A stretch of DNA of 64,000 nt from Bacillus sp. REN16 (GTDB lineage: Bacteria > Bacillota > Bacilli > Bacillales > Bacillaceae_L): the NCBI RefSeq assembly GCF_020731355.1, contig NZ_JAJFZK010000005.1, positions 186,001-250,000 on the forward strand, in the 5' to 3' direction. The notes under the pieces were generated by a model. That model was not told where the DNA came from and searched no databases. It saw only the letters and a program-made list of their open reading frames with translations. The translations under genes were made by a program, and so were the position numbers. Of this stretch, positions 1 through 64,000 are shown one piece after another. Position 1 is the first letter of the stretch; every line of letters starts with the position of its first letter.

Positions 1-2
1 GA

Positions 3-812
3 TATGTTACAGCTGGTACATTGAATGCCAGAGGTGGAGCTTCAACAAACTATTGGATTGTTGCAAAGCTTAGCATGGATACAAAAGTTAAGATTATTAA
101 AGAAGTTAATGGTTGGTATCAAATTGAACACAATGCTACGTGGAAAAATGCGAGTCCGGAAGATACTCTCTACTATTTAAATCCAAATACCTTCAGTCGT
201 GAGTCAGCAGCATTTTATCAGTTCATGAAATTATCTGGAACTGCTGGTGTTACTGCAAGTGAGGTAAATGAGAAAATTCTTAAGGATAAAGGCATCTTGA
301 CTGGCAGGGCAGATGCTTTTATTGAGGCAGGACAGCTATATAATATTAATGAAATTTATTTATTATCACATGCATTACACGAGACTGGAAACGGTAAGTC
401 CCAACTTGCTTCAGGTGTTAAGATTAATAGGAAATATAATGATAAGGGTCAATTGATTATCGATATTTTAGATTCTTCCGCTGCTTCATATGATACTATC
501 GTATATAATATGTACGGTATTGGAGCTGCTGATTCATGTGCACTAAAATGTGGCGTTGAAAAGGCTTATTATGAAGGATGGACTACTCCGGATAAGGCAA
601 TAATAGGTGGAGCTAAGTTCATTGCGGAAAAATATGTTCATAATCAAAAGGATACCTTGTATAAGATGAAATGGAATCCAGATACTCCAGGAGCATATTT
701 GTATGCAACTGATATCGGCTGGGCTATTAAGCAGACAAGCAGAATTTATGATTTGTATCGTTTGATAGATGGCTATTCAATTACATTTGAAATTCCAGAA
801 TATCGAAAGTAA
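3..812 (+). CDS. SH3b-GH73 cell-wall hydrolase (glucosaminidase), 5' truncated by window edge
   Basis: The reading frame is open from the first bases of the window, so the N-terminus (signal peptide and probably more SH3b repeats) lies outside. The first roughly 45 visible residues look like the end of a bacterial SH3 (SH3b) domain: 'TAGTLNARGGAST' resembles the usual 'LNVRSGPST' motif and is followed by 'VNGWYQI'. The rest matches the GH73 endo-beta-N-acetylglucosaminidase fold, with the conserved 'LLSHALHETGNGKS' segment holding the catalytic Glu and a 'YNMYGIGA' segment. Enzymes of this family (LytD/LytG type in B. subtilis) cut the glycan strands of peptidoglycan outside the cell. The TTG at 21 is not the real start because coding similarity continues upstream of it. 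A strong terminator follows directly. The family is clear; the exact orthologue is not. Confidence 0.85.
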   Translation, partial: YVTAGTLNARGGASTNYWIVAKLSMDTKVKIIKEVNGWYQIEHNATWKNASPEDTLYYLNPNTFSRESAAFYQFMKLSGTAGVTASEVNEKILKDKGILTGRADAFIEAGQLYNINEIYLLSHALHETGNGKSQLASGVKINRKYNDKGQLIIDILDSSAASYDTIVYNMYGIGAADSCALKCGVEKAYYEGWTTPDKAIIGGAKFIAEKYVHNQKDTLYKMKWNPDTPGAYLYATDIGWAIKQTSRIYDLYRLIDGYSITFEIPEYRK

Positions 813-815
813 TGT

Positions 816-858
816 AAAGAGACCAATCCGTAAAAAGATTGGTCTCTTTCATTTTTTG
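816..858 (+). terminator. Intrinsic terminator of the GH73 gene
   Basis: A perfect 13-bp stem (816-828 with 837-849, AAAGAGACCAATC) around an 8-nt loop is followed by a T-rich run, four bases after the stop codon. Confidence 0.9.
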
Positions 859-861
859 GAA

Positions 862-891
862 ATAAAAAAGAAACCCACAAAAAGTGGGTTT
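862..891 (-). terminator. Intrinsic terminator of the LCP gene (minus strand)
   Basis: The 8-bp stem AAACCCAC/GTGGGTTT (871-878 with 884-891) is followed on the minus strand by a run of T (the A-rich bases 862-869 of the plus strand). It sits just past the stop of the minus-strand gene at 897. Confidence 0.85.
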
Positions 892-896
892 AAAGA

Positions 897-1904
897 TTAT
901 TTTGAGTTATTTTCTTCCAATCCATATTGATTTGATGACTGCAACTCCAAATGGGTCATCAATTCTTCGTGAATCTCAGCAACCGAATCCTCTTCAGGGA
1001 TAATATAAGAAATTCCATTAATTGTGTCGCTATATCCTTCTAATGTTAGTGTTTCTATATTATTTGAACCGAAATTTGGATATTGCTTGAGAATGGCTAG
1101 TAAATCCCTTACTCTTAGGTTTGTTTGGATATTACTTCCTATTTCTTTTGAGATTTTGTCTATCTTCAAAACTGAAGTTGGTTTTACCAACTCATCAACA
1201 ACTGCCATTACAATTTGTTTTTGTCGCTCGTTTCGTCCTATGTCACCCATAGGGTCCTGATATCTCATTCGCGCATAGGTTAATGCTTCATTACCATTTA
1301 ATTTCATTTTACCCTCAGTAAAATAATATTTGGTGTTCCAATCACCTTGTTTGTAATCCGAAAAGTCAAATGGTACATCTACTGTTACTCCACCAAGAAT
1401 ATCAATTGTTTTTACAAATCCGTCAAAGTTGATTGTTGCATAATAATCAATCGGAATCTCTAAATAATTTTCAACTGTTTTAATTGTTAATTCTTTTCCG
1501 CCAAAAGAATATGAGTGATTAATTTTATCCTTTTTTTGTTTTCCTGGAATGTTAACTAGTGAGTCCCTGGGAATACTAACAAGTTTCGCCGATCCTTCAT
1601 TAGGGTTAAAAGTTGCTACCATTAATGTATCGGATCTGCCGCCTTTGCCTTCGCTTGAATAATCCTCAATACCCATAAGTAATACGGAAAAAGGATCTTT
1701 ACTAATCGTTACTTCTTCTTCACGCAACTCTGATTTACTCCCACGATCGATTTCTTCATATGAGTTATTTGCTGCTTTCATTGCGGAATAAAAAACATAG
1801 CCACCATACGCGAGTATGATTATCAAAACAAATAATAAAAGTCGTAAAAATATTCTTCGTTTTCTTTTCTTTTTCTTCTTTACTGATTCTCTTGACATGT
1901 TCAA
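897..1904 (-). CDS. LytR-CpsA-Psr (LCP) family wall glycopolymer ligase
   Basis: 335 aa. A very basic N-terminus (KKKKKRKRR) and one membrane segment at about residues 18-40 precede an extracellular LCP domain from about residue 70. The LCP signature is visible: 'LLMGIED', 'GRSDTLMVATFNP', 'KLVSIPRDSLVNIPG', 'KINHSYSFGG', and later 'ALTYARMRYQDPMGDIGRNERQ', whose Arg and Asp residues bind the polyprenyl-pyrophosphate substrate. LCP enzymes transfer teichoic acid-type polymers from lipid carriers to peptidoglycan. The neighbour YvyE and the nearby degSU match B. subtilis yvhJ/tagV, but paralogues (TagT/U/V) are hard to separate by eye. The start is a TTG at 1904: GAGGAG lies 8 nt upstream, while the ATG at 1898 would be 14 nt away. 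Confidence 0.88.
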   Translation of the reverse strand: MNMSRESVKKKKKRKRRIFLRLLLFVLIIILAYGGYVFYSAMKAANNSYEEIDRGSKSELREEEVTISKDPFSVLLMGIEDYSSEGKGGRSDTLMVATFNPNEGSAKLVSIPRDSLVNIPGKQKKDKINHSYSFGGKELTIKTVENYLEIPIDYYATINFDGFVKTIDILGGVTVDVPFDFSDYKQGDWNTKYYFTEGKMKLNGNEALTYARMRYQDPMGDIGRNERQKQIVMAVVDELVKPTSVLKIDKISKEIGSNIQTNLRVRDLLAILKQYPNFGSNNIETLTLEGYSDTINGISYIIPEEDSVAEIHEELMTHLELQSSNQYGLEENNSK

Positions 1905-1931
1905 TTTAATTTCTCCTCTTTTTGTGGAAGC

Positions 1932-2573
1932 TTATTTATTTTCTACTATCTTTTCTAAATATGTCACAACACCCTCAGAAATCTCAGCTTGTCCATTCGT
2001 AAGCTCGGTCATCCATTCGGTGAATTGCGGTGTTTGGTTTTCTTCTACATAGGTTTCGATTTCCACGGCATCAATATACTTGATTTCTTTGATTTGATAA
2101 ATGGAGGAGCGAAGTTCGTTCTCTACCTTGCCAAGCCAGGTGTAGTCAATTTTGGTATGCATGACTCTCATCAGTTTGCGTTCGACGATGCCAGTTACTT
2201 GGAGGCCTTCAGATGTTGACTTTCCGTATGCGCGAATTAGTCCTCCTGCTCCTAATTTTATTCCGCCGAAATACCTAGTTATGACAACAACAGTGTCTTT
2301 TAACTGTTTTTTCTTTAGGACTTCCAATATTGGGACACCCGCAGTTCCACTTGGTTCGCCGTCATCATTTGCTTTTTGAATGTGGTCGTTTTCGCCAATG
2401 AGATATGCGGAACAATTATGGGTTGCATCCCAGTTTTGTTTTTTTATTTTTTGTATGAATTCCTGCGCTTCCTCTTCGGTTGTAGCGCGGTCAACATATG
2501 CGATAAAGCGTGATTTTTGAATAATTATTTCATGCTCGCCATACCCTTTTACTGTATAATAGGAATGAAGCAT
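1932..2573 (-). CDS. yvyE: YvyE, IMPACT/YigZ-family protein
   Basis: 213 aa from ATG 2573, chosen because GGGAGG lies 9 nt upstream and because the product then begins 'MLHSYYTVKGYGEHEI', like known YvyE proteins. The longer frame to 2609 has no such support. The N-terminal IMPACT (UPF0029) domain shows 'KSRFIAYV', 'THNCSAYLIG', 'DDGEPSGTAGVPIL' and 'VVVITRYFGGIKLGAGGLIRAY', all typical. The C-terminal DUF1949-like domain follows at about residues 135-205. The biochemical role in bacteria is not settled; the eukaryotic relative IMPACT acts on GCN2. The gene is divergent from degS and convergent with nothing, and it precedes the LCP gene on the same strand by 27 nt, so the two are probably cotranscribed. 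Confidence 0.9.
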   Translation of the reverse strand: MLHSYYTVKGYGEHEIIIQKSRFIAYVDRATTEEEAQEFIQKIKKQNWDATHNCSAYLIGENDHIQKANDDGEPSGTAGVPILEVLKKKQLKDTVVVITRYFGGIKLGAGGLIRAYGKSTSEGLQVTGIVERKLMRVMHTKIDYTWLGKVENELRSSIYQIKEIKYIDAVEIETYVEENQTPQFTEWMTELTNGQAEISEGVVTYLEKIVENK

Positions 2574-2795
2574 TGCGTAATACCTCCCATCGGGGCTCTT
2601 ACGAAACATGTAGTGACAAAATTCGGCACTGACTGAGTTTTTCTATAAAATTTTTTGCCCATTCTTCTATTATAAAACGACATAATTTTTACAGCAATGG
2701 TTTGTTTTTGGCATAGGCTAGATGTAATGGAAATGTAATCGATATGAAACGCTATAAATAACAATTATGTATATAATATAGATGGAGGTGGAAGC

Positions 2796-3935
2796 ATGGC
2801 CACCAAAGGGTTCGACATTAAAGTTCTTGATTCAATTTTGGAAAAAATGGTACACACCGTTGATCATAGTAAAGAAGAGATTTTTCGGATTGGTGAGCAA
2901 TCTCGTAATGAATTTGTATCCTTTACGGATGAGTTAAAGGATATTAAGGAACGAGTTGGAACGATTATCGATGAAGTGGATCGTTTGGAAAACCACTCTC
3001 GATTTGCAAGAAAACGGCTCTCCGAGGTGAGCAGCCATTTTAATAAGTATTCAGAAGATGAAATTCGAAATGCGTATGAGAAGGCTCATGATTTGCAGAT
3101 GCAGTTAGCCGTAGTAAGGCAGGAGGAAAAGCAGCTGCGCGAGCGTCGCGATGAGCTTGAAAGACGATTAGTTGGCTTACATGATACGATTGAACGTGCA
3201 GATCATCTCGTTGGTCAAATTTCCGTCGTTCTTAATTATTTAAATAGTGATTTTAAAATGGTTGGCGAAATTTTAGAGGATGCGAAGCAAAAGCAGGCAT
3301 TTGGTCTGAAGATAATTGAAGCACAAGAAGAGGAACGCCGTAAGCTTTCTCGTGAAATTCACGATGGACCTGCCCAGATGCTCGCAAATGTGATGCTGCG
3401 CTCGCAAATCATTGATAAGGTCTATCGCGAGAGTCCGGAGCAGGGTGTGAAGGAAATTCACGATTTGAGGAAGATGGTTCGTTCTGCATTGTATGAGGTG
3501 CGACGAATCATTTATGACCTACGTCCGATGGCACTGGATGATCTTGGATTAGTTCCGACCCTCAAAAAGTACCTATCGACGATCGAAGAATATAATGGCG
3601 ACACTACGATTTCATTTACATTTATTGGATTGGAGCAAAGAATTCCATCCAAATTTGAAGTGGCTTTATTCCGAATGGTACAAGAAGCCGTTCAAAACGC
3701 GTTAAAACACGCGGACGCAAGAGAAATTGTCGTGAAGCTTGAGATAGGTAGAAATCATGTAACTGTTATCGTGAAAGACAATGGAAAAGGCTTTGATATC
3801 CGAGAGAAGAAGAAAGACTCGTTTGGGTTAATTGGAATGCGTGAGCGAGTGGATCTACTTGATGGAAATTTAACGATCGATTCAAGTGTTGGTGCTGGAA
3901 CGCTAGTGATGATTCAGGTGCCGATTGAGGTTTGA
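2796..3935 (+). CDS. degS: DegS, two-component sensor histidine kinase
   Basis: 379 aa, cytoplasmic, with no membrane segment. An N-terminal sensor part rich in coiled coil (about residues 25-165) is followed by a HisKA_3 dimerisation/phosphotransfer domain with 'RKLSREIHDGPAQM'. His189 is the phosphorylation site and is the same residue number as in B. subtilis DegS. The ATPase domain shows 'VQEAVQNALKHADA' (N box) and 'VKDNGKGFD' and 'FGLIGMRERV' (G boxes). DegS phosphorylates DegU to control exoenzyme secretion, biofilm formation, competence and motility. GGAGGTGG sits just before the ATG at 2796. degU follows after 227 nt, in the order known from B. subtilis. Confidence 0.97.
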   Translation: MATKGFDIKVLDSILEKMVHTVDHSKEEIFRIGEQSRNEFVSFTDELKDIKERVGTIIDEVDRLENHSRFARKRLSEVSSHFNKYSEDEIRNAYEKAHDLQMQLAVVRQEEKQLRERRDELERRLVGLHDTIERADHLVGQISVVLNYLNSDFKMVGEILEDAKQKQAFGLKIIEAQEEERRKLSREIHDGPAQMLANVMLRSQIIDKVYRESPEQGVKEIHDLRKMVRSALYEVRRIIYDLRPMALDDLGLVPTLKKYLSTIEEYNGDTTISFTFIGLEQRIPSKFEVALFRMVQEAVQNALKHADAREIVVKLEIGRNHVTVIVKDNGKGFDIREKKKDSFGLIGMRERVDLLDGNLTIDSSVGAGTLVMIQVPIEV

Positions 3936-4162
3936 ATGGATTTGAAAATTAAAGGCTAAGATTGATATATCGTGTGGGCCTCCTTTTCGAGATTCTGAGA
4001 AATTTTCGGTGATACGTTACAAGAAATGGTTAAATTACTATACGCTACTTATTTATATAGAAAATATAAGAATAATCTTACTAATACGATGTGTTAATAC
4101 TGCTTAAGGAGTATTGACCGAAATTGCCTCGATTGTCAAAATGAAAGGGGGAGGCGTTATTC

Positions 4163-4852
4163 ATGAAAACAAGCATAGTTATTATTGATGATCACCAATT
4201 ATTTCGCGAAGGTGTAAAACGAATACTAGATTTTGAACCAACCTTTCAAGTGGTAGCAGAGGGTGACGATGGGGAACAGGCGGTAGCGTTAATTGAGCAG
4301 CATAAGCCTGATGTTGTCATCATGGACATCAACATGCCACATTTGAATGGAATTGAAGCAACGAAACAATTAATTGACACTTACCCTGATACGAAGGTCA
4401 TTATATTATCGATCCACGATGACGAAAGCTATGTGACGCATGCCCTTAAAACTGGAGCAACTGGTTATTTATTAAAGGAAATGGATGCGGATTCTCTAGT
4501 CGAAGCGGTCAAAGTCGTCGCAGAAGGTGGATCATACTTGCATCCAAGAGTTACACATAATTTAGTAAAAGAATTCCGTCGACTTGCCGTTGCAAGTGGC
4601 CAATCCGTTGCAGCACAATCATATGTAACAGCAGAAGTTCGCCGTCCATTACATCTGTTAACAAGAAGAGAATGCGAAGTTCTTCAGTTGTTAACTGACG
4701 GACGAAGCAATCGCGGCATCGGTGACGATCTATATATCAGTGAAAAAACGGTTAAAAACCATGTAAGTAACATTTTACAAAAGATGAACGTTAACGATCG
4801 TACCCAGGCTGTTGTTGTAGCTATTAAAAATGGCTGGGTTGAGGTTAAATAA
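4163..4852 (+). CDS. degU: DegU, LuxR/NarL-type response regulator
   Basis: 229 aa. The receiver domain (about residues 1-120) has the acidic pair 'IIDDHQ', the phospho-acceptor Asp55 in 'VIMDINMPH', a conserved Thr/Ser region near 'ILSIHDD' and '[10 protein letters not shown]'. The NarL-type helix-turn-helix (about residues 163-226) shows '[15 protein letters not shown]' and '[17 protein letters not shown]'. DegU with DegS controls degradative enzymes, competence (unphosphorylated form, via comK) and flagellar/biofilm decisions. AAAGGGGGAGG precedes the ATG. The last codons and the terminator of this gene are duplicated 3.8 kb downstream (8668-8740), at the far end of the inserted two-gene cassette. 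Confidence 0.97.
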
Positions 4853-4902
4853 TTTAATAGATTGGTAGGAAGCTGAGCTCTCGGATGGGGGGCTTGGCTT
4901 TT
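4827..4902 (+). repeat. degU 3' end plus terminator, copy 1 of direct repeat
   Basis: This stretch holds the last eight codons of degU, its stop and its terminator. It recurs with a few substitutions and small gaps at 8668-8740. Shared blocks include 'TGAGGTTA', 'AATAGATTGGT' and 'AAGCTGAGCTCTCGG'. The two copies bracket the genes at 5060-8623. Confidence 0.85.
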
Positions 4903-4907
4903 TTTAT
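4870..4907 (+). terminator. Intrinsic terminator of degU
   Basis: Stem AAGCTGAGC (4870-4878) with GCTTGGCTT (4892-4900), containing two G-T pairs, followed by a run of seven T. Confidence 0.8.
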
Positions 4908-4955
4908 TTGATTGAGGAATCCCTTTTCATGAATAAAAAGAACTACCTTCCCTAC

Positions 4956-4984
4956 TTCCAAATGGTGTATGATCGAATTATAAT
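4956..4984 (+). promoter_or_regulatory. Possible sigma-A promoter of the two-gene cassette
   Basis: A perfect -10 TATAAT (4979-4984) lies 17 nt after a weak -35, TTCCAA (4956-4961), 75 nt upstream of the first cassette gene. This is a motif match only. Confidence 0.4.
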
Positions 4985-5059
4985 CATTTCGTAGGTCGAA
5001 AGTTTTAAATACGATACAGTTATTAGATTACATAATTAGATAAAGAAGAGGGGTCAATT

Positions 5060-6376
5060 ATGGTTCAATATTGTACGAGGTGCAAAGTCATCCACAATAA
5101 CGACGAATTATGTCCTCATTACGTAAAGCAATTGAAAGAAAATCCATCATTGCTTGCGGAGGCGGCTAATTTCACAGTAGTGGCAGGACAGTATCATTTG
5201 GTTACATCTCAAACGCTAGATACCCTTGCACAAAGTGTGAATAAGCTTGCCGGGACAAACCTTACATATGAAGGGACGCATCAGTTTACCCGTGATATTC
5301 AAGTGTTTCGCCAGTTAAATGTTGATTCCTTTTCTAGAAGTGGACACTTTGCTAATGCGAAAAGCGCGCAAAATTATTTTTTAAATGGGACAGAAAATCA
5401 AAGACAGAATGTGTTGAGGAAACTAAATGGTACGGCACAGGAAATTGATTGGTTGAGATGGAAAAAAGGAAAGCTTAGTAGTTTAGCAGAAAAATCCAAG
5501 CTATTAGGGGAAGAGACGTCGAACGCACCAGGAATAGATGGAACGTCTGTGAATCGGTTTGTAAAAAAAAGAATCGAAAAAGTTACGGTTAAGGCGTCTG
5601 TGAGTGACAAGGGTCTTGGGACGAATATCAAGGGTGTCTTAAAAGCATTAGAAAAAGGAACGCTAGACCCTAAAGATACATTAGTAGGAATTGAAGGATC
5701 TTCCGAAGCACTGGCCAAGGCATTGGATCACAATATCAAAAAGGCATTAGATGCAGGCAATACGGAATATGCTAAACGTTTGCAGCAGGCTAAAGAGTAT
5801 ATGAAAGTAAAGGAACTAAACAATTACGAGCGTGTCAAGAGTTCAACAGCTAGATTAGAAAATAAAATAAAGTCTGGGCAGGCGGCAGTACAAGTAACGG
5901 CGAATGATGTAGCTAAAAAAGCTTGTCAAGGAGCAATTGTCGGCGCTGCGGTTTCTTTAACGATTTCAAGTATCTCGAATTATATGAAATATAAAAACGG
6001 AGAGATCAAAGAGGAAGAAGCTTTTGTTTCAATCGGAAAAGAAACGATTAAAGGTGGGGTTGTTGGTGGAGCAATGGGGGCGTTAACCCTCTTTCTGCCA
6101 GGTGGTGCGTTAGGTTTTGCAGCAGGGATGGCGATCGGTATTTATTTGAATGCGACTGCCACAAATGTTCTCGACGAAATTTTCGGGGAAGGCGCCTACG
6201 GGCAAATATTAGATGCTTCTGGCTATGTTTACGGAATGACGGTGAATTTAGAGAGTGCTCTACAAAAGATCGAGCAAAATGAGAAGCATTTAGCTGGTAA
6301 TATACGTAAAGCCAAGAAAACAGCAGAATCGGTGGATGAGAATTTCGATGAATTTGATTTGATAATGAAGGAGTAA
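5060..6376 (+). CDS. Unrecognised protein: N-terminal Cys cluster, helical middle, C-terminal glycine-rich membrane region
   Basis: 438 aa; I do not recognise a named family. The N-terminus has C5-x2-C8-x9-C18-x-H20, a plausible small zinc site. Residues of about 100-310 are polar and probably helical, with Lys/Glu-rich stretches. Residues of about 290-380 hold two hydrophobic, glycine-rich segments ('GAIVGAAVSLTISSIS' and 'GGVVGGAMGALTLFLPGGA' running into 'GFAAGMAIGIYL') that look like a glycine-zipper hairpin, a pattern seen in membrane-inserting or pore-forming proteins. There is no signal peptide. GAGGGG precedes the ATG. The downstream gene starts 10 nt after this stop and uses an RBS overlapping it, so the two are translationally linked. 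The gene lies between degU and degV where B. subtilis has none, so it is accessory. A toxin, defence or envelope role is speculation. Confidence 0.75.
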   Translation: MVQYCTRCKVIHNNDELCPHYVKQLKENPSLLAEAANFTVVAGQYHLVTSQTLDTLAQSVNKLAGTNLTYEGTHQFTRDIQVFRQLNVDSFSRSGHFANAKSAQNYFLNGTENQRQNVLRKLNGTAQEIDWLRWKKGKLSSLAEKSKLLGEETSNAPGIDGTSVNRFVKKRIEKVTVKASVSDKGLGTNIKGVLKALEKGTLDPKDTLVGIEGSSEALAKALDHNIKKALDAGNTEYAKRLQQAKEYMKVKELNNYERVKSSTARLENKIKSGQAAVQVTANDVAKKACQGAIVGAAVSLTISSISNYMKYKNGEIKEEEAFVSIGKETIKGGVVGGAMGALTLFLPGGALGFAAGMAIGIYLNATATNVLDEIFGEGAYGQILDASGYVYGMTVNLESALQKIEQNEKHLAGNIRKAKKTAESVDENFDEFDLIMKE

Positions 6377-6385
6377 GGATTTGAA

Positions 6386-8623
6386 ATGAGCCTACAAGAG
6401 TTACATATTGACTATGACTACTATCAACAAGAAACATCATTAGAAGATTTAAAAGAAGCGGCAAACAAGTTGAGCATTGCTGCACAGGAGCAGTTCGACG
6501 AAATTAAAAACGAGAAATGGTTTACGAGAGTGTTTGACATGGTCACTCTTTCCACGAAAAAAGACCAACGTATGGCTTCTCAAATTGGAGAACTATCCCA
6601 AGCGCAAACCATTTTTATGGAAATCCTTGTGCGCCTTTCGACTAATGATCGTCGGATTTCAGAGCTTGTGACAACCTCAATGGAGAAAATAAAACGTCTC
6701 TCTCAACAAGATTTACTTTTAGCTAAAAAAGTTAAAGAATTGGAGAATTACTGTGTTCTAGGTCTTACAAAGCAAACGGACATAGTTGATTTACCAATGA
6801 AGGAAAAGCAAATAGCAGGTGGCTTACTGCTCCATCTTATGGATCAATTTGAGCATGTATCGGAACATCAGCAAGCATACGCCAATGCTGTATTAAACTA
6901 TATCGAGGTAGATCCACAACCAATTGACATTCATCAAGCCATTTATTCGTTAAACAATATTGATTCAAAAAAGATTCTGCTTCAATGCTGTATTGAATAT
7001 GGATTCCTTCAGCATTTTAATTTTGATTTCTTAGAAGGAATCGAGGAGCTGCTAGAAGAATTCGATTTTGGAAATAAGACGATTAAAGAGCTGGTGTCAA
7101 AAGTTGAAAACCTATACAAGTTACGTGGAGAAGATGGCTTTATTGACAAATATGGGGGATATGATTTTCTAGAGCCAGATGAGACGTTTTATGCAGAACT
7201 TGAGGATGCTGAAGCACAATATGAAATGATAGAGAAAGAGGATGTAGTAATCTCTACAATCCTTCACATTCCATCTGGAACCGTACAAGAGTTTCATAAT
7301 AAAAACATTTATATCAATACGTATATTCGTTGTGAAGGAACATTGCGCTTTGAAAACTGTTCAGTCTACTATAATGAATCAGAAGAAGCGAATGAAATCA
7401 TTGTAGAAGAAGGTGCAGAGCTGGAGTTTTTAAATTGTGCCATCTTTTGTAAAGGCGAAGTAGATAATTTTTTCATACAGACAAAAGAGAATAGTGAATT
7501 ATTGTTCCAAAATTGCGAATTTTACGGGTGCAGTTATTTTGCGAATTTGGAATATAACGGGTCAATCACAATTGAAAAATCAAAACTCATTAATCCCTCC
7601 GAAAACTTTTTATCTGGACAGTACAATAAGGGGACGATTCAAAACTGCGCAATTACCTTTACAACGATACCTAAGTCTTCAACAAAGGAAAATGAGTATT
7701 CTTGGAAACCTGTTTTTAATGTAAACACTTTTTCGGAGGAGCCACGATTTGTTATCCAAGAGTGTGTAGTGAATGGGGACGCACTAACCTATTCAAGCAC
7801 AACACCTTCACTCATTATTTTTGATATCGAAAAAGGTGTCTATCAAAACTGCAGCTTTGAGTTTTTGAATAATTGCATTAGGAATGCGAAAGAGGTTGTT
7901 CAATCCGAATTTACGAATTGCGGATCCGTTTTGACGCTTGGTGGCCTATTTTCGTTGGAAGAAATAAAACTTACGAACAGTCTGTTCATGAAATGTGAGT
8001 CTGTTGTAGAAGCCAGCCATTCCTCTATCATTTCGAACTGTCAATTTATTGATTGTACAAACAATATTATTAAAACGGACTTTGATGGCGGGGTCACGAT
8101 TGAATATTGTGAGTTTGATAATGTAACGTATACAAATGGTTCATCTTTTATAAGCGAAGGAAGTTTATATTTTCAACGAACCAAAAATAAAAGTTCGACA
8201 TTTAGTACAGTGAAAAAATGTGTTTTCAATGGTTTCGAAACGGAAAGTGGTTTCTTAATTTTAGGAAATGTATTTGAAAAAATAAAAGGTCCTACTGCCT
8301 TTATTGAAGATTGCACGTTTCAAAATTGTGTTACAAAGCGGGATAGCGGAAAAATTATTAAACAGTATTCCTCTTATTTCGGGTTATTTAATAAAGAAAT
8401 TGAAGTGGAAGCCATAGCTATTCGAAACTGCCGTGGATTGGATAAGATAAATAAAGAAAATGGCTATACAGAAGACGTCATTATTAAAGGGGAAACTCCG
8501 ACGGGTGCAAAAATAGGAGCAAGTATTGTGGCAGGTACCAGTATTGGCCTTTCACCAATAGGACTTATTGCGGCAGGCATTATTAAGCATGTTACAACTG
8601 ATACGGATAGGCATGTAGAGTAA
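6386..8623 (+). CDS. Large protein with helical N-terminus and right-handed beta-helix repeats
   Basis: 745 aa, with no signal peptide. Residues of about 1-280 are helical and charged. From about residue 295 to 690 there are at least ten irregular repeats with an Asn-Cys or Cys ladder, such as 'FENCSVYY', 'FLNCAIFC', 'FQNCEFYGC', 'IQNCAITF', 'YQNCSFEF', 'ISNCQFIDC', 'IEYCEFDN', 'VKKCVFNGF' and 'IEDCTFQNC'. This is the pattern of a right-handed parallel beta-helix (pectate-lyase-like fold) with stacked polar and aromatic positions. No carbohydrate active-site motif is evident. The C-terminus (about 703-735) is glycine-rich and hydrophobic, echoing the partner protein. AAGGAG overlaps the stop of the upstream gene, which argues for an operon. 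Function unknown; binding to a surface, polymer or partner is the most that can be inferred. Confidence 0.78.
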   Translation: MSLQELHIDYDYYQQETSLEDLKEAANKLSIAAQEQFDEIKNEKWFTRVFDMVTLSTKKDQRMASQIGELSQAQTIFMEILVRLSTNDRRISELVTTSMEKIKRLSQQDLLLAKKVKELENYCVLGLTKQTDIVDLPMKEKQIAGGLLLHLMDQFEHVSEHQQAYANAVLNYIEVDPQPIDIHQAIYSLNNIDSKKILLQCCIEYGFLQHFNFDFLEGIEELLEEFDFGNKTIKELVSKVENLYKLRGEDGFIDKYGGYDFLEPDETFYAELEDAEAQYEMIEKEDVVISTILHIPSGTVQEFHNKNIYINTYIRCEGTLRFENCSVYYNESEEANEIIVEEGAELEFLNCAIFCKGEVDNFFIQTKENSELLFQNCEFYGCSYFANLEYNGSITIEKSKLINPSENFLSGQYNKGTIQNCAITFTTIPKSSTKENEYSWKPVFNVNTFSEEPRFVIQECVVNGDALTYSSTTPSLIIFDIEKGVYQNCSFEFLNNCIRNAKEVVQSEFTNCGSVLTLGGLFSLEEIKLTNSLFMKCESVVEASHSSIISNCQFIDCTNNIIKTDFDGGVTIEYCEFDNVTYTNGSSFISEGSLYFQRTKNKSSTFSTVKKCVFNGFETESGFLILGNVFEKIKGPTAFIEDCTFQNCVTKRDSGKIIKQYSSYFGLFNKEIEVEAIAIRNCRGLDKINKENGYTEDVIIKGETPTGAKIGASIVAGTSIGLSPIGLIAAGIIKHVTTDTDRHVE

Positions 8624-8667
8624 AGAAGTAAGGATCCTGACCTAAAGTGTTCCTGAGCCCTTTTACT

Positions 8668-8740
8668 AAATTGGCTGGGGTGAGGTTAGATAGAATAGAT
8701 TGGTGGAAAGCTGAGCTCTCGGTGAGGGCTTGGCTTTTTT
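8668..8740 (+). repeat. degU 3' end plus terminator, copy 2 (degenerate, ends the cassette)
   Basis: This is a decayed copy of the degU tail (4827-4902), including the hairpin AAGCTGAGC (8708-8716) with GCTTGGCTT (8728-8736) and a T run. It has no upstream degU sequence and therefore cannot be an intact gene. It now serves as the terminator of the 5060-8623 operon. Confidence 0.85.
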
Positions 8741-8776
8741 GTTACTAATTTGGACATATTTACATGCTTTCGAAAC

Positions 8777-8803
8777 TAAAAAATCTTTAATATCGGTCGA
8801 TAA
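8777..8803 (+). promoter_or_regulatory. Sigma-D-like promoter of the MCP gene
   Basis: TAAA (8777-8780), 15 nt, then GTCGATAA (8796-8803), against the sigma-D consensus TAAA-N15-GCCGATAT. It lies 60 nt upstream of a chemoreceptor gene, a typical sigma-D target. Confidence 0.7.
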
Positions 8804-8862
8804 AATAAAAGTACTGTGAGGGTATAACGACGAACGTGACAACGTAGAAAGGAAATTCCACT

Positions 8863-10863
8863 ATGAAAAGCAACCAGGAAAAACGTAGCAGAAAAAAATT
8901 ATTTAGTTTTACAATTAGAAAGAGGTTGTATCTCACCTTTATCATACTCATTTTATTACCAAGTTTAACAATTGGTTTTGCATCCTATCATAATGCGCAA
9001 AAGGAAATGAAAGATCAGATCCTGTCAAGCTCCACTGCAAATGTGAATCTACTAGATAACTTTATTACAGAGAGCGTGTCTTCAAAGTACAGTGATGTTA
9101 AGTATTTCGGGACTAAGCTTAATGCTCAGTCTTTTGTGGAGTCAGAAATTCCAACCACAATTGAGGCCTTTAAACAATATTCACTTCTGCATCCTGACAT
9201 CGTGACTATTTTTTCAGGTACCAAAGATGGAGCTATGTTTTTATATCCTCAAGCCAATCTTCCGGAAGATTTTGATCCAAGGGAAAGAGAATGGTATAAG
9301 CAAGCAATAGCTAGCCCGGGTAAAGCAATCATTACAGAGCCGTATGAGGATTTGGCCACTGGTACCATCCTGGTAACCGTAGCACAAGCGATCAATGATG
9401 GTTCTGGCGTGATCGGTCTGGACATTAATTTGGAGTCACTTAAAGCACTTACATCCAATGTAAAAATTGGTGAGAAAGGATATGCATTTATCCTTACTGC
9501 CGAGAGAAAATATTTAGTGGATCCGGTGCAAGAAATTGGTTCAGTCCCACAAGGGGAAACCTACAGCAAATTAATCTTTGAAAAACAAAGTGGAATTCTA
9601 TCAGACGAATTTCAAGGCAATAAATATGAAACAGCCTTTGTTACGAATGAACTTACCGGCTGGAAAATCGCAGGTGTAATGGAACAATCTGAGATTGATG
9701 AAGCCACTCAAGGAATCCTACATTCAACATTCTTGGTCGTCGCCATTTTTATTTTAATTGGAATTGTCATTGCAGTTTTAATTGTAAGAAGCATTGCTAG
9801 ACCACTAAAAATGTTAGTAGATGTGACTGAAAAGGTGAGTAATGGGGACCTTACCCAGTCTATAACAGTGAAAAACAATGATGAAGTCGGTCAATTAGGA
9901 AATAGTTTTAATAAGATGTTGGCCTCCTTGAGGGAATTATTAACTCATGTAGAGGAAAAGTCACAGACTTTAGCAGCATCCTCCGAGCAATTGACGGCCA
10001 GCTCCGAACAAAATAGCCAAGCAACTGAACAAGTGGCAAACGCGATTCAAGAGGTTGCCGTTGGAACGGATCAACAGACGGAAATGGTCAGACAAACGAC
10101 AGAAGTCGTGAAAGAAATGTCGATTGGCATTAAACAAATCGAAGTGAACACTCAACATGTTTCTCGAACATCGACTGATGCGTTAGGCATTGTTGAGAAC
10201 GGCGAACAGGCCATCAAAGAATCGATCCAACAAATGCAAAATATTAATTCATCCGTCACTGATTTAGGAAAAATTGTGTATTCACTAGGAGAGCGCTCCG
10301 AGGAAATTAATCAGATTGTAAATGTGATCTCTGATATTGCGAATCAGACGAATCTGTTAGCTTTAAACGCGGCTATCGAGGCTGCAAGAGCGGGAGAACA
10401 TGGAAAAGGTTTCGCTGTTGTTGCGGATGAAGTAAGAAAATTAGCGGAGCAGTCAGCAAAATCGACTGAAAGCATTCGAGGACTAATCGCAACTATACAA
10501 GCAGATACAAGTAAGGCAGTAGAGTCGATGAACCATGGAGCAGAAGAGGCTGAAAAAGGAATTAATGTCGTAAATAATGCTGGGAAATCCTTTACGCAAA
10601 TTCAACAATTCGTAGATGAGGTATCTTCGCAAATCCAGGAAGTTTCAGCGTCAATCGCGCAAATGACACAAGGCGCACAACAAGTCGTTGAATCTGTAAG
10701 TGAAATTGATGAAATCGCGAGGAAGACAACTGGACAAAGCCAAGAGGTATCCGCCGCAACAGAAGAACAACTAGCCTCCATGCAAGAAATTGCATCCTCG
10801 GCAGCTTCGTTATCCGATATGGCAGAAGAGCTGCAGGAAGCGGTTGGGAAGTTTAGGTTGTGA
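8863..10863 (+). CDS. Methyl-accepting chemotaxis protein with dCache sensor
   Basis: 666 aa. TM1 lies at about residues 21-41 and TM2 at about 288-308. The extracellular part between them is a dCache_1-type domain containing '[11 protein letters not shown]' and 'PYEDLATG', which resembles the amino-acid-binding signature of that family, so an amino-acid ligand is an inference. A HAMP domain follows (about 309-361), then the long helical signalling hairpin with the conserved tip near residues 481-530 ('[20 protein letters not shown]' and '[16 protein letters not shown]'). The size is like B. subtilis McpA/McpB/TlpA. Receptors of this kind couple to CheA/CheW at the cell pole. A sigma-D-like promoter and a good RBS (AGAAAGGAAA) precede it. 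B. subtilis has no MCP between degU and degV, so this gene is part of the local insertion. Confidence 0.93.
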
Positions 10864-10955
10864 TAAATGGGAATTAGTGGGTTAATTTTTCATACAGTTA
10901 AACGTTTGGAAAAGAATACCCTTAGTTATGAATAATGGGAATTAAAATTTTTAAA

Positions 10956-10990
10956 AACGGGACACGACATCGTGCTCCCGTTATTTTTAT
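10956..10990 (+). terminator. Intrinsic terminator of the MCP gene
   Basis: Stem AACGGGA-CACGA paired with TCGTG-C-TCCCGTT (10956-10982), then ATTTTTAT. The hairpin also shows that the degV reading frame does not begin at the upstream ATG near 10972. Confidence 0.85.
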
Positions 10991-11055
10991 GTTTTGGGGA
11001 AGTGACATCCCCGCCCATTTCATTTAAAATGGAAATTACAAAGAATGAGGACAGG

Positions 11056-11910
11056 ATGGTAAAAAATATGGAAACAACGATTGTAACTGATAGTACAGCT
11101 TACATACCACTGGAACTTCGTGAAAAACTTAATATACATATGATTCCGCTTAGTGTCGTATTTGGAACAGAAAGTTATCGTGAAGAAGTAGATATTACGG
11201 CAGAGGCTTTTTACGAAGAGCTCAAGGCTCGTAAGGATCTGCCAACAACCTCACAGCCGCCGATTGGGGAGTTTGTGGAGCTTTTTGAAAAGCTAGGGCG
11301 GGAGTATGATGCTGTCATTAGTATTCACCTGTCCAGTGGAATTAGCGGGACGTATCAGGGTTCTGTTACAGCGGGTGAAATGGTTGAAGGCGTGAAGGTT
11401 TATTCATTCGACTCTGAAATCAGCTGTATTGTGCAGGGCTTTTATGCGCTGGAAGCTGCGGAAATGGCGAATGCCGGAAAGCCTGTTGAAGAGATTATGG
11501 GGCGCTTAGAAGAAATGAAAATGTCGATGAAAGCCTATTTTATGGTGGATGATCTCACCAATCTTCAGCGTGGGGGTCGCTTGAGCAGTGCAGCGGCTTT
11601 TGTTGGCAGCTTGTTACAGGTAAAGCCAATCCTATGCTTTGAGGAAAAGGTCATTGTACCATTTGAAAAAATTCGTACTCGTAAAAAGGCGTTGAACCGA
11701 GTGTTCGAATTATTTGATGAGGATGCTAGCCAAGGTGTACCAATGCGTGCAGCGCTGATTCACGGAAATATCGAGGAAGAAGCGATTGAATTGAAGGCTG
11801 AACTCGAAAGGAAATACCCGCATGTTGAATTTTTACTAAGCTATTTCGGACCTGTAATCGGGACTCATTTAGGTGAGGGTGCGATTGGGCTAGGTTGGTA
11901 TAAGAAATAA
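11056..11910 (+). CDS. degV: DegV family fatty acid-binding protein (FakB-like)
   Basis: 284 aa from ATG 11056, preceded by GAGGACAGG. ATG 11068 is an alternative, while the longer frame from 10972 overlaps a terminator. The DegV fold is shown by 'TIVTDSTAYIPLELRE' at the start, 'TTSQPPIGEF', 'VISIHLSSGISGTYQGS', 'SFDSEISCIVQG' and the C-terminal 'LLSYFGPVIGTHLGEGAIGLGW'. Family members bind one fatty acid and hand it to the kinase FakA, which makes acyl phosphate for phospholipid synthesis. In B. subtilis this gene (degV/fakBA) is the direct neighbour of degU. Here it is separated from degU by about 6 kb of inserted genes. Cytoplasmic. Confidence 0.92.
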   Translation: MVKNMETTIVTDSTAYIPLELREKLNIHMIPLSVVFGTESYREEVDITAEAFYEELKARKDLPTTSQPPIGEFVELFEKLGREYDAVISIHLSSGISGTYQGSVTAGEMVEGVKVYSFDSEISCIVQGFYALEAAEMANAGKPVEEIMGRLEEMKMSMKAYFMVDDLTNLQRGGRLSSAAAFVGSLLQVKPILCFEEKVIVPFEKIRTRKKALNRVFELFDEDASQGVPMRAALIHGNIEEEAIELKAELERKYPHVEFLLSYFGPVIGTHLGEGAIGLGWYKK

Positions 11911-11915
11911 AAAAT

Positions 11916-11946
11916 GGCGCCGTGCTGTGGTGCGGCGCTGTTTTTG
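11916..11946 (+). terminator. Intrinsic terminator of degV
   Basis: Stem GCGCCG (11917-11922) with CGGCGC (11933-11938), followed by TGTTTTT, directly after the degV stop. Confidence 0.8.
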
Positions 11947-11950
11947 GACA

Positions 11951-11984
11951 AAAAAAGAAATTAGGAGGGGCTCCTAATTTTTTA
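11951..11984. terminator. Bidirectional terminator at the 3' end of the small minus-strand gene
   Basis: A perfect 10-bp stem, AAATTAGGAG (11958-11967) with CTCCTAATTT (11971-11980), has T runs on both sides. It can stop transcription from both strands. The stop codon of the minus-strand gene at 11974 lies inside the stem. Confidence 0.85.
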
Positions 11985-12207
11985 TTAATTGTTCTTTTTG
12001 AGTCGATTTTTCTTTATTTTCTTCCACAGGAACTTTTCTGTACTCATAGCTGCTGTACAGGCTTAGCACAACAAAATAGAGTAACAACAGAACAGTCCAT
12101 GTTGAGGACGTGATTTGAATTTTCTCCTGAAATAATACTGCCATTGCTCCTATGAGTAGAATCGATCCGATGCAAAGCAACAATCCATGCCTTATTACCC
12201 ATTTCAT
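11974..12207 (-). CDS. Small two-pass membrane protein, hypothetical
   Basis: 77 aa. Two hydrophobic segments at about residues 7-26 and 36-53, separated by a short polar stretch ('QEKIQITSS'), are followed by a charged C-terminal tail of about 24 residues rich in Lys and Glu. No family is recognised. AAAGGTAGGG lies upstream of the ATG on the minus strand, and a perfect hairpin with a T run closes the gene, so transcription of this short frame is plausible. It sits between degV and comFA, in a region where B. subtilis has no gene. Confidence 0.55.
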   Translation of the reverse strand: MKWVIRHGLLLCIGSILLIGAMAVLFQEKIQITSSTWTVLLLLYFVVLSLYSSYEYRKVPVEENKEKSTQKEQLIKN

Positions 12208-12350
12208 CTATCAATCCCTACCTTTCACTATCTAATCTCCCCAATAATTGGTTTCTTAAACATCAAATTAGTAAAGATGGTTGAATTCATAAAATCAATC
12301 AATAAATGTCAGATGATATCAGCCAATTTAAAATAAATCGGAGGTCCTTC

Positions 12351-13841
12351 ATGCAATTTTTAGTAGAAAACGAAAAATTAATCCCCGAACAACTAGTGGA
12401 CAAGCCTGGCTCCAAACGAATTACCGATTATGAATCAAACTACCCCCAGCCCCTGAATACCACATTTGATTTCTCCACTGAACTCCAGCAATTACTCCAC
12501 GGCAAACAACTCCTACTCGAAGAAATTCCATTATCCCTTGAGGATATACATCATCACTATTTAAATGGTTATTTGCAATATCGAAAATGCATCACGAAAA
12601 CGCAGGATGGGTTTTTGTGTGTTCGGTGTGGGAATTCTGATCAAAAGCTGTTCGCTTCGTTTGGATGCGCAAGGTGCAAACAAGAGTGTGCGTATTGCAG
12701 GAAGTGCATTAATATGGGGCGAATGAGTGAGTGCACGGTTTTGGTGAGTTGGACTGGGCCGAGTCCGAAAGTTGATATTCCCGATAAGCCACTAGTGTGG
12801 GATGGTACGCTTTCTCCAGGGCAACAAAAGGCTTCAGCAGAACTCATAAAAGCCGTACAAACCAATGATCAGTTGTTATGTTGGGCCGTTTGTGGAGCTG
12901 GTAAAACTGAGATACTTTTTGAAGGTATCGAAACTGCACTTCAGGACGGTAAAAAAGTTTGCATCGCAACACCGCGAACAGATGTAGTCATTGAGCTCGC
13001 GCCACGTATCAAAGCTTCGTTTCCTCAAGTCGATGTCATTGCCTTGTACGGTGGGAGCGAGGAACGCAATAAAACTGCTCCCATCACCCTTGCCACAACT
13101 CATCAGCTTCTCCGGTTTTACAAAGCCTTTGACATGATCATTATCGATGAGGTCGACGCCTTTCCTTATTCGGTCGAGCCCATGCTGCAGTATGCTGTCA
13201 ACCAAGCGAAAAAGGATATTTCCTCGACCATTTACCTTACGGCTACACCCAATCGGACCTGGAAAAATGAAATCGCATCAGGTAAACGAAAAGCTGTAAC
13301 GATTCCGGCGAGATACCATCGTCGTGCATTACCAGTTCCGGGATTTAGATGGTGCGGGAACTGGGAGAAGGTCTTGAAAAAGAAGAGGCTTCCGGAGAAT
13401 GTGATGGCGTGGATTAAAGAGCATCTTGAAATTGGCAAGCAAGGCTTTTTGTTTGTTCCACGGATTACCTATTTGGAAAGTATCGTAGGAATTTTGCAGT
13501 CCATCGACTCCCGAATTGAAGGCGTTCATGCCGAGGACCCCAACCGAAAAGACAAGGTCGCACGCTTTCGCTCCGGAGAAATCCCGATTCTTGTGACTAC
13601 GACCATTTTAGAAAGAGGCGTAACCGTACCAAATATTGATGTCGCAGTTTTAGGTGCGGAGGATAAAATTTTTACAGAGAGCGCATTGGTCCAGATTTCA
13701 GGACGTGTCGGCAGGAGTGCAAAGTATCCGAGTGGCGAAATTTTATTTTTTCATTACGGTAAAACAAGAGAAATGATCAAGGCAAAACAACATATCGAAA
13801 ATATGAACAAAGAAGCCATCCAAAACGGCTTCATCGATTGA
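12351..13841 (+). CDS. comFA: ComFA, DNA-uptake helicase
   Basis: 496 aa from ATG 12351, selected because GGAGG lies 6 nt upstream; the ATG at 12306 lacks a ribosome site. The N-terminal zinc-binding part has Cys at 90, 93, 106, 109, 113, 116 and 119, more cysteines than the simple four-Cys pattern. The DEAD-like superfamily 2 helicase core follows, with Walker A 'AVCGAGKTE' (about 179-187), 'ATPRTDVVIELAPR', the Walker B box 'MIIIDEVDAF', 'LTATP', and in the second domain 'ILVTTTILERGVTVPN' and 'QISGRVGRS'. ComFA is the ATPase that helps pull transforming single-stranded DNA into the cytoplasm at the competence pole. comFB and comFC follow but are separated by a sortase gene. No ComK box (AAAA-N5-TTTT) is evident just upstream. 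Confidence 0.95.
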   Translation: MQFLVENEKLIPEQLVDKPGSKRITDYESNYPQPLNTTFDFSTELQQLLHGKQLLLEEIPLSLEDIHHHYLNGYLQYRKCITKTQDGFLCVRCGNSDQKLFASFGCARCKQECAYCRKCINMGRMSECTVLVSWTGPSPKVDIPDKPLVWDGTLSPGQQKASAELIKAVQTNDQLLCWAVCGAGKTEILFEGIETALQDGKKVCIATPRTDVVIELAPRIKASFPQVDVIALYGGSEERNKTAPITLATTHQLLRFYKAFDMIIIDEVDAFPYSVEPMLQYAVNQAKKDISSTIYLTATPNRTWKNEIASGKRKAVTIPARYHRRALPVPGFRWCGNWEKVLKKKRLPENVMAWIKEHLEIGKQGFLFVPRITYLESIVGILQSIDSRIEGVHAEDPNRKDKVARFRSGEIPILVTTTILERGVTVPNIDVAVLGAEDKIFTESALVQISGRVGRSAKYPSGEILFFHYGKTREMIKAKQHIENMNKEAIQNGFID

Positions 13842-13907
13842 TTTTGCAGCCCATTTTTATTATGATAATGAGTAACGGACAAAGAACGGATAAGGTGGTG
13901 TTTTCCA

Positions 13908-14495
13908 GTGAAAAGGTTTGTATATACAATTGCACTATTGTTCATCATCGGTGGAGTTTCATTGACAGGATACTCGATTTTTCAAATTTGGGATTCAAAT
14001 CAGGCGCAAAAAGAAGCATTGGTTCAAGCGGAGGAACTGATTTCCACACCTCCAACCGAGGAAAAAGTAGAAAAGGAAATTATCATTCCAACCTTTAAAA
14101 AAGGCGAAACAATGGGAGTGTTAGAAGTCCCAAAACTCGGTGAAAAAATGCCAATCATCGAAGGAACAGATGAGAAGGAATTGGCGAAGGGTGTTGGGCA
14201 TTATCTAGGCACCGCGCTACCGACTCAAAATGATCAAATCGTCCTCTCGGGCCACCGCGATACTTTATTTAGACGCTTTGATGAGCTTGAAATTGGCGAC
14301 ACCTTTGTTGTGAAATTAGAATACGGCGACTTTACCTACGAAATTGTCGATACGAAAATTGTGGATGCAGACGACCGAACCATCATCAAATCGACTGCAC
14401 CAAATGAGGAGCTAATTGTGACAACTTGTTATCCATTCGGATACATTGGAAACGCGCCACATCGATTCATTTTTTATGCGGAAATGGTAGACTGA
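13908..14495 (+). CDS. Class D sortase
   Basis: 195 aa with GTG start 13908 behind AAGGTGG. One N-terminal membrane segment (about residues 5-26) anchors an extracellular sortase domain. The catalytic triad is visible: His116 in 'VLSGHRDTLF', Cys174 in 'IVTTCYPFGY' and Arg186 in 'APHRF'. The spacing and the 'TTCYPF' motif fit class D sortases of Bacillus. These transpeptidases cut LPxT-type sorting signals, often LPNTA-like, and join the protein to the cell wall. No substrate gene is adjacent. One candidate is in the window: the galactanase at 54784 ends with LPKTA, a membrane helix and a basic tail. The gene interrupts the otherwise conserved comFA-comFB order and has its own terminator. Confidence 0.9.
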   Translation: MKRFVYTIALLFIIGGVSLTGYSIFQIWDSNQAQKEALVQAEELISTPPTEEKVEKEIIIPTFKKGETMGVLEVPKLGEKMPIIEGTDEKELAKGVGHYLGTALPTQNDQIVLSGHRDTLFRRFDELEIGDTFVVKLEYGDFTYEIVDTKIVDADDRTIIKSTAPNEELIVTTCYPFGYIGNAPHRFIFYAEMVD

Positions 14496-14500
14496 AATAG

Positions 14501-14541
14501 AACCCTTAGGTTGGATGTGAATCCAACTTAGGGGTTTTTAC
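14501..14541 (+). terminator. Intrinsic terminator of the sortase gene
   Basis: A 15-bp imperfect stem (14501-14515 with 14522-14536, two G-T pairs) is followed by TTTTTA. Confidence 0.85.
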
Positions 14542-14679
14542 AATTATTTGCATATTTTTAAAGGGAATTTTACATTTATGTCAAATTAATTACTATTGAA
14601 AGTCGGATGGTCAAAATGATTTTTAGATTATGTTTATTATGTCATAATTAGATAAGATAGAGAGAATGGAGAGATTCGT

Positions 14680-14961
14680 GTGAAGGTTTTTAATGCTATG
14701 GAGCCGCTTGTAGCTGAAGCAATCAATGAAAACTGGTCTGAATACAGCTTGCCTTGCAAATGTGAGCAATGTAAAAATGATGTATTTGCCATCACGCTTA
14801 ATAATCTGCCACCGCGTTATGTAGCAAAAGAAACGGGCATGGCGTATGTCCGAGCGCAATATTTTAATAAACAAATGATGGCCAACCTCTATGTGAAAAT
14901 TGCGGAGGCCGTTAAAATCGTTGCGAAAAATCCTCAATGTGACAATATGAAAAGGAGCTGA
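14680..14961 (+). CDS. comFB: ComFB, late competence protein
   Basis: 93 aa with GTG start 14680 behind GGAGAG. 'NAMEPLVAEAINENW' at the N-terminus, two CxxC-like Cys (C26, C28 and C31) and 'LPPRYVAKETGMAYVRA' are typical of ComFB. The protein is small and cytoplasmic; in some bacteria ComFB-like domains have been linked to cyclic nucleotide binding, and no essential role in transformation is known for the B. subtilis protein. The stop is 3 nt before comFC, so they are cotranscribed. Confidence 0.9.
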   Translation: MKVFNAMEPLVAEAINENWSEYSLPCKCEQCKNDVFAITLNNLPPRYVAKETGMAYVRAQYFNKQMMANLYVKIAEAVKIVAKNPQCDNMKRS

Positions 14962-14964
14962 ACT

Positions 14965-15669
14965 ATGTCTACATGCTTACTTTGCCACACTTATTTTGAA
15001 GAAGTGGATTCCTGGTCGACATTGTTTTCGTTGGCCGAGCCAGATCCACTTTGTTCTACTTGCAACGAAAAGTTTGAAAAAGTTGGCGGTGAAATTTGTG
15101 AGATCTGCGGACGACCTTTTTCGGAACTGTCTGATGAGTATCGTGAAGGAAACCTTTGCTTTGATTGTCTTCGCTGGGAAAAGGATCCACGTTGGCAAGG
15201 TGTGCTCACAAAGAACCGCTCAATTTACCTCTATAATGACTTTGCAAAAGATGTGATCTCCCTCTACAAATTCCGCGGTGATTATGTGATTTCTACTATT
15301 TTTAAAACCCCTCTGAAAAAAGCTTTCAAAACTCATTTTAATCCAACCTATTTAGTTGTTCCCATTCCATTAAGTAAAGAGCGTTTGTATGAACGCGGGT
15401 TTAACCAGGCAAAGGCGCTGGCAGAATTATTGGGTGTACCTGTGCATGATGTTTTAGCGCGTACCCATTTGGAGAAACAATCGAAAAAGAGCCGTGATGA
15501 ACGGATTACTGGAGAAAATGTATTTCGAGTGATCAAAGCGGTTGGCGCTCAAGACATTTTGTTAGTTGATGATATTTATACCACTGGTTCGACATTACGG
15601 CATGCGTGTAAGGTACTGATAGAAGCAGGGGCGAAGTCGGTATCGGCGCTGACATTGATGAGGGGGTAA
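14965..15669 (+). CDS. comFC: ComFC, phosphoribosyltransferase-type competence protein
   Basis: 234 aa, ATG after AAAAGGAGC. The N-terminal double zinc-finger part has CxxC pairs ('CLLC', 'CSTC', 'CEIC', 'CFDC'). The C-terminal type I phosphoribosyltransferase domain ends with the PRPP loop 'ILLVDDIYTTGSTL' (about residues 197-210) and contains 'VVPIPLSKERLYERGFNQA'. ComFC acts with ComFA in internalising transforming DNA; a PRPP-linked reaction has not been established. Gene order comFA-comFB-comFC is as in B. subtilis, apart from the inserted sortase. Confidence 0.95.
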   Translation: MSTCLLCHTYFEEVDSWSTLFSLAEPDPLCSTCNEKFEKVGGEICEICGRPFSELSDEYREGNLCFDCLRWEKDPRWQGVLTKNRSIYLYNDFAKDVISLYKFRGDYVISTIFKTPLKKAFKTHFNPTYLVVPIPLSKERLYERGFNQAKALAELLGVPVHDVLARTHLEKQSKKSRDERITGENVFRVIKAVGAQDILLVDDIYTTGSTLRHACKVLIEAGAKSVSALTLMRG

Positions 15670-15691
15670 TTATTTCAAATATCTGTCACTA

Positions 15692-15716
15692 TAAACTCTC
15701 CGAAAACTACCGATAT
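15692..15716 (+). promoter_or_regulatory. Sigma-D-like promoter before yvyF
   Basis: TAAA (15692-15695), 13 nt, ACCGATAT (15709-15716). The spacer is a little short for sigma-D, and GATATAAT nearby could also serve sigma-A. Confidence 0.45.
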
Positions 15717-15753
15717 AATAGAAAGAAATAAGAGATTTAGGGAGAGAATCATC

Positions 15754-16173
15754 ATGGCAGAACTAATGAATTGCCCGAATTGTGGCGCCCTTTTTGTAAA
15801 AACAAATCTTCGTGATGTATGCGAAAAATGCTATAAGGAAGAACAGGCTGCATTTGATACGGTCTATACCTTTATTAGAAAAAAGGAAAATCGCACAGCA
15901 ACTATTTTCGAAACAGCTGAAGGAACAGGTGTTGAAGAAGAACTAATCATCAAATTCATCCGAACAGGTAAGCTGAAATTAGCACAATTCCCAAACCTTG
16001 GATATCCATGTCAAAAATGTCATACCATAATCAGAGAAGGGGTTTTATGTGAAGACTGCACCAAAGATCTTCGTAGCGAATTATCAGCCTTTGAAAAGGA
16101 TGAAGAGCGTAAAAAGGAATTAAATGAACGTGATAAGGAGAAAGGAGCTTATTTCTCTGTGAAAAAGTTCTAA
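15754..16173 (+). CDS. yvyF: YvyF, flagellar operon protein
   Basis: 139 aa. The protein has an N-terminal zinc-ribbon-like pattern ('CPNCGALF', 'CEKCYKEE') and a second pair ('CQKCHTII', 'CEDCTKDL') around a helical middle that resembles a small HTH ('AEGTGVEEELIIKFIRTGKL'). It matches the YvyF family (TIGR03826), found only next to flgM in Bacillaceae flagellar operons. The role is not known. A good RBS (GGGAGAG) precedes the ATG at 15754. flgM follows behind a sigma-D promoter that overlaps the yvyF stop codon. Confidence 0.9.
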   Translation: MAELMNCPNCGALFVKTNLRDVCEKCYKEEQAAFDTVYTFIRKKENRTATIFETAEGTGVEEELIIKFIRTGKLKLAQFPNLGYPCQKCHTIIREGVLCEDCTKDLRSELSAFEKDEERKKELNERDKEKGAYFSVKKF

Positions 16174-16197
16174 ACCTTTTTTCGTTACTGTCGATAT
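16171..16197 (+). promoter_or_regulatory. Sigma-D promoter of flgM operon
   Basis: TAAA (16171-16174, sharing the yvyF stop codon), 15 nt, GTCGATAT (16190-16197). One mismatch from consensus, 45 nt before flgM. Confidence 0.85.
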
Positions 16198-16242
16198 AAA
16201 TAATAAAGACATAGAGAACGGAAAAGAAAGCGAGGTTTTATC

Positions 16243-16503
16243 ATGAAAATTAACCAGTTCGGACCAGTTGGAATGAATCCATATAAAAAGCAAATGAACA
16301 AGATTGCTGCAACAGAAAAGTCAACTCAGACAGATAAAGTTGAAATTTCTTCAGCAGCTAAACAACTACAAGAATCGTCACCAATCACGGTTGCACGCCA
16401 GCAAAAGGTTGAAGCACTGAAGCAACAGGTACAAAACGGTACTTATAAAGTGAACGTAGAAGACACAGCAAAAAGTGTATACGATTTTTATTTTAAAAAG
16501 TAA
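16243..16503 (+). CDS. flgM: FlgM, anti-sigma-D factor
   Basis: 86 aa. N-terminal 'MKINQFGPVGMNPYKKQ', middle 'DKVEISSAAKQLQE' and C-terminal 'RQQKVEALKQQVQNGTYKVN' are the standard FlgM pattern, with the C-terminal half binding the sigma factor. FlgM keeps sigma-D inactive until the hook-basal body is finished. It is transcribed from the sigma-D promoter at 16171-16197, so it takes part in feedback on its own promoter. RBS AAGCGAGG. flgN follows 20 nt downstream. Confidence 0.95.
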   Translation: MKINQFGPVGMNPYKKQMNKIAATEKSTQTDKVEISSAAKQLQESSPITVARQQKVEALKQQVQNGTYKVNVEDTAKSVYDFYFKK

Positions 16504-16523
16504 TGTGAGGATGAAGGGCCATT

Positions 16524-17006
16524 ATGTCAGCTGAAAACTTAGTCGTGTTGCTCAAAAAAATACTTATTTTACACCAAAACCTACTTAAGCTATCAGAGCA
16601 AAAAACAGACATCTTGAAAAAAGGCGACATTGATGCTCTAAACGAACAAATGAAAGAAGAACAGAAATACATTTTAGCGATTAGACAATTGGAAAATGAA
16701 CGGATTACAATTGTTGATAAAATGCTTGGACCTCGTGTTCAGGAAAAGACATTAACAAAATGTATTGAAGTCGCAAGTGAACCAGTTCGTTCGGAACTAG
16801 CAGGATTGCATGAAGAATTGGTTAAAGTGACTCACGATTTAAAGACCGTAAACGAATTAAATCAGCAGCTCACACATCAATCCTTACAGTACGTGAATAT
16901 GTCATTGGACTTGCTACTTCCACAGGAACAAAACGCGGGTTACGGAAACCCAGCCGGAACAAAAGAAAAAAAGCAAACACGCTCGATGTTTGATTCTAAG
17001 GCTTAA
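16524..17006 (+). CDS. flgN: FlgN, flagellar hook-associated protein chaperone
   Basis: 160 aa, fully helical and charged, with the FlgN pattern: a long N-terminal helix pair ('LVVLLKKILILHQNLLKL' and 'EQKTDILKKGDIDALNEQM') and 'LNQQLTHQSLQYVNMSLDLLLP' near the C-terminus. FlgN (YvyG) is the export chaperone of FlgK and FlgL, whose genes follow immediately. The unstructured basic tail (about 140-160) is usual. Confidence 0.93.
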   Translation: MSAENLVVLLKKILILHQNLLKLSEQKTDILKKGDIDALNEQMKEEQKYILAIRQLENERITIVDKMLGPRVQEKTLTKCIEVASEPVRSELAGLHEELVKVTHDLKTVNELNQQLTHQSLQYVNMSLDLLLPQEQNAGYGNPAGTKEKKQTRSMFDSKA

Positions 17007-17020
17007 CGGAGGATGGAAAA

Positions 17021-18574
17021 ATGGTATCAACCTTTCATGGACTAGAAACGGCACGCCGCGGCATGATGACCCAACAGAGTGCTCTATATACAACTGGACA
17101 TAACATCGCAAATGCAAGTACACCTGGGTACACTAGGCAACGTGTTAATTTCACTCAGACAACTCCATACCCATCTCCTGGTCTAAATACAGCGAAAATT
17201 CCTGGACAGGTTGGAACAGGTGTTGAAGCTGGTACGATTCAACGTGTGCGCGAGAGCTTTTTGGACGTTCAGTTCCGCGGAGAGCAAACAAAAACAAGCT
17301 ACTGGGAAACACGCGCGAAAGCCTTGGAAAAGATGGAAGAAATCATGAATGAACCAACTGATACCGGTCTTGCCAACACATTGAACCAATTTTGGCAATC
17401 GTTACAGGATTTAGCCGCAAATCCAGAGGATCAAGGTGCGCGTTCGGTAGTGCGCCAACGCGGTGAAATGGTAGCCAACACATTCAATTATCTATCAAAC
17501 TCATTAACTGCGATAAAAGACGATTTCGGTAAACAAATCAGTGTAACTGTGAAAGCAGTAAACTCGCTTTCTGATCAAATTAGTAGGATAAATAAGCAAA
17601 TTTCTGAGATTGAGCCAGTTGGTTATTTACCCAATGATTTATATGATGAACGTGATCGGTTAATTGATGAACTTTCAAAATATGTCGAGATTAAAGTTCA
17701 CCCACCACGAAGCAGTGGCGGAGATTCGTTAGCTGTTGCTGAGGGGATTTTAGATATTTCCATCGTTGGTGAGGGTGGCCTAGAGACGAAGTTAATTGAT
17801 GGCAGTACATTTAAAAAGCTTTCAGTTGTTCCCGCAATAGACTCCGATGGCGACCGCGTTAATGACGACCCAACTGGACCGATAACTGGATTTCAATTGG
17901 ATGGACAAGATATACCTTTAGTTCGCAGCGGAGAAATGAAGGCGCTAGTGGAATCATATGGATATGTGGATAAGGACGGTTCGGAAAAAGGGATCTACTC
18001 CAAAATGCTAGATGATCTGGATAAAATGGCATATTCGTTTGTAATCCAGTTTAATGCTGTGCATAGTCAAGGGTATACATTAAAAACTTCCGTCGACGAT
18101 AGTAAAAAAGGTGAAGATTTCTTTGAACAATTTACGAATGGTTATAAAAATGCTGCATCCACTATTAGTGTGTCCTCAAATATAGACAATCTAAGTAATA
18201 TTGCTGCTTCAGATGCGCCAAATGAATCAGGAAATGGTAAGAATGCGAATAAGCTTGGAAATGTGAAAAATGAGGATTTTAGCAATATACCGGGATCTGA
18301 GATTAAGGCAGGAAGCATTCAATCCTTCTATGAATCTCTCATCGGTTCAATGGGGGTCGAATCGCAGGAAGCAATCCGAATGGCGGATAATTCTGCAGTA
18401 TTGAAGGATTCAGTGGAAAACCGTCGCCAATCGGTAAGTGCGGTTTCCTTAGATGAAGAAATGACAAATATGATCAAGTTCCAGCATGCCTATAATGGTT
18501 CTGCGAGAATGATAACAGTACTCGATGAAATGCTAGAAAGAATTATTAACGGTCTAGGTACTGGTGGAAGGTAG
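17021..18574 (+). CDS. flgK: FlgK, hook-filament junction protein 1
   Basis: 517 aa, close to the usual Bacillus length. The N-terminal D0 rod/hook motif 'FHGLETARRGMMTQQSALYTTGHNIANASTPGYTR' (seen in part here) and the C-terminal 'SLDEEMTNMIKFQHAYNGSARM' helix form the coiled-coil D0 domain that locks into the hook. It is exported through the flagellar type III apparatus without a signal peptide. RBS GGAGGATGG. flgL starts 10 nt after the stop. Confidence 0.96.
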   Translation: MVSTFHGLETARRGMMTQQSALYTTGHNIANASTPGYTRQRVNFTQTTPYPSPGLNTAKIPGQVGTGVEAGTIQRVRESFLDVQFRGEQTKTSYWETRAKALEKMEEIMNEPTDTGLANTLNQFWQSLQDLAANPEDQGARSVVRQRGEMVANTFNYLSNSLTAIKDDFGKQISVTVKAVNSLSDQISRINKQISEIEPVGYLPNDLYDERDRLIDELSKYVEIKVHPPRSSGGDSLAVAEGILDISIVGEGGLETKLIDGSTFKKLSVVPAIDSDGDRVNDDPTGPITGFQLDGQDIPLVRSGEMKALVESYGYVDKDGSEKGIYSKMLDDLDKMAYSFVIQFNAVHSQGYTLKTSVDDSKKGEDFFEQFTNGYKNAASTISVSSNIDNLSNIAASDAPNESGNGKNANKLGNVKNEDFSNIPGSEIKAGSIQSFYESLIGSMGVESQEAIRMADNSAVLKDSVENRRQSVSAVSLDEEMTNMIKFQHAYNGSARMITVLDEMLERIINGLGTGGR

Positions 18575-18583
18575 GTGTAACCA

Positions 18584-19462
18584 ATGCGTATAACACAATC
18601 AATGCTAACAAATAACATGCTGCGAAATTTAAGCAGCAGCTACGAGAGACTTGGTAAATTCCAGGGTCAACTAAATACTCAAAAGAAGATTACCAAACCT
18701 TCGGATGATCCGGTAGTAGCAATCAAAGGGATGCGCTATCGTACGGACCTTAAGGAAATTGAGCAATACCAGCGTAACTTGTCTGAAGGTTATAATTGGA
18801 TGGAATCGGCCGATGATGCAATGGATAAAATGACTCAGGCACTTCATAGGGTGAGGGAATTAACGGTTCAGGCGAGTACTGGTACAAATGGTGCGGATGA
18901 AAAGAAGAATATTGCGATAGAAATTGAACAGTTAAAAGAGCATATTGCGACAATCGCTAATACGAAGGTTGGGAATAAATACATTTTTAATGGGGCTAAC
19001 ACAAATGAAGCTCCAGTCGATTTAACTTCCAATCAAATTTCGTCATCTACTAGTGATGTTTTACTTGAGGTCTCGAAAGGAGTTCAAATGAATGTAAATG
19101 TGAAAACATCGGACCTTTTAAAAGGCAGTAATACAAATGACATCTTTACAGAACTAGATTATTTAATAGATGATTTAAATTCTAACGGGGATGTTGGAAA
19201 ATATCTTGAAACATTGGACTCGCACGCATCCAATGTTTTAGCGAATCGCGCGGACCTAGGGGCAAGGTATAACTGTATTGAACTTATCGATGACAGACTT
19301 CGTTCACAAGAGGTAATCGCAACCAAAATTATCTCTGAAAATGAAGATGCGGAAATGGAAAAGGTGATTATTGGTTTGACCACCGCAGAAGCAGTTCATC
19401 GTGCAGCGCTTGGAGTTGGGGCTAAAATTATGCAACCAACACTAATGGATTTTTTACGTTAA
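18584..19462 (+). CDS. flgL: FlgL, hook-filament junction protein 3
   Basis: 292 aa. 'MRITQSMLTNNMLRNLSSSYERL' and 'QLNTQKKITKPSDDPVVAIKGM' at the N-terminus and the C-terminal helix ('GLTTAEAVHRAALGVGAKIMQPTLMDFL') are characteristic. FlgL joins FlgK to the flagellin filament and resembles flagellin in its D0/D1 parts. RBS GTAGGTG. An intrinsic terminator starts at the stop codon and may reduce readthrough into yviE, fliW and csrA. Confidence 0.96.
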   Translation: MRITQSMLTNNMLRNLSSSYERLGKFQGQLNTQKKITKPSDDPVVAIKGMRYRTDLKEIEQYQRNLSEGYNWMESADDAMDKMTQALHRVRELTVQASTGTNGADEKKNIAIEIEQLKEHIATIANTKVGNKYIFNGANTNEAPVDLTSNQISSSTSDVLLEVSKGVQMNVNVKTSDLLKGSNTNDIFTELDYLIDDLNSNGDVGKYLETLDSHASNVLANRADLGARYNCIELIDDRLRSQEVIATKIISENEDAEMEKVIIGLTTAEAVHRAALGVGAKIMQPTLMDFLR

Positions 19463-19490
19463 GCTATCTTTTTATGAGATAGCTTTTTTG
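19461..19490 (+). terminator. Terminator/attenuator after flgL
   Basis: Stem AAGCTATC (19461-19468) with GATAGCTT (19478-19485), followed by TTTTT. It lies inside the operon, so it probably only partly stops transcription. Confidence 0.75.
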
Positions 19491-19504
19491 ATAGGAGTGG
19501 GACT

Positions 19505-20095
19505 ATGGAGTTAGCTCAAATACGTTTACAATCTCAAAATGCTAAAATAGGAATTCGGACAACCCAACCCGTTCAGGAAATTCAGCAACCAAAAGCAAAC
19601 TTATCGATTGAACAGCCAAAGGCAGAGTTAAGTATACAAACTAAACCTGGAAAATTAACGATTGATAAAACAGAAGCATGGGCGGATATGGATTTGAAAC
19701 ATATTTCGCGAAGAAACTCTGAAGCTGCTGATCAAGGCTATCAAGATTCACTTGAAGGAATAGCAAGGCGAGCGCAAGAGGGTAACGAACTTATGCGGAT
19801 TGAAAACAGTGGTAGTCCAATAGCCCAAATTGCAAAACGTAATAGTGAAGGTCCTGAGCTCCAGTTTAATGTAGGATGGATACCATCACACTTTAGTGTT
19901 AAGACTAGTTATGATCCCGCGAAGGTAGATATTCAGGTGAAGGTGAATAAGCCTATCATTAATTCAAGTATTAATAAGCCAATTCACGAGTATGCACCTG
20001 GTAAGGTGGACGTAAATCTTGAACAAAGACAGTCATTGAAAATTGATTTTGCTAATTTAAAATATGTAGGTGTAAACTACGAGCAAGAGATCTAA
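19505..20095 (+). CDS. yviE: YviE, DUF6470 family flagellar-operon protein
   Basis: 196 aa. The N-terminus has repeats with alternating hydrophobic residues ('IRLQSQNAKIGIRTTQP', 'KANLSIEQPKAELSIQ', 'KPGKLTIDKTEAW'), then 'ADMDLKHISRRNSEAADQGYQDSLEGIARRAQ' (read in part), the typical YviE core. The role is unknown. The gene always lies between flgL and fliW in Bacillus. RBS ATAGGAGTG. No signal peptide or membrane segment. Confidence 0.88.
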   Translation: MELAQIRLQSQNAKIGIRTTQPVQEIQQPKANLSIEQPKAELSIQTKPGKLTIDKTEAWADMDLKHISRRNSEAADQGYQDSLEGIARRAQEGNELMRIENSGSPIAQIAKRNSEGPELQFNVGWIPSHFSVKTSYDPAKVDIQVKVNKPIINSSINKPIHEYAPGKVDVNLEQRQSLKIDFANLKYVGVNYEQEI

Positions 20096-20124
20096 TTTCC
20101 TTCAGTAAAAATTCACTGAAGAAA

Positions 20125-20225
20125 ATTAATGCTTCCGGCGGACGCCAAAGATTTTTAAAAGAAGTTTTCCGAGCATGCTCGGAAAAAATCTTTTCGCAAA
20201 TACGCCAAGGCGTATTTGATTAGGA
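20125..20225. repeat. Palindromic intergenic element between yviE and fliW
   Basis: The gap holds a perfect palindrome core TTCCGAGCATGCTCGGAA (20167-20184), extended on each side by T/A pairs and by AAAGATTTTT and AAAAATCTTT arms, and a second inverted pair AAATACGCC/GGCGTATTT (20198-20217). The outer ends (GGCGGACGCC near 20136 and TACGCC..GGCGTA) also show partial inversion. It looks like a mobile intergenic palindromic unit (REP/MITE-like) rather than a simple terminator, because the T run after the core is short. A further small stem (CTTCAGT/ACTGAAG, near 20100-20121) precedes it. Confidence 0.6.
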
Positions 20226-20238
20226 AGGTTGTGAAAAA

Positions 20239-20670
20239 ATGAAAACAAAATATCATGGTGAGATACATATAGAGGAAAATGAAATTATTACGTTTGCGAA
20301 TGGTATACCGGGCTTTTTAGAAGAAAAGAAATTTGTGATTCTTCAATTTGGTGAGGACTCCGGAATCTCTGTTATGCAGTCTGTAAGTAATTCAGAGTTA
20401 GCATTTGTAGTAACAAACCCGTTTTTCTTTTATCAGGAATATGATTTTACGATAGATGACCAAGTAGTAGAACAACTTAAGTTAGATTCTGAAAAGGATG
20501 TAACCGTTTATGTGATTTTAACTGTCCAGGATCCATTCGGAAAAACAACTGCTAACCTACAAGCTCCTATTGTTCTAAACAATAAAAAGCAATTAGGCAA
20601 ACAGGTTATTTTAACAAACACTTCATATCAAACAAAACACAATATTTTCGAAAAAATTACAACGAAATAG
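20239..20670 (+). CDS. fliW: FliW, flagellar assembly factor and CsrA antagonist
   Basis: 143 aa. 'MKTKYHGEIHIEENEIITFANGIPGFLEEKKF' (seen in part), 'FVVTNPFFFYQEYDF' and 'NLQAPIVLNNKKQLGKQVIL' are diagnostic of FliW. FliW binds flagellin or CsrA: when flagellin is exported, FliW frees itself and blocks CsrA, which otherwise represses hag translation. The gene is 12 nt upstream of csrA and close to hag, as in B. subtilis. RBS GGAAGG. Confidence 0.96.
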   Translation: MKTKYHGEIHIEENEIITFANGIPGFLEEKKFVILQFGEDSGISVMQSVSNSELAFVVTNPFFFYQEYDFTIDDQVVEQLKLDSEKDVTVYVILTVQDPFGKTTANLQAPIVLNNKKQLGKQVILTNTSYQTKHNIFEKITTK

Positions 20671-20682
20671 GAGGTGGGAAAA

Positions 20683-20916
20683 ATGCTTGTTTTAACAAGG
20701 AAAGTAAATGAGTCGATAAAAATAGGTGATGAGATTGAAATAACAATTTTATCTGTTAGCGGAGAACAAATAAAAATTGGAATTGACGCACCACGAACTG
20801 TAGAAATCCATCGAAAAGAAGTTTACCTAGATATTCAAAACGAAAACAATCAAGCCTCCCAAACCTCAATCGATCTTTTAAAACAGCTTAATATTAACTT
20901 TAAGAATGCCCGTTAA
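20683..20916 (+). CDS. csrA: CsrA, translational repressor of flagellin
   Basis: 77 aa from ATG 20683: GGAGG lies 8 nt upstream, and '[20 protein letters not shown]' is the invariant CsrA N-terminus; the GTG at 20674 overlaps the Shine-Dalgarno and is rejected. Conserved RNA-binding residues occur at 'LTRK' and in '[20 protein letters not shown]' (Arg44-type position). CsrA dimers bind GGA hairpins. A consensus site lies in the hag leader (21072-21087). FliW is encoded directly upstream. Confidence 0.97.
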
Positions 20917-20943
20917 TCGAAAAAAATTACGGGTGTTTTTATT
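20909..20943 (+). terminator. Intrinsic terminator after csrA
   Basis: Stem CCCGT (20909-20913)..ACGGG (20929-20933), extended by TAAT/ATT pairs, then TGTTTTTA. The csrA stop lies in the stem. Confidence 0.75.
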
Positions 20944-20979
20944 CACAAAAATTTTGTAGAAAAAAATCTAAAAATCTAT

Positions 20980-21005
20980 TAAACAAATACAAAACATGTC
21001 GATAT
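20980..21005 (+). promoter_or_regulatory. Sigma-D promoter of hag
   Basis: TAAA (20980-20983), 14 nt, GTCGATAT (20998-21005); 110 nt upstream of the flagellin start, which leaves a long leader with a CsrA site. Confidence 0.9.
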
Positions 21006-21071
21006 AAAGGATGTAAAACAAATAAGTATAAAAGGCGGCCGACTTTTGAACTATTTGTCAATATATTAAAT

Positions 21072-21087
21072 TCCACATGGACGTGGA
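21072..21087 (+). promoter_or_regulatory. CsrA-binding hairpin in hag leader
   Basis: TCCAC-ATGGAC-GTGGA forms a 5-bp stem with GGA in the loop. The core ACATGGACGT fits the CsrA consensus ACANGGANGT exactly. A second GGA is in the Shine-Dalgarno (AAGGAGGAA, near 21098), so one dimer could bridge both, as shown for B. subtilis hag. Confidence 0.85.
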
Positions 21088-21114
21088 TACAAACATTCAA
21101 GGAGGAAACAAGAA

Positions 21115-23287
21115 ATGAGAATTAATCACAATATTGCAGCACTTAATACTTATCGTCAGTTGAATAGTGCAGGTAATGCGCAATCAAAATCCATGGAAAA
21201 ATTATCGTCAGGTCTACGAATTAACCGTGCTGGTGATGATGCTGCCGGATTGGCAATCTCTGAAAAAATGCGTGCTCAAGTACGCGGTTTAGACCAAGCT
21301 TCTAAAAATGCTCAAGACGGTAGACAAGAAATGCCGCGCTAAGCAGTAATGCTTAGATGAAAACTCCGTGAATTCGGTGGAACCCCAAACCAAACTAGTA
21401 AGAGTTGATGGTGGGCAATACCGAGCCAAGCCTAATGAATTGGTAAAAAGTAATTAGGAAGGTGTGACGGTCAGGTGGTGAGGAACCATACCAATAACCC
21501 ACCCAAGAGCGCGGAGCACCCAATTAGGGGTGAAGATATGACCTGAACTTTATGGAAACATAAAGAAGCAGAGGATAAAAAGCCACTGCGATAACATAGT
21601 TGATTTCTCTAATTCAAACAGCTGAAGGTGCGTTAAACGAGACTCATGATATTCTTCAACGTATGCGTGAATTAACAGTTCAAAGTAATAATGATACAAA
21701 TACAGCTGATGACCGCGCAGAAATTCAAAAAGAAATTGGTCAATTAGTTCAAGAAGTTGATGGAATTGCTCAACGTACGGAATTCAATACAAAGAACTTA
21801 CTACAAGGTAAAGTTGGGCTTAAACTTGATGCGGTAGATGACGGAACTTTAGATACACTGGCACTTAGTTATGATGTAGATGTTACAAACGCAAAAGCTG
21901 GAACAACGTATACTTTTGGTCACACAAACGATTCCAATGCGATTACTTTATCTGACGGTACAACAACTCAACAGGTTACTGTTGGAACCGCTGGAGCATT
22001 TACTGCTGGTACAGTATTAGACTTCGATAAGCTAGGTGTAAAAATCACACTAAAACAGGGTGGCACATTTGGATCAGATGCTAGTGAGCTAGCATTAAAT
22101 GCTAAAACGCTTATTACTGAAGAGGATGCTTCTATTAACTCCAGTGCAAAAATTCAAATCGGAGCAAATAGTAACCAAACACTAACTATATCTATTTCTG
22201 ATATGAGTGCAAGTAGTCTAGGTTCGTCTGCTACACCTGCATTTGCATTAAATGGTGTTAACGTAACAAGTCAATCATTCGATGATAATTTAGCTGTAAT
22301 TGACCAAGCAATTAAGGATGTCTCTGGTGAACGTTCTAAACTAGGTGCATACCAAAACCGTTTAGATCACACGATTAATAACTTAAACACTTCTTCTGAA
22401 AACCTAACGGCAGCGGAATCTCGTATCCGTGACGTAGATTATGTTTTAGCTGCTTAAGCAGTAACAAGCACAGTCGTCCTAGCTGGTAACGGCTAGAGAT
22501 CATAATCGGGTGAATTGCTGGAAAACCCTTAGAGCTTTTCTTACCACAACGTAGTTGGAAACGACAAGCGTGATGGTTTGAAAAAAGAAAAGATTGGGCA
22601 ATCAGCAGCCAATCTTCTGTCTCGAAAGAGTGGAGAAGGTTCAACGACTAGGATATACCATCTAAAGCGAAAGCTATGATGATGAAATCCATAGGTGAAA
22701 CAATGGTCATCAGCATTGTGAATCCGAAGTGCCCGACCCCTACTAGAAACTTAGAGGGTGAAGATATAGTCTAGTCATTTGTGAAAGCAAATGTTCGCAC
22801 GATGGCGAAAGAAATGATGAACCAAACTAAGAATTCTATTCTTTCTCAAGCAGCACAAGCAATGTTGGCTCAATCGAATCAGATTCCTCAAGGAGTTCTA
22901 CAACTCTTGAGATAATGATTGAAGGGCGTCTAGCTTGGTAACGGGCTAGAGGATAACTGGGTGAATTGCTGGAACTTTCTAAAGCTTCATCAACCACAAC
23001 GTAACTGGAAACGGTAAGCGTGCAGGTCTGAAAATGATGAAGATGAAACAATGGATAATCAGCAGCCAAGCTCCTGTTCCGAAAGGATGGAGAAGGTTCA
23101 ACGACTAGAGAAGTACGGTCTAAGGCAAAAGCTATGACTATGAATCTCGTAGGGCAGCAAAAGCTGTTCGAAGTGCCCAGCTCCATGAAAACCATGGATG
23201 AAGATATAGTCTATTCTGTGACCGAAAGGCATAGCGGCAAAGCAAGCTAACCAACAACCACAAGGAGTTTTACAACTTCTTCGTTAA
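21115..23287 (+). CDS. hag: Flagellin Hag, split by three group I introns (exons 21115-21321, 21603-22439, 22802-22870, 23243-23287)
   Basis: Joining the four exons gives an uninterrupted 385-aa flagellin. Exon 1 carries '[17 protein letters not shown]' and '[20 protein letters not shown]' and ends in QDG. Exon 2 resumes with '[20 protein letters not shown]' and contains the variable centre, up to 'AESRIRDVD'. Exon 3 is '[20 protein letters not shown]' plus MLA. Exon 4 is [14 protein letters not shown] and stop. Both D0/D1 ends are thus canonical. Unspliced frames stop at 21342 and 22457, so an ordinary ORF caller would see two fragments. Each exon ends in T and each intron in G, as group I chemistry requires. 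For intron 2 a boundary 3 nt later on both sides (giving DVDYAKEMM) cannot be excluded. The gene has a sigma-D promoter, a CsrA hairpin and the RBS AAGGAGGAA. Confidence 0.9.
21322..21602 (+). ncRNA. Group I intron 1 of hag (281 nt, no ORF)
   Basis: P1 pairs exon CGGT plus intron A (21318-21322) with TGCCG (21332-21336), including the U-G pair at the splice site. P10 is a perfect GAAAT (21328-21332) with the 3' exon ATTTC (21603-21607). P2 is CTAAGCA/TGCTTAG closed by a GTAA tetraloop (21339-21356). P7 is TCAGGT (21471-21476) with ACCTGA (21541-21546), following the conserved AAGATATGACC. The last base is G. These features fix both splice sites. It is unlike introns 2 and 3 in sequence. Confidence 0.92.
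22440..22801 (+). ncRNA. Group I intron 2 of hag (362 nt, no ORF)
   Basis: The group I core is visible: GGGTGAATTGCTGG (P3/P4 side), GACTA (22646-22650) paired with TAGTC (22767-22771) as P7, and the conserved AAGATATAGTC. P2 is CTAGC/GCTAG (22479-22496). P1 can form as GAT plus T (22437-22440) with AGTC (22472-22475), four pairs with U-G at the junction. The end is placed by the protein: RDVD then MAKEMM. P9 hairpin CATTTG/CAAATG precedes the terminal G. Highly similar to intron 3 in core blocks. Confidence 0.88.
22871..22915 (+). other. Alternative flagellin C-terminus (14 codons plus stop) inside intron 3
   Basis: In frame with exon 3, these codons give [14 protein letters not shown] and TAA. 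The spliced exon 4 gives [14 protein letters not shown]. The peptides agree at 12 of 14 positions, while seven codons differ silently (for example AGA versus CGT for Arg and TTG versus CTT for Leu). So an RNA that keeps intron 3 still makes a full-length flagellin of equal length. Confidence 0.85.
22871..23242 (+). ncRNA. Group I intron 3 of hag (372 nt), with flagellin-tail coding sequence in its 5' end
   Basis: The core blocks match intron 2 (GGTGAATTGCTGGAA, ATCAGCAGCCAA, TGGAGAAGGTTCAACGACTA, AAGATATAGTCT). P1 is GGCT plus C (exon 22868-22870 with flanking base and intron base 22871) paired with GGGC (22924-22927), just before P2 CTAGC/GCTAG (22930-22949), the same arrangement as in intron 2. 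The ends are set by the product [17 protein letters not shown]. The first 45 nt (22871-22915) encode [14 protein letters not shown] and stop in frame with exon 3, inside the P1 loop. Confidence 0.85.
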
Positions 23288-23298
23288 TATTACCTTTT

Positions 23299-23335
23299 AT
23301 TGGCTCCAGATGTTTTTCTGGAGCCAATGTTTTTG
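23299..23335 (+). terminator. Intrinsic terminator of hag
   Basis: A perfect 11-bp stem, ATTGGCTCCAG (23299-23309) with CTGGAGCCAAT (23318-23328), followed by GTTTTTG. Strong, as expected for flagellin. Confidence 0.92.
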
Positions 23336-23358
23336 AAATTGTTTATGATTATGTCAAA

Positions 23359-24312
23359 TTAGTTAACTTTTGAAGTTCTAAGATACTCGAAATACTCGAT
23401 ACTTTCTCCTTTAGTAAAGCCCGTGCTACTTTGGAAGAATGCTAAATAACACAATTCCTCTCTGTTAAATTCAATTTGATATGAATTCGTTTGTTTATTT
23501 CCATTGCGCAAATTGTTAATATAAAAATTGTAAACATCATTAATATTAATGTTTTTATTAATTTCATTTATCATTGTATGTAAAATTAGTTTGATATCAC
23601 TTGTTGGCATCTCAAAGCTAAGTTCTGATGAAATATATAGTGATGTTCTATGGTGAGGAGGGAAAATAGTTGGGTCTATATTGTTTTGAAACATATCCTT
23701 ACGCTTGATTACAATATACGGCCTTATGATTGATAAGAAATATAAGATGGATGGTTTATCATAAAGGACAAGTCGTTTCTTGCCATCAATGATAAATAAA
23801 ACATTGTATTTTTCTTGTATTAGACCTTTAAGAAATTTAATTTCTTCGATAGAAAATGATTCTGTTGAAATAACTATTTTTTCTGGATTGTTTTTGTTTA
23901 TTTTTAAATTGCCATCATCTTGGTACCACCATGCTAAGCATAATGGTGACAATACCCACTTTATTAAATGAAATGGTACCTTTTTCACTCCGTTGGGATA
24001 CCATATCTTTTTTAACAAAACATACAAATTGTCAACAGTGGATTGAACATAATAAAGGTCTGAGTGACCAGCCACTAAACGATCATCAAAAACTCTTCTG
24101 AATTTAGGCGGGCTAAGTTTAATGTGTTCCCCTAGGCTTTGGTAACTAGTTAAACACCATAAACGGTCTTTTCTAGCATGTCCAAATCTAAATCGTGGTG
24201 ATTTATTTTTTTCTATTAAAATATTGCCATCCCCTAGAAGCTTTCCTGTTAACATTTCTAATAGCCTGGGATCATAGTTTTGAATAAGATACTCAATTAA
24301 ATTGACATCCAT
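23359..24312 (-). CDS. Free-standing LAGLIDADG homing endonuclease
   Basis: 317 aa from ATG 24312 (GAGGTG 6 nt upstream); an ATG at 24333 would add seven residues but has no ribosome site. Two LAGLIDADG-type helices are visible: 'LEMLTGKLLGDG' (about residues 18-29, Asp28) and 'PLCLAWWYQDDG' (about 123-134, Asp132/133), the pattern of a single-chain, two-motif enzyme of the LAGLIDADG DNA-modification type. Such enzymes cut long, rare DNA targets and make the surrounding sequence mobile. It is not inside any intron, but it lies 71 nt past the flagellin stop, on the opposite strand, next to three introns that lack endonuclease genes. A role in their spread, or in spread of its own gene, is inference. 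B. subtilis has no gene here. Confidence 0.88.
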   Translation of the reverse strand: MDVNLIEYLIQNYDPRLLEMLTGKLLGDGNILIEKNKSPRFRFGHARKDRLWCLTSYQSLGEHIKLSPPKFRRVFDDRLVAGHSDLYYVQSTVDNLYVLLKKIWYPNGVKKVPFHLIKWVLSPLCLAWWYQDDGNLKINKNNPEKIVISTESFSIEEIKFLKGLIQEKYNVLFIIDGKKRLVLYDKPSILYFLSIIRPYIVIKRKDMFQNNIDPTIFPPHHRTSLYISSELSFEMPTSDIKLILHTMINEINKNININDVYNFYINNLRNGNKQTNSYQIEFNREELCYLAFFQSSTGFTKGESIEYFEYLRTSKVN

Positions 24313-24402
24313 CAAATTCACCTCAAATGGCATAGTTAGGAACGTATGTTCCTGTGTTTTTATTATACCACTTTCTTTAATTATTAAAATCTTAATTTAA
24401 TT

Positions 24403-24428
24403 TAAAATTTCCTTCGACATGCCGATAT
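24403..24428 (+). promoter_or_regulatory. Sigma-D promoter of flaG-fliD-fliS-fliT
   Basis: TAAA (24403-24406), 14 nt, GCCGATAT (24421-24428): a perfect match to both consensus boxes, 37 nt before flaG. Confidence 0.9.
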
Positions 24429-24464
24429 AACTAATAAAGGTCCGTTCGTTTAGGAGGAAATGAT

Positions 24465-24833
24465 ATGTCTATCGATAAAATCTCTTCTAGTACAACGATG
24501 AACTTCAACACAGACTACTTTCAACGAAAAATATCAAATGAAACTGAAAATAAAGGGGAAAGTGTTTCTGTCCCTCAACAAAAATTAAACCAGAGTGAAA
24601 AGGAAGACCCAAAAGACAACGTTAAACAGGTAATCGACAGCCTGAATAAATTTTTAGAACCCAATAACACATCATTAAAATTTGAACTCCATGAGGAACT
24701 TAATGAATATTACGTGACAATCGTAAACGATAAGACTCATGAAGTTGTTCGGGAAATTCCTTCTAAGAAAATATTAGATATTTATGCAGCGATGACGGAA
24801 TTTCTAGGATTTGTTGTAGATAAAAAGATTTAA
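24465..24833 (+). CDS. flaG: FlaG family protein (YvyC)
   Basis: 122 aa. A disordered, polar N-terminal half is followed by the compact FlaG domain with 'VIDSLNKFLEPNNTSLKFELHEEL' (read in part), 'YYVTIVNDKTHEVVREIPSKKILDIYAAM' and 'EFLGFVVDKKI'. FlaG proteins limit filament length in some bacteria; the Bacillus member (YvyC) sits at the start of the fliDST operon. RBS TAGGAGGAAA. fliD starts 15 nt after the stop. Confidence 0.92.
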   Translation: MSIDKISSSTTMNFNTDYFQRKISNETENKGESVSVPQQKLNQSEKEDPKDNVKQVIDSLNKFLEPNNTSLKFELHEELNEYYVTIVNDKTHEVVREIPSKKILDIYAAMTEFLGFVVDKKI

Positions 24834-24848
24834 AGGCGGTGAGCACCA

Positions 24849-26921
24849 ATGAATATGCGTATTGGTGGATTGGCAAGTGGAATGGATATTGACCAGATCG
24901 TGAAGGATTTAATGAAGGCCGAGCGGATTCCACTGAATAAAATGAATCAACAAAAGCAGGTACTTGAATGGCAGCGTGATGATTACCGTAGCATGAACTC
25001 TCTACTCCTTTCGTTACGTGACCTATCGTTTAATATGAAGCTTTCTTCCACATATCGTGCGAAAAATACAACATCTTCAAATGAAAGTAAGGTTACGGCA
25101 ACAGCAAGTGCAGCTGCTGGAAATGTGGCATACACACTATCAAAGGTAGACAAGCTTGCGACAGCAGCTACAAAGGTAAATGCTGGGGATATAAGAAAGG
25201 ATAAAGATTCCTTTGATACGAATGCAAGTATCTGGAGTCAAAAGGCTAATTTCGATAATACCGGCTTTAATTGGAAAAAGGGCGGACTTGTAAAGGAAAC
25301 AAAAAAAATTACTGAGCCTAGTAAAACTGTAAACCTTAGTAATACGAATATAAAGATTGATCAAGAATCGATTGATAATATGCAAGTTAAGGTAAATGGA
25401 AAAAGTTATACGGTCGTAACTGATCCAACCAAGCTTAATGAGAATACTGTATTTTTAGACAGAACTAACATTGATAATCCCAAATTAACATTTGCAAATA
25501 ATATTGAAAAAGGTAGCACTGTTTCAGTTGATTATTTTATTGATAACTACTCACAAGAAATAACAGTACCAAAGCCATCTGATACGGCTACGAATCCTAA
25601 TACTACCTTCCAGCTCTCAAAGGGTTCCTTATCAACTGAGGGGATGTCCATAAAGGTTACTACTAAAGCTGGTGGAGAAACTACTTATACTCCAATCTAT
25701 TCTACTAGTGATTGGGAGGCAATGACTGATAAAACGGGGTATGTGTTAGTTGATCAAGAAACAGGTAAACTAACATTTTCAACAAGCCTTGCAGAGGGCG
25801 ATATCATCAAGGCCGATTATAAACAAAACTATTTTTCATTTGGTCTTGAAACCTTCAATGAAAATGGGGAATCGGTTAAAGAAACATTCTCTGTGGAAGG
25901 GTCAAGTTCATTATCAAGTATTATGAACCGAATTAGTAGTTCATCTGTTGGTGTGAATGCATTTTACGATGATTTTAAAGGTCAGGTTACTTTGACACGG
26001 TCTCAAACAGGAAACTTTAATACAGCTGGTGATGAAATCAAGATCACAGGCGATTTTCTAAATAATGTCTTGCAGTTTAGCGCATCTACCGAAACCGGTG
26101 GTAATAACGCAGAGTTTACAATCAATGGACTAAGCACGGAACGTCATTCCAATAATTTTACGATTAATGGTGTAAGTTTTACATTAAAGGATACATTCGA
26201 TACTCCTGTAACCGTCGGGGTCACAACAAATACGGATACAGTTGTAGATAACATCGTTAATTTTGTTGAAAAATACAATGAAACCATAACAAAAATTAAC
26301 GAAAAATTGAATGAAGAACGTTATCGTAGTTATCAACCGTTATCAAGTGAAGAGCGGGAAGCATTATCGGATAAAGAGGCTGAGCTTTGGGAGGAAAAAG
26401 CGAAGAGTGGTTTGATCCGACGTGATTCCATGTTATCGAGTGGTTTAAATCAATTCCGTATGGATTTGTATTCACCAGTAACGAATCTTTCGGTTGATTC
26501 TACTTTCAATCAGTTAGCTAGTATTGGGATAAAAACCACGGCTAATTATATGGATCGTGGGAAGTTAGAAATTGATAAAGCGAAACTTAAAGAAGCAATT
26601 GAAAAGAATCCGGAGGCAGTTGAAAAACTATTTACAGCAGATGGAAGTACTTATGCTGAAAAAGGTCTCGTTAATCGTCTATATGATAGTTTAACTGCAA
26701 CAATGGACAAGGTAAGTGAGCGCGCTGGAAAATCCACTTGGACAACACAGAAATACACAATCGGTAAGAACCTTGACCGTTTGGATGATAGTATCGACCG
26801 TTTCGAAGACCGCCTTGTCCAAATCGAAGACCGCTACTGGCGCCAATTCACTGCAATGGAAAAAGCAATACAACGAGCTAATCAACAATCTGCATACCTC
26901 ATGCAGCAATTTAGCTTTTAA
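24849..26921 (+). CDS. fliD: FliD, flagellar filament cap (HAP2)
   Basis: 690 aa, clearly longer than B. subtilis FliD (about 500), because of an enlarged, Thr/Ser-rich middle region. The N-terminal FliD_N motif is 'RIGGLASGMDIDQIVKDLM'. The C-terminal FliD_C part has 'GLIRRDSMLSSGLNQFRMDL', 'LASIGIKTTANYMDRGKLEI' and a terminal coiled coil ending 'ANQQSAYLMQQFSF'. The cap helps flagellin fold at the filament tip and is exposed at the surface, which fits the variable middle. AAAGGCGG precedes the ATG; a Met two codons later is an alternative start. Confidence 0.95.
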   Translation: MNMRIGGLASGMDIDQIVKDLMKAERIPLNKMNQQKQVLEWQRDDYRSMNSLLLSLRDLSFNMKLSSTYRAKNTTSSNESKVTATASAAAGNVAYTLSKVDKLATAATKVNAGDIRKDKDSFDTNASIWSQKANFDNTGFNWKKGGLVKETKKITEPSKTVNLSNTNIKIDQESIDNMQVKVNGKSYTVVTDPTKLNENTVFLDRTNIDNPKLTFANNIEKGSTVSVDYFIDNYSQEITVPKPSDTATNPNTTFQLSKGSLSTEGMSIKVTTKAGGETTYTPIYSTSDWEAMTDKTGYVLVDQETGKLTFSTSLAEGDIIKADYKQNYFSFGLETFNENGESVKETFSVEGSSSLSSIMNRISSSSVGVNAFYDDFKGQVTLTRSQTGNFNTAGDEIKITGDFLNNVLQFSASTETGGNNAEFTINGLSTERHSNNFTINGVSFTLKDTFDTPVTVGVTTNTDTVVDNIVNFVEKYNETITKINEKLNEERYRSYQPLSSEEREALSDKEAELWEEKAKSGLIRRDSMLSSGLNQFRMDLYSPVTNLSVDSTFNQLASIGIKTTANYMDRGKLEIDKAKLKEAIEKNPEAVEKLFTADGSTYAEKGLVNRLYDSLTATMDKVSERAGKSTWTTQKYTIGKNLDRLDDSIDRFEDRLVQIEDRYWRQFTAMEKAIQRANQQSAYLMQQFSF

Positions 26922-26937
26922 AGGAGTGTAACGTAAA

Positions 26938-27339
26938 ATGGCAATCGGAAATCCATATCAAGCCTATCAATCAAATTCAGTTACAACTGCATCACCAGGT
27001 GAGCTTACGTTAATGCTCTATAATGGTTGCATAAAGTTTATTAAACTTTCTCGCAAAGCGATTGAGGAAAACAATATACAAGAAAAAAATACTAACCTTC
27101 AAAAGGCGCAAAACATCATTCGTGAGTTCATGGTGACATTGGATATGAATGTGGAAGTGTCCAAAAACATGATGGCGATGTATGATTACATGAACCGTCG
27201 TTTGATGGAAGTGAATCTTAAGAATGACCTTGAAATTTTAGCTGAGGTTGAAGGCCTTGTAACTGACTTCCGCGACACATGGAAGCAGGTTATCCAAGTA
27301 AACCGCCAGCGCCAGCATGGTCAAGGTGGACAAATCTAG
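26938..27339 (+). CDS. fliS: FliS, flagellin export chaperone
   Basis: 133 aa, four-helix FliS fold, recognised by 'NPYQAYQSNSVTTASPGELTLMLYNGCIKFI', of which the parts 'YQAYQSNSV' and 'SPGELTLMLYNG' are diagnostic. FliS binds the flagellin C-terminal D0 helix in the cytoplasm and carries it to the export gate; the region it binds is the part of Hag that introns 2 and 3 interrupt. Stop TAG overlaps the GTG start of fliT by one base. RBS AAAGGAG. Confidence 0.95.
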   Translation: MAIGNPYQAYQSNSVTTASPGELTLMLYNGCIKFIKLSRKAIEENNIQEKNTNLQKAQNIIREFMVTLDMNVEVSKNMMAMYDYMNRRLMEVNLKNDLEILAEVEGLVTDFRDTWKQVIQVNRQRQHGQGGQI

Positions 27340-27689
27340 TGAATCCATTAGTTGAGCTATATCGGATCACGAAGGAATTACACGGATTGTTGAGTGAGCC
27401 TGTTCAGCAGGAAAAAAGAGATGCGTTGATCGAAGCGATCAATAGATTTCTGGATGAGCGCGAGCAGCTCATCTCGGACATCAAACCTCCTTACACAGAG
27501 GAAGAACAAAAACTCGGTACTGAAGTAGTCCAAATGAATGTCTTTATTGATGATAAACTTGAATCCCTGAAAAATGATATCCAACAGGACATTGCGAATC
27601 AAAAGAAGCGTAAAACATCCACAACAAAATACATTAATCCCTATCAATCAGCCCCTGCTGATGGGATGTTTTTTGATAAGAAGAAATAG
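27339..27689 (+). CDS. fliT: FliT, flagellar export chaperone of FliD
   Basis: 116 aa from GTG 27339, which overlaps the last base of the fliS stop (TAGTG), with AAGGTGG upstream; the frame can be read from 27279, inside fliS, but that is not a likely start. The small helical protein has 'LVELYRITKELHGLL', 'DALIEAINRFLDEREQLI', 'IKPPYTEEEQKLGTEVV', the usual Bacillus FliT pattern. FliT-like chaperones hold FliD before export. Ends the operon at a strong terminator. Confidence 0.9.
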   Translation: MNPLVELYRITKELHGLLSEPVQQEKRDALIEAINRFLDEREQLISDIKPPYTEEEQKLGTEVVQMNVFIDDKLESLKNDIQQDIANQKKRKTSTTKYINPYQSAPADGMFFDKKK

Positions 27690-27693
27690 GGGA

Positions 27694-27727
27694 ATGCCAT
27701 CTTTAACCGGATGGCATATCGTTTTTA
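27694..27727 (+). terminator. Intrinsic terminator of the fliDST operon
   Basis: Stem ATGCCATC (27694-27701) with GATGGCAT (27710-27717), followed by ATCGTTTTTA. Confidence 0.85.
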
Positions 27728-27840
27728 TAAATAAAATTCATAAAGAAAATCCCTCGACATTTGTTACTATCAGTCATAAAGATTTTTATTTCCAATAATA
27801 ATTATTATGATATACTGAAAAAAGAAAGGATTGATGTGTA

Positions 27841-28746
27841 TTGCCAGACTATGATTATTTATGGAAAACCGTCATCTCAGACCTCTTCGAAGAATTCCTC
27901 TTATTTTTTGCCCCTGATCTTTATGAAATGGTAGACTTCTCACACCCTCCCGAACACAAAGAACAAGAATTTCACAAAATTTATCCTGATGCCATTTCGA
28001 AAAATCGGGAAGTGGACAAACTAATTGGTGTGAAGTTAAAAGATGGGAAGGAACAATGGATTTTAATACATATTGAAATTCAAGGAGACCGTGAAGAAGA
28101 TTTTCCGAAAAGGATGTTCCAGTACTACTATCGAATTTTGGATAGATATGATCAAGATCTTTATACCCTAGCGATATATTCTGATTCTTCCCCAACCTTT
28201 AAGCCCGACCACTACTGTACCCGATTTTTTGGAACCGAACTTACCTATACATATAATACCTACAAAATTTTAGATCAAAATGAAAAAGAGTTACTACAAT
28301 CTAGAAATCCATTTGCATTGGCTATCCTTGCTGGACTATATTTAATTAAAGGTAAGAATCATCCAATTAAAAAGTTTGAATATAAAAAAGGGTTGGTTCG
28401 GCTTTTATTTAAGGAGTATGATTATCCTCGGGAAAAAGTTGAAATGTTATTGGTCTTTATTGACCATCTTTTAGTATTACCAGAAGAAGAATCAGGCAAA
28501 CTAGCAGAAGAAATCTATCCATTTATTGAAAAGGAGGCTTTAGAAATGGGATTATCAATTGAGGACACTTCATTTGCGAAATATTACAAAAAGCAGGGCG
28601 TAGAAGAAGGAAAAAATTTGGGGAAAGTCGAAAGGTCATACGAAATAGCCCGAAACATGGTAAATGAAGGATTTTCAGTTGAAGTGATCAATAAAATGAC
28701 GGGCATAGAAAAGGATGAAATATTAAAATTAATTAAAAGGTTATAA
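27841..28746 (+). CDS. Rpn/YhgA-like PD-(D/E)XK nuclease
   Basis: 301 aa with TTG start 27841 behind GAAAGGA. The N-terminal 'DYLWKTVISDLFEEFLLFFAPDL' and the core 'REVDKLIGVKLKDG' leading to 'WILIHIEIQG' give the D..(E)xQ nuclease signature of the Rpn (recombination-promoting nuclease, PD-(D/E)XK) family, followed by 'FPKRMFQYYYRILDRY'. The C-terminus is helical with a short HTH-like end ('EGFSVEVINKMTGIEKDEILKL'), also common in this family. Rpn proteins are DNases found in many variable copies per genome; roles in recombination and phage defence have been described for some. It lies between fliT and hpf, where B. subtilis has no such gene, and is probably a recent arrival. Confidence 0.85.
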   Translation: MPDYDYLWKTVISDLFEEFLLFFAPDLYEMVDFSHPPEHKEQEFHKIYPDAISKNREVDKLIGVKLKDGKEQWILIHIEIQGDREEDFPKRMFQYYYRILDRYDQDLYTLAIYSDSSPTFKPDHYCTRFFGTELTYTYNTYKILDQNEKELLQSRNPFALAILAGLYLIKGKNHPIKKFEYKKGLVRLLFKEYDYPREKVEMLLVFIDHLLVLPEEESGKLAEEIYPFIEKEALEMGLSIEDTSFAKYYKKQGVEEGKNLGKVERSYEIARNMVNEGFSVEVINKMTGIEKDEILKLIKRL

Positions 28747-29062
28747 AATGGAGGGTACCATTATTTTTTCCCGAAATCCCCAATATTCCTCCCATATTTT
28801 GGACATACTACTACTGAAGGATCCTTCAAGCACTCCATCTAAGAAACCACACAAGTACCATTCATAACTCGCCTTAGACATGCATATATTTTTACACCTA
28901 CACATATTGTTTACAAATTTACATTAACAGCAAACAGGAGGAGAATTTGGGATTACTATGTCCGTTTTCTGCTGGACGATGTACCTGTCTCTAACACCCA
29001 AGCCGTTTCCTTTACAATGTTTACAATTTCACAATTTCTTCAAATTTCCTAGAAAAAAAAGC
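28747..29062. other. Non-coding gap upstream of the hpf promoter
   Basis: The stretch is AT-rich and holds no gene I can support. A GGAGGAG at 28937-28943 is followed by an ATG 14 nt on (28958), but that frame runs through the sigma-H-like promoter and has no recognisable product. Confidence 0.5.
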
Positions 29063-29088
29063 AGGAATTGGGGAGGGGTGTGTAGAAT
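29063..29088 (+). promoter_or_regulatory. Sigma-H-like promoter of hpf
   Basis: AGGAATT (29063-29069), 12 nt, GTAGAAT (29082-29088) fits the sigma-H consensus (RnAGGAwWW-N11-12-RnnGAAT) without mismatch. In B. subtilis hpf (yvyD) is transcribed by sigma-H and sigma-B, so the site is expected here. A GTTTAA/GGGTAT sigma-B pair was not found. Confidence 0.75.
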
Positions 29089-29199
29089 TAGTACATATAA
29101 CCTTAAATTAAAAAGGGTTATATTGTTACACAGGTTGGTTACCCTAAACAGGGTCTTGGCTGTGTCCAATGCATTAGAGTTTAAAGGAGGAGTTCATGT

Positions 29200-29757
29200 A
29201 TGAATTACAACGTTCGTGGTGAAAACATTGAGGTAACTCCAGCATTGCGAGAATATGTGGAGAAGAAACTAGGCAAGCTTGAACGCTATTTTGACGGCAC
29301 TCCAGATTCAAAAGTAAATGTTAATTTAAAAGTGAATAATGCAAAGGATCATAAAATAGAGGTAACGATACCTATGCCTCAGCTGTTACTTCGTGCAGAG
29401 GAATCTAATGAGGATATGTACGCGGCAATCGACATTGTGACCGATAAGCTTGAGCGTCAAATCCGTAAACATAAAACCAAAGTCAACCGTAAGCTTCGTG
29501 AAAAGGGTTCTACCAAAACAATGTTTGCTAATGGTGGAGCTGGCACTGCAACAGCGGTTCAGGAAGCAGAGGATGAGGATTACGAATTAGTTCGTACGAA
29601 GCGTTTTGATTTGAAACCGATGGACAGTGAAGAGGCAATTCTGCAAATGAATATGCTTGGCCACAACTTCTTCGTTTTCACTAACGCTGAGACGAATATT
29701 ACCAATGTCGTATATCGCCGTAAGGATGGCAAATACGGCATCATTGAACCTAGCTAA
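29200..29757 (+). CDS. hpf: Hpf, long-form ribosome hibernation promoting factor
   Basis: 185 aa: the long form. N-terminal S30AE domain ('MNYNVRGENIEVTPALREYV', 'VNVNLKVNN', 'HKIEVTI') binds the ribosomal decoding centre, and the C-terminal dimerisation domain ('VRTKRFDLKPMDSEEAILQM', 'GHNFFVFTNAETN', 'VVYRRKDGKYGIIEP') joins two 70S ribosomes into inactive 100S dimers in stationary phase or stress. RBS AAAGGAGGAG. It follows the flagellar operon and precedes secA, as in B. subtilis, though here with dgcK-like and Rpn genes in between and before. Confidence 0.97.
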   Translation: MNYNVRGENIEVTPALREYVEKKLGKLERYFDGTPDSKVNVNLKVNNAKDHKIEVTIPMPQLLLRAEESNEDMYAAIDIVTDKLERQIRKHKTKVNRKLREKGSTKTMFANGGAGTATAVQEAEDEDYELVRTKRFDLKPMDSEEAILQMNMLGHNFFVFTNAETNITNVVYRRKDGKYGIIEPS

Positions 29758-29770
29758 ATAACGAATCCAA

Positions 29771-29807
29771 AGAGTGCAGTCTAATCCATTAGGCTGCCTC
29801 TTTTTTG
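29771..29807 (+). terminator. Intrinsic terminator of hpf
   Basis: Stem AGAG-T-GCAGTCTAAT with ATTAGGCTGC-C-TCT and T6 (29771-29807). Confidence 0.85.
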
Positions 29808-29902
29808 AGAAAAATAGGGGAAAACCCCCATAGCCAAAACGTTTTCCATCATAGATAATACAAGTACAAGCCTACCGATTCTTACATGAAGCAGGGATAC
29901 CT

Positions 29903-30970
29903 ATGACAAATATTCTACAACCCACTCTATCCAATATTGCGATCATTTTGTTCATGTATTTATGCATGAGCAGTTTGGTGTCGAATCGAAAGTCGATCAA
30001 CAAGTATCTATTTTCAATGAGCGTTCTTATTGTTACCTCGGCGTGCGTCATTTTTCTCTTTTATTTGCCGATCCGCTATGAGGGGTACCTATTTGATCTT
30101 CGTCTTGTTCCTTTGGTGGTGTTCTCCCTTTTGTTGGGATGGAAGCATGCGATTCCTGCACTTGTGATTGCGGTTAGCTGGAGGCTCGGTATGGGAGGAG
30201 CGGGAGCTTTGCCGGGCGTGTTGTTTGGGATGACATTCCCTGTGTTACTGGCTCTTCTTTTTCATAAAAAAGATAGGGCGATGCCTAGCCCGATTTCGTT
30301 GGCTCTCTTAATGACGGCGAGCTGGCTGTTATCGGACCTGCCGATTCTTTTTCTTGTGCCGAATGGTCTAGAGGTGTTTCGTGAAATTTATCTTGTGCGG
30401 TTTTTTGGACTGCAGTTGTCTGCGTTTATCTTGTATTTTTTCATTTCCCAGCTGGACAGGGAAGTGGTGTTAAAGCGAAAACTCAAGTTTTATGCGGAAC
30501 GTGATCCTTTGACCGGGCTTTATAATATGCGTTATTTTGAGAATCGGATTAAAAAAATGTCGAGCACACGTACTGCATATATCGTGATGATTGATATTGA
30601 TCATTTTAAAAAGATTAATGATACGTTTGGTCACCTTAATGGTGATTCGGTTTTAAAAAATGTGGCAGCAACACTTTCGAATCTTATTCCGACACACTGT
30701 TCCGTACTTGGACGTTATGGGGGTGAGGAGTTTATTTTGTATTTAGAGGTGGATTCGAAGGAAAGGCTGATGAATCTTGTTTCTGGCATTCTTAGTGGGA
30801 TAGAGCGAACTCCCTTTTATGCCGAAGACAAGAAGCTGAACATCACTGTGTCAATTGGGGTTGCGGAACTCAAGGATGCAACGAAACTCTATCAAGCCAT
30901 TGAAAAAGCGGATAACTCCTTGTATGCGTCAAAGCAAAATGGCCGAAATCAAATTAGTTATGCGATGTAA
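29903..30970 (+). CDS. Membrane diguanylate cyclase (5TM-GGDEF, DgcK-like)
   Basis: 355 aa. Five to six membrane segments (about residues 8-190), of the 5TM-5TMR_LYT type, including the conserved 'GWKHAIPALVIAVSWRLGMGGAG' (read in part). A GGDEF domain follows from about residue 195: 'DPLTGLYNMRYFE', 'VMIDIDHFKKINDTFGHLNGD', and the active-site loop 'RYGGEEF' near residues 271-277. The intact GG(E/D)EF suggests an active cyclase that makes c-di-GMP from two GTP. The size and layout resemble B. subtilis DgcK. c-di-GMP lowers motility in Bacillus, which fits the setting beside flagellar genes, but linkage is inference. RBS is weak (CAGGGA). Not present at this place in B. subtilis. Confidence 0.88.
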   Translation: MTNILQPTLSNIAIILFMYLCMSSLVSNRKSINKYLFSMSVLIVTSACVIFLFYLPIRYEGYLFDLRLVPLVVFSLLLGWKHAIPALVIAVSWRLGMGGAGALPGVLFGMTFPVLLALLFHKKDRAMPSPISLALLMTASWLLSDLPILFLVPNGLEVFREIYLVRFFGLQLSAFILYFFISQLDREVVLKRKLKFYAERDPLTGLYNMRYFENRIKKMSSTRTAYIVMIDIDHFKKINDTFGHLNGDSVLKNVAATLSNLIPTHCSVLGRYGGEEFILYLEVDSKERLMNLVSGILSGIERTPFYAEDKKLNITVSIGVAELKDATKLYQAIEKADNSLYASKQNGRNQISYAM

Positions 30971-30995
30971 GTATCCTTAGGGGTACTTTTTTCGT
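30970..30995 (+). terminator. Intrinsic terminator of the GGDEF gene
   Basis: Stem AGTATCC (30970-30976) with GGGTACT (30981-30987) then TTTTT. Confidence 0.8.
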
Positions 30996-31107
30996 CTTTG
31001 TCGAAATGGCACTAATCACGAAACCCGATAATATTTTACCCTTGTCCTATTTAGTGGTAAAATAGAAGATATTTCGTTAAGGTCTGATTTATATTTTTTT
31101 TGGATAT

Positions 31108-31129
31108 CAGTCAGCCGATTGGCTGATGC
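31108..31129 (+). promoter_or_regulatory. Hairpin in the secA leader
   Basis: CAGTCAGCC-GATT-GGCTGATG forms a 6-8 bp stem (core 31111-31126) without a T run, 27 nt before the secA start. No known regulator site is recognised; it may stabilise the mRNA or affect translation. Confidence 0.45.
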
Positions 31130-31155
31130 GAATTTACGATAGAGGAGCGTACATA

Positions 31156-33666
31156 ATGCTTGGAATTTTAAACAAAGTTTTTGATCCAAACAAACGCACA
31201 ATCAAGCGCTTGGAAACACTCGCAGATAAAATTGATGCACTCCATCCTGAGATGGAGAAGCTTTCTGATGAAGCCCTTCGCAACAAAACCGAAGAGTTCA
31301 AGGAACGTTACCAGAAAGGTGAAAAACTTGATGATATTCTAGTTGAAGCTTTCGCTGTTGTTCGTGAAGGTGCAAAGCGTGTGTTGGGTCTGCACCCATA
31401 CCGCGTGCAGCTCATGGGGGGGATTTCCCTGCATGAGGGAAATATTTCCGAGATGAAGACTGGGGAAGGTAAAACGTTAACCTCCACAATGCCTGTTTAT
31501 TTAAATGCGATCACTGGTAAAGGCGTTCACGTTGTTACAGTCAACGAATACCTTGCTAGCCGTGATGCGCATGAGATGGGCCAGCTTTATGAGTTTTTAG
31601 GTCTATCGGTTGGGTTGAACTTAAACTCCATGTCTCGTGATGAAAAAATTGAAGCGTACCGCGCTGATATTACGTACGGTACGAACAATGAGTTCGGTTT
31701 CGATTATCTGCGTGATAACATGGTTCTGTATAAGGAACAAATGGTACAGCGTCCGCTTTATTTTGCTGTGATTGACGAGGTTGACTCGATTTTAATTGAT
31801 GAGGCGCGTACACCGTTGATTATTTCCGGTTCCGCTCAAAAATCGACTTCACTCTATGTGCAGGCGAACGGATTTGTAACGACTCTTAAAAAAGAAGAAG
31901 ACTACACCTATGATGAAAAGACAAAAGGTGTTCAGCTTACTGAAGAAGGGATTTCAAAGGCTGAGCGTGTGTTCGGTATTGAAAACCTATTTGATATTGC
32001 AAATGTAGCCTTGATTCACCATATCAACCAAGCGTTAAAAGCGAATGCAAGTATGCATCGTGATATTGACTATGTGGTGGACGAAGGGGAAATCGTGATC
32101 GTTGACCAGTTCACCGGTCGTCTGATGAAGGGGCGTCGTTATAGTGAAGGCCTTCACCAAGCGATTGAGGCGAAGGAAGGCGTTGAAATTCAAAATGAAA
32201 GTATGACACTTGCGACGATTACGTTCCAAAACTATTTCCGTATGTATGAGAAGCTTTCAGGTATGACGGGTACAGCGAAGACAGAGGAAGAGGAATTCCG
32301 CAACATTTACAATATGAATGTTGTCGTGATTCCAACGAACCGTCCGATTGCTCGTGATGACCGTCCTGATTTGATTTATAAGTCTATTGAAGGGAAGTTC
32401 CGTGCGGTTGCTGATGATATCGCAGAGCGCCATGCAAAGGGACAACCTGTCTTAGTTGGTACGGTTGCGATTGAGACGTCTGAAATCATTTCGAAGTTTT
32501 TATTGAAAAAAGGCGTAAAACATAATGTCTTGAATGCGAAAAACCATGCACGTGAGGCTGAAATTATTGAGAATGCTGGGCAAAAGGGTGCGGTTACAAT
32601 CGCGACAAACATGGCCGGCCGTGGTACCGATATCAAGCTTGGCGAAGGTGTGAAGGATCTTGGCGGACTTGCCGTTATTGGTACAGAGCGCCATGAGAGC
32701 CGTCGTATTGATAATCAGCTTCGCGGACGTTCTGGTCGTCAAGGGGACCCTGGTGTGACTCAGTTCTATCTGTCGATGGAAGATGAGCTTATGCGCCGTT
32801 TCGGTTCTGACAATATGAAAAATATGATGGAGCGTCTCGGAATGGATGATTCCCAGCCAATCCAAAGTAAGATGGTCTCAAAAGCGGTTGAGTCTGCGCA
32901 AAAACGTGTTGAGGGTAATAACTTTGATGCGCGTAAACAGCTTTTACAATATGACGATGTGCTTCGTCAGCAACGTGAGGTTATTTACAAACAGCGTTAT
33001 GAGGTTCTTGCTTCTGAGAATCTACGTGATGTTGTAGAAAGTATGATCAAATCTTCTCTTGACCGTGTCGTTCACGCTCAAACGCCTAAGGATGAGGTGG
33101 AGGAAGACTGGAACTACAAAGGAATCATTGATTATGTCAATGCGAATCTTTTATTTGAGGGCGACGTGACAGAGAATGACCTTCGTGGTAAAGAGCCAGA
33201 AGAAATGTCCGAGCTCATTTTTGAAAAGGTAAAAGAGCGTTACGATGAAAAAGAAGCGCAAATTGAACCAGAACAAATGCGTGAATTTGAACGCGTTGTC
33301 GTACTTCGTGCCGTTGACAGCAAGTGGATGGACCATATTGACCAAATGGATCAGCTTCGTCAAGGGATTCATTTACGTGCATACGGTCAAAATGACCCAC
33401 TTCGCGAATACAATTTCGAAGGCTTTGCGATGTTCGAAAACATGGTTGCTTCGATCGAGGATGATGTTGCGAAGTTTGTAATGAAGGCGCAAATCCGCAG
33501 CAATCTTCAGCGTGAAGAAGTGGCGAAGGGGCATGCCGTTCAACCAAAAGAAGGCGGCGAAGAAAAGCCAAAGAAACGCCCTGTTCAAAAAGCAGTTAAC
33601 ATCGGCCGTAATGATCCTTGCTACTGTGGCAGTGGTAAAAAGTTCAAGAATTGTCATGGTCAATAA
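31156..33666 (+). CDS. secA: SecA, preprotein translocase ATPase
   Basis: 836 aa from ATG 31156 (AGAGGAG 7 nt upstream, and '[16 protein letters not shown]' is the usual start); the frame's earlier ATG at 31126 lies in the leader hairpin. NBD1 shows 'MKTGEGKTL' (Walker A) and '[20 protein letters not shown]' (Walker B), the preprotein cross-linking domain follows, then NBD2 with 'NMAGRGTDI' and 'RQGDPG'. The helical scaffold is near 600-780. The C-terminus carries the SEC-C zinc motif '[14 protein letters not shown]', which binds SecB or membrane lipids. SecA drives export of unfolded proteins through SecYEG. Its length is normal for Bacillus SecA. Confidence 0.98.
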
Positions 33667-33674
33667 TAATTGTT

Positions 33675-33711
33675 GAAAAGGTGAGAGCCAAGCTACTCAC
33701 CTTTTCTTTCG
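33675..33711 (+). terminator. Intrinsic terminator of secA
   Basis: A perfect 11-bp stem, GAAAAGGTGAG (33675-33685) with CTCACCTTTTC (33696-33706), then TTTC. Confidence 0.8.
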
Positions 33712-33782
33712 AAAAAAACGGGACTAATCCCCCGAAAATGAGTAAGATATAAAAGAAGAATTTACATCTTGGAGGAAATTTT

Positions 33783-34884
33783 ATGGAATTAGTAGATATT
33801 AAGCATGAACTCGACAAAATGGCTAAGAAATTAGCGGGCTTCAGGGGGTCTCTTTGACTTAGAGGCCAAACAAGCGCGCATCACCGAGCTTGATGAAATG
33901 ATGTCAATGCCTGACTTCTGGAATGACCAGAATGCCGCGCAAACGGTGATCAACGAAGCAAATGCATTAAAGGACCTGGTAGTTGAATTTACAAACCTAA
34001 ATGATTCTTATGAAAATTTAGAGCTTACTTATCAACTTGTGAAGGAAGAGCCAGATGCCGATTTACAAGCAGAGCTAGATGAGGAAATTCAGGAATTGTC
34101 GAAGAGCGTAAGTGATTTTGAGTTGCAGCTTCTTTTAAGCGAGCCTTATGATAAAAATAATGCGATCCTAGAGCTCCACCCAGGTGCTGGTGGAACAGAG
34201 TCACAGGACTGGGGTTCCTTACTACTTCGCATGTACACGCGTTGGGCCGAGAAAAAGGGATTCAAGGTAGAAACATTGGACTATCTTCCTGGAGATGAAG
34301 CCGGGATTAAGAGTGTGACCCTTTTAATCAAAGGCCACAATGCCTACGGCTATTTGAAGGCTGAAAAAGGAGTACACCGTTTGGTTAGGATTTCACCGTT
34401 TGACTCATCAGGTCGCCGTCACACTTCATTCGTGTCTTGTGAGGTTATGCCAGAGTTTACCGATGACATCGAAATTGACATTCGAAACGAAGATTTGAAA
34501 ATCGATACGTACCGTGCAAGTGGGGCAGGCGGTCAGCACATCAATACCACTGACTCAGCTGTTCGTATTACGCACATCCCAACCAATACAGTCGTAACGT
34601 GTCAAAATGAACGTTCACAAATCAAAAACCGCGAACAAGCCATGAAAATGTTGAAGTCGAAGTTGTACCAGCTTGAGATTGAAAAACAACAAGCTGAATT
34701 GGACGAAATCCGCGGCGAACAAAAAGAAATCGGCTGGGGCAGCCAAATTCGCTCCTACGTCTTCCACCCGTACTCCATGGTCAAAGACCACCGGACAAAT
34801 GCGGAGGTTGGTAACACCGGAAGCGTCATGGACGGCGATATTGACATATTTATTGATGCATATTTGAGATCGAAATTGAATTAA
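33783..34884 (+). CDS. prfB: Peptide chain release factor 2 with programmed +1 frameshift
   Basis: The start is ATG 33783 (GGAGG upstream). Codon 25 is an in-frame TGA at 33855-33857. A +1 shift at CTT-T (33852-33855) continues as GAC TTA GAG and gives a 366-aa RF2. Motifs: '[11 protein letters not shown]', the SPF recognition tripeptide in '[15 protein letters not shown]' and the GGQ loop in '[20 protein letters not shown]'. RF2 releases proteins at UAA and UGA. The frameshift is autoregulation: when RF2 is scarce the ribosome pauses at UGA and shifts. Directly after secA, as in B. subtilis. Confidence 0.97.
33844..33858 (+). promoter_or_regulatory. RF2 programmed frameshift site
   Basis: A Shine-Dalgarno-like GGGGG stretch (33844-33848), three nucleotides, then CTT TGA C: the classical arrangement (SD-like element, slippery CTT-T, UGA followed by C). 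Confidence 0.95.
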
Positions 34885-34891
34885 CTTTTTT

Positions 34892-34923
34892 GGGAGGTGC
34901 AGCCGTGGGGCTGCCCCTTTTTA
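34892..34923 (+). terminator. Intrinsic terminator of prfB
   Basis: Stem with GCAGCC (34899-34904) and GGCTGC (34909-34914), flanked by GG/CCCC pairing, then TTTTT. Confidence 0.8.
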
Positions 34924-34929
34924 ATTGGC

Positions 34930-35040
34930 AAAACATGCTATCAGCCGAAAAAAGTGGCTAACAGCCATAAATAAAAATTATTGGCCATAAAGTAGTAGCT
35001 ATCAGCCGTAAATTTTATTTATTAGCCATAACACTAGAAT
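34930..35040. repeat. Degenerate short repeats (GCTATCAGCC type)
   Basis: About five imperfect units share the pattern [GC]TA[AT]CAGCC or [AT][TG]GCCATAA, spaced 17-25 nt, for example GCTATCAGCCG (34938), GCTAACAGCCATAAA, TTGGCCATAAA, GCTATCAGCCGTAAA and TTAGCCATAA. There is no coding potential. It fills most of the gap between prfB and the next gene, together with the block at 35090-35240. Confidence 0.6.
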
Positions 35041-35089
35041 GGCAGAATTAAGTGCGACTGATAGATACAAATTCTAATAGAACTAGAAA

Positions 35090-35240
35090 AAAATAAACGG
35101 AGGTTTTCCGATTAAACAAATAAAAACGACCCACTTTCACGTTTTTCGAGTCAATAACCGGAATCTCTCCGTCTATATAAGCTATTATCAGTGCCATTTC
35201 ATAAATAAGGGAAATTTCTCCGTCTGTCAGCTTCAATTTT
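35090..35240. repeat. Degenerate GGA-N4-TCC mini-hairpins
   Basis: Three short inverted units lie in this AT-rich stretch: CGGAGGTTTTCCG (near 35098), CCGGAATCTCTCCG (near 35158) and GGGAAATTTCTCC (near 35209). Spacing is about 50-60 nt. They resemble a decayed intergenic repeat; no gene or promoter is obvious, though the MCP promoter should lie at or beyond its right edge. Confidence 0.5.
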
Positions 35241-35329
35241 TATGCGATTAAGATTATAAACATATCTATATTCAATTCTATGAAAAAACTGTAAAATAGA
35301 GGTAGATATCAAAATTGGGGGACTACCTT

Positions 35330-36826
35330 ATGAATGAAAAGATTTTATCCATTGAAGAGCTAAAACGAGAGGATCTTATTCGAAAAAACAAATTGGTCGG
35401 TCTTGTTTCACTTATTTCTGTCATTTTGGCCATTGTTGTTGAGGCTTCAATTGGGCAGCCGCTTCAAATGATTCTAACGATCGGAATTGGCGGGGTGATT
35501 TTCCTATCAATCCTGCACTTATTAATTGCTAGGAATCTATTTTTAAACCAGACCCCCTATTTTTCAGTGATCGGGATTTCGGTGGTTCTGTTTGTCATTA
35601 TGTCTAGCTCGCAATCTGCGCCAATTGTCCTTTTACCGTTATATTTATTGACAACGGTTGCAATCTACAATATGCGGAAAACACTATTCTTTGGTGTCGC
35701 TTGCGCCGTCTTGATAACTGTTCTGTTTTTCCTGACAAAGGGATCGGAGTTTGGCTATACCCCGAAGGAGCTTATCATTTATTATTTAATTTTTACGGTT
35801 ATTATTGCGACCCTATTTTTCCAGAGCATTGTAACTGGAAGGCTGACTCAGGATATTCAGGCAACGCATATGCATACCGAGCAGCTGCTGGAAATGAGAA
35901 AGCAACATGCAGCCCAGCTTGAGGGAAGCTCACAAACGATCAGCGAAAACATTACAAACATCCGCCGCCAAGGGGAGGAGCAAATGCATTCCTTTAACGA
36001 AATGACCATTGCGGTTTCTGAAATCTCGTCGGGAATGAATACACAAAACGAATCAGCGTCAACGATTACCGAATCGATTGAGAATCTGAACCGGGTCGTT
36101 CAGGAGCTTGTAAAAGGGTCAAACCACCTGAGCATCCAGACGGAAAATACGAATCAGGCAGCTGACAATGGAAATGAAACGATTGACCTGTTACTCACAA
36201 AAATCACGGACTTCCATGAATCCGTAGATTCGATGTCTGAAACAATGAATCTGCTTGTTGAAAAAATAAACGAGACAAATAGATTTACGGATCGTATTCA
36301 GGAAATCGCATCACAGACAAATCTACTTGCACTAAACGCCTCAATCGAAGCGGCCCGTGCAGGTGATAGTGGAAAAGGTTTTGCTGTTGTTGCGGCTGAA
36401 ATTCGGAAGCTTTCTGAGGTAACATCGAACACAGCAAATCTCATCGCGGAAAATTTAAAAGAAGTAAACGAAAGCACCACCTTAACACAAAAACAAATGG
36501 CGGAAAACGCTGAAAAGATGGACGAAAGTGTTAAGCTTACGAAGGACACAAAGGGTGTGTTTACCGTAATCGATGACACCGTTTCCGAGCTAAATGAGGC
36601 TGTGAAGCATTTCGAAAAAATAACAAATGAAATCGGGAAATCAACGGTTTCCATCGAAACCTCTGTCAGTGAATTCGCGACCATCATTGAGGAAACAACA
36701 GCATCACTTGAAGAAATCACAGCATCCATCGAAAACCAAAACGGCCAAATGCAGCACCTTGTCTCCTACGTCCAAAACACAGACGACGCCACCGCTGAAC
36801 TGATGGAGATTTTTAAAGAAAAATAG
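35330..36826 (+). CDS. Methyl-accepting chemotaxis protein with polytopic membrane part
   Basis: 498 aa from ATG 35330 (GGGGGA 7 nt upstream); a TTG at 35315 lies within the ribosome site and is rejected. Six hydrophobic segments in the first about 185 residues replace the usual extracellular sensor, so the signal may be sensed in or near the membrane. No clear HAMP follows. The signalling hairpin is clear: '[20 protein letters not shown]' and '[20 protein letters not shown]'. It would bind CheW/CheA. The ligand is unknown. No sigma-D box was found upstream, unlike the MCP at 8863. It stands apart from other chemotaxis genes. Confidence 0.88.
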
Positions 36827-36887
36827 GGACCAGTCCCTCTGAACAAAAGACAATGGGCATCTATCCAAATAAAGGAGCGAAATACAT

Positions 36888-37883
36888 ATGGTCTACCAAG
36901 CTAGTGAAAGTCGTTATAGTGAAATGAAGTATAATCGCGTTGGAAAGTCCGGATTGCAGCTACCTGCGATTTCCTTAGGATTGTGGCATAATTTCGGAGG
37001 TGTAGACTCGTTTGAAAATGGACGAGCTATATTAAGAAGGGCCTTTGACCTTGGAGTTACCCATTTTGATTTGGCGAACAATTATGGTCCGCCACCAGGC
37101 AGTGCTGAAGAAATGTTTGGAAAAATGTTGAAAGCTGATTTTGCACCATATCGTGATGAAATAGTGATTTCCACGAAGGCGGGCTATCATATGTGGGAAG
37201 GTCCGTATGGAGATTGGGGCTCAAGAAAGTATTTGATTTCAAGCCTTGATCAAAGCTTAAAGCGATTGGGCCTTGAGTATGTGGACATTTTTTATTCTCA
37301 TCGTCCAGACCCGAACACTCCGCTTGAGGAAACAATGGGCGCCCTTGATCATATCGTAAGACAAGGAAAAGCATTGTATGTTGGAATTTCCAATTACAGT
37401 CCGACTCAAACGCTGGAAGCGGTTCGTATTTTAAGAGAGCTAGGTACACCTCTTCTTATTCATCAGCCAAGATATTCGATGTTTGACCGATGGATTGAGG
37501 ACGGATTGCAGGATGTGTTAACTGAAAATGGCGTGGGTTCGATCGTTTTTTCTCCGATGGCGCAAGGCTTGTTAACAAATAAATATCTTGGAGGCATTCC
37601 GAATGATTCAAGGGCTGCCAAGCAAAATACATTTCTTCAAAAAGATCAAATTACAGAGGATGTTTTACATAAAATCCAAAGTCTGAATGAACTTGCATCC
37701 GAAAGAGGACAAAGTCTAGCGCAAATGGCGTTAGCCTGGGTTCTGCGCAAAGGGCGTGTCACATCTGCCTTGGTTGGGGCGAGCAAAGTGAGCCAGGTCG
37801 AGGATAGTGTAGCCGCTATAAATAATCTCGAATTCACCGAAGAAGAATTAGCAAAAATTGAGGATATTCTAACCCAAAACTAG
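36888..37883 (+). CDS. Aldo/keto reductase, YghZ (AKR14) type
   Basis: 331 aa. 'MKYNRVGKSGLQLPAISLGLWHNFGG' at the start, 'THFDLANNYGPPPGSAEEMFG' with the catalytic Asp and Tyr, 'ISTKAGYHMWEGPYGDWGSRKYL' and 'DIFYSHRPDPNTP' match the YghZ/GpR subgroup, which reduces L-glyceraldehyde 3-phosphate and methylglyoxal with NADPH. TIM-barrel, cytoplasmic. RBS AAAGGAGCG. Stands alone between the MCP and the galactan locus, with its own terminator; whether it has a role in sugar metabolism with its neighbours is not shown. Confidence 0.9.
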   Translation: MVYQASESRYSEMKYNRVGKSGLQLPAISLGLWHNFGGVDSFENGRAILRRAFDLGVTHFDLANNYGPPPGSAEEMFGKMLKADFAPYRDEIVISTKAGYHMWEGPYGDWGSRKYLISSLDQSLKRLGLEYVDIFYSHRPDPNTPLEETMGALDHIVRQGKALYVGISNYSPTQTLEAVRILRELGTPLLIHQPRYSMFDRWIEDGLQDVLTENGVGSIVFSPMAQGLLTNKYLGGIPNDSRAAKQNTFLQKDQITEDVLHKIQSLNELASERGQSLAQMALAWVLRKGRVTSALVGASKVSQVEDSVAAINNLEFTEEELAKIEDILTQN

Positions 37884-37905
37884 TCATACTAGTAGTGCGC
37901 ATAAT

Positions 37906-37948
37906 AGAAGGGGAGTAACCTATACTTTAGGTTGCTCCTCTTTTATTT
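37906..37948 (+). terminator. Intrinsic terminator of the aldo/keto reductase gene
   Basis: Stem AAGGGGAGTAACCT with AGGTTGCTCCTCTT (37908-37942), one mismatch, then TTATTT. Confidence 0.8.
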
Positions 37949-38013
37949 GAGGTCTTTGCACTTTAACTTAAAATCTTGGGACATTGCCCCCGCTGTCTCA
38001 GTAAAAAATAAAA

Positions 38014-38036
38014 ATGTTTACTAAAAATGTTTACTT
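38014..38036 (+). promoter_or_regulatory. Repeated GTTTACT boxes before the first lacI-type gene
   Basis: ATGTTTACTAAAA followed by ATGTTTACTTTA puts two direct GTTTACT boxes about 60 nt upstream of the regulator gene. They resemble half-sites of the TTTAGTAAA operators near 39218 and 45860. Autoregulation is inference. Confidence 0.45.
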
Positions 38037-38093
38037 TACTCCAATTTCTGTATACTATATAAGTATAGGAATTACGGAAGGGATGAGAATAAT

Positions 38094-39104
38094 ATGGCCA
38101 CGATTCGTGATATCGCGCAAAAATCTGGCTTTTCAATTGCGACGGTTTCCAGGGTTCTAAATAATGATCTGAATTTATCTGTAAGTGACGAAACAAGGGA
38201 TAAAATTAAAGCGGTTGCGGATGGATTGGGATATAAAAAGAAACAAGGAACGACCCAGCTTAACAATATCGCCTTCCTATACTGGATATCCAACGAAGAA
38301 GAACTTGAGGATGTTTTTTTTAAGGGGATTCGGACGGAGCTTGAAAAGCAAGCAAAGGAACGGAAAATTGAACTGATTCGTTATAACAAAGATGAAGGTA
38401 TTGAAAAAGTTGAGAAGAATACGACCGCATTCATTGCAATTGGAAAATTAACCGATAAAGAAATCAAATACTTAGAGGAAATTACACCTCATGGCGTGTT
38501 TTTAAATACAAGCAGAGACCCTCAAAATCTGGATTCGGTCCTGCCGGATTTGAAGCTAATGACAGAATACATGATTCAGTTTTTTGAAAATCTAGGCTAT
38601 GACCGTATCGGGTTTATTGGTGCTGATGATTATGACATTGAAACAAATGAACCGATTCCGCAATTAAGGGAGATTACGTTTAGAAACTATCAACGGGAAC
38701 GAAATAAATTAAGAGAAGAAGATATCTTGATTGTACCTTCAAGTACCGTAAAGAATGGCTTCAAGGCAGCGATGAAAGCGATTCAGGAAATGGGAGATGA
38801 CCTTCCGGGAGCATTTGTCGTGGCGACAGATCCGCTTGCGATCGGGGCCCTTCAAGCATTTAATGAGATGCAAATTCCAATACCGCAAAGGGTCGCATTC
38901 TTTAGTATCAATAATATCAGTGTAACGAAATATGTTTCCCCGCCATTAACAACCTTCCATATTGATATTCCTACCATGTGTGAAACTGGTCTGGATCTAG
39001 TCGAGGAAAGGTTAACAAAAAATAGAACAACTGCGAAAACCGTATATATTCAGGGAAAACCCATTTTTCGAAAAAGCACACCATCAATTGAAGAAAAAAA
39101 GTGA
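38094..39104 (+). CDS. LacI-family regulator 1 of the galactan/galactose locus
   Basis: 336 aa. N-terminal HTH: '[24 protein letters not shown]', hinge near residue 50, then a periplasmic-binding-protein-like effector domain with 'FFENLGYDRIGFIGADDYD' and 'GAFVVATDPLAIGALQAFNE'. LacI-type proteins bind palindromic operators and let go when the sugar is bound. The position before the importer genes suggests that it represses them, as GanR does for ganSPQAB in B. subtilis. It is a paralogue of the regulator at 51485, with the same helix residues '[10 protein letters not shown]'. The stop lies in a terminator stem. Confidence 0.9.
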   Translation: MATIRDIAQKSGFSIATVSRVLNNDLNLSVSDETRDKIKAVADGLGYKKKQGTTQLNNIAFLYWISNEEELEDVFFKGIRTELEKQAKERKIELIRYNKDEGIEKVEKNTTAFIAIGKLTDKEIKYLEEITPHGVFLNTSRDPQNLDSVLPDLKLMTEYMIQFFENLGYDRIGFIGADDYDIETNEPIPQLREITFRNYQRERNKLREEDILIVPSSTVKNGFKAAMKAIQEMGDDLPGAFVVATDPLAIGALQAFNEMQIPIPQRVAFFSINNISVTKYVSPPLTTFHIDIPTMCETGLDLVEERLTKNRTTAKTVYIQGKPIFRKSTPSIEEKK

Positions 39105-39126
39105 GCCAGCTGGCTCATTTTTTTTG
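39102..39126 (+). terminator. Intrinsic terminator of LacI-type gene 1
   Basis: Palindrome TGAGCCAGCTGGCTCA (39102-39117) followed by a run of eight T. The stop codon TGA is part of the stem. Confidence 0.85.
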
Positions 39127-39215
39127 TCTTCAAAATGCGTTTTTATGGAGAAAGTAATAAGGGTGTTGTTAAGGAATGGGAAAAATGGTAAACAAAAGGG
39201 TAATAATCAAATATA

Positions 39216-39272
39216 TGTTTAGTAAAATAACTCAAATTAAACGTTTACATGTTTAGTTAAAAGTGCTATGAT
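39216..39272 (+). promoter_or_regulatory. Promoter with operator and cre-like site of the sugar-import operon
   Basis: -35 TTTACA (39244-39249), 17-nt spacer, -10 TATGAT (39267-39272). A TTTAGTAAAA box (39218-39227) and a GTTTAGTTAAAA box (39251-39262, inside the spacer) are probable LacI-type operators. A cre-like TTAAACGTTTACA (39237-39249, core AAACGTT) overlaps the -35, the right position for CcpA repression. Confidence 0.65.
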
Positions 39273-39313
39273 TTTATCAGTAAACAAATTACTAAAAAGG
39301 GGAAGGTGTTTTT

Positions 39314-40582
39314 ATGAAAAACAAATTCGGCTTGTTTATGTCAGGAGTTGTATTTACTGGTTTACTTACTGCTTGCGGAAGTTCGGGTGGCGGTCAAGGT
39401 GGCGCAGCTGATGATGTTGTTACAATCTGGGCAAATAATATTAACGTTCCAGTCTTAGAAAAGGCTGCGGAAATTTATAAAAAGGATCATCCAGATTTTA
39501 AAGTGGAAATTGTTGAAACTGGTGGTCAGGATATTAAAAGTAAAACAACCACAGGATTGCAGGCTGGCGGTAAAGGCCTCCCGGATGGAATGCTTCAAAC
39601 AGATGATGAACTACAAGGGAAATTAGAAGCGTTCCCAGGGGCGTTTGCAAACTTAAGTGAACTCGGGTTTGATGAGTTTAAGAATGATTTCCCGGATTTT
39701 AAATTAGAGGCTGTTTCAAAAAATGGAAATATCTACGCAATGCCATTTGATACTGGCCCAGCGGCTGTATTTTATCGTACAGATATCTTCGAAGAAGCTG
39801 GAGTAAATCCGGACGACATCAAAACATGGGATGACTATGTTGAAGCTGGCGGAAAAGTTAAAGAGGCAACAGGTAAAGCAATGCTAAGCTTTGACCAAGC
39901 AGATGCGAACCAATACACAATCATGTTAAACCAGCAAGGTGAAGGCTATTATGATGAGAATAATAACTTGACTGTTGGCAGTGAGGCTTCTGTTACTGCA
40001 CTTGAAGTGTTGAAAGGTTTGCATGACAAGGATGCTCTTCTCGGTGTTACGGGTTGGGATGCATGGGTAACGTCAATAGCAAACTCAGAGACTGCATCTG
40101 TTATTGCAGGTGGTTGGCTAGTTGGAACAATTGAACAACAAGCACTTGAGACAGAAGGTAAGTGGGGCTTAATGCCGTTACCAGCACATGAGGAAGGCGG
40201 ATCACGTTCATCTGTTCAAGGTGGTAGCTCATTTGTGATTCCTTCAACTGGTAATCAGGTGGAAGAAACATATGACTTCTTATCATGGTTTACAACAAGT
40301 GTTGAGGCACAAGAACTTGCAATGGAAGGCGGATTATTCCCTACCTATGCACCTGTTTTCGAATCAGAAATGTTTGATGCAGAAGAGCCATTCTTCGGAA
40401 ATCAAAAAATCTGGCGTTTCTTAGCTGACGAAATGGACAAGATTCCAACGATTATCTATACAAAAAATGACCCAATCGCTCGTGATGAAATTGTAAAAGC
40501 GCAAGGTGAAGCGTTGAATGGAAAAAGCGCGGACGAAGCGATGAAACAGGCTAAGAAAAATATTGAAAATCGTATGAAATAA
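39314..40582 (+). CDS. ganS: ABC sugar-binding lipoprotein (GanS/CycB-like)
   Basis: 422 aa. A lipoprotein signal peptide with lipobox 'LLTAC' (Cys21) then a Gly-rich linker and a family 1 solute-binding protein ('VTIWANNINVPVLEKAAEIYK', 'YAMPFDTGPAAVFYRTDIFEEAG', 'WDAWVTSIANSETASVIAGGWL'). It should capture short galactans (beta-galacto-oligosaccharides) at the membrane outer face, judged by position beside permeases, two beta-galactosidases and a galactanase; the ligand itself is inferred. RBS AAAAGGGGAAGG. No ATPase subunit is encoded nearby, as in B. subtilis, where MsmX serves many sugar importers. The symbol rests on context. Confidence 0.85.
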   Translation: MKNKFGLFMSGVVFTGLLTACGSSGGGQGGAADDVVTIWANNINVPVLEKAAEIYKKDHPDFKVEIVETGGQDIKSKTTTGLQAGGKGLPDGMLQTDDELQGKLEAFPGAFANLSELGFDEFKNDFPDFKLEAVSKNGNIYAMPFDTGPAAVFYRTDIFEEAGVNPDDIKTWDDYVEAGGKVKEATGKAMLSFDQADANQYTIMLNQQGEGYYDENNNLTVGSEASVTALEVLKGLHDKDALLGVTGWDAWVTSIANSETASVIAGGWLVGTIEQQALETEGKWGLMPLPAHEEGGSRSSVQGGSSFVIPSTGNQVEETYDFLSWFTTSVEAQELAMEGGLFPTYAPVFESEMFDAEEPFFGNQKIWRFLADEMDKIPTIIYTKNDPIARDEIVKAQGEALNGKSADEAMKQAKKNIENRMK

Positions 40583-40598
40583 GTAATCTACCAAATCG

Positions 40599-40626
40599 AG
40601 GTAATGAAGGACATCTTTCATTACCT
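40599..40626 (+). promoter_or_regulatory. Intercistronic hairpin after the binding-protein gene
   Basis: A perfect 10-bp stem, AGGTAATGAA (40599-40608) with TTCATTACCT (40617-40626), has no T run. Hairpins at this place often stabilise the binding-protein mRNA over that of the permeases. Confidence 0.6.
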
Positions 40627-40653
40627 CTCCCATGATTAAGGGGGTTTGACAAC

Positions 40654-41520
40654 ATGATGAATCAAATAAACAGAACAAAATGGACACCGTATTTATTTTT
40701 AGCCCCAGCGCTCATTTTATTTCTTATATTCACGGTATACCCGATCATTTCTTCATTTATTTTAAGCTTTCAAACATCTGAGGGTGGAGTATACGTATTT
40801 ACTGGACTTGATAACTATATTCGATTATTCAAAGATACAACATTCCATCAAGCCCTATTCAATACATTTATCATCTTCATTGTTCAAGTACCAATTATGA
40901 TATTTTTCGCGCTCATACTAGCAGCGTTATTAAATAGTAAGCTATTGAAATTTAAGGGATTTTTCCGTACAGGATTCTTTTTGCCAGCTGTAACGTCATT
41001 GGTTGCATATTCTATTTTGTTCTCAATCATTTTGATGGACAAAGGTATCTTCAATCAATTTTTATCACTGATTGGAATTGACGCTATTCCTTGGTTAAAT
41101 GATCCATTTTGGGCGAAGGTTTCGATTATTATTGCGATGACATGGAGATGGACAGGTTATAACATGGTCATCTATCTTGCAGCAATGCAGAATATTTCAG
41201 AGGAAACGTATGAAGCTGCTTCCATGGATGGTGCAGGAAAGGTTCGACAATTCTTCTCGATTACAGTTCCACAGTTGAAGCCGATTATTTTGTTCACTTC
41301 AATTATATCGACAATCGCAACTTTACAGCTATTTGATGAACCGTTTAACCTAACAAAAGGTGGACCTGGAGATTCAACAACAACACTAGGATTAATGATT
41401 TATAAAAATGGATTCCAATACTATGACTTTAGCTATGCTTCTGCCATTGCCTATGTAGTGGTCGTCATCGTTGCAGTCCTATCACTCATTCAGTCTAAAG
41501 TAACGGGAGATGGTAAATAA
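40654..41520 (+). CDS. ganP: ABC sugar permease 1 (GanP-like)
   Basis: 288 aa with six membrane segments and the family EAA loop 'EETYEAASMDGAGKVRQFFSITVPQLKP' (read in part), which contacts the ATPase. The N-terminus 'RTKWTPYLFLAPALILFLIFTVYPII' is typical of MalF-type permeases without the long periplasmic insert; it is much shorter than B. subtilis GanP (about 418 aa), so the symbol is by position. The stop overlaps the next start (TAATG). RBS AAGGGGG before the tandem ATG pair at 40654. Confidence 0.85.
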   Translation: MMNQINRTKWTPYLFLAPALILFLIFTVYPIISSFILSFQTSEGGVYVFTGLDNYIRLFKDTTFHQALFNTFIIFIVQVPIMIFFALILAALLNSKLLKFKGFFRTGFFLPAVTSLVAYSILFSIILMDKGIFNQFLSLIGIDAIPWLNDPFWAKVSIIIAMTWRWTGYNMVIYLAAMQNISEETYEAASMDGAGKVRQFFSITVPQLKPIILFTSIISTIATLQLFDEPFNLTKGGPGDSTTTLGLMIYKNGFQYYDFSYASAIAYVVVVIVAVLSLIQSKVTGDGK

Positions 41521-42353
41521 TGCTGGAAAATAAGACATCAAGATTTTCGAGAAAAGCAGGTCTTTATCTTCTCCTGCTGATTGGTATCGTGATTTCAATC
41601 TTCCCATTTTATTGGATGCTAGTTGGTGCAACAAATCATACAAGTAAAATGTTCTCAAATCCTCCGACATTATGGTTTGGAGATCAATTTTTAACGAACT
41701 TTACAAACTTAAATAATAGCATCAATATTTGGCGGGTATTGTTTAATTCCGTGTTTGTTTCAGGTGTTTATGTGATATTGGCACTGATGGTATCAACGAT
41801 GGCTGCATATGCACTAGCGAAATTTCATTTTAAAGGGAATAAATTTATTTTTACAACGTTTCTATTATCGATGATGATTCCGTATCAAGCCCTTCTGATT
41901 CCTCAGTTTCGGATGATGGCTGATTACGGATTACTAAATACGTATATTGCGCTTATTTTACCAACCGTTTGTACACCTTTTGCCATCTTTTTAATGAGGC
42001 AAAACTTTATGGCGTTTCCAACAGAATTAATTGAAGCGGCCCGCATGGATGGAGCGGGAGAAATGAAAATCTTCTTCCAGATTGTCATCCCGTCTATGAA
42101 ACCGGCACTTGCTGCAACTTCGATCTTCTTATTCCTGTCACAGTGGAATAACTTTCTGTGGCCATTGGTTGTAACGACAACAACGGATATGTATACATTC
42201 CCAGTTGCGTTATCAAGTCTAAAAGGTGTTTCAATCATCGACTATGGTCAAATCAATGTCGGAATTTTAATCGCAACTATTCCAATTATCATTTTCTTCC
42301 TTGCCCTACAAAAGCATTTCATCCAGGGAATGCTGGGAAGCGCGATAAAATAA
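41520..42353 (+). CDS. ganQ: ABC sugar permease 2 (GanQ-like)
   Basis: 277 aa, six membrane segments, EAA loop 'TELIEAARMDGAGEMKIFFQIVIPSMKP' (read in part) and the usual 'PFYWMLVGATNHTSKMF' near the N-terminus. MalG-type partner of the preceding permease; both form the channel for galacto-oligosaccharides. Starts one base before the end of ganP, so translation is coupled. Followed by a GGGAC-type hairpin and lacZ. Confidence 0.88.
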   Translation: MLENKTSRFSRKAGLYLLLLIGIVISIFPFYWMLVGATNHTSKMFSNPPTLWFGDQFLTNFTNLNNSINIWRVLFNSVFVSGVYVILALMVSTMAAYALAKFHFKGNKFIFTTFLLSMMIPYQALLIPQFRMMADYGLLNTYIALILPTVCTPFAIFLMRQNFMAFPTELIEAARMDGAGEMKIFFQIVIPSMKPALAATSIFLFLSQWNNFLWPLVVTTTTDMYTFPVALSSLKGVSIIDYGQINVGILIATIPIIIFFLALQKHFIQGMLGSAIK

Positions 42354-42397
42354 TGGGTCAAGGGGGCAGGTTCACTGTCCTACTTCACTAAAATACT

Positions 42398-42423
42398 GGG
42401 ACGAGGGACAGCTCCCTTGTCCC
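42398..42423 (+). terminator. GGGAC-type hairpin between ganQ and lacZ
   Basis: Stem GGGACGAGGGA (42398-42408) with TCCCTTGTCCC (42413-42423), followed by AAAATTAAC, not by T. It may be an intergenic repeat hairpin more than a true terminator; related GGGAC/GTCCC hairpins occur at 50897-50935. Confidence 0.6.
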
Positions 42424-42431
42424 AAAATTAA

Positions 42432-45599
<3,168 letters not shown>

Positions 45600-45605
45600 G
45601 CAGTG

Positions 45606-45657
45606 GCGCCTGCCATCATGGGATTTCATTCCTGTGGTGGTGGGCATTTTTTTGTAT
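45606..45657 (+). terminator. Intrinsic terminator of lacZ
   Basis: A 16-bp imperfect stem (45606-45623 with 45630-45648, G-T pairs) followed by a run of seven T. Confidence 0.75.
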
Positions 45658-45858
45658 TTGGACAGAAGGATTGGCGTGCGGGGATTAAGTTGCGGAATAC
45701 GGCTGTGATTCGGACAAGCTAAGTATAAAAGTTGATAGTTCTGTCTGAATGGAACCCTGATTGGGACAAGTTCTCAAAGAAAATCGCAAAACGAGTCCGA
45801 CTGCGAAACCCCACTCTCAAAAGTAATTAGAATCTATCGTAAACCTCCGTGAGTAAAG

Positions 45859-45913
45859 TTTTAGTAAAGTTTAACTAAAAATCATTGACCTCTTTAACAA
45901 AGCGATCTACAAT
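45859..45913 (+). promoter_or_regulatory. galK promoter with palindromic TTTAGT operator
   Basis: A 22-bp near-palindrome (45859-45880) with half-sites TTTTAGT and ACTAAAA ends just before the -35 TTGACC (45885-45890), 17-nt spacer and -10 TACAAT (45908-45913). It is the most symmetric of the TTTAGT sites in this locus and the best model for the LacI-type operator. The rest of the 45658-45858 gap has no recognisable feature. Confidence 0.75.
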
Positions 45914-45947
45914 GAAAGTAGAAACCAAAGTATTGGAGGCAATCAAC

Positions 45948-47111
45948 ATGGATCTTAAACAACTTTCAGATAAATTCACAGCAATTTTTAACGAAAACGA
46001 TTACAGAAGCTTCTTCGCGCCAGGGCGCATCAACCTCATCGGTGAGCATACCGACTATAACGGCGGCCATGTATTCCCGGCATCCATCACAAAAGGAACC
46101 TATGCGCTAGCAAGAAAACGCCAAGACGACAAAATCAGAATGTACTCAGTGAATTTTGAAAACCTTGGTGTGATTGAGTTTGACCTTAACAACCTAGATT
46201 ACAACAAAGCTCATGACTGGGCGAATTATCCGAAGGGGATGCTTCGTTACTTGCGTGAAAATGGGTACGACATCCCGACTGGTGTAGATGTGCTCTTTTA
46301 CGGAAATATCCCAAATGGAGCTGGGCTTTCTTCATCGGCATCCATCGAGCTCGTATCAGGTGTGCTGTTTGAAAAACTATTCGATCTTGAAATTGACCGC
46401 GTCGAGCTTGTAAAAATCGGCCAACTTGTAGAGAATAAGTTCATTGGAGTCAACAGTGGCATCATGGACCAATTTGCAATCGGAATGGGTAAAAAGAATG
46501 CAGGAATTTTACTAGATTGTGATACATTAAAGTATGAATATGCGCCAATCGAGTTAGATGAGCATCTCATTTTAATCATGAACACGAATAAGCGCCGTGA
46601 GCTAGCGGATTCCAAGTACAATGAGCGCCGCAGTGAATGCGAACAGGCCCTTGCCCAGCTTCAAAAAGAACTCAACGTTCAAGCGCTTGGAAACATTACG
46701 AGCGAACAATTCGAAGAACACAAGCATTTAATCCAAAATGAGACACTAATAAAACGTGCGAAACATGCTGTAGATGAAAATGAACGAACTTTAGAGGCGT
46801 TAAAAGCTCTTAAAGCTGGCAATTTAACGGAATTTGGGCGCTTACTCAATGCATCTCACACATCATTAAGAGATGATTATGAAGTAACCGGCAAAGAGCT
46901 TGATACGTTAGCAGAAGCAGCATGGGCACAGGATGGCGTGCTTGGTGCGCGCATGACTGGTGCCGGATTCGGCGGCTGTGCGATTGCACTTGTTGAAAAA
47001 GACAAAGCACAACAAATCATCGAAAACATTGGAAAAATCTACGAAGAAACCATTGGCTACCCGGCTTCTTTCTATGAGGTAAGTATCGGTGATGGCGCGA
47101 AGGAACTATAA
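45948..47111 (+). CDS. galK: Galactokinase
   Basis: 387 aa from ATG 45948 (TTGGAGG upstream); the longer frame from 45885 includes the promoter and is rejected. GHMP kinase motifs: 'APGRINLIGEHTDYNGGHV' near residue 24, the ATP loop 'GAGLSSSASIELVSG' near 130, and 'GARMTGAGFGGCAIALVE' in the C-terminal part. It phosphorylates alpha-D-galactose at C1 with ATP, the first committed step of the Leloir pathway. Regulated by the TTTAGT operator upstream. galE follows after a 234-nt repeat-filled gap. Confidence 0.96.
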   Translation: MDLKQLSDKFTAIFNENDYRSFFAPGRINLIGEHTDYNGGHVFPASITKGTYALARKRQDDKIRMYSVNFENLGVIEFDLNNLDYNKAHDWANYPKGMLRYLRENGYDIPTGVDVLFYGNIPNGAGLSSSASIELVSGVLFEKLFDLEIDRVELVKIGQLVENKFIGVNSGIMDQFAIGMGKKNAGILLDCDTLKYEYAPIELDEHLILIMNTNKRRELADSKYNERRSECEQALAQLQKELNVQALGNITSEQFEEHKHLIQNETLIKRAKHAVDENERTLEALKALKAGNLTEFGRLLNASHTSLRDDYEVTGKELDTLAEAAWAQDGVLGARMTGAGFGGCAIALVEKDKAQQIIENIGKIYEETIGYPASFYEVSIGDGAKEL

Positions 47112-47170
47112 ACGGGACGTAGTGACAGGTTGAGACCGCTGGTTAAGTGGTCCAACACTAATAATCTTAG

Positions 47171-47305
47171 AATTGCGCTTTATTTTTGATAATTGCGCGA
47201 TAGTTCTAAGGAAATGCGCTTTATTTTTGATAATTGCGCGTTAGTTCTAAGGAATTGCGCTTTATTCTTAATAATTGCGTTTTGTTACCTGAAATTGCAT
47301 TTTTG
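47171..47305. repeat. 41-nt tandem repeat between galK and galE
   Basis: Two near-perfect 41-nt units (47171-47211 and 47212-47252) and a third, decayed one (47253-47293) each hold two half-units starting at (A)ATTGCGC, 20-21 nt apart. No coding sense. It breaks the gal gene string between galK and galE without a terminator. Confidence 0.8.
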
Positions 47306-47345
47306 AGGGGCCAGTACCCCAACCAAACAAAAGGAGCGAATCAAT

Positions 47346-48335
47346 ATGAGTATTTTAGTTTTAGGCGGAGCGGGTTATATCGGTTCACATGCGGTGTATC
47401 AATTAATTGACGCAAACGAGGATGTTGTCGTTGTTGATAATCTTCAAACTGGACACAAAGATGCGGTTCACCCAAAGGCAAAGTTTTACCAAGGCGATAT
47501 CCGCGACAGTAAGTTTTTACAATCTGTTTTTGAAAAAGAAAGCATAGATGCAGTGATCCATTTCGCAGCGAATTCACTTGTCGGTGAATCAATGGTGGAC
47601 CCGTTAAAATACTATGACAACAATGTGTACGGAACACAGATTGTACTTGAAACGATGAAAAACAATAATGTAAAATACATTGTTTTCTCATCAACAGCAG
47701 CAACCTATGGCGAGCCAAAGCAGGTGCCAATCACAGAAGACATGCCAACTGTACCGACAAACACGTACGGTGAAACAAAACTAGCGATGGAAAAAATGAT
47801 GAAATGGTCTGAAATCGCGCATGATATCAAGTTTGTGTCACTGCGTTATTTTAACGTAGCTGGGGCACGCGCAACTGGTGAAATCGGGGAGGACCATGAT
47901 CCGGAAACACATCTTATCCCGGTTATTTTACAAGCGGCATTAGGAACTAGAGAGTTTATCACAATCTTTGGTGAGGATTACGACACTCCAGATGGCACTT
48001 GCATCCGTGACTACATCCATGTCGAGGACCTCATTAACGCACATATTTTAGCGTTGAAATATCTGCAAAATGGGGGCGAAAGTAACTATTTTAACCTTGG
48101 AAGCAACAGCGGCTTCTCTGTGAAGGAAATGGTTGAGGCTGCAAAAGAAGTTACAAAGCGAGACATTCCTGTAAAATTAGGCGACCGCCGTGCAGGCGAC
48201 CCGAGCATTCTTATCGCCTCATCTGGAAAAGCGAAGAAAGTACTGGGGTGGGAACCAAAACGTACCTCTATCAACGAAATTATCAAGGATGCGTGGAACT
48301 GGCATGTAAACCACCCAAATGGGTATGAAAGCTGA
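47346..48335 (+). CDS. galE: UDP-glucose 4-epimerase
   Basis: 329 aa, extended SDR family. NAD loop 'LVLGGAGYIGSHAVYQL' at the N-terminus, 'HFAANSLVGESMVDP', catalytic Ser/Thr and Tyr in 'FSSTAATYGEP' and 'NTYGETKLAMEKMM' (YxxxK), and 'RYFNVAGA' substrate segment. It interconverts UDP-galactose and UDP-glucose. RBS AAAGGAGCG. galT starts 10 nt after the stop. Confidence 0.96.
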   Translation: MSILVLGGAGYIGSHAVYQLIDANEDVVVVDNLQTGHKDAVHPKAKFYQGDIRDSKFLQSVFEKESIDAVIHFAANSLVGESMVDPLKYYDNNVYGTQIVLETMKNNNVKYIVFSSTAATYGEPKQVPITEDMPTVPTNTYGETKLAMEKMMKWSEIAHDIKFVSLRYFNVAGARATGEIGEDHDPETHLIPVILQAALGTREFITIFGEDYDTPDGTCIRDYIHVEDLINAHILALKYLQNGGESNYFNLGSNSGFSVKEMVEAAKEVTKRDIPVKLGDRRAGDPSILIASSGKAKKVLGWEPKRTSINEIIKDAWNWHVNHPNGYES

Positions 48336-48344
48336 GGGATTAGC

Positions 48345-49835
48345 ATGACAATTTATGGGACTGTACAACAGCTAACAGAGCAAGCCGTTAAGGTCGGACT
48401 GCTTGAAAAAGAAGACAGGATTTACGTCCGCAACCAGTTCCTTTCCTTGCTGGGCCTTGAGGACTTTACACCAACCGAACATGTCTCACCTGAAAAAGAT
48501 ATTCCAACTCTAGTTGAGGAATTAGTAGAGTACGCGTGCGAAAAAGGTATCATCGAAGACTATTTTGACGCAAAAGAAATTTTAGCGAGCAAAATCATGA
48601 ACACGATGATCCCCTTACCGTCCGCGGTAACAAAACATTTTTACAAGCTTCGGGAAAAGGATCCGGTGGCTGCGACGAACTATTTTTATGAATTAAGTAA
48701 AAATAGCAACTACATTCAAATGAAGCGAATCGAAAAGAATATTGAATATAAGGTGGAAACGAAGTACGGCGAGCTTGATATCACGATTAATCTGTCAAAA
48801 CCGGAAAAAGATCCAAAGCAAATTGCTCTTGAAAAGGAGACAAAAACAACAGGCGAGAAGTATCCAAAATGCTTACTATGTGTGGAAAATGAAGGCTATG
48901 CGGGACGAATCGGCCATCCGGCTCGTTCCAACCATCGCATCATTCCGGTACCACTTGAGGGTGAAAACTGGTATCTCCAGTATTCGCCATATGTGTACTA
49001 CAACGAGCATTGTATCGTCCTTTGCGAGGACCACCGCGATATGAAAATCAGCAAGGATACATTCAAGCGTTTACTTGCTTTTATCGAGAATTTTCCGCAC
49101 TATTTCATTGGGTCAAACGCGGACATCCCGATTGTAGGGGGCTCGATTTTAACACATGATCACTATCAAGGTGGAAACTACGAATTTGCGATGGCAAAAG
49201 CAGAAGACGATCTAAATTTCACCTGGGATCGCTATAAAAATATCGAGTTCTCAACTGTAAAATGGCCGATGTCTGTTCTTCGCTTAAGAAGCAGTGACCA
49301 AGAAGCCTTAGTTGAAGCAGGTGACCATATTTTACAAGCATGGCGGCAGTATAGCGACCCAGAAGCTGAGATTATTGCTTTTACAGGCGATACGCCACAT
49401 AATACAATCACACCAATTGCCAGAAAGAGGGACGGAAAATACGAGCTTGACCTTGTGCTTCGCAACAACCGCACAAACGACGAGCATCCACTTGGCATTT
49501 TTCATCCTCATGCCGATGTTCATCATATTAAAAAGGAAAACATCGGTCTCATCGAGGTAATGGGTTTAGCGGTACTTCCGGCTCGACTAGAAACGGAACT
49601 GCAAGAGGTTGAAAAATACTTAATCGGCGAGGCGAATTCAGTCAATCCTATTCACCAGGAATGGGCGGACGAACTAAAGGCATACAATCCGACTAGTGAA
49701 AACGTCCATGAGCTTGTGAATCGTGAAGTTGGTAAAAAGTTCATGCGCGTCCTAGAGGATGCCGGCGTCTACAAGCGTGATGAAGCGGGCCAAGCGGCGT
49801 TTAAGAGATTTATAGAGTCTATAAAGGGCGAATAA
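48345..49835 (+). CDS. galT: Galactose-1-phosphate uridylyltransferase, class II (Firmicute type)
   Basis: 496 aa, much longer than the Escherichia-type GalT and matching the class II enzyme of Bacillus and Lactobacillus. Motifs: 'FYELSKNSNYIQM', 'PKCLLCVENEGYAGRIGHPARSNHR' (read in part), 'ILTHDHYQGGNYEFAM' and 'LGIFHPHADVHHIKKENIGLIEVMG' (read in part), where the His residues form the nucleophile site. It exchanges UMP between UDP-glucose and galactose 1-phosphate. galM follows after a 15-nt gap. Confidence 0.95.
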   Translation: MTIYGTVQQLTEQAVKVGLLEKEDRIYVRNQFLSLLGLEDFTPTEHVSPEKDIPTLVEELVEYACEKGIIEDYFDAKEILASKIMNTMIPLPSAVTKHFYKLREKDPVAATNYFYELSKNSNYIQMKRIEKNIEYKVETKYGELDITINLSKPEKDPKQIALEKETKTTGEKYPKCLLCVENEGYAGRIGHPARSNHRIIPVPLEGENWYLQYSPYVYYNEHCIVLCEDHRDMKISKDTFKRLLAFIENFPHYFIGSNADIPIVGGSILTHDHYQGGNYEFAMAKAEDDLNFTWDRYKNIEFSTVKWPMSVLRLRSSDQEALVEAGDHILQAWRQYSDPEAEIIAFTGDTPHNTITPIARKRDGKYELDLVLRNNRTNDEHPLGIFHPHADVHHIKKENIGLIEVMGLAVLPARLETELQEVEKYLIGEANSVNPIHQEWADELKAYNPTSENVHELVNREVGKKFMRVLEDAGVYKRDEAGQAAFKRFIESIKGE

Positions 49836-49850
49836 ATGGAGGGTGAGAAC

Positions 49851-50897
49851 ATGAAGGTCACAGCAGATATTTTTGGTGAATTAGGGAATAAACCAGTTCA
49901 CGCATACACAATCGAAAATAACAACGGGATGTCAATTCGTTGTATTAACTACGGGTGTATCATAACTGACATGATTACCCCTGATCAAAACGGCGATTTT
50001 GAGAATATTGTCCTTGGGTTCGATAAGATTGAAGACTACCTGCAATACTCTCCTTATTTTGGAGCGATTGTAGGACCAGTTGCGGGGAGAATTAAGGCAG
50101 GACAATTTGAACTTGACGACACTGTCTATCAGCTTGAGAAAAATGAGAATAACAACCATTTACATGGCGGAGCGAAAGGCTTTAGTAACCTCATTTGGGA
50201 TGCAAACCTCATTGAGCAAGCAGAGGAAGCAGGCGTCGAATTTGAATATATTCGTCAAGATGGCGAAGGCGGATATCCCGGAACAGTAACTGTAAAAGTG
50301 AGATACATCTTAAACAACAATAACGAATTCAAAATAACCATGTCAGCGGTATCAGATAAAAATACAATTTTAAACCTGACAAACCATACGTATTTTAATC
50401 TTTCTGGAAATGCAAAACGCGATATTCTCCAGCATGAATTAACATTAAAAAGCAATCGATTCCTGGAGTTAAATGATGAGCTGCTTCCTACTGGAAAAAT
50501 GCTAGATGTAGAGGGCACAGCATTTGACTTCCAACAGGGCAGAAAAATTGTAGATGGAACAACAGCTGATCATCCACAAAACATCTTAGCAGGAAATGGG
50601 TATGATCATCCTTTTCTCTTAACCGACAACCAAAATCAAGAGATCCAACTAAGCGATGAAACATCAGGAAGAACCCTGATTGTCGAAACAAACCAACCGG
50701 CAGTAGTTATTTACACAAGTAACCAATTAAATGGTCAATTTGAAATCCGAGGATCGAAAGCCCGTCCCTACCTGGGAATCTGCCTAGAAACCCAAGGACT
50801 ACCCGACGCCATCCATCACCCCCACTTCCCATCAGTTGTCGTCAAAAAAGACGAACAATACCAATGGGAAACAAAGTACACATTTTTAACAAAATAG
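49851..50897 (+). CDS. galM: Aldose 1-epimerase (galactose mutarotase)
   Basis: 348 aa from ATG 49851 (GGAGGGTG upstream); the ATG at 49836 precedes the ribosome site. GalM motifs: 'GPVAGRIKAGQFEL', 'NNHLHGGAKGFSNLIWDA', 'LTNHTYFNLSG' and 'GLCLETQ'-like 'GICLETQGLPDAIHHP'. The catalytic His and Glu residues lie in these. It converts beta- to alpha-galactose, the form used by GalK. Completes the Leloir set galK-galE-galT-galM; ends at a hairpin. Confidence 0.94.
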   Translation: MKVTADIFGELGNKPVHAYTIENNNGMSIRCINYGCIITDMITPDQNGDFENIVLGFDKIEDYLQYSPYFGAIVGPVAGRIKAGQFELDDTVYQLEKNENNNHLHGGAKGFSNLIWDANLIEQAEEAGVEFEYIRQDGEGGYPGTVTVKVRYILNNNNEFKITMSAVSDKNTILNLTNHTYFNLSGNAKRDILQHELTLKSNRFLELNDELLPTGKMLDVEGTAFDFQQGRKIVDGTTADHPQNILAGNGYDHPFLLTDNQNQEIQLSDETSGRTLIVETNQPAVVIYTSNQLNGQFEIRGSKARPYLGICLETQGLPDAIHHPHFPSVVVKKDEQYQWETKYTFLTK

Positions 50898-50939
50898 GAA
50901 ACAAGGGGAAACGGGGGGACGGTTCTCTTGTTTCCTTTC
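50897..50939 (+). terminator. Terminator-like hairpin after galM
   Basis: Stem GGAAACAAG (50897-50905) with CTTGTTTCC (50927-50935), loop containing GGGGGGACGGTTCT, then TTTCT. It belongs to the GGGAC-type hairpins also seen at 42398. Confidence 0.7.
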
Positions 50940-50973
50940 TGAAAATTAAGGTACACTCAAATTATGGTTTTTA

Positions 50974-51435
50974 GACGCAAATAATGAGTGGGCGACGCAA
51001 ATAATGTGGAAACGACGCAAATATCGTGGGAACGATGCAAATATGCGTGCGAAGATGCAAATCTGTGTGGGAACGAAGCAAATAAGTGGGCGATGATGCA
51101 AATCCGTGTGGGACCGAAGCAAATATGCGTGCGAAGATGCAAATCCGTGTGGGAACGAAGCAAATCTGCGTGCGATGATGCAAATCCGTGTGGGACCGAA
51201 GCAAATATGCGTGCGAAGATGCAAATCCGTGTGGGAACGAAGCAAATCTGCGTGCGATGATGCAAATCCGTGTGGGAACGAAGCAAATAAGTGGGCGATG
51301 ATGCAAATCCATGTGGAACGAAGCAAATAAGTGCGTGATGATGCAAATCCGTGTGGGAACGAAGCAAATAAGTGCACAACGATGCAAATATCGTGGAAAC
51401 GACGCAAATCCTGCCCAGACCGACGCAATTCCGCC
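50974..51435. repeat. Array of 22-23 short GCAAAT repeats, 41-nt and 82-nt higher-order periods
   Basis: Units of 20-21 nt start with GA[CTA]GCAAAT and a variable GTG/GCG-rich part; 22 units hold GCAAAT exactly and one more is decayed. Pairs of unit types form 41-nt dimers, and two exact 82-nt copies occur in tandem (51095-51176 and 51177-51258). Units are imperfect, with no unique spacers and no cas genes, so this is not CRISPR. Because the period avoids stops, long frames appear on both strands, but these have no homology sense. Confidence 0.85.
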
Positions 51436-51481
51436 ACCCCAATGCACCAACCAAACAAACAACTCCCGAGAAAGAAGGTGA

Positions 51482-52471
<990 letters not shown>

Positions 52472-52600
52472 TAATCCATGACATCATGCATCCACAGATT
52501 GAAACATCACTGTATTTGGCTTGAAAAAGTCTAGGCACAACTATGCCAAGACGATTGATAAAAATGGCAAGATAGTAATGAAGATAAAGGATGGATGTAA

Positions 52601-54667
52601 ATGTCAAATCAACGCGCGAATAAAACATTTGTCACAAAAGCAATGCACATGCTTCACGGTGGGGATTACAATCCTGATCAATGGCTGGATTACACAGAAA
52701 TTTTAGCTGATGATATTAAATTGATGAAGCTTTCTCATACGAATACGTTCTCTGTTGGGATCTTTGCGTGGAGTGCGCTTGAACCTGAAGAAGGTGTTTT
52801 CAACTTTGAATGGCTTGATAAAATCATCAATGACATTCACAGCATTGATGGAAAAGTAATTTTAGCAACACCAAGTGGGGCAAGACCTGCCTGGATGTCG
52901 CAAAAATACCCTGAGGTGCTTCGTACAAATGCAGCTAGGGTCAAGCAATTACATGGTGCAAGACATAATCACTGTTTTACATCGCCTGTCTATCGTGAAA
53001 AAACACAGCAAATGAACCGTAAGCTAGCTGAACGATATGGCAACCATCCTGCCCTTATCATGTGGCATATTTCCAATGAATATGGCGGGGAATGTCATTG
53101 TGATCTTTGCCAGGATGCTTTCCGCAATTGGCTAAAAGAAACATACAACCATGATTTGAAGGCATTAAATCATGCGTGGTGGGGACCCTTCTGGAGCCAC
53201 ACGTTTACGGATTGGTCACAAATTGAGTCTCCGTCTCCAATTGGTGAAAATATGGTGCACGGTCATAATTTAGACTGGCGCCGCTTTGTAACCGATCAAA
53301 CGATTGATTTTTATAAAAATGAAATTGTTCCGATTCGTGAATTGACACCAGAAATTCCAATTACAACGAATTTCATGGGTGATACGCATGATTTAATTCC
53401 ATTCCAGGGGCTTGATTATAGTAAATTTGCGAAGCACCTTGATGTCATCAGCTGGGACGCGTACCCTGCTTGGCACAATGATTGGGAAACGACTGCTGAT
53501 TTGGCGATGAAGGTTGCCTTTATTGATGATCTCTATCGCAGTCTTAAGCACCAGCCGTTTTTACTCATGGAATCAACACCAAGTGCTGTAAACTGGCATA
53601 ACGTCAACAAAGCGAAACGCCCGGGAATGCATTTGCTTTCTGCGATGCAGATGATTGCGCATGGTTCCGATAGTATCTTGTATTTCCAATGGCGTAAATC
53701 AAGAGGCTCCTCAGAAAAATTCCATGGTGCGGTCGTTGATCATGATAATAGTGCAGAAAATCGCGTTTTCCAAGATGTCGCAAAAGTTGGTCAAACGCTG
53801 GAAAAGCTTTCCGAGGTAGTGGGCACAAATCGTTCTGCCGAAGTGGCATTCCTTTACGATTGGGATAATCACTGGGCATTAGGTGATGCGCAAGGCTTTA
53901 GCAATGCAACAAAGCGTTACCCGCAAACAATGCATCAGCATTATCGTGCGTTCTGGGAAAAAGATATTCCAGTAGATGTGATTACAAAGGAACATGATTT
54001 TTCTTCCTATAAATTACTTGTTGTGCCAATGCTTTATCTTGCAAGTGAAGAATTAATAGCAAGACTGAAGGATTACGTAAAAAAAGGCGGCACACTCGTG
54101 ATGACGTATATTAGCGGGCTAGTGAACGAGCATGATTTAACCTATTTAGGTGGATGGCCAAGTGATCTGCAGGAGATTTTTGGAGTAAAACCACTTGAAA
54201 CAGATACGTTATTCCCGGCAGATCGAAATGGTGTCACTTTCAACGGGAAGTCCTATGAATTAAAGGATTATGCGACTGTTCTTGAAGTGAGCGATGCGAA
54301 AGTTGACGGTGTCTACGAGGAAGATTTCTATGCGAATACACCAGCTATTACAAGCCATGAATATGAAGCAGGAAAAACGTATTACATCGGCGGACGACTT
54401 GAGGATGATTTCCAACGTGATTTTTACGAAGCGATCATGAAGGAATTATCCATTCAGCCTGCTGCGGATGTGAAGCACGATCGTGGTGTTTCCGTACAAG
54501 TAAGACAAGCTCCTGATCATGACTACATTTTTGTCATGAACTTCACTGAAGAAAAACAACAGGTGAACTTTGCGTCTAAAGTTACAGATGTTGTAACAGG
54601 TGAATCATTCCATGGTGAAGTTATATTAGGAAAATATGAAGTGCGTGTTGTTGAAAAAAATGAATAA
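52601..54667 (+). CDS. ganA: Beta-galactosidase, GH42 (GanA)
   Basis: 688 aa, full GH42 length. 'LHGGDYNPDQWLDY' near the N-terminus, acid/base Glu160 in 'MWHISNEYGGECHC', the adjoining zinc-ligand-type Cys ('CHCDLCQDAF'), nucleophile Glu324 in 'FLLMESTPSAVNW', followed by the A-domain end, the GH42 trimerisation domain (about 390-590) and a small C-terminal domain. Without a signal peptide it is cytoplasmic. GanA cleaves galacto-oligosaccharides from galactan after import. AAAGGATGG precedes the ATG. ganB follows after hairpins and a cre site. Confidence 0.95.
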   Translation: MSNQRANKTFVTKAMHMLHGGDYNPDQWLDYTEILADDIKLMKLSHTNTFSVGIFAWSALEPEEGVFNFEWLDKIINDIHSIDGKVILATPSGARPAWMSQKYPEVLRTNAARVKQLHGARHNHCFTSPVYREKTQQMNRKLAERYGNHPALIMWHISNEYGGECHCDLCQDAFRNWLKETYNHDLKALNHAWWGPFWSHTFTDWSQIESPSPIGENMVHGHNLDWRRFVTDQTIDFYKNEIVPIRELTPEIPITTNFMGDTHDLIPFQGLDYSKFAKHLDVISWDAYPAWHNDWETTADLAMKVAFIDDLYRSLKHQPFLLMESTPSAVNWHNVNKAKRPGMHLLSAMQMIAHGSDSILYFQWRKSRGSSEKFHGAVVDHDNSAENRVFQDVAKVGQTLEKLSEVVGTNRSAEVAFLYDWDNHWALGDAQGFSNATKRYPQTMHQHYRAFWEKDIPVDVITKEHDFSSYKLLVVPMLYLASEELIARLKDYVKKGGTLVMTYISGLVNEHDLTYLGGWPSDLQEIFGVKPLETDTLFPADRNGVTFNGKSYELKDYATVLEVSDAKVDGVYEEDFYANTPAITSHEYEAGKTYYIGGRLEDDFQRDFYEAIMKELSIQPAADVKHDRGVSVQVRQAPDHDYIFVMNFTEEKQQVNFASKVTDVVTGESFHGEVILGKYEVRVVEKNE

Positions 54668-54735
54668 CAAGTAGTCGTTGATAACGGCTACTTGTGTAGT
54701 ATTAAACTATCATTAAGGAGACTTGATGATAGTTT
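54668..54735 (+). promoter_or_regulatory. Two hairpins between ganA and ganB
   Basis: Stem 1, CAAGTAGTCGTT (54668-54679) with AACGGCTACTTG (54683-54694), starts right after the ganA stop. Stem 2, a perfect AAACTATCAT (54704-54713) with ATGATAGTTT (54726-54735), has a 12-nt loop containing AAGGAG. Neither has a clean T run, so they may be mRNA-processing or attenuation structures. Confidence 0.6.
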
Positions 54736-54748
54736 TCTAGAATAATAA

Positions 54749-54762
54749 TGTAAGCGCTTTAT
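54749..54762 (+). promoter_or_regulatory. cre site before ganB
   Basis: TGTAAGCGCTTTAT matches the cre consensus TGWAARCGYTWNCW at 13 of 14 bases, 21 nt upstream of the ganB start. This would let CcpA block transcription of ganB when glucose is present. Confidence 0.8.
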
Positions 54763-54768
54763 GATTAG

Positions 54769-57546
<2,778 letters not shown>

Positions 57547-57552
57547 AGGATG

Positions 57553-57584
57553 AAAAACCTAGTCCCCCGGGCTAGGTTTTTCTC
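57553..57584 (+). terminator. Intrinsic terminator of ganB
   Basis: A perfect 10-bp stem, AAAAACCTAG (57553-57562) with CTAGGTTTTT (57572-57581), then CTC. Confidence 0.9.
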
Positions 57585-58226
57585 GTACCTATTTAATAGG
57601 AAAGAAAGAGTACAAAAACCCCCGCTACGACCGCGAAAATCCAAGAAACCTTAGTCCTATCCTCTCATTTTCCTACAAATGACAGCATTGATTTTTGACA
57701 CATAAAGCACCAATTGACAGAAAATGGACCTTCTTTTACAAATCTATTACTAATTTCCAGAGGCACCCCACTTTTTTCCTTCTGTGAGTATGAAAATGCT
57801 TACAAATCTCAGGAATCATTCTAACTTATGTCAAGTTACAAATATATTACAAACATTAATGATAAAAGGACTATTTTCCTATTAAATGTAATAAAGGGCT
57901 TCGAGAGGCTTGAATTCGAGATATTTGTCGAGGTTTATCAACGTTCTTAGGTTTTGTGAAATTACCAAAGGTACTAGTGGGGTCGTACACCTAAGGTAGT
58001 AAGCGGGTCTGACAGAACCGACAATTTGTAGAAAAATGTAGATAAAACAGGTCTTTCGTATCGGTTTTATCGTTATTTGAATATTCGGTAAAAATTGACC
58101 TAAGCCGAAATATCGGGTAATTTTTAGTATATATTTGGAAAAAATGTGAACGAACTATGTGATTTTTTACTTCGAATAAAGGTACTACACGATATAAAAC
58201 TTATTTACAATAAGCGGGTGATTATT
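57585..58226. other. Gap before the type VII cluster, no gene
   Basis: 642 nt without a credible gene. Near its right end are an inverted pair GATAAAAC (58041) with GTTTTATC (58064) and TATTCGG (58082) with CCGAAATA (58105). TTGACC (58095-58100) followed 17 nt later by TAATTT is a weak promoter candidate for the secretion cluster. No riboswitch is recognised. Confidence 0.5.
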
Positions 58227-58571
58227 ATGGGAATTAATGTTTCTGCTGCAATTTCACAGGCAAACCAACTTCGCAATTATGCCTCACAGCTTCGCAATCT
58301 AAAAAGCTCTCTAAATGGGTTTAAGGGAAATATCAACTCTGCCTGGCAGGCGACAGAGGTTCAGTATCTCAATCAAGCAATCTTGGAGATCAATCGTGAG
58401 CTAAATCAGATTGCCTCAAAGCTTGATTCAGTCGCACCAGACATCATCTCAGTCGCAAACCAAATCAAACGTGAAGAAGAGGCAGCTGCTCGTGCAGAAG
58501 CTGAAGCGAGAAGGAAGGCCGAGGAAGCAGCACGACAAAGAGCTGATGCTAGGGCACCGCATCTTCGCTGA
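58227..58571 (+). CDS. Esx/WXG100-like small helical protein of a type VII secretion system
   Basis: 114 aa from ATG 58227 (GGGTGATT upstream); an upstream frame to 58146 has no support. The sequence is a helical hairpin: helix 1 to about residue 38 ('ISQANQLRNYASQLRNLKSS'), a turn with 'SAWQATE' in the position of the WXG motif, and helix 2 (about 47-80). A charged, Ala/Glu/Arg-rich tail follows ('EEEAAARAEAEARRKAEEAA'). Genuine WXG100 proteins have Trp-x-Gly; here Gly is replaced by Ala (WQA). Position next to EssC and EsaB supports a substrate or partner role in type VII secretion, but the divergence means another helical family is possible. Confidence 0.65.
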   Translation: MGINVSAAISQANQLRNYASQLRNLKSSLNGFKGNINSAWQATEVQYLNQAILEINRELNQIASKLDSVAPDIISVANQIKREEEAAARAEAEARRKAEEAARQRADARAPHLR

Positions 58572-58678
58572 TCGAGTCAGTTTATTCTTTGTACTTTTGC
58601 TTACAAGTGTGATGAAATAGGCAATCGCGATGGTGGCCAGAATTTTCGCCAGTCAAGTGATGAAAGGCGGTCACGTCC

Positions 58679-59098
58679 TTGATTTTCATAAAAAAATTGG
58701 TTCAATACCTCTCCTTGTTCTTTTTGATGGCTTTCTATATTGCAGCCTTGGAGGGTATCTATGTTGGGAATATTACGGGCGGTCTAATTATGCTCATCAT
58801 TCTCCTTCTACTAAACTATTGGATATTAAAATGGATGAGCAAGTATCCTGTATCTTATCCGGGCCTGTATTTTTTAAACGGATTATTAACGATCATTAGC
58901 TTTATTTTTATCATTTATTTACTTATATTCATAACCGGCAGACGTACGTTTGGCGAAGGTGTAAGTTACTCCATCCTTACCCTTGGGCTGTTATCTGCCG
59001 TGTTTTGGTGGAATTTTAATATTTTGGAAGTATTGAGAAATAAAAAAGGAACACCCCAAAGGTTTCAGAAGAAGTCGTTTAAAAAACGAAGAATGTAG
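58679..59098 (+). CDS. Four-pass membrane protein of unknown function in the type VII cluster
   Basis: 139 aa with TTG start 58679 behind AAAGGCGG. Four hydrophobic segments (about residues 8-25, 31-51, 63-87 and 99-117) and a basic C-terminal tail ('QRFQKKSFKKRRM'). No domain is recognised. It does not look like EssA, EssB/YukC or EsaA/YueB. It stands between the Esx-like gene and EssC, 39 nt before the latter, so it is probably in the same operon. B. subtilis has no equivalent in the yuk operon. Confidence 0.6.
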   Translation: MIFIKKLVQYLSLFFLMAFYIAALEGIYVGNITGGLIMLIILLLLNYWILKWMSKYPVSYPGLYFLNGLLTIISFIFIIYLLIFITGRRTFGEGVSYSILTLGLLSAVFWWNFNILEVLRNKKGTPQRFQKKSFKKRRM

Positions 59099-59137
59099 TC
59101 GTCATTTTAAACGCTTATTGTAAGGGAGAGATTTGCT

Positions 59138-62100
59138 TTGATATTAACTCTATTTGATCGGGAAAAGGCTTTTACATTTGTGCTGCCTGAACGCGTGACT
59201 GGAAGGTATATTTTAACGTCTGAGGATGCGAATGGCAAAGCTGCAGACATGATGGCGATTGAGGCGGAGGACGGGAAATGGTTTTTAAAATCCAACAAAT
59301 CGGCGTTTCTCACGAACGATAAGCAGGAAACGCTTGTCAAACAAGAAATTGAGCCATTTAAAACATATACGATTTCCCGCAATCATGACGCATCGGCACT
59401 TTTGTATGTGGAGCCACCGACAAGTGATCGAAATGAGTATACAAAGCATGAGGTAACGGGAAACAGTATTCGGGTTGGCCGTGGCAATGACTGCCATATT
59501 CGGTTTTCAAATAAGCTCGTTTCCAGCTCCCACTGTGTGATTCAGTATGATGCACAGGGGCACGCAATTATCCGGGACAACAACAGCTCGAACGGTACAT
59601 ATGTCAACGGTGAACGCGTGAAGGAAAAAGTTCTCTCAACCGGTGATGTTATTTACATCATGGGGTTAAAAATTATCTACAATGGCAAATTACTTTCACT
59701 AAATAACCCACATCAATTGGTATTTTTAGACCGCAATGCCTTTCGTCCGTTTGAGGTGCAAAAGCCGATTATTGAAGAAGAGGAGCCGCTTGACGATTTC
59801 GAAACCGAAGAAATAAATGATGACCTCTATTATCGCTCGCCACGTTTTAAGCGGGATATAAAAAGAACCGAAATTAGAATTGATCCGCCGCCACAACAGC
59901 GGGACCTTGATGAAACGCCATTGATGTTTATGCTTGGGCCTTCCATCACAATGGGGATGGGGTCGCTCTTTATGGGGTTGTTCACGCTAAACAATGTAAT
60001 GGCGCGGGGCGGGGATTTCACACAAGCAATGCCGACATTGATTATGTCTTTCAGTATGTTAATCGGAACCGTATTATGGCCAATTTTAACAAAGCGCCAC
60101 GAGAAAAAGCAGCGTATTAAGCACGAAAAAAAGCGTCAGGAAAAATACTCAAAATACATTGAAGAAATGGCCCAAAAGATTGAAGAAGAGTGTGTAAGAC
60201 AAAGTGAGATTCTTCATGAAAACCATGTCGCCCTGCAAAACTTAACTTCAAGGATTACGATGCGAAAACGAAATCTTTGGGAGCGCGGGATTGGCCAAGA
60301 TGATTTCCTTAAGGTTCGCCTTGGGATTGGCGATCTCCCGTTAAACGCAGAACTGAAATACCCTGAGAAAAAATTTACCCTGGAGGACGACAATCTCCAG
60401 GATGAGCTTTATAAAATGGTGGAGGCGCCGCACATTTTAAAACAAGTGCCGGTAACCTTAAGCTTTGTTGAGGAATATGTCAGCGGTGTGATCGGAAGAC
60501 GCAGTCGCGTGCAGGATTTTGTGAAGGGACTTATTTTTCAATTAACTGCCTTACATAGTTATGACGAGCTGAAGCTTGTGTTCCTTTACGATAAGAATGA
60601 GGAAGAATACTGGAAGTTTACGAAATGGCTCCCGCATGTGTGGGATGAGGCGATGCAGATTCGCTTTATCGCAACAGATGCGACCGAGGTGAAGGAGCTG
60701 TCCGCTTATTTTGAAAAAGAAATCACGAGTCGTGCAGCGATGGATGAGGAGCAGCTAAAGGACCTTGACCAGCACTATTTGATTTTTTCAATGAGTAAGT
60801 CACTTGCGTCAAGGGCTGAGATGTTCAACCTCCTTTTAGAAGAGAAAAAGAACATCGGAATAAGCCTTGTCACCCTGTACGATGAGCTTAAAAATTTACC
60901 GAAAGAATGTACGATGGTGGTTGAGCTTGCGGACGACATGTCCAAGATTTTCGACAAGGATGACATTTCTGGTTCCTTCACAGCATTCGATGCAGAGTTT
61001 TATGAGCGTGATGACGCTGAGGAGGTTGCAGTTCGCTTAGCTAATATCCAGCTTGCATCCTCGGTTGAGGCATACACGCTTCCAGAAATGATTACCTTCC
61101 TTGAAATGTTTGGGGTCAGTAAAATCGAGCACTTGAACGCACTGACTCGCTGGAAGGAAAATAACCCAGTGCTGTCGATTGAAACACCGATTGGGGTCGA
61201 CACGATGGGTGAGCTGTTCAAGCTAGATCTTCATGAAAAATACCACGGTCCACACGGGCTAATTGCGGGTATGACAGGGTCTGGTAAGTCTGAGTTCATC
61301 ATGACATTCATTTTGTCACTTGCGGTGAACTATCATCCGGACGAGGTTGCGTTTATTTTAATCGACTACAAGGGTGGGGGAATGGCGAATGCCTTTTTAA
61401 ACCTGCCGCATCTGGCTGGAACGATTACAAACCTTGACGGGGCAGCCGTGAAGCGCTCCTTGATTTCGATTCAAAGTGAGCTGAAGCGACGTCAGTCAAT
61501 TTTCAGTGAGACGAGTCGACGGATGAATGTAAGTAATATTGATATTTATAAATACCAAAAGCTGTATCGCGAAGGGCAAGTAACGGAGCCATTACAGCAT
61601 TTGTTTATGATTTCAGATGAGTTCGCCGAGCTTAAAACCCAGCAGCCAGAGTTCATGGAGCAGCTGGTGAGTGCGGCACGTATCGGACGAAGCTTAGGTG
61701 TCCACTTGATTTTAGCCACACAAAAGCCGTCTGGTGTCGTCGACGATCAAATTTGGAGTAACTCGAAATTTAGAATCAGTCTGAAGGTACAGGAAAAAGC
61801 GGACAGTATGGAGGTCATCAAACGACCAGATGCTGCTGAGCTGTCAACGACGGGCCGTTTTTACTTACAGGTTGGGTATAACGAATTGTTCGAGCTTGGT
61901 CAATCAGCATGGGGCGGGGCGCCGTATTACCCATCTGAAAAAGTGGAAAAACACGTGGATGAAAGCATTAGCGTCATTGACCACCTGGGTCGCGTAATCA
62001 AGAGTGCGAAGATTGATCGCAGAACAATGGTTCAACATCCTCCGAAACAGCTTGATGAAGTAACAAAGTACTTAGAAAATCTAGCAAAACAGGAAAATAT

Positions 62101-63748
62101 CACAGTCAAGCAGTTATGGCTTGACCCGATACCTGCAAAAATCTATTTAGATCATTTAGCTGTTAAATATCGTGAAGTAACAACGAATCGCTTTGAATTG
62201 AACCCGGTGATTGGGGAATATGATGATCCGGCGAACCAACGCCAGAATGTAATGAGACTACCAATAACAAAGGATGGCAATACTATCATTTACGGAGTTG
62301 CGGGTAGCGGGAAGACGACGTTTGTTGCGTCAATCATGTACTCGCTCATGGAATCTCATACGCCAGATGAACTGAATGCGTACTTGCTAGATTTTAGCTC
62401 GGAAACATTAAGCTGGTTCCGTGAAGCGCCACATGTTGGGGATGTTCTATTATCCCATGACAGTGAGAAGATTGATAATCTCTTTAAAATGTTAGGCAGC
62501 GAGATTGAGAGACGTAAAAAGCAGTTGTCCAATTATGGCGGCGACTTGCAGACGTACAACCGTCTGTCAGAGGACGGTCTGCCATCGATTGTGATTGTGA
62601 TCCACAACTATGCCGCGTTTTCTGAAATGTACGAGTCGCATGAGGAGTCGATTTCCTTCCTCACTCGTGAGGGGACGAAGTACGGGATTTATTTTATCGT
62701 GACAGCTGCCCATACCGGTGCAATTCGCTACCGCTTGATGCAAAACTTCAAGCAGCTGTATGTATTGCAGCTTAACGACACGACGGAGTATTCAGCAGTA
62801 CTTGGAAATGTTGATGGCGTCTTCCCATCGAAGCATAAAGGCCGAGGTATTTTCAAGGCTGACGGCGTCTATGAATTCCAAGTTGCCCTGATTACGGAGG
62901 GTGTAGAGGACATGTACCAATACATCACCGATTACTGTCGTCGTTTGCGCGACAATTGGGGCAAGAGTGCTGCGAAGCGAATTCCAGTCTTGCCGGAAAA
63001 AGTCGATATCGAGTATCTGCATGATGAAATTCATTACAACAAGTCTAATAAACTTCCAGTTGGTGTGGAAAAAGATTCGCTGGCTGTGACATATTTTGAT
63101 TTCGGTCAATCATGTGTGAATCTTGTCTTGGCAAGCAGCAGCGAAACCACATCAAGCGTGATGCAAGGGATTTCCGAAATCATTCATACGAATGAGAAAA
63201 ATGAAGTCATCGTGTTTGACCCGAATGAGGATCTGATTGAACTTGGCGGCAAGCATGTGTCGAGTGCAGCAGAAATCGAGGAAACCGTCGTTTACCTCTT
63301 TAACACATTGGTGTTCCGCAACAACACAACGAAAGATGCGGTTGAAGAAGGTGCAACACCACCAGTGTTCGAACCGATTTTCTGCATGATTCATTCATTC
63401 AGCGACATGATGATGCTTTTATCAGAGGACGGTCAGGATAAGCTGAAGGTCTTTCTCGAGCGGATTGACGGACTCAATGTATATATGGTCATCTCAGACC
63501 GTGCTGATGCGTTGAATTCAGTTGCATTTGAGCCTTGGTTTAAAAAACAGGCTTCGTTAAGCGACGGAATCTGGGTTGGAAACGGCATTACCGATCAGTA
63601 TTTAATGAAGGTTTCAAAAGTCACAAACAGCATGTATCAAGAAATCCCAGAGGACTTCGGATATGTGCTGACAAAAGGAAAACCAAAGTTAGTCAAACTT
63701 TTAACGGGTTCGAAGTCACGCGTTGAGGAGGCGGTCTATCATGGATAA
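59138..63748 (+). CDS. essC: EssC/YukBA, type VII secretion FtsK/SpoIIIE ATPase
   Basis: 1536 aa with TTG start 59138 (AAGGGAG 7 nt upstream). Layout: N-terminal FHA-type domains (about 1-200), with 'SIRVGRGNDCHIRFSN' and 'DNNSSNGTYVNGERV' in the second; two membrane helices (about 261-283 and 298-318); then three FtsK/SpoIIIE-like ATPase units. Unit 1 has Walker A 'GMTGSGKSEF' (about 709-718) and Walker B 'MISDEFAEL'. Unit 2 has 'GVAGSGKTTF' (about 1053) but its Walker B region 'IVIVIHNYAAF' lacks the acidic pair. Unit 3 has no clear Walker A. This is the standard EssC arrangement. EssC is the motor that selects and moves Esx-type substrates through the Yuk/Ess channel. The next gene overlaps its end. 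Confidence 0.95.
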   Translation: MILTLFDREKAFTFVLPERVTGRYILTSEDANGKAADMMAIEAEDGKWFLKSNKSAFLTNDKQETLVKQEIEPFKTYTISRNHDASALLYVEPPTSDRNEYTKHEVTGNSIRVGRGNDCHIRFSNKLVSSSHCVIQYDAQGHAIIRDNNSSNGTYVNGERVKEKVLSTGDVIYIMGLKIIYNGKLLSLNNPHQLVFLDRNAFRPFEVQKPIIEEEEPLDDFETEEINDDLYYRSPRFKRDIKRTEIRIDPPPQQRDLDETPLMFMLGPSITMGMGSLFMGLFTLNNVMARGGDFTQAMPTLIMSFSMLIGTVLWPILTKRHEKKQRIKHEKKRQEKYSKYIEEMAQKIEEECVRQSEILHENHVALQNLTSRITMRKRNLWERGIGQDDFLKVRLGIGDLPLNAELKYPEKKFTLEDDNLQDELYKMVEAPHILKQVPVTLSFVEEYVSGVIGRRSRVQDFVKGLIFQLTALHSYDELKLVFLYDKNEEEYWKFTKWLPHVWDEAMQIRFIATDATEVKELSAYFEKEITSRAAMDEEQLKDLDQHYLIFSMSKSLASRAEMFNLLLEEKKNIGISLVTLYDELKNLPKECTMVVELADDMSKIFDKDDISGSFTAFDAEFYERDDAEEVAVRLANIQLASSVEAYTLPEMITFLEMFGVSKIEHLNALTRWKENNPVLSIETPIGVDTMGELFKLDLHEKYHGPHGLIAGMTGSGKSEFIMTFILSLAVNYHPDEVAFILIDYKGGGMANAFLNLPHLAGTITNLDGAAVKRSLISIQSELKRRQSIFSETSRRMNVSNIDIYKYQKLYREGQVTEPLQHLFMISDEFAELKTQQPEFMEQLVSAARIGRSLGVHLILATQKPSGVVDDQIWSNSKFRISLKVQEKADSMEVIKRPDAAELSTTGRFYLQVGYNELFELGQSAWGGAPYYPSEKVEKHVDESISVIDHLGRVIKSAKIDRRTMVQHPPKQLDEVTKYLENLAKQENITVKQLWLDPIPAKIYLDHLAVKYREVTTNRFELNPVIGEYDDPANQRQNVMRLPITKDGNTIIYGVAGSGKTTFVASIMYSLMESHTPDELNAYLLDFSSETLSWFREAPHVGDVLLSHDSEKIDNLFKMLGSEIERRKKQLSNYGGDLQTYNRLSEDGLPSIVIVIHNYAAFSEMYESHEESISFLTREGTKYGIYFIVTAAHTGAIRYRLMQNFKQLYVLQLNDTTEYSAVLGNVDGVFPSKHKGRGIFKADGVYEFQVALITEGVEDMYQYITDYCRRLRDNWGKSAAKRIPVLPEKVDIEYLHDEIHYNKSNKLPVGVEKDSLAVTYFDFGQSCVNLVLASSSETTSSVMQGISEIIHTNEKNEVIVFDPNEDLIELGGKHVSSAAEIEETVVYLFNTLVFRNNTTKDAVEEGATPPVFEPIFCMIHSFSDMMMLLSEDGQDKLKVFLERIDGLNVYMVISDRADALNSVAFEPWFKKQASLSDGIWVGNGITDQYLMKVSKVTNSMYQEIPEDFGYVLTKGKPKLVKLLTGSKSRVEEAVYHG

Positions 63749-63992
63749 GGTGTTAGTCGAGGTTTTCATTCCAGCCTCAGGCGAATCCTATGACGTCTTC
63801 ATCCCGTCCCAGAGCAAGCTCTATGAAGTCACATTTTTACTCGCAAACACGATGACAGAGCTCTCGGGCGGCTACTTCGTCGCAACCGACACCACCGTCG
63901 TCTGCGACCGCGAAACCGGCACAATCTTTGACATCAACCAGACTGTGGAAGAATTGGGATTTTTAAACGGTAAGAAATTGATGCTGGTTTAG
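63741..63992 (+). CDS. esaB: EsaB/YukD, ubiquitin-like type VII secretion protein
   Basis: 83 aa from ATG 63741, which overlaps the essC stop by 8 nt with GAGGAGG upstream; an ATG at 63723 lies in essC before the RBS. The ubiquitin-like fold is indicated by 'VLVEVFIPASGESYDVFIP', 'QSKLYEVTFLLANTM' and the end 'NGKKLMLV'. YukD/EsaB is a small cytoplasmic component of the Yuk/Ess system, not conjugated to other proteins. Further cluster genes should follow the window end, since EssB, EssA and EsaA homologues are missing here. Confidence 0.88.
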   Translation: MDKVLVEVFIPASGESYDVFIPSQSKLYEVTFLLANTMTELSGGYFVATDTTVVCDRETGTIFDINQTVEELGFLNGKKLMLV

Positions 63993-64000
63993 GATTGCCA

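Follow-up and report, generated by a model that had tools for sequence, protein, structure and literature searches.

A group I intron in the flagellin gene of Bacillus sp. REN16 that carries a conserved in-frame copy of the flagellin C-terminus

Introduction

Group I introns have been described in the flagellin genes of Geobacillus stearothermophilus and of thermophilic Bacillus (Hayakawa and Ishizuka 2009, 2012; cited in PMC3984707 and PMC4853749), and self-splicing with temperature-dependent ribozyme activity has been reported for these thermophile introns (cited in PMC4853749 and PMC3984707). The third intron of the flagellin gene hag of Bacillus sp. REN16 sits in the same gene and belongs to the same intron class, but it has a conserved coding tail, a feature that the available excerpts of PMC3984707 and PMC4853749 do not mention.

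In-frame stop codons just inside group I introns of protein-coding genes are known (PMC3073962, PMC3984707), and the excerpt of PMC3073962, which deals with interference between translation and splicing, attributes such a stop to most group I introns. Intron 3 resembles these introns in that its stop is placed to bar ribosomes from the core. In the introns of those excerpts, however, the stop alone matters, whereas in intron 3 the peptide ahead of the stop completes the protein. IStrons use alternative splice sites to give protein variants, according to the excerpts of PMC4853749 and PMC4227781, and intron 3 would likewise allow a single gene to yield two or more proteins by way of a group I intron; it differs from them in having no transposase and in that the variant would arise by not splicing.

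The C-terminal duplications associated with mobile ORFs in fungal mitochondria, which the excerpt of PMC3630166 describes for Allomyces atp6 and for Glomus atp6, atp9, cox2 and nad3, are also comparable, as they present two C-termini of similar protein and dissimilar DNA with a selfish element between them. In the fungal elements an endonuclease ORF lies between the C-termini, whereas in hag a ribozyme does, in introns of 342-421 nt that hold no such ORF. Moreover, one ending of Glomus atp6 was not detected in mRNA that carries the upstream part (PMC3630166, in the same excerpt), whereas both endings of hag are under selection. A search of literature listings and of the excerpts cited here found no description of a flagellin-like tail or degron in a group I intron, and mention of either in Hayakawa and Ishizuka (2009, 2012) is possible.

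The hag gene and its introns

The DNA analysed here, referred to as the window, is a stretch of 64,000 nt from Bacillus sp. REN16 (NZ_JAJFZK010000005.1), and it includes a flagellar region in which hag occupies positions 21115-23287. From their translations we take the genes of this region to be flgK, flgL, fliW, csrA, hag, flaG, fliD and fliS, with Pfam support for hag and for an endonuclease gene only. Three group I introns, each above the Rfam gathering score, interrupt hag (Table 1), and its translation after removal of all three is a flagellin of 385 residues. The in-frame read-through of intron 1, RQEMPR followed by a stop, is without a flagellin-like tail.

Table 1. Features of hag and the adjoining gene, in positions of the window
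Feature	Position	Strand	Basis or remark
hag exon 1	21115..21321	+	Flagellin_N PF00669; boundary after GGU, intron ends in G; spliced translation
Group I intron 1	21322..21602	+	RF00028 21312-21565, 64.8 bits
hag exon 2	21603..22439	+	Flagellin_N and Flagellin_C; spliced translation
Group I intron 2	22440..22801	+	RF00028 22445-22793, 86.8 bits
Intron 2 in-frame read-through, YVLAA and stop, SsrA-like ending, stop in loop of possible hairpin	22440..22457	+	sequence; degron role putative
hag exon 3, ends AMLA, boundary after GCU	22802..22870	+	sequence; spliced translation; alignment of intron-3 loci
5' strand of P1, GCU/C (slash, splice site), with splice-site U	22868..22871	+	sequence; gct in 77/77
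Group I intron 3, 372 nt	22871..23242	+	RF00028 22888-23234, 70.1 bits; 77 aligned loci including own
Intron-encoded alternative flagellin C-terminus, 14 residues and stop	22871..22915	+	sequence; alignment; substitution counts
Hairpin in tail, stem CUCAA (22887-22891) / UUGAG (22907-22911)	22887..22911	+	codon choice favours pairs in tail, not exon 4
Internal guide sequence GGGC	22924..22927	+	8 nt 3' of tail stop; kept among aligned loci
Terminal G of intron 3 (omega G)	23242	+	last intron base G in 77/77
hag exon 4, 14 residues and stop	23243..23287	+	sequence; alignment
Free-standing LAGLIDADG_2 homing-endonuclease gene adjoining hag	23359..24333	-	PF03161 E 2.4e-22; homologues beside other hag genes

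Intron 3 covers the whole RF00028 model (1-253 of 253, gathering score 50), as a group I catalytic core should, and its P1 can be drawn by eye, GCU/C pairing with GGGC inclusive of a U.G pair. A parallel P1 can be drawn by eye for intron 2 (GAU/U with AGUC), and in both introns the 3'-terminal G stands, again by eye, eight bases past the P9 hairpin. Judged by these group I features, intron 3 is predicted to be self-splicing. It has no IS605-type transposase ORF inside its 372 nt, and is in that respect no IStron; the ORF list of the window shows no further sense ORF of at least 60 aa within it. An antisense ORF of 119 aa (22836-23195) overlaps the intron.

A second flagellin ending inside intron 3

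Exon 3 continues unbroken into 14 intronic codons and a stop, caa tcg aat cag att cct caa gga gtt cta caa ctc ttg aga taa. These lie between the 5' splice site and the guide sequence and so form part of the P1 loop. This tail is identical to exon 4 at 12 of 14 residues, with Ser instead of Ala at residue 2 and Ile instead of Gln at residue 5, and seven of its codons (N3, Q4, P6, L10, L12, L13 and R14) differ silently, a recount that agrees with the original prediction in the tail coordinates, the identity and the number of silent differences. The predicted intron-3-retaining and spliced proteins are of 385 aa each, and Pfam Flagellin_C assigns 64.6 bits to the C-terminal piece of the spliced form, 62.6 bits to that of the retained form and 43.4 bits to the piece with no tail (52, 52 and 38 residues, respectively). 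The removal of introns 1 and 2 is still required for either ending.

Recurrence among genomes

In 396 genomes of the order, one per species, the best two first-look candidates per genome were scored, which makes all counts lower bounds, and intron-3 loci were taken only from listed matches spanning at least 380 query bases, a threshold that diverged copies would escape. Among the matches listed in this BLAST set there are at least 77 unique full-length intron-3 loci from at least 70 genomes and 24 family labels. The intron, 342-421 nt long, holds an intact in-frame 14-residue tail and stop in 74 of the 77 loci, a recurrence that rules out chance likeness of tail and exon 4; exon 4 is intact in all 77. 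Every one of these loci also has GCT at the exon end, GGGCG, G as the last intron base, and CAA or CAG at the start of exon 4. Divergence among the 74 is deep, with a lowest pairwise core identity of 0.60 and 41 clusters at 90%. Within the window's family, 5 of 17 genomes, its own included, have the full tail intron, at six loci, one genome (G006) having two.

The tail is broken in three loci, all of which keep the intron and exon 4. One of them (L101) has an unrelated reading, another (L114) retains a remnant in which two codons are TAA where relatives have CAA, and the second of two copies in L117 reads QFEQIAA and stops. Relatives with a broken tail were named in the original prediction as evidence against it, and these three of 77 loci are such cases, so the tail is sometimes lost.

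A pattern scan of named genomes yielded at least 116 stretches. Its pattern demands an intact tail, so that this set serves to show breadth and not to count broken tails. In the first 80 loci 74 of 81 matches are followed by a well-formed exon 4, as are 30 of 36 in the remainder; of the 13 matches without it (7/81 and 6/36), nine lie within about 400 bases of the locus end. Among the matches listed, the carriers include Heyndrickxia, Geobacillus, Parageobacillus, Anoxybacillus, Exiguobacterium, Planococcus, Sporosarcina, Sporolactobacillus, Brevibacillus, Priestia and Ferdinandcohnia, and the tail intron is present in Geobacillus jurassicus (L141) and Parageobacillus caldoxylosilyticus (L196). 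Outside Bacilli, Caloranaerobacter azorensis (Tissierellia) carries an intron of 82.7 bits with the tail QANQLPNGVLQLLR. RF00028 scores for the tail introns of six named relatives (L144, L172, L195, L196, L182 and L141) are 66-84 bits, and L219 scores 76.8 bits. Matches in a Leifsonia (L175), a Spirochaetes MAG (L155) and L253 had no group I intron, and we regard them as normal flagellin ends that contain GGGCGT by chance. The 20 phage records listed, of 196 matching, align only over the intron core (query 173-329) and not over the tail (query 92-136).

Selection on the tail and co-variation with exon 4

Substitutions were counted by parsimony on a tree of the intron core, with p values that assume independent changes. 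On the 74-locus tree the tail underwent 218 silent and 98 replacement changes and has a replacement/silent ratio per site of 0.134, as against 0.122 in exon 4 and 0.141 in the last 14 codons of exon 3. In a set of 123 loci, composed of the 74 BLAST-set loci and 49 chosen by pattern, the ratios are 0.148 for the tail, 0.125 for exon 3 and a tighter 0.082 for exon 4, whereas the tail read in its other two frames yields 1.02 and 4.6. Given these low in-frame and high out-of-frame ratios, the intronic tail is, by substitution counts, under a protein-level constraint of about the same strength as that on the genuine exons. Residues Q1, V9, L10, Q11, L12 and L13 of the tail are invariant in the 74 loci, with third positions differing at 0.47 per pair.

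The last residue of the tail equals that of exon 4 in 73 of 74 loci and in 120 of 123 of the larger set (R-R 106, Q-Q 9, G-G 5, K-R 3), and further mismatches were seen outside the 123 (Q/R in L229, K/R in L242 and L245). At no fewer than four points of the tree, namely L113, L099, L105 and a five-tip Gly clade, a single branch carries the change from Arg to Gln or Gly in tail and exon 4 alike. Gene conversion is disfavoured as the cause of the likeness between tail and exon 4, since the two differ within a locus on average at 13.7 of 42 nt and in 6.6 silent codons (74 loci), and in L112 and L116 the tail encodes Ser8 by TCC/TCG whereas exon 4 uses the unrelated AGC, which argues against simple conversion. 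The intact tails, their exon-like codon constraint and their co-variation with exon 4 strongly support the original prediction that an intron-3-retaining RNA would still encode a full flagellin.

Two positions differ steadily between the copies. Residue 2 is Ser in 57 of 74 tails vs one of 74 exon 4s, and residue 5 is Gln in one of 74 tails vs 69 of 74 exon 4s, while tail residue 5 takes ten residues in all (M, L, S, I, T, A, R, V, Y and Q). Constraint on the RNA or on the DNA, or else a difference in function, could lie behind this.

A probable fail-safe terminal exon

We consider it probable that intron 3 acts as a fail-safe alternative terminal exon that would make unspliced RNA productive, its P1 loop having been turned to this use. 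Upon splicing, exon 3 would join exon 4 and the flagellin would receive the exon-4 ending. With transcription and translation coupled, many ribosomes would arrive at the 5' splice site while the 3' half of the intron is still to be transcribed, and where a ribosome comes first to the splice site, or the RNA is never spliced, the frame would enter the intron and the protein would receive the tail ending. The tail stop codon would halt the ribosome just ahead of the guide sequence, so that the ribozyme core is not entered; the stop precedes the guide by 7-16 nt across loci, so a terminating ribosome would cover the guide. The tail hairpin described below may draw the splice site close to the guide sequence. 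Both routes would lead to a full-length, assembly-competent flagellin, so that the intron would cost a very highly expressed gene little, and a reduction of cost, not regulation, would be the reason for the tail.

The conservation of exon 4 implies that splicing occurs, and that of the tail implies that unspliced RNA is translated; on this view, both the spliced and the retained RNA would be translated and both flagellins would assemble into filaments. An arrangement with no splicing, in which the tail is the sole ending, was rejected, as exon 4 would then decay, yet it is intact in 77/77 loci. The fail-safe reading is favoured because residues 2-7 are loosely and residues 9-13 strictly constrained. 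The three loci that have lost the tail yet keep intron and exon 4 count against this reading, and so does the steady difference at residues 2 and 5, which a pure fail-safe does not need.

That same difference speaks for regulated isoforms, in which splicing efficiency, set for example by temperature, would pick between two endings with unlike filament packing, FliS binding or export, and the tail would be kept because its product differs and not because it is alike. The temperature dependence of the thermophile flagellin introns, described as possibly regulatory (Hayakawa and Ishizuka 2012, as cited in the excerpt of PMC4853749), points in the same direction. We nevertheless regard such isoforms as unlikely: ten different residues at tail position 5 do not resemble a specific new function, all 74 tails share the same residues 9-13, and Flagellin_C scores both endings alike.

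A hairpin layer within the tail

Codon choice in the tail also favours an RNA stem, CUCAA/UUGAG. The commonest codons differ between tail and exon 4 at Pro6 (CCT vs CCA), Leu13 (TTG vs CTT) and Arg14 (AGA vs CGT), and pair 17-39 is formed in 96 of 123 tails, where 70 are expected from column make-up, vs 11 of 123 exon 4s. Synonymous shuffles equal the stability of the real tail in a median of 3% of cases and that of exon 4 in 18%. The claim that the likeness of the two endings is kept at the level of protein is borne out by the codon constraint, but the silent differences are not drift alone: pairing partly sets the tail codons, so that RNA constraint also acts on silent positions.

The hairpin is not uniformly kept. 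On the tree, pair 17-39 shows 14 losses, 6 gains and 4 pair-to-pair changes, with five branches that change both sides. RNAalifold on the tail region of the 123 sequences returns P1 and the inner stem, with an unfavourable covariation term (+10.86) and one of 50 column shuffles as good; the pair counts against exon 4 are more informative than this result, and the covariation on the tree is weak. Because the pair is gained and lost and the covariation is unfavourable, the tail hairpin is, as far as these alignments tell, a bias and not a fixed structure. Read in this way, the segment is coding sequence and P1 loop at once. The stronger claim that the tail is kept solely as a structured P1 loop aiding splicing, its coding capacity being incidental, would account for the pair counts and the shuffles, but we hold it to be very improbable, as the constraint is specific to one frame, VLQLL is invariant, the last residue (R, Q or G) agrees with that of exon 4, and the pair is so often lost. 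Around the tail, gct/c and gggc are present in 123/123 loci, 49 of which were picked by a pattern that demands both.

Origin, probable recombination and the neighbouring endonuclease

Among uninterrupted flagellin genes of the family (L043-L054), 13 of 14 have the ending QANQQP, and the usual ending of intronless relatives resembles exon 4, not the tail. Given this resemblance, the P1 loop more likely acquired the tail by capture of a copy than by displacement of the native ending, and invasion by a mobile intron may be the route by which it arose. The tail may, as the original prediction suggests, have been brought from another flagellin allele by the arriving intron. That the tail is only a leftover of such an invasion, in which an intron with its own exon 4 displaced the host's native ending and the latter has so far escaped decay, would fit both the protein-alike, DNA-unlike duplicated C-termini of fungal mitochondrial insertions (PMC3630166, in the excerpt) and the LAGLIDADG genes beside several of the hag genes, but is scarcely credible in view of 74/77 undecayed tails at core identities down to 0.60, the absence of an endonuclease from all 77 introns, and the match of the intronless ending to exon 4.

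The third hag copy of G006 is intronless and has a hybrid ending, QSNQMPQ followed by GVLQLLR, with tail-like and exon-4-like codons, so that tail-type residues do occur in an intronless gene and the two copies have probably recombined. In G258 (L128) and G145 (L091), pieces of the intron 3' half with exon 4 lie downstream of an uninterrupted hag ending. The LAGLIDADG_2 gene adjoining hag is a possible mobility factor.

The read-through of intron 2

Peptides with SsrA endings are ClpXP signals, and the in-frame read-through of intron 2 has an SsrA-like ending. Among 75 unique loci, this read-through ends in YALAA and a stop in 50, in Leu-Ala-Ala in 55 and in Ala-Ala in 70, with all four Ala codons used for the last residue. 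The organism's own tmRNA tag is GKENNNFALAA, and 14 of the 17 tags read by ARAGORN in these hosts end in ALAA. In the same genome, Ala-Ala is not the ending of the intron read-through frames of L001, L003 and L006, which we take to be one thymidylate-synthase-like and two ribonucleotide-reductase-like genes. A confounding factor is that the bases of the intron-2 read-through can pair into a hairpin whose loop contains the stop, and several changes look compensatory by eye; L208 has a different possible stem and its ending is still gca gca taa.

The intron-2 read-through may tentatively be read as a degron by which truncated flagellin would be handed to ClpXP, although we are somewhat more inclined to doubt this than to accept it. 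With the same reserve, hag could hold two opposite insurances, the read-through of intron 2 being discarded via ClpXP and that of intron 3 being completed and used. If so, group I introns in abundantly expressed bacterial genes would evolve coding P1 loops whose peptide is fitted to the degree of completion of the protein.

Implications for flagellin expression

Intron 3 carries a spare copy of the very exon that it separates from the gene, and this copy is widespread and under purifying selection like that of an exon. This would imply that unspliced flagellin mRNA is routinely translated, and it is relevant to the proposal in the literature that motility may be regulated by temperature through flagellin introns; if the thermophile flagellin introns have the tail as well, a failure to splice intron 3 should not by itself stop flagellin synthesis. 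The hag intron 3 would offer a simple test system for the competition between ribosome and ribozyme, and it suggests a rule for other introns, namely to search the first intronic codons after a 5' splice site for an exon copy or a degron-like end.

Flagellin endings and intron read-through

The in-frame, 14-residue flagellin ending that opens intron 3 of hag (the tail) differs steadily at residues 2 and 5 from the ending encoded by exon 4, over the 74 loci aligned with an intact tail. Residue 2 is mostly S in the tail and A in exon 4, whereas residue 5, Q in exon 4, is mostly another residue in the tail (M, L, I and others). The frame running into intron 2 has an SsrA-like end, resembling that of the tmRNA-encoded tag. 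Among 75 intron-2 loci, this read-through ends in Ala-Ala in 70 and carries YALAA in 50, and the codon of its final Ala differs silently. These bases might also fold into a hairpin, which confounds the SsrA-like reading.

Features and their coordinates
Feature	Location	Coordinates
SsrA-like end, intron-2 read-through	window	22440-22457
LAGLIDADG_2 endonuclease gene, free-standing, facing hag	window	23359-24333 (-)
tmRNA gene and abutting group I intron match (L007, L256)	G000:C12	291150-291756
Chimaeric intron, second hag copy	L042 (G005)	about 11679-12071
Hybrid ending, third hag copy	L040 (G006)	9884-10000
Intron-3 core and exon 4	L091 (G145)	2958-3448
Intron-3 3' end and exon 4, three repeats	L128 (G258)	3998-5463

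Associated endonuclease and other group I introns

Homologues of the LAGLIDADG_2 gene beside hag were found (E < 1e-19) in 15 other distinct loci among those retrieved, in 10 of which the gene lies <400 nt from the flagellin ending; in G003 the homologue adjoins a hag having intron 2 only. It is possible that this gene serves as a mobility factor for the ORF-less introns.

In the window's own genome, a group I intron match below the cut-off abuts the tmRNA gene. ARAGORN did not find the tmRNA at this position and also missed it in 13 of the 30 other genomes; an intron may be the cause. Further matches on contigs C2 (L001) and C5 (L003, L006, L008), two above the cut-off and two below, lie in genes that we take to be thymidylate-synthase-like and ribonucleotide-reductase-like, and are without a flagellin-like tail or Ala-Ala ends.

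Rearranged and probably recombinant hag copies

Intron-3 pieces also occur downstream of uninterrupted hag endings. Between the three repeats in G258 lie, as judged by eye, an IS200-like remnant and ORFs that are unrelated, and the piece in G145, ~0.9 kb downstream, is accompanied by a second, decayed 3' end. The third hag copy of G006 is without intron 3 and its ending mixes intronic-tail-like and exon-4-like codons, as expected of recombination across the two copies. In the second hag copy of G005, a chimaeric intron takes its 5' part from intron 2 and its 3' part, with exon 4 following, from intron 3, which looks like recombination between the two introns; on splicing of this intron, exon 3 would be skipped.
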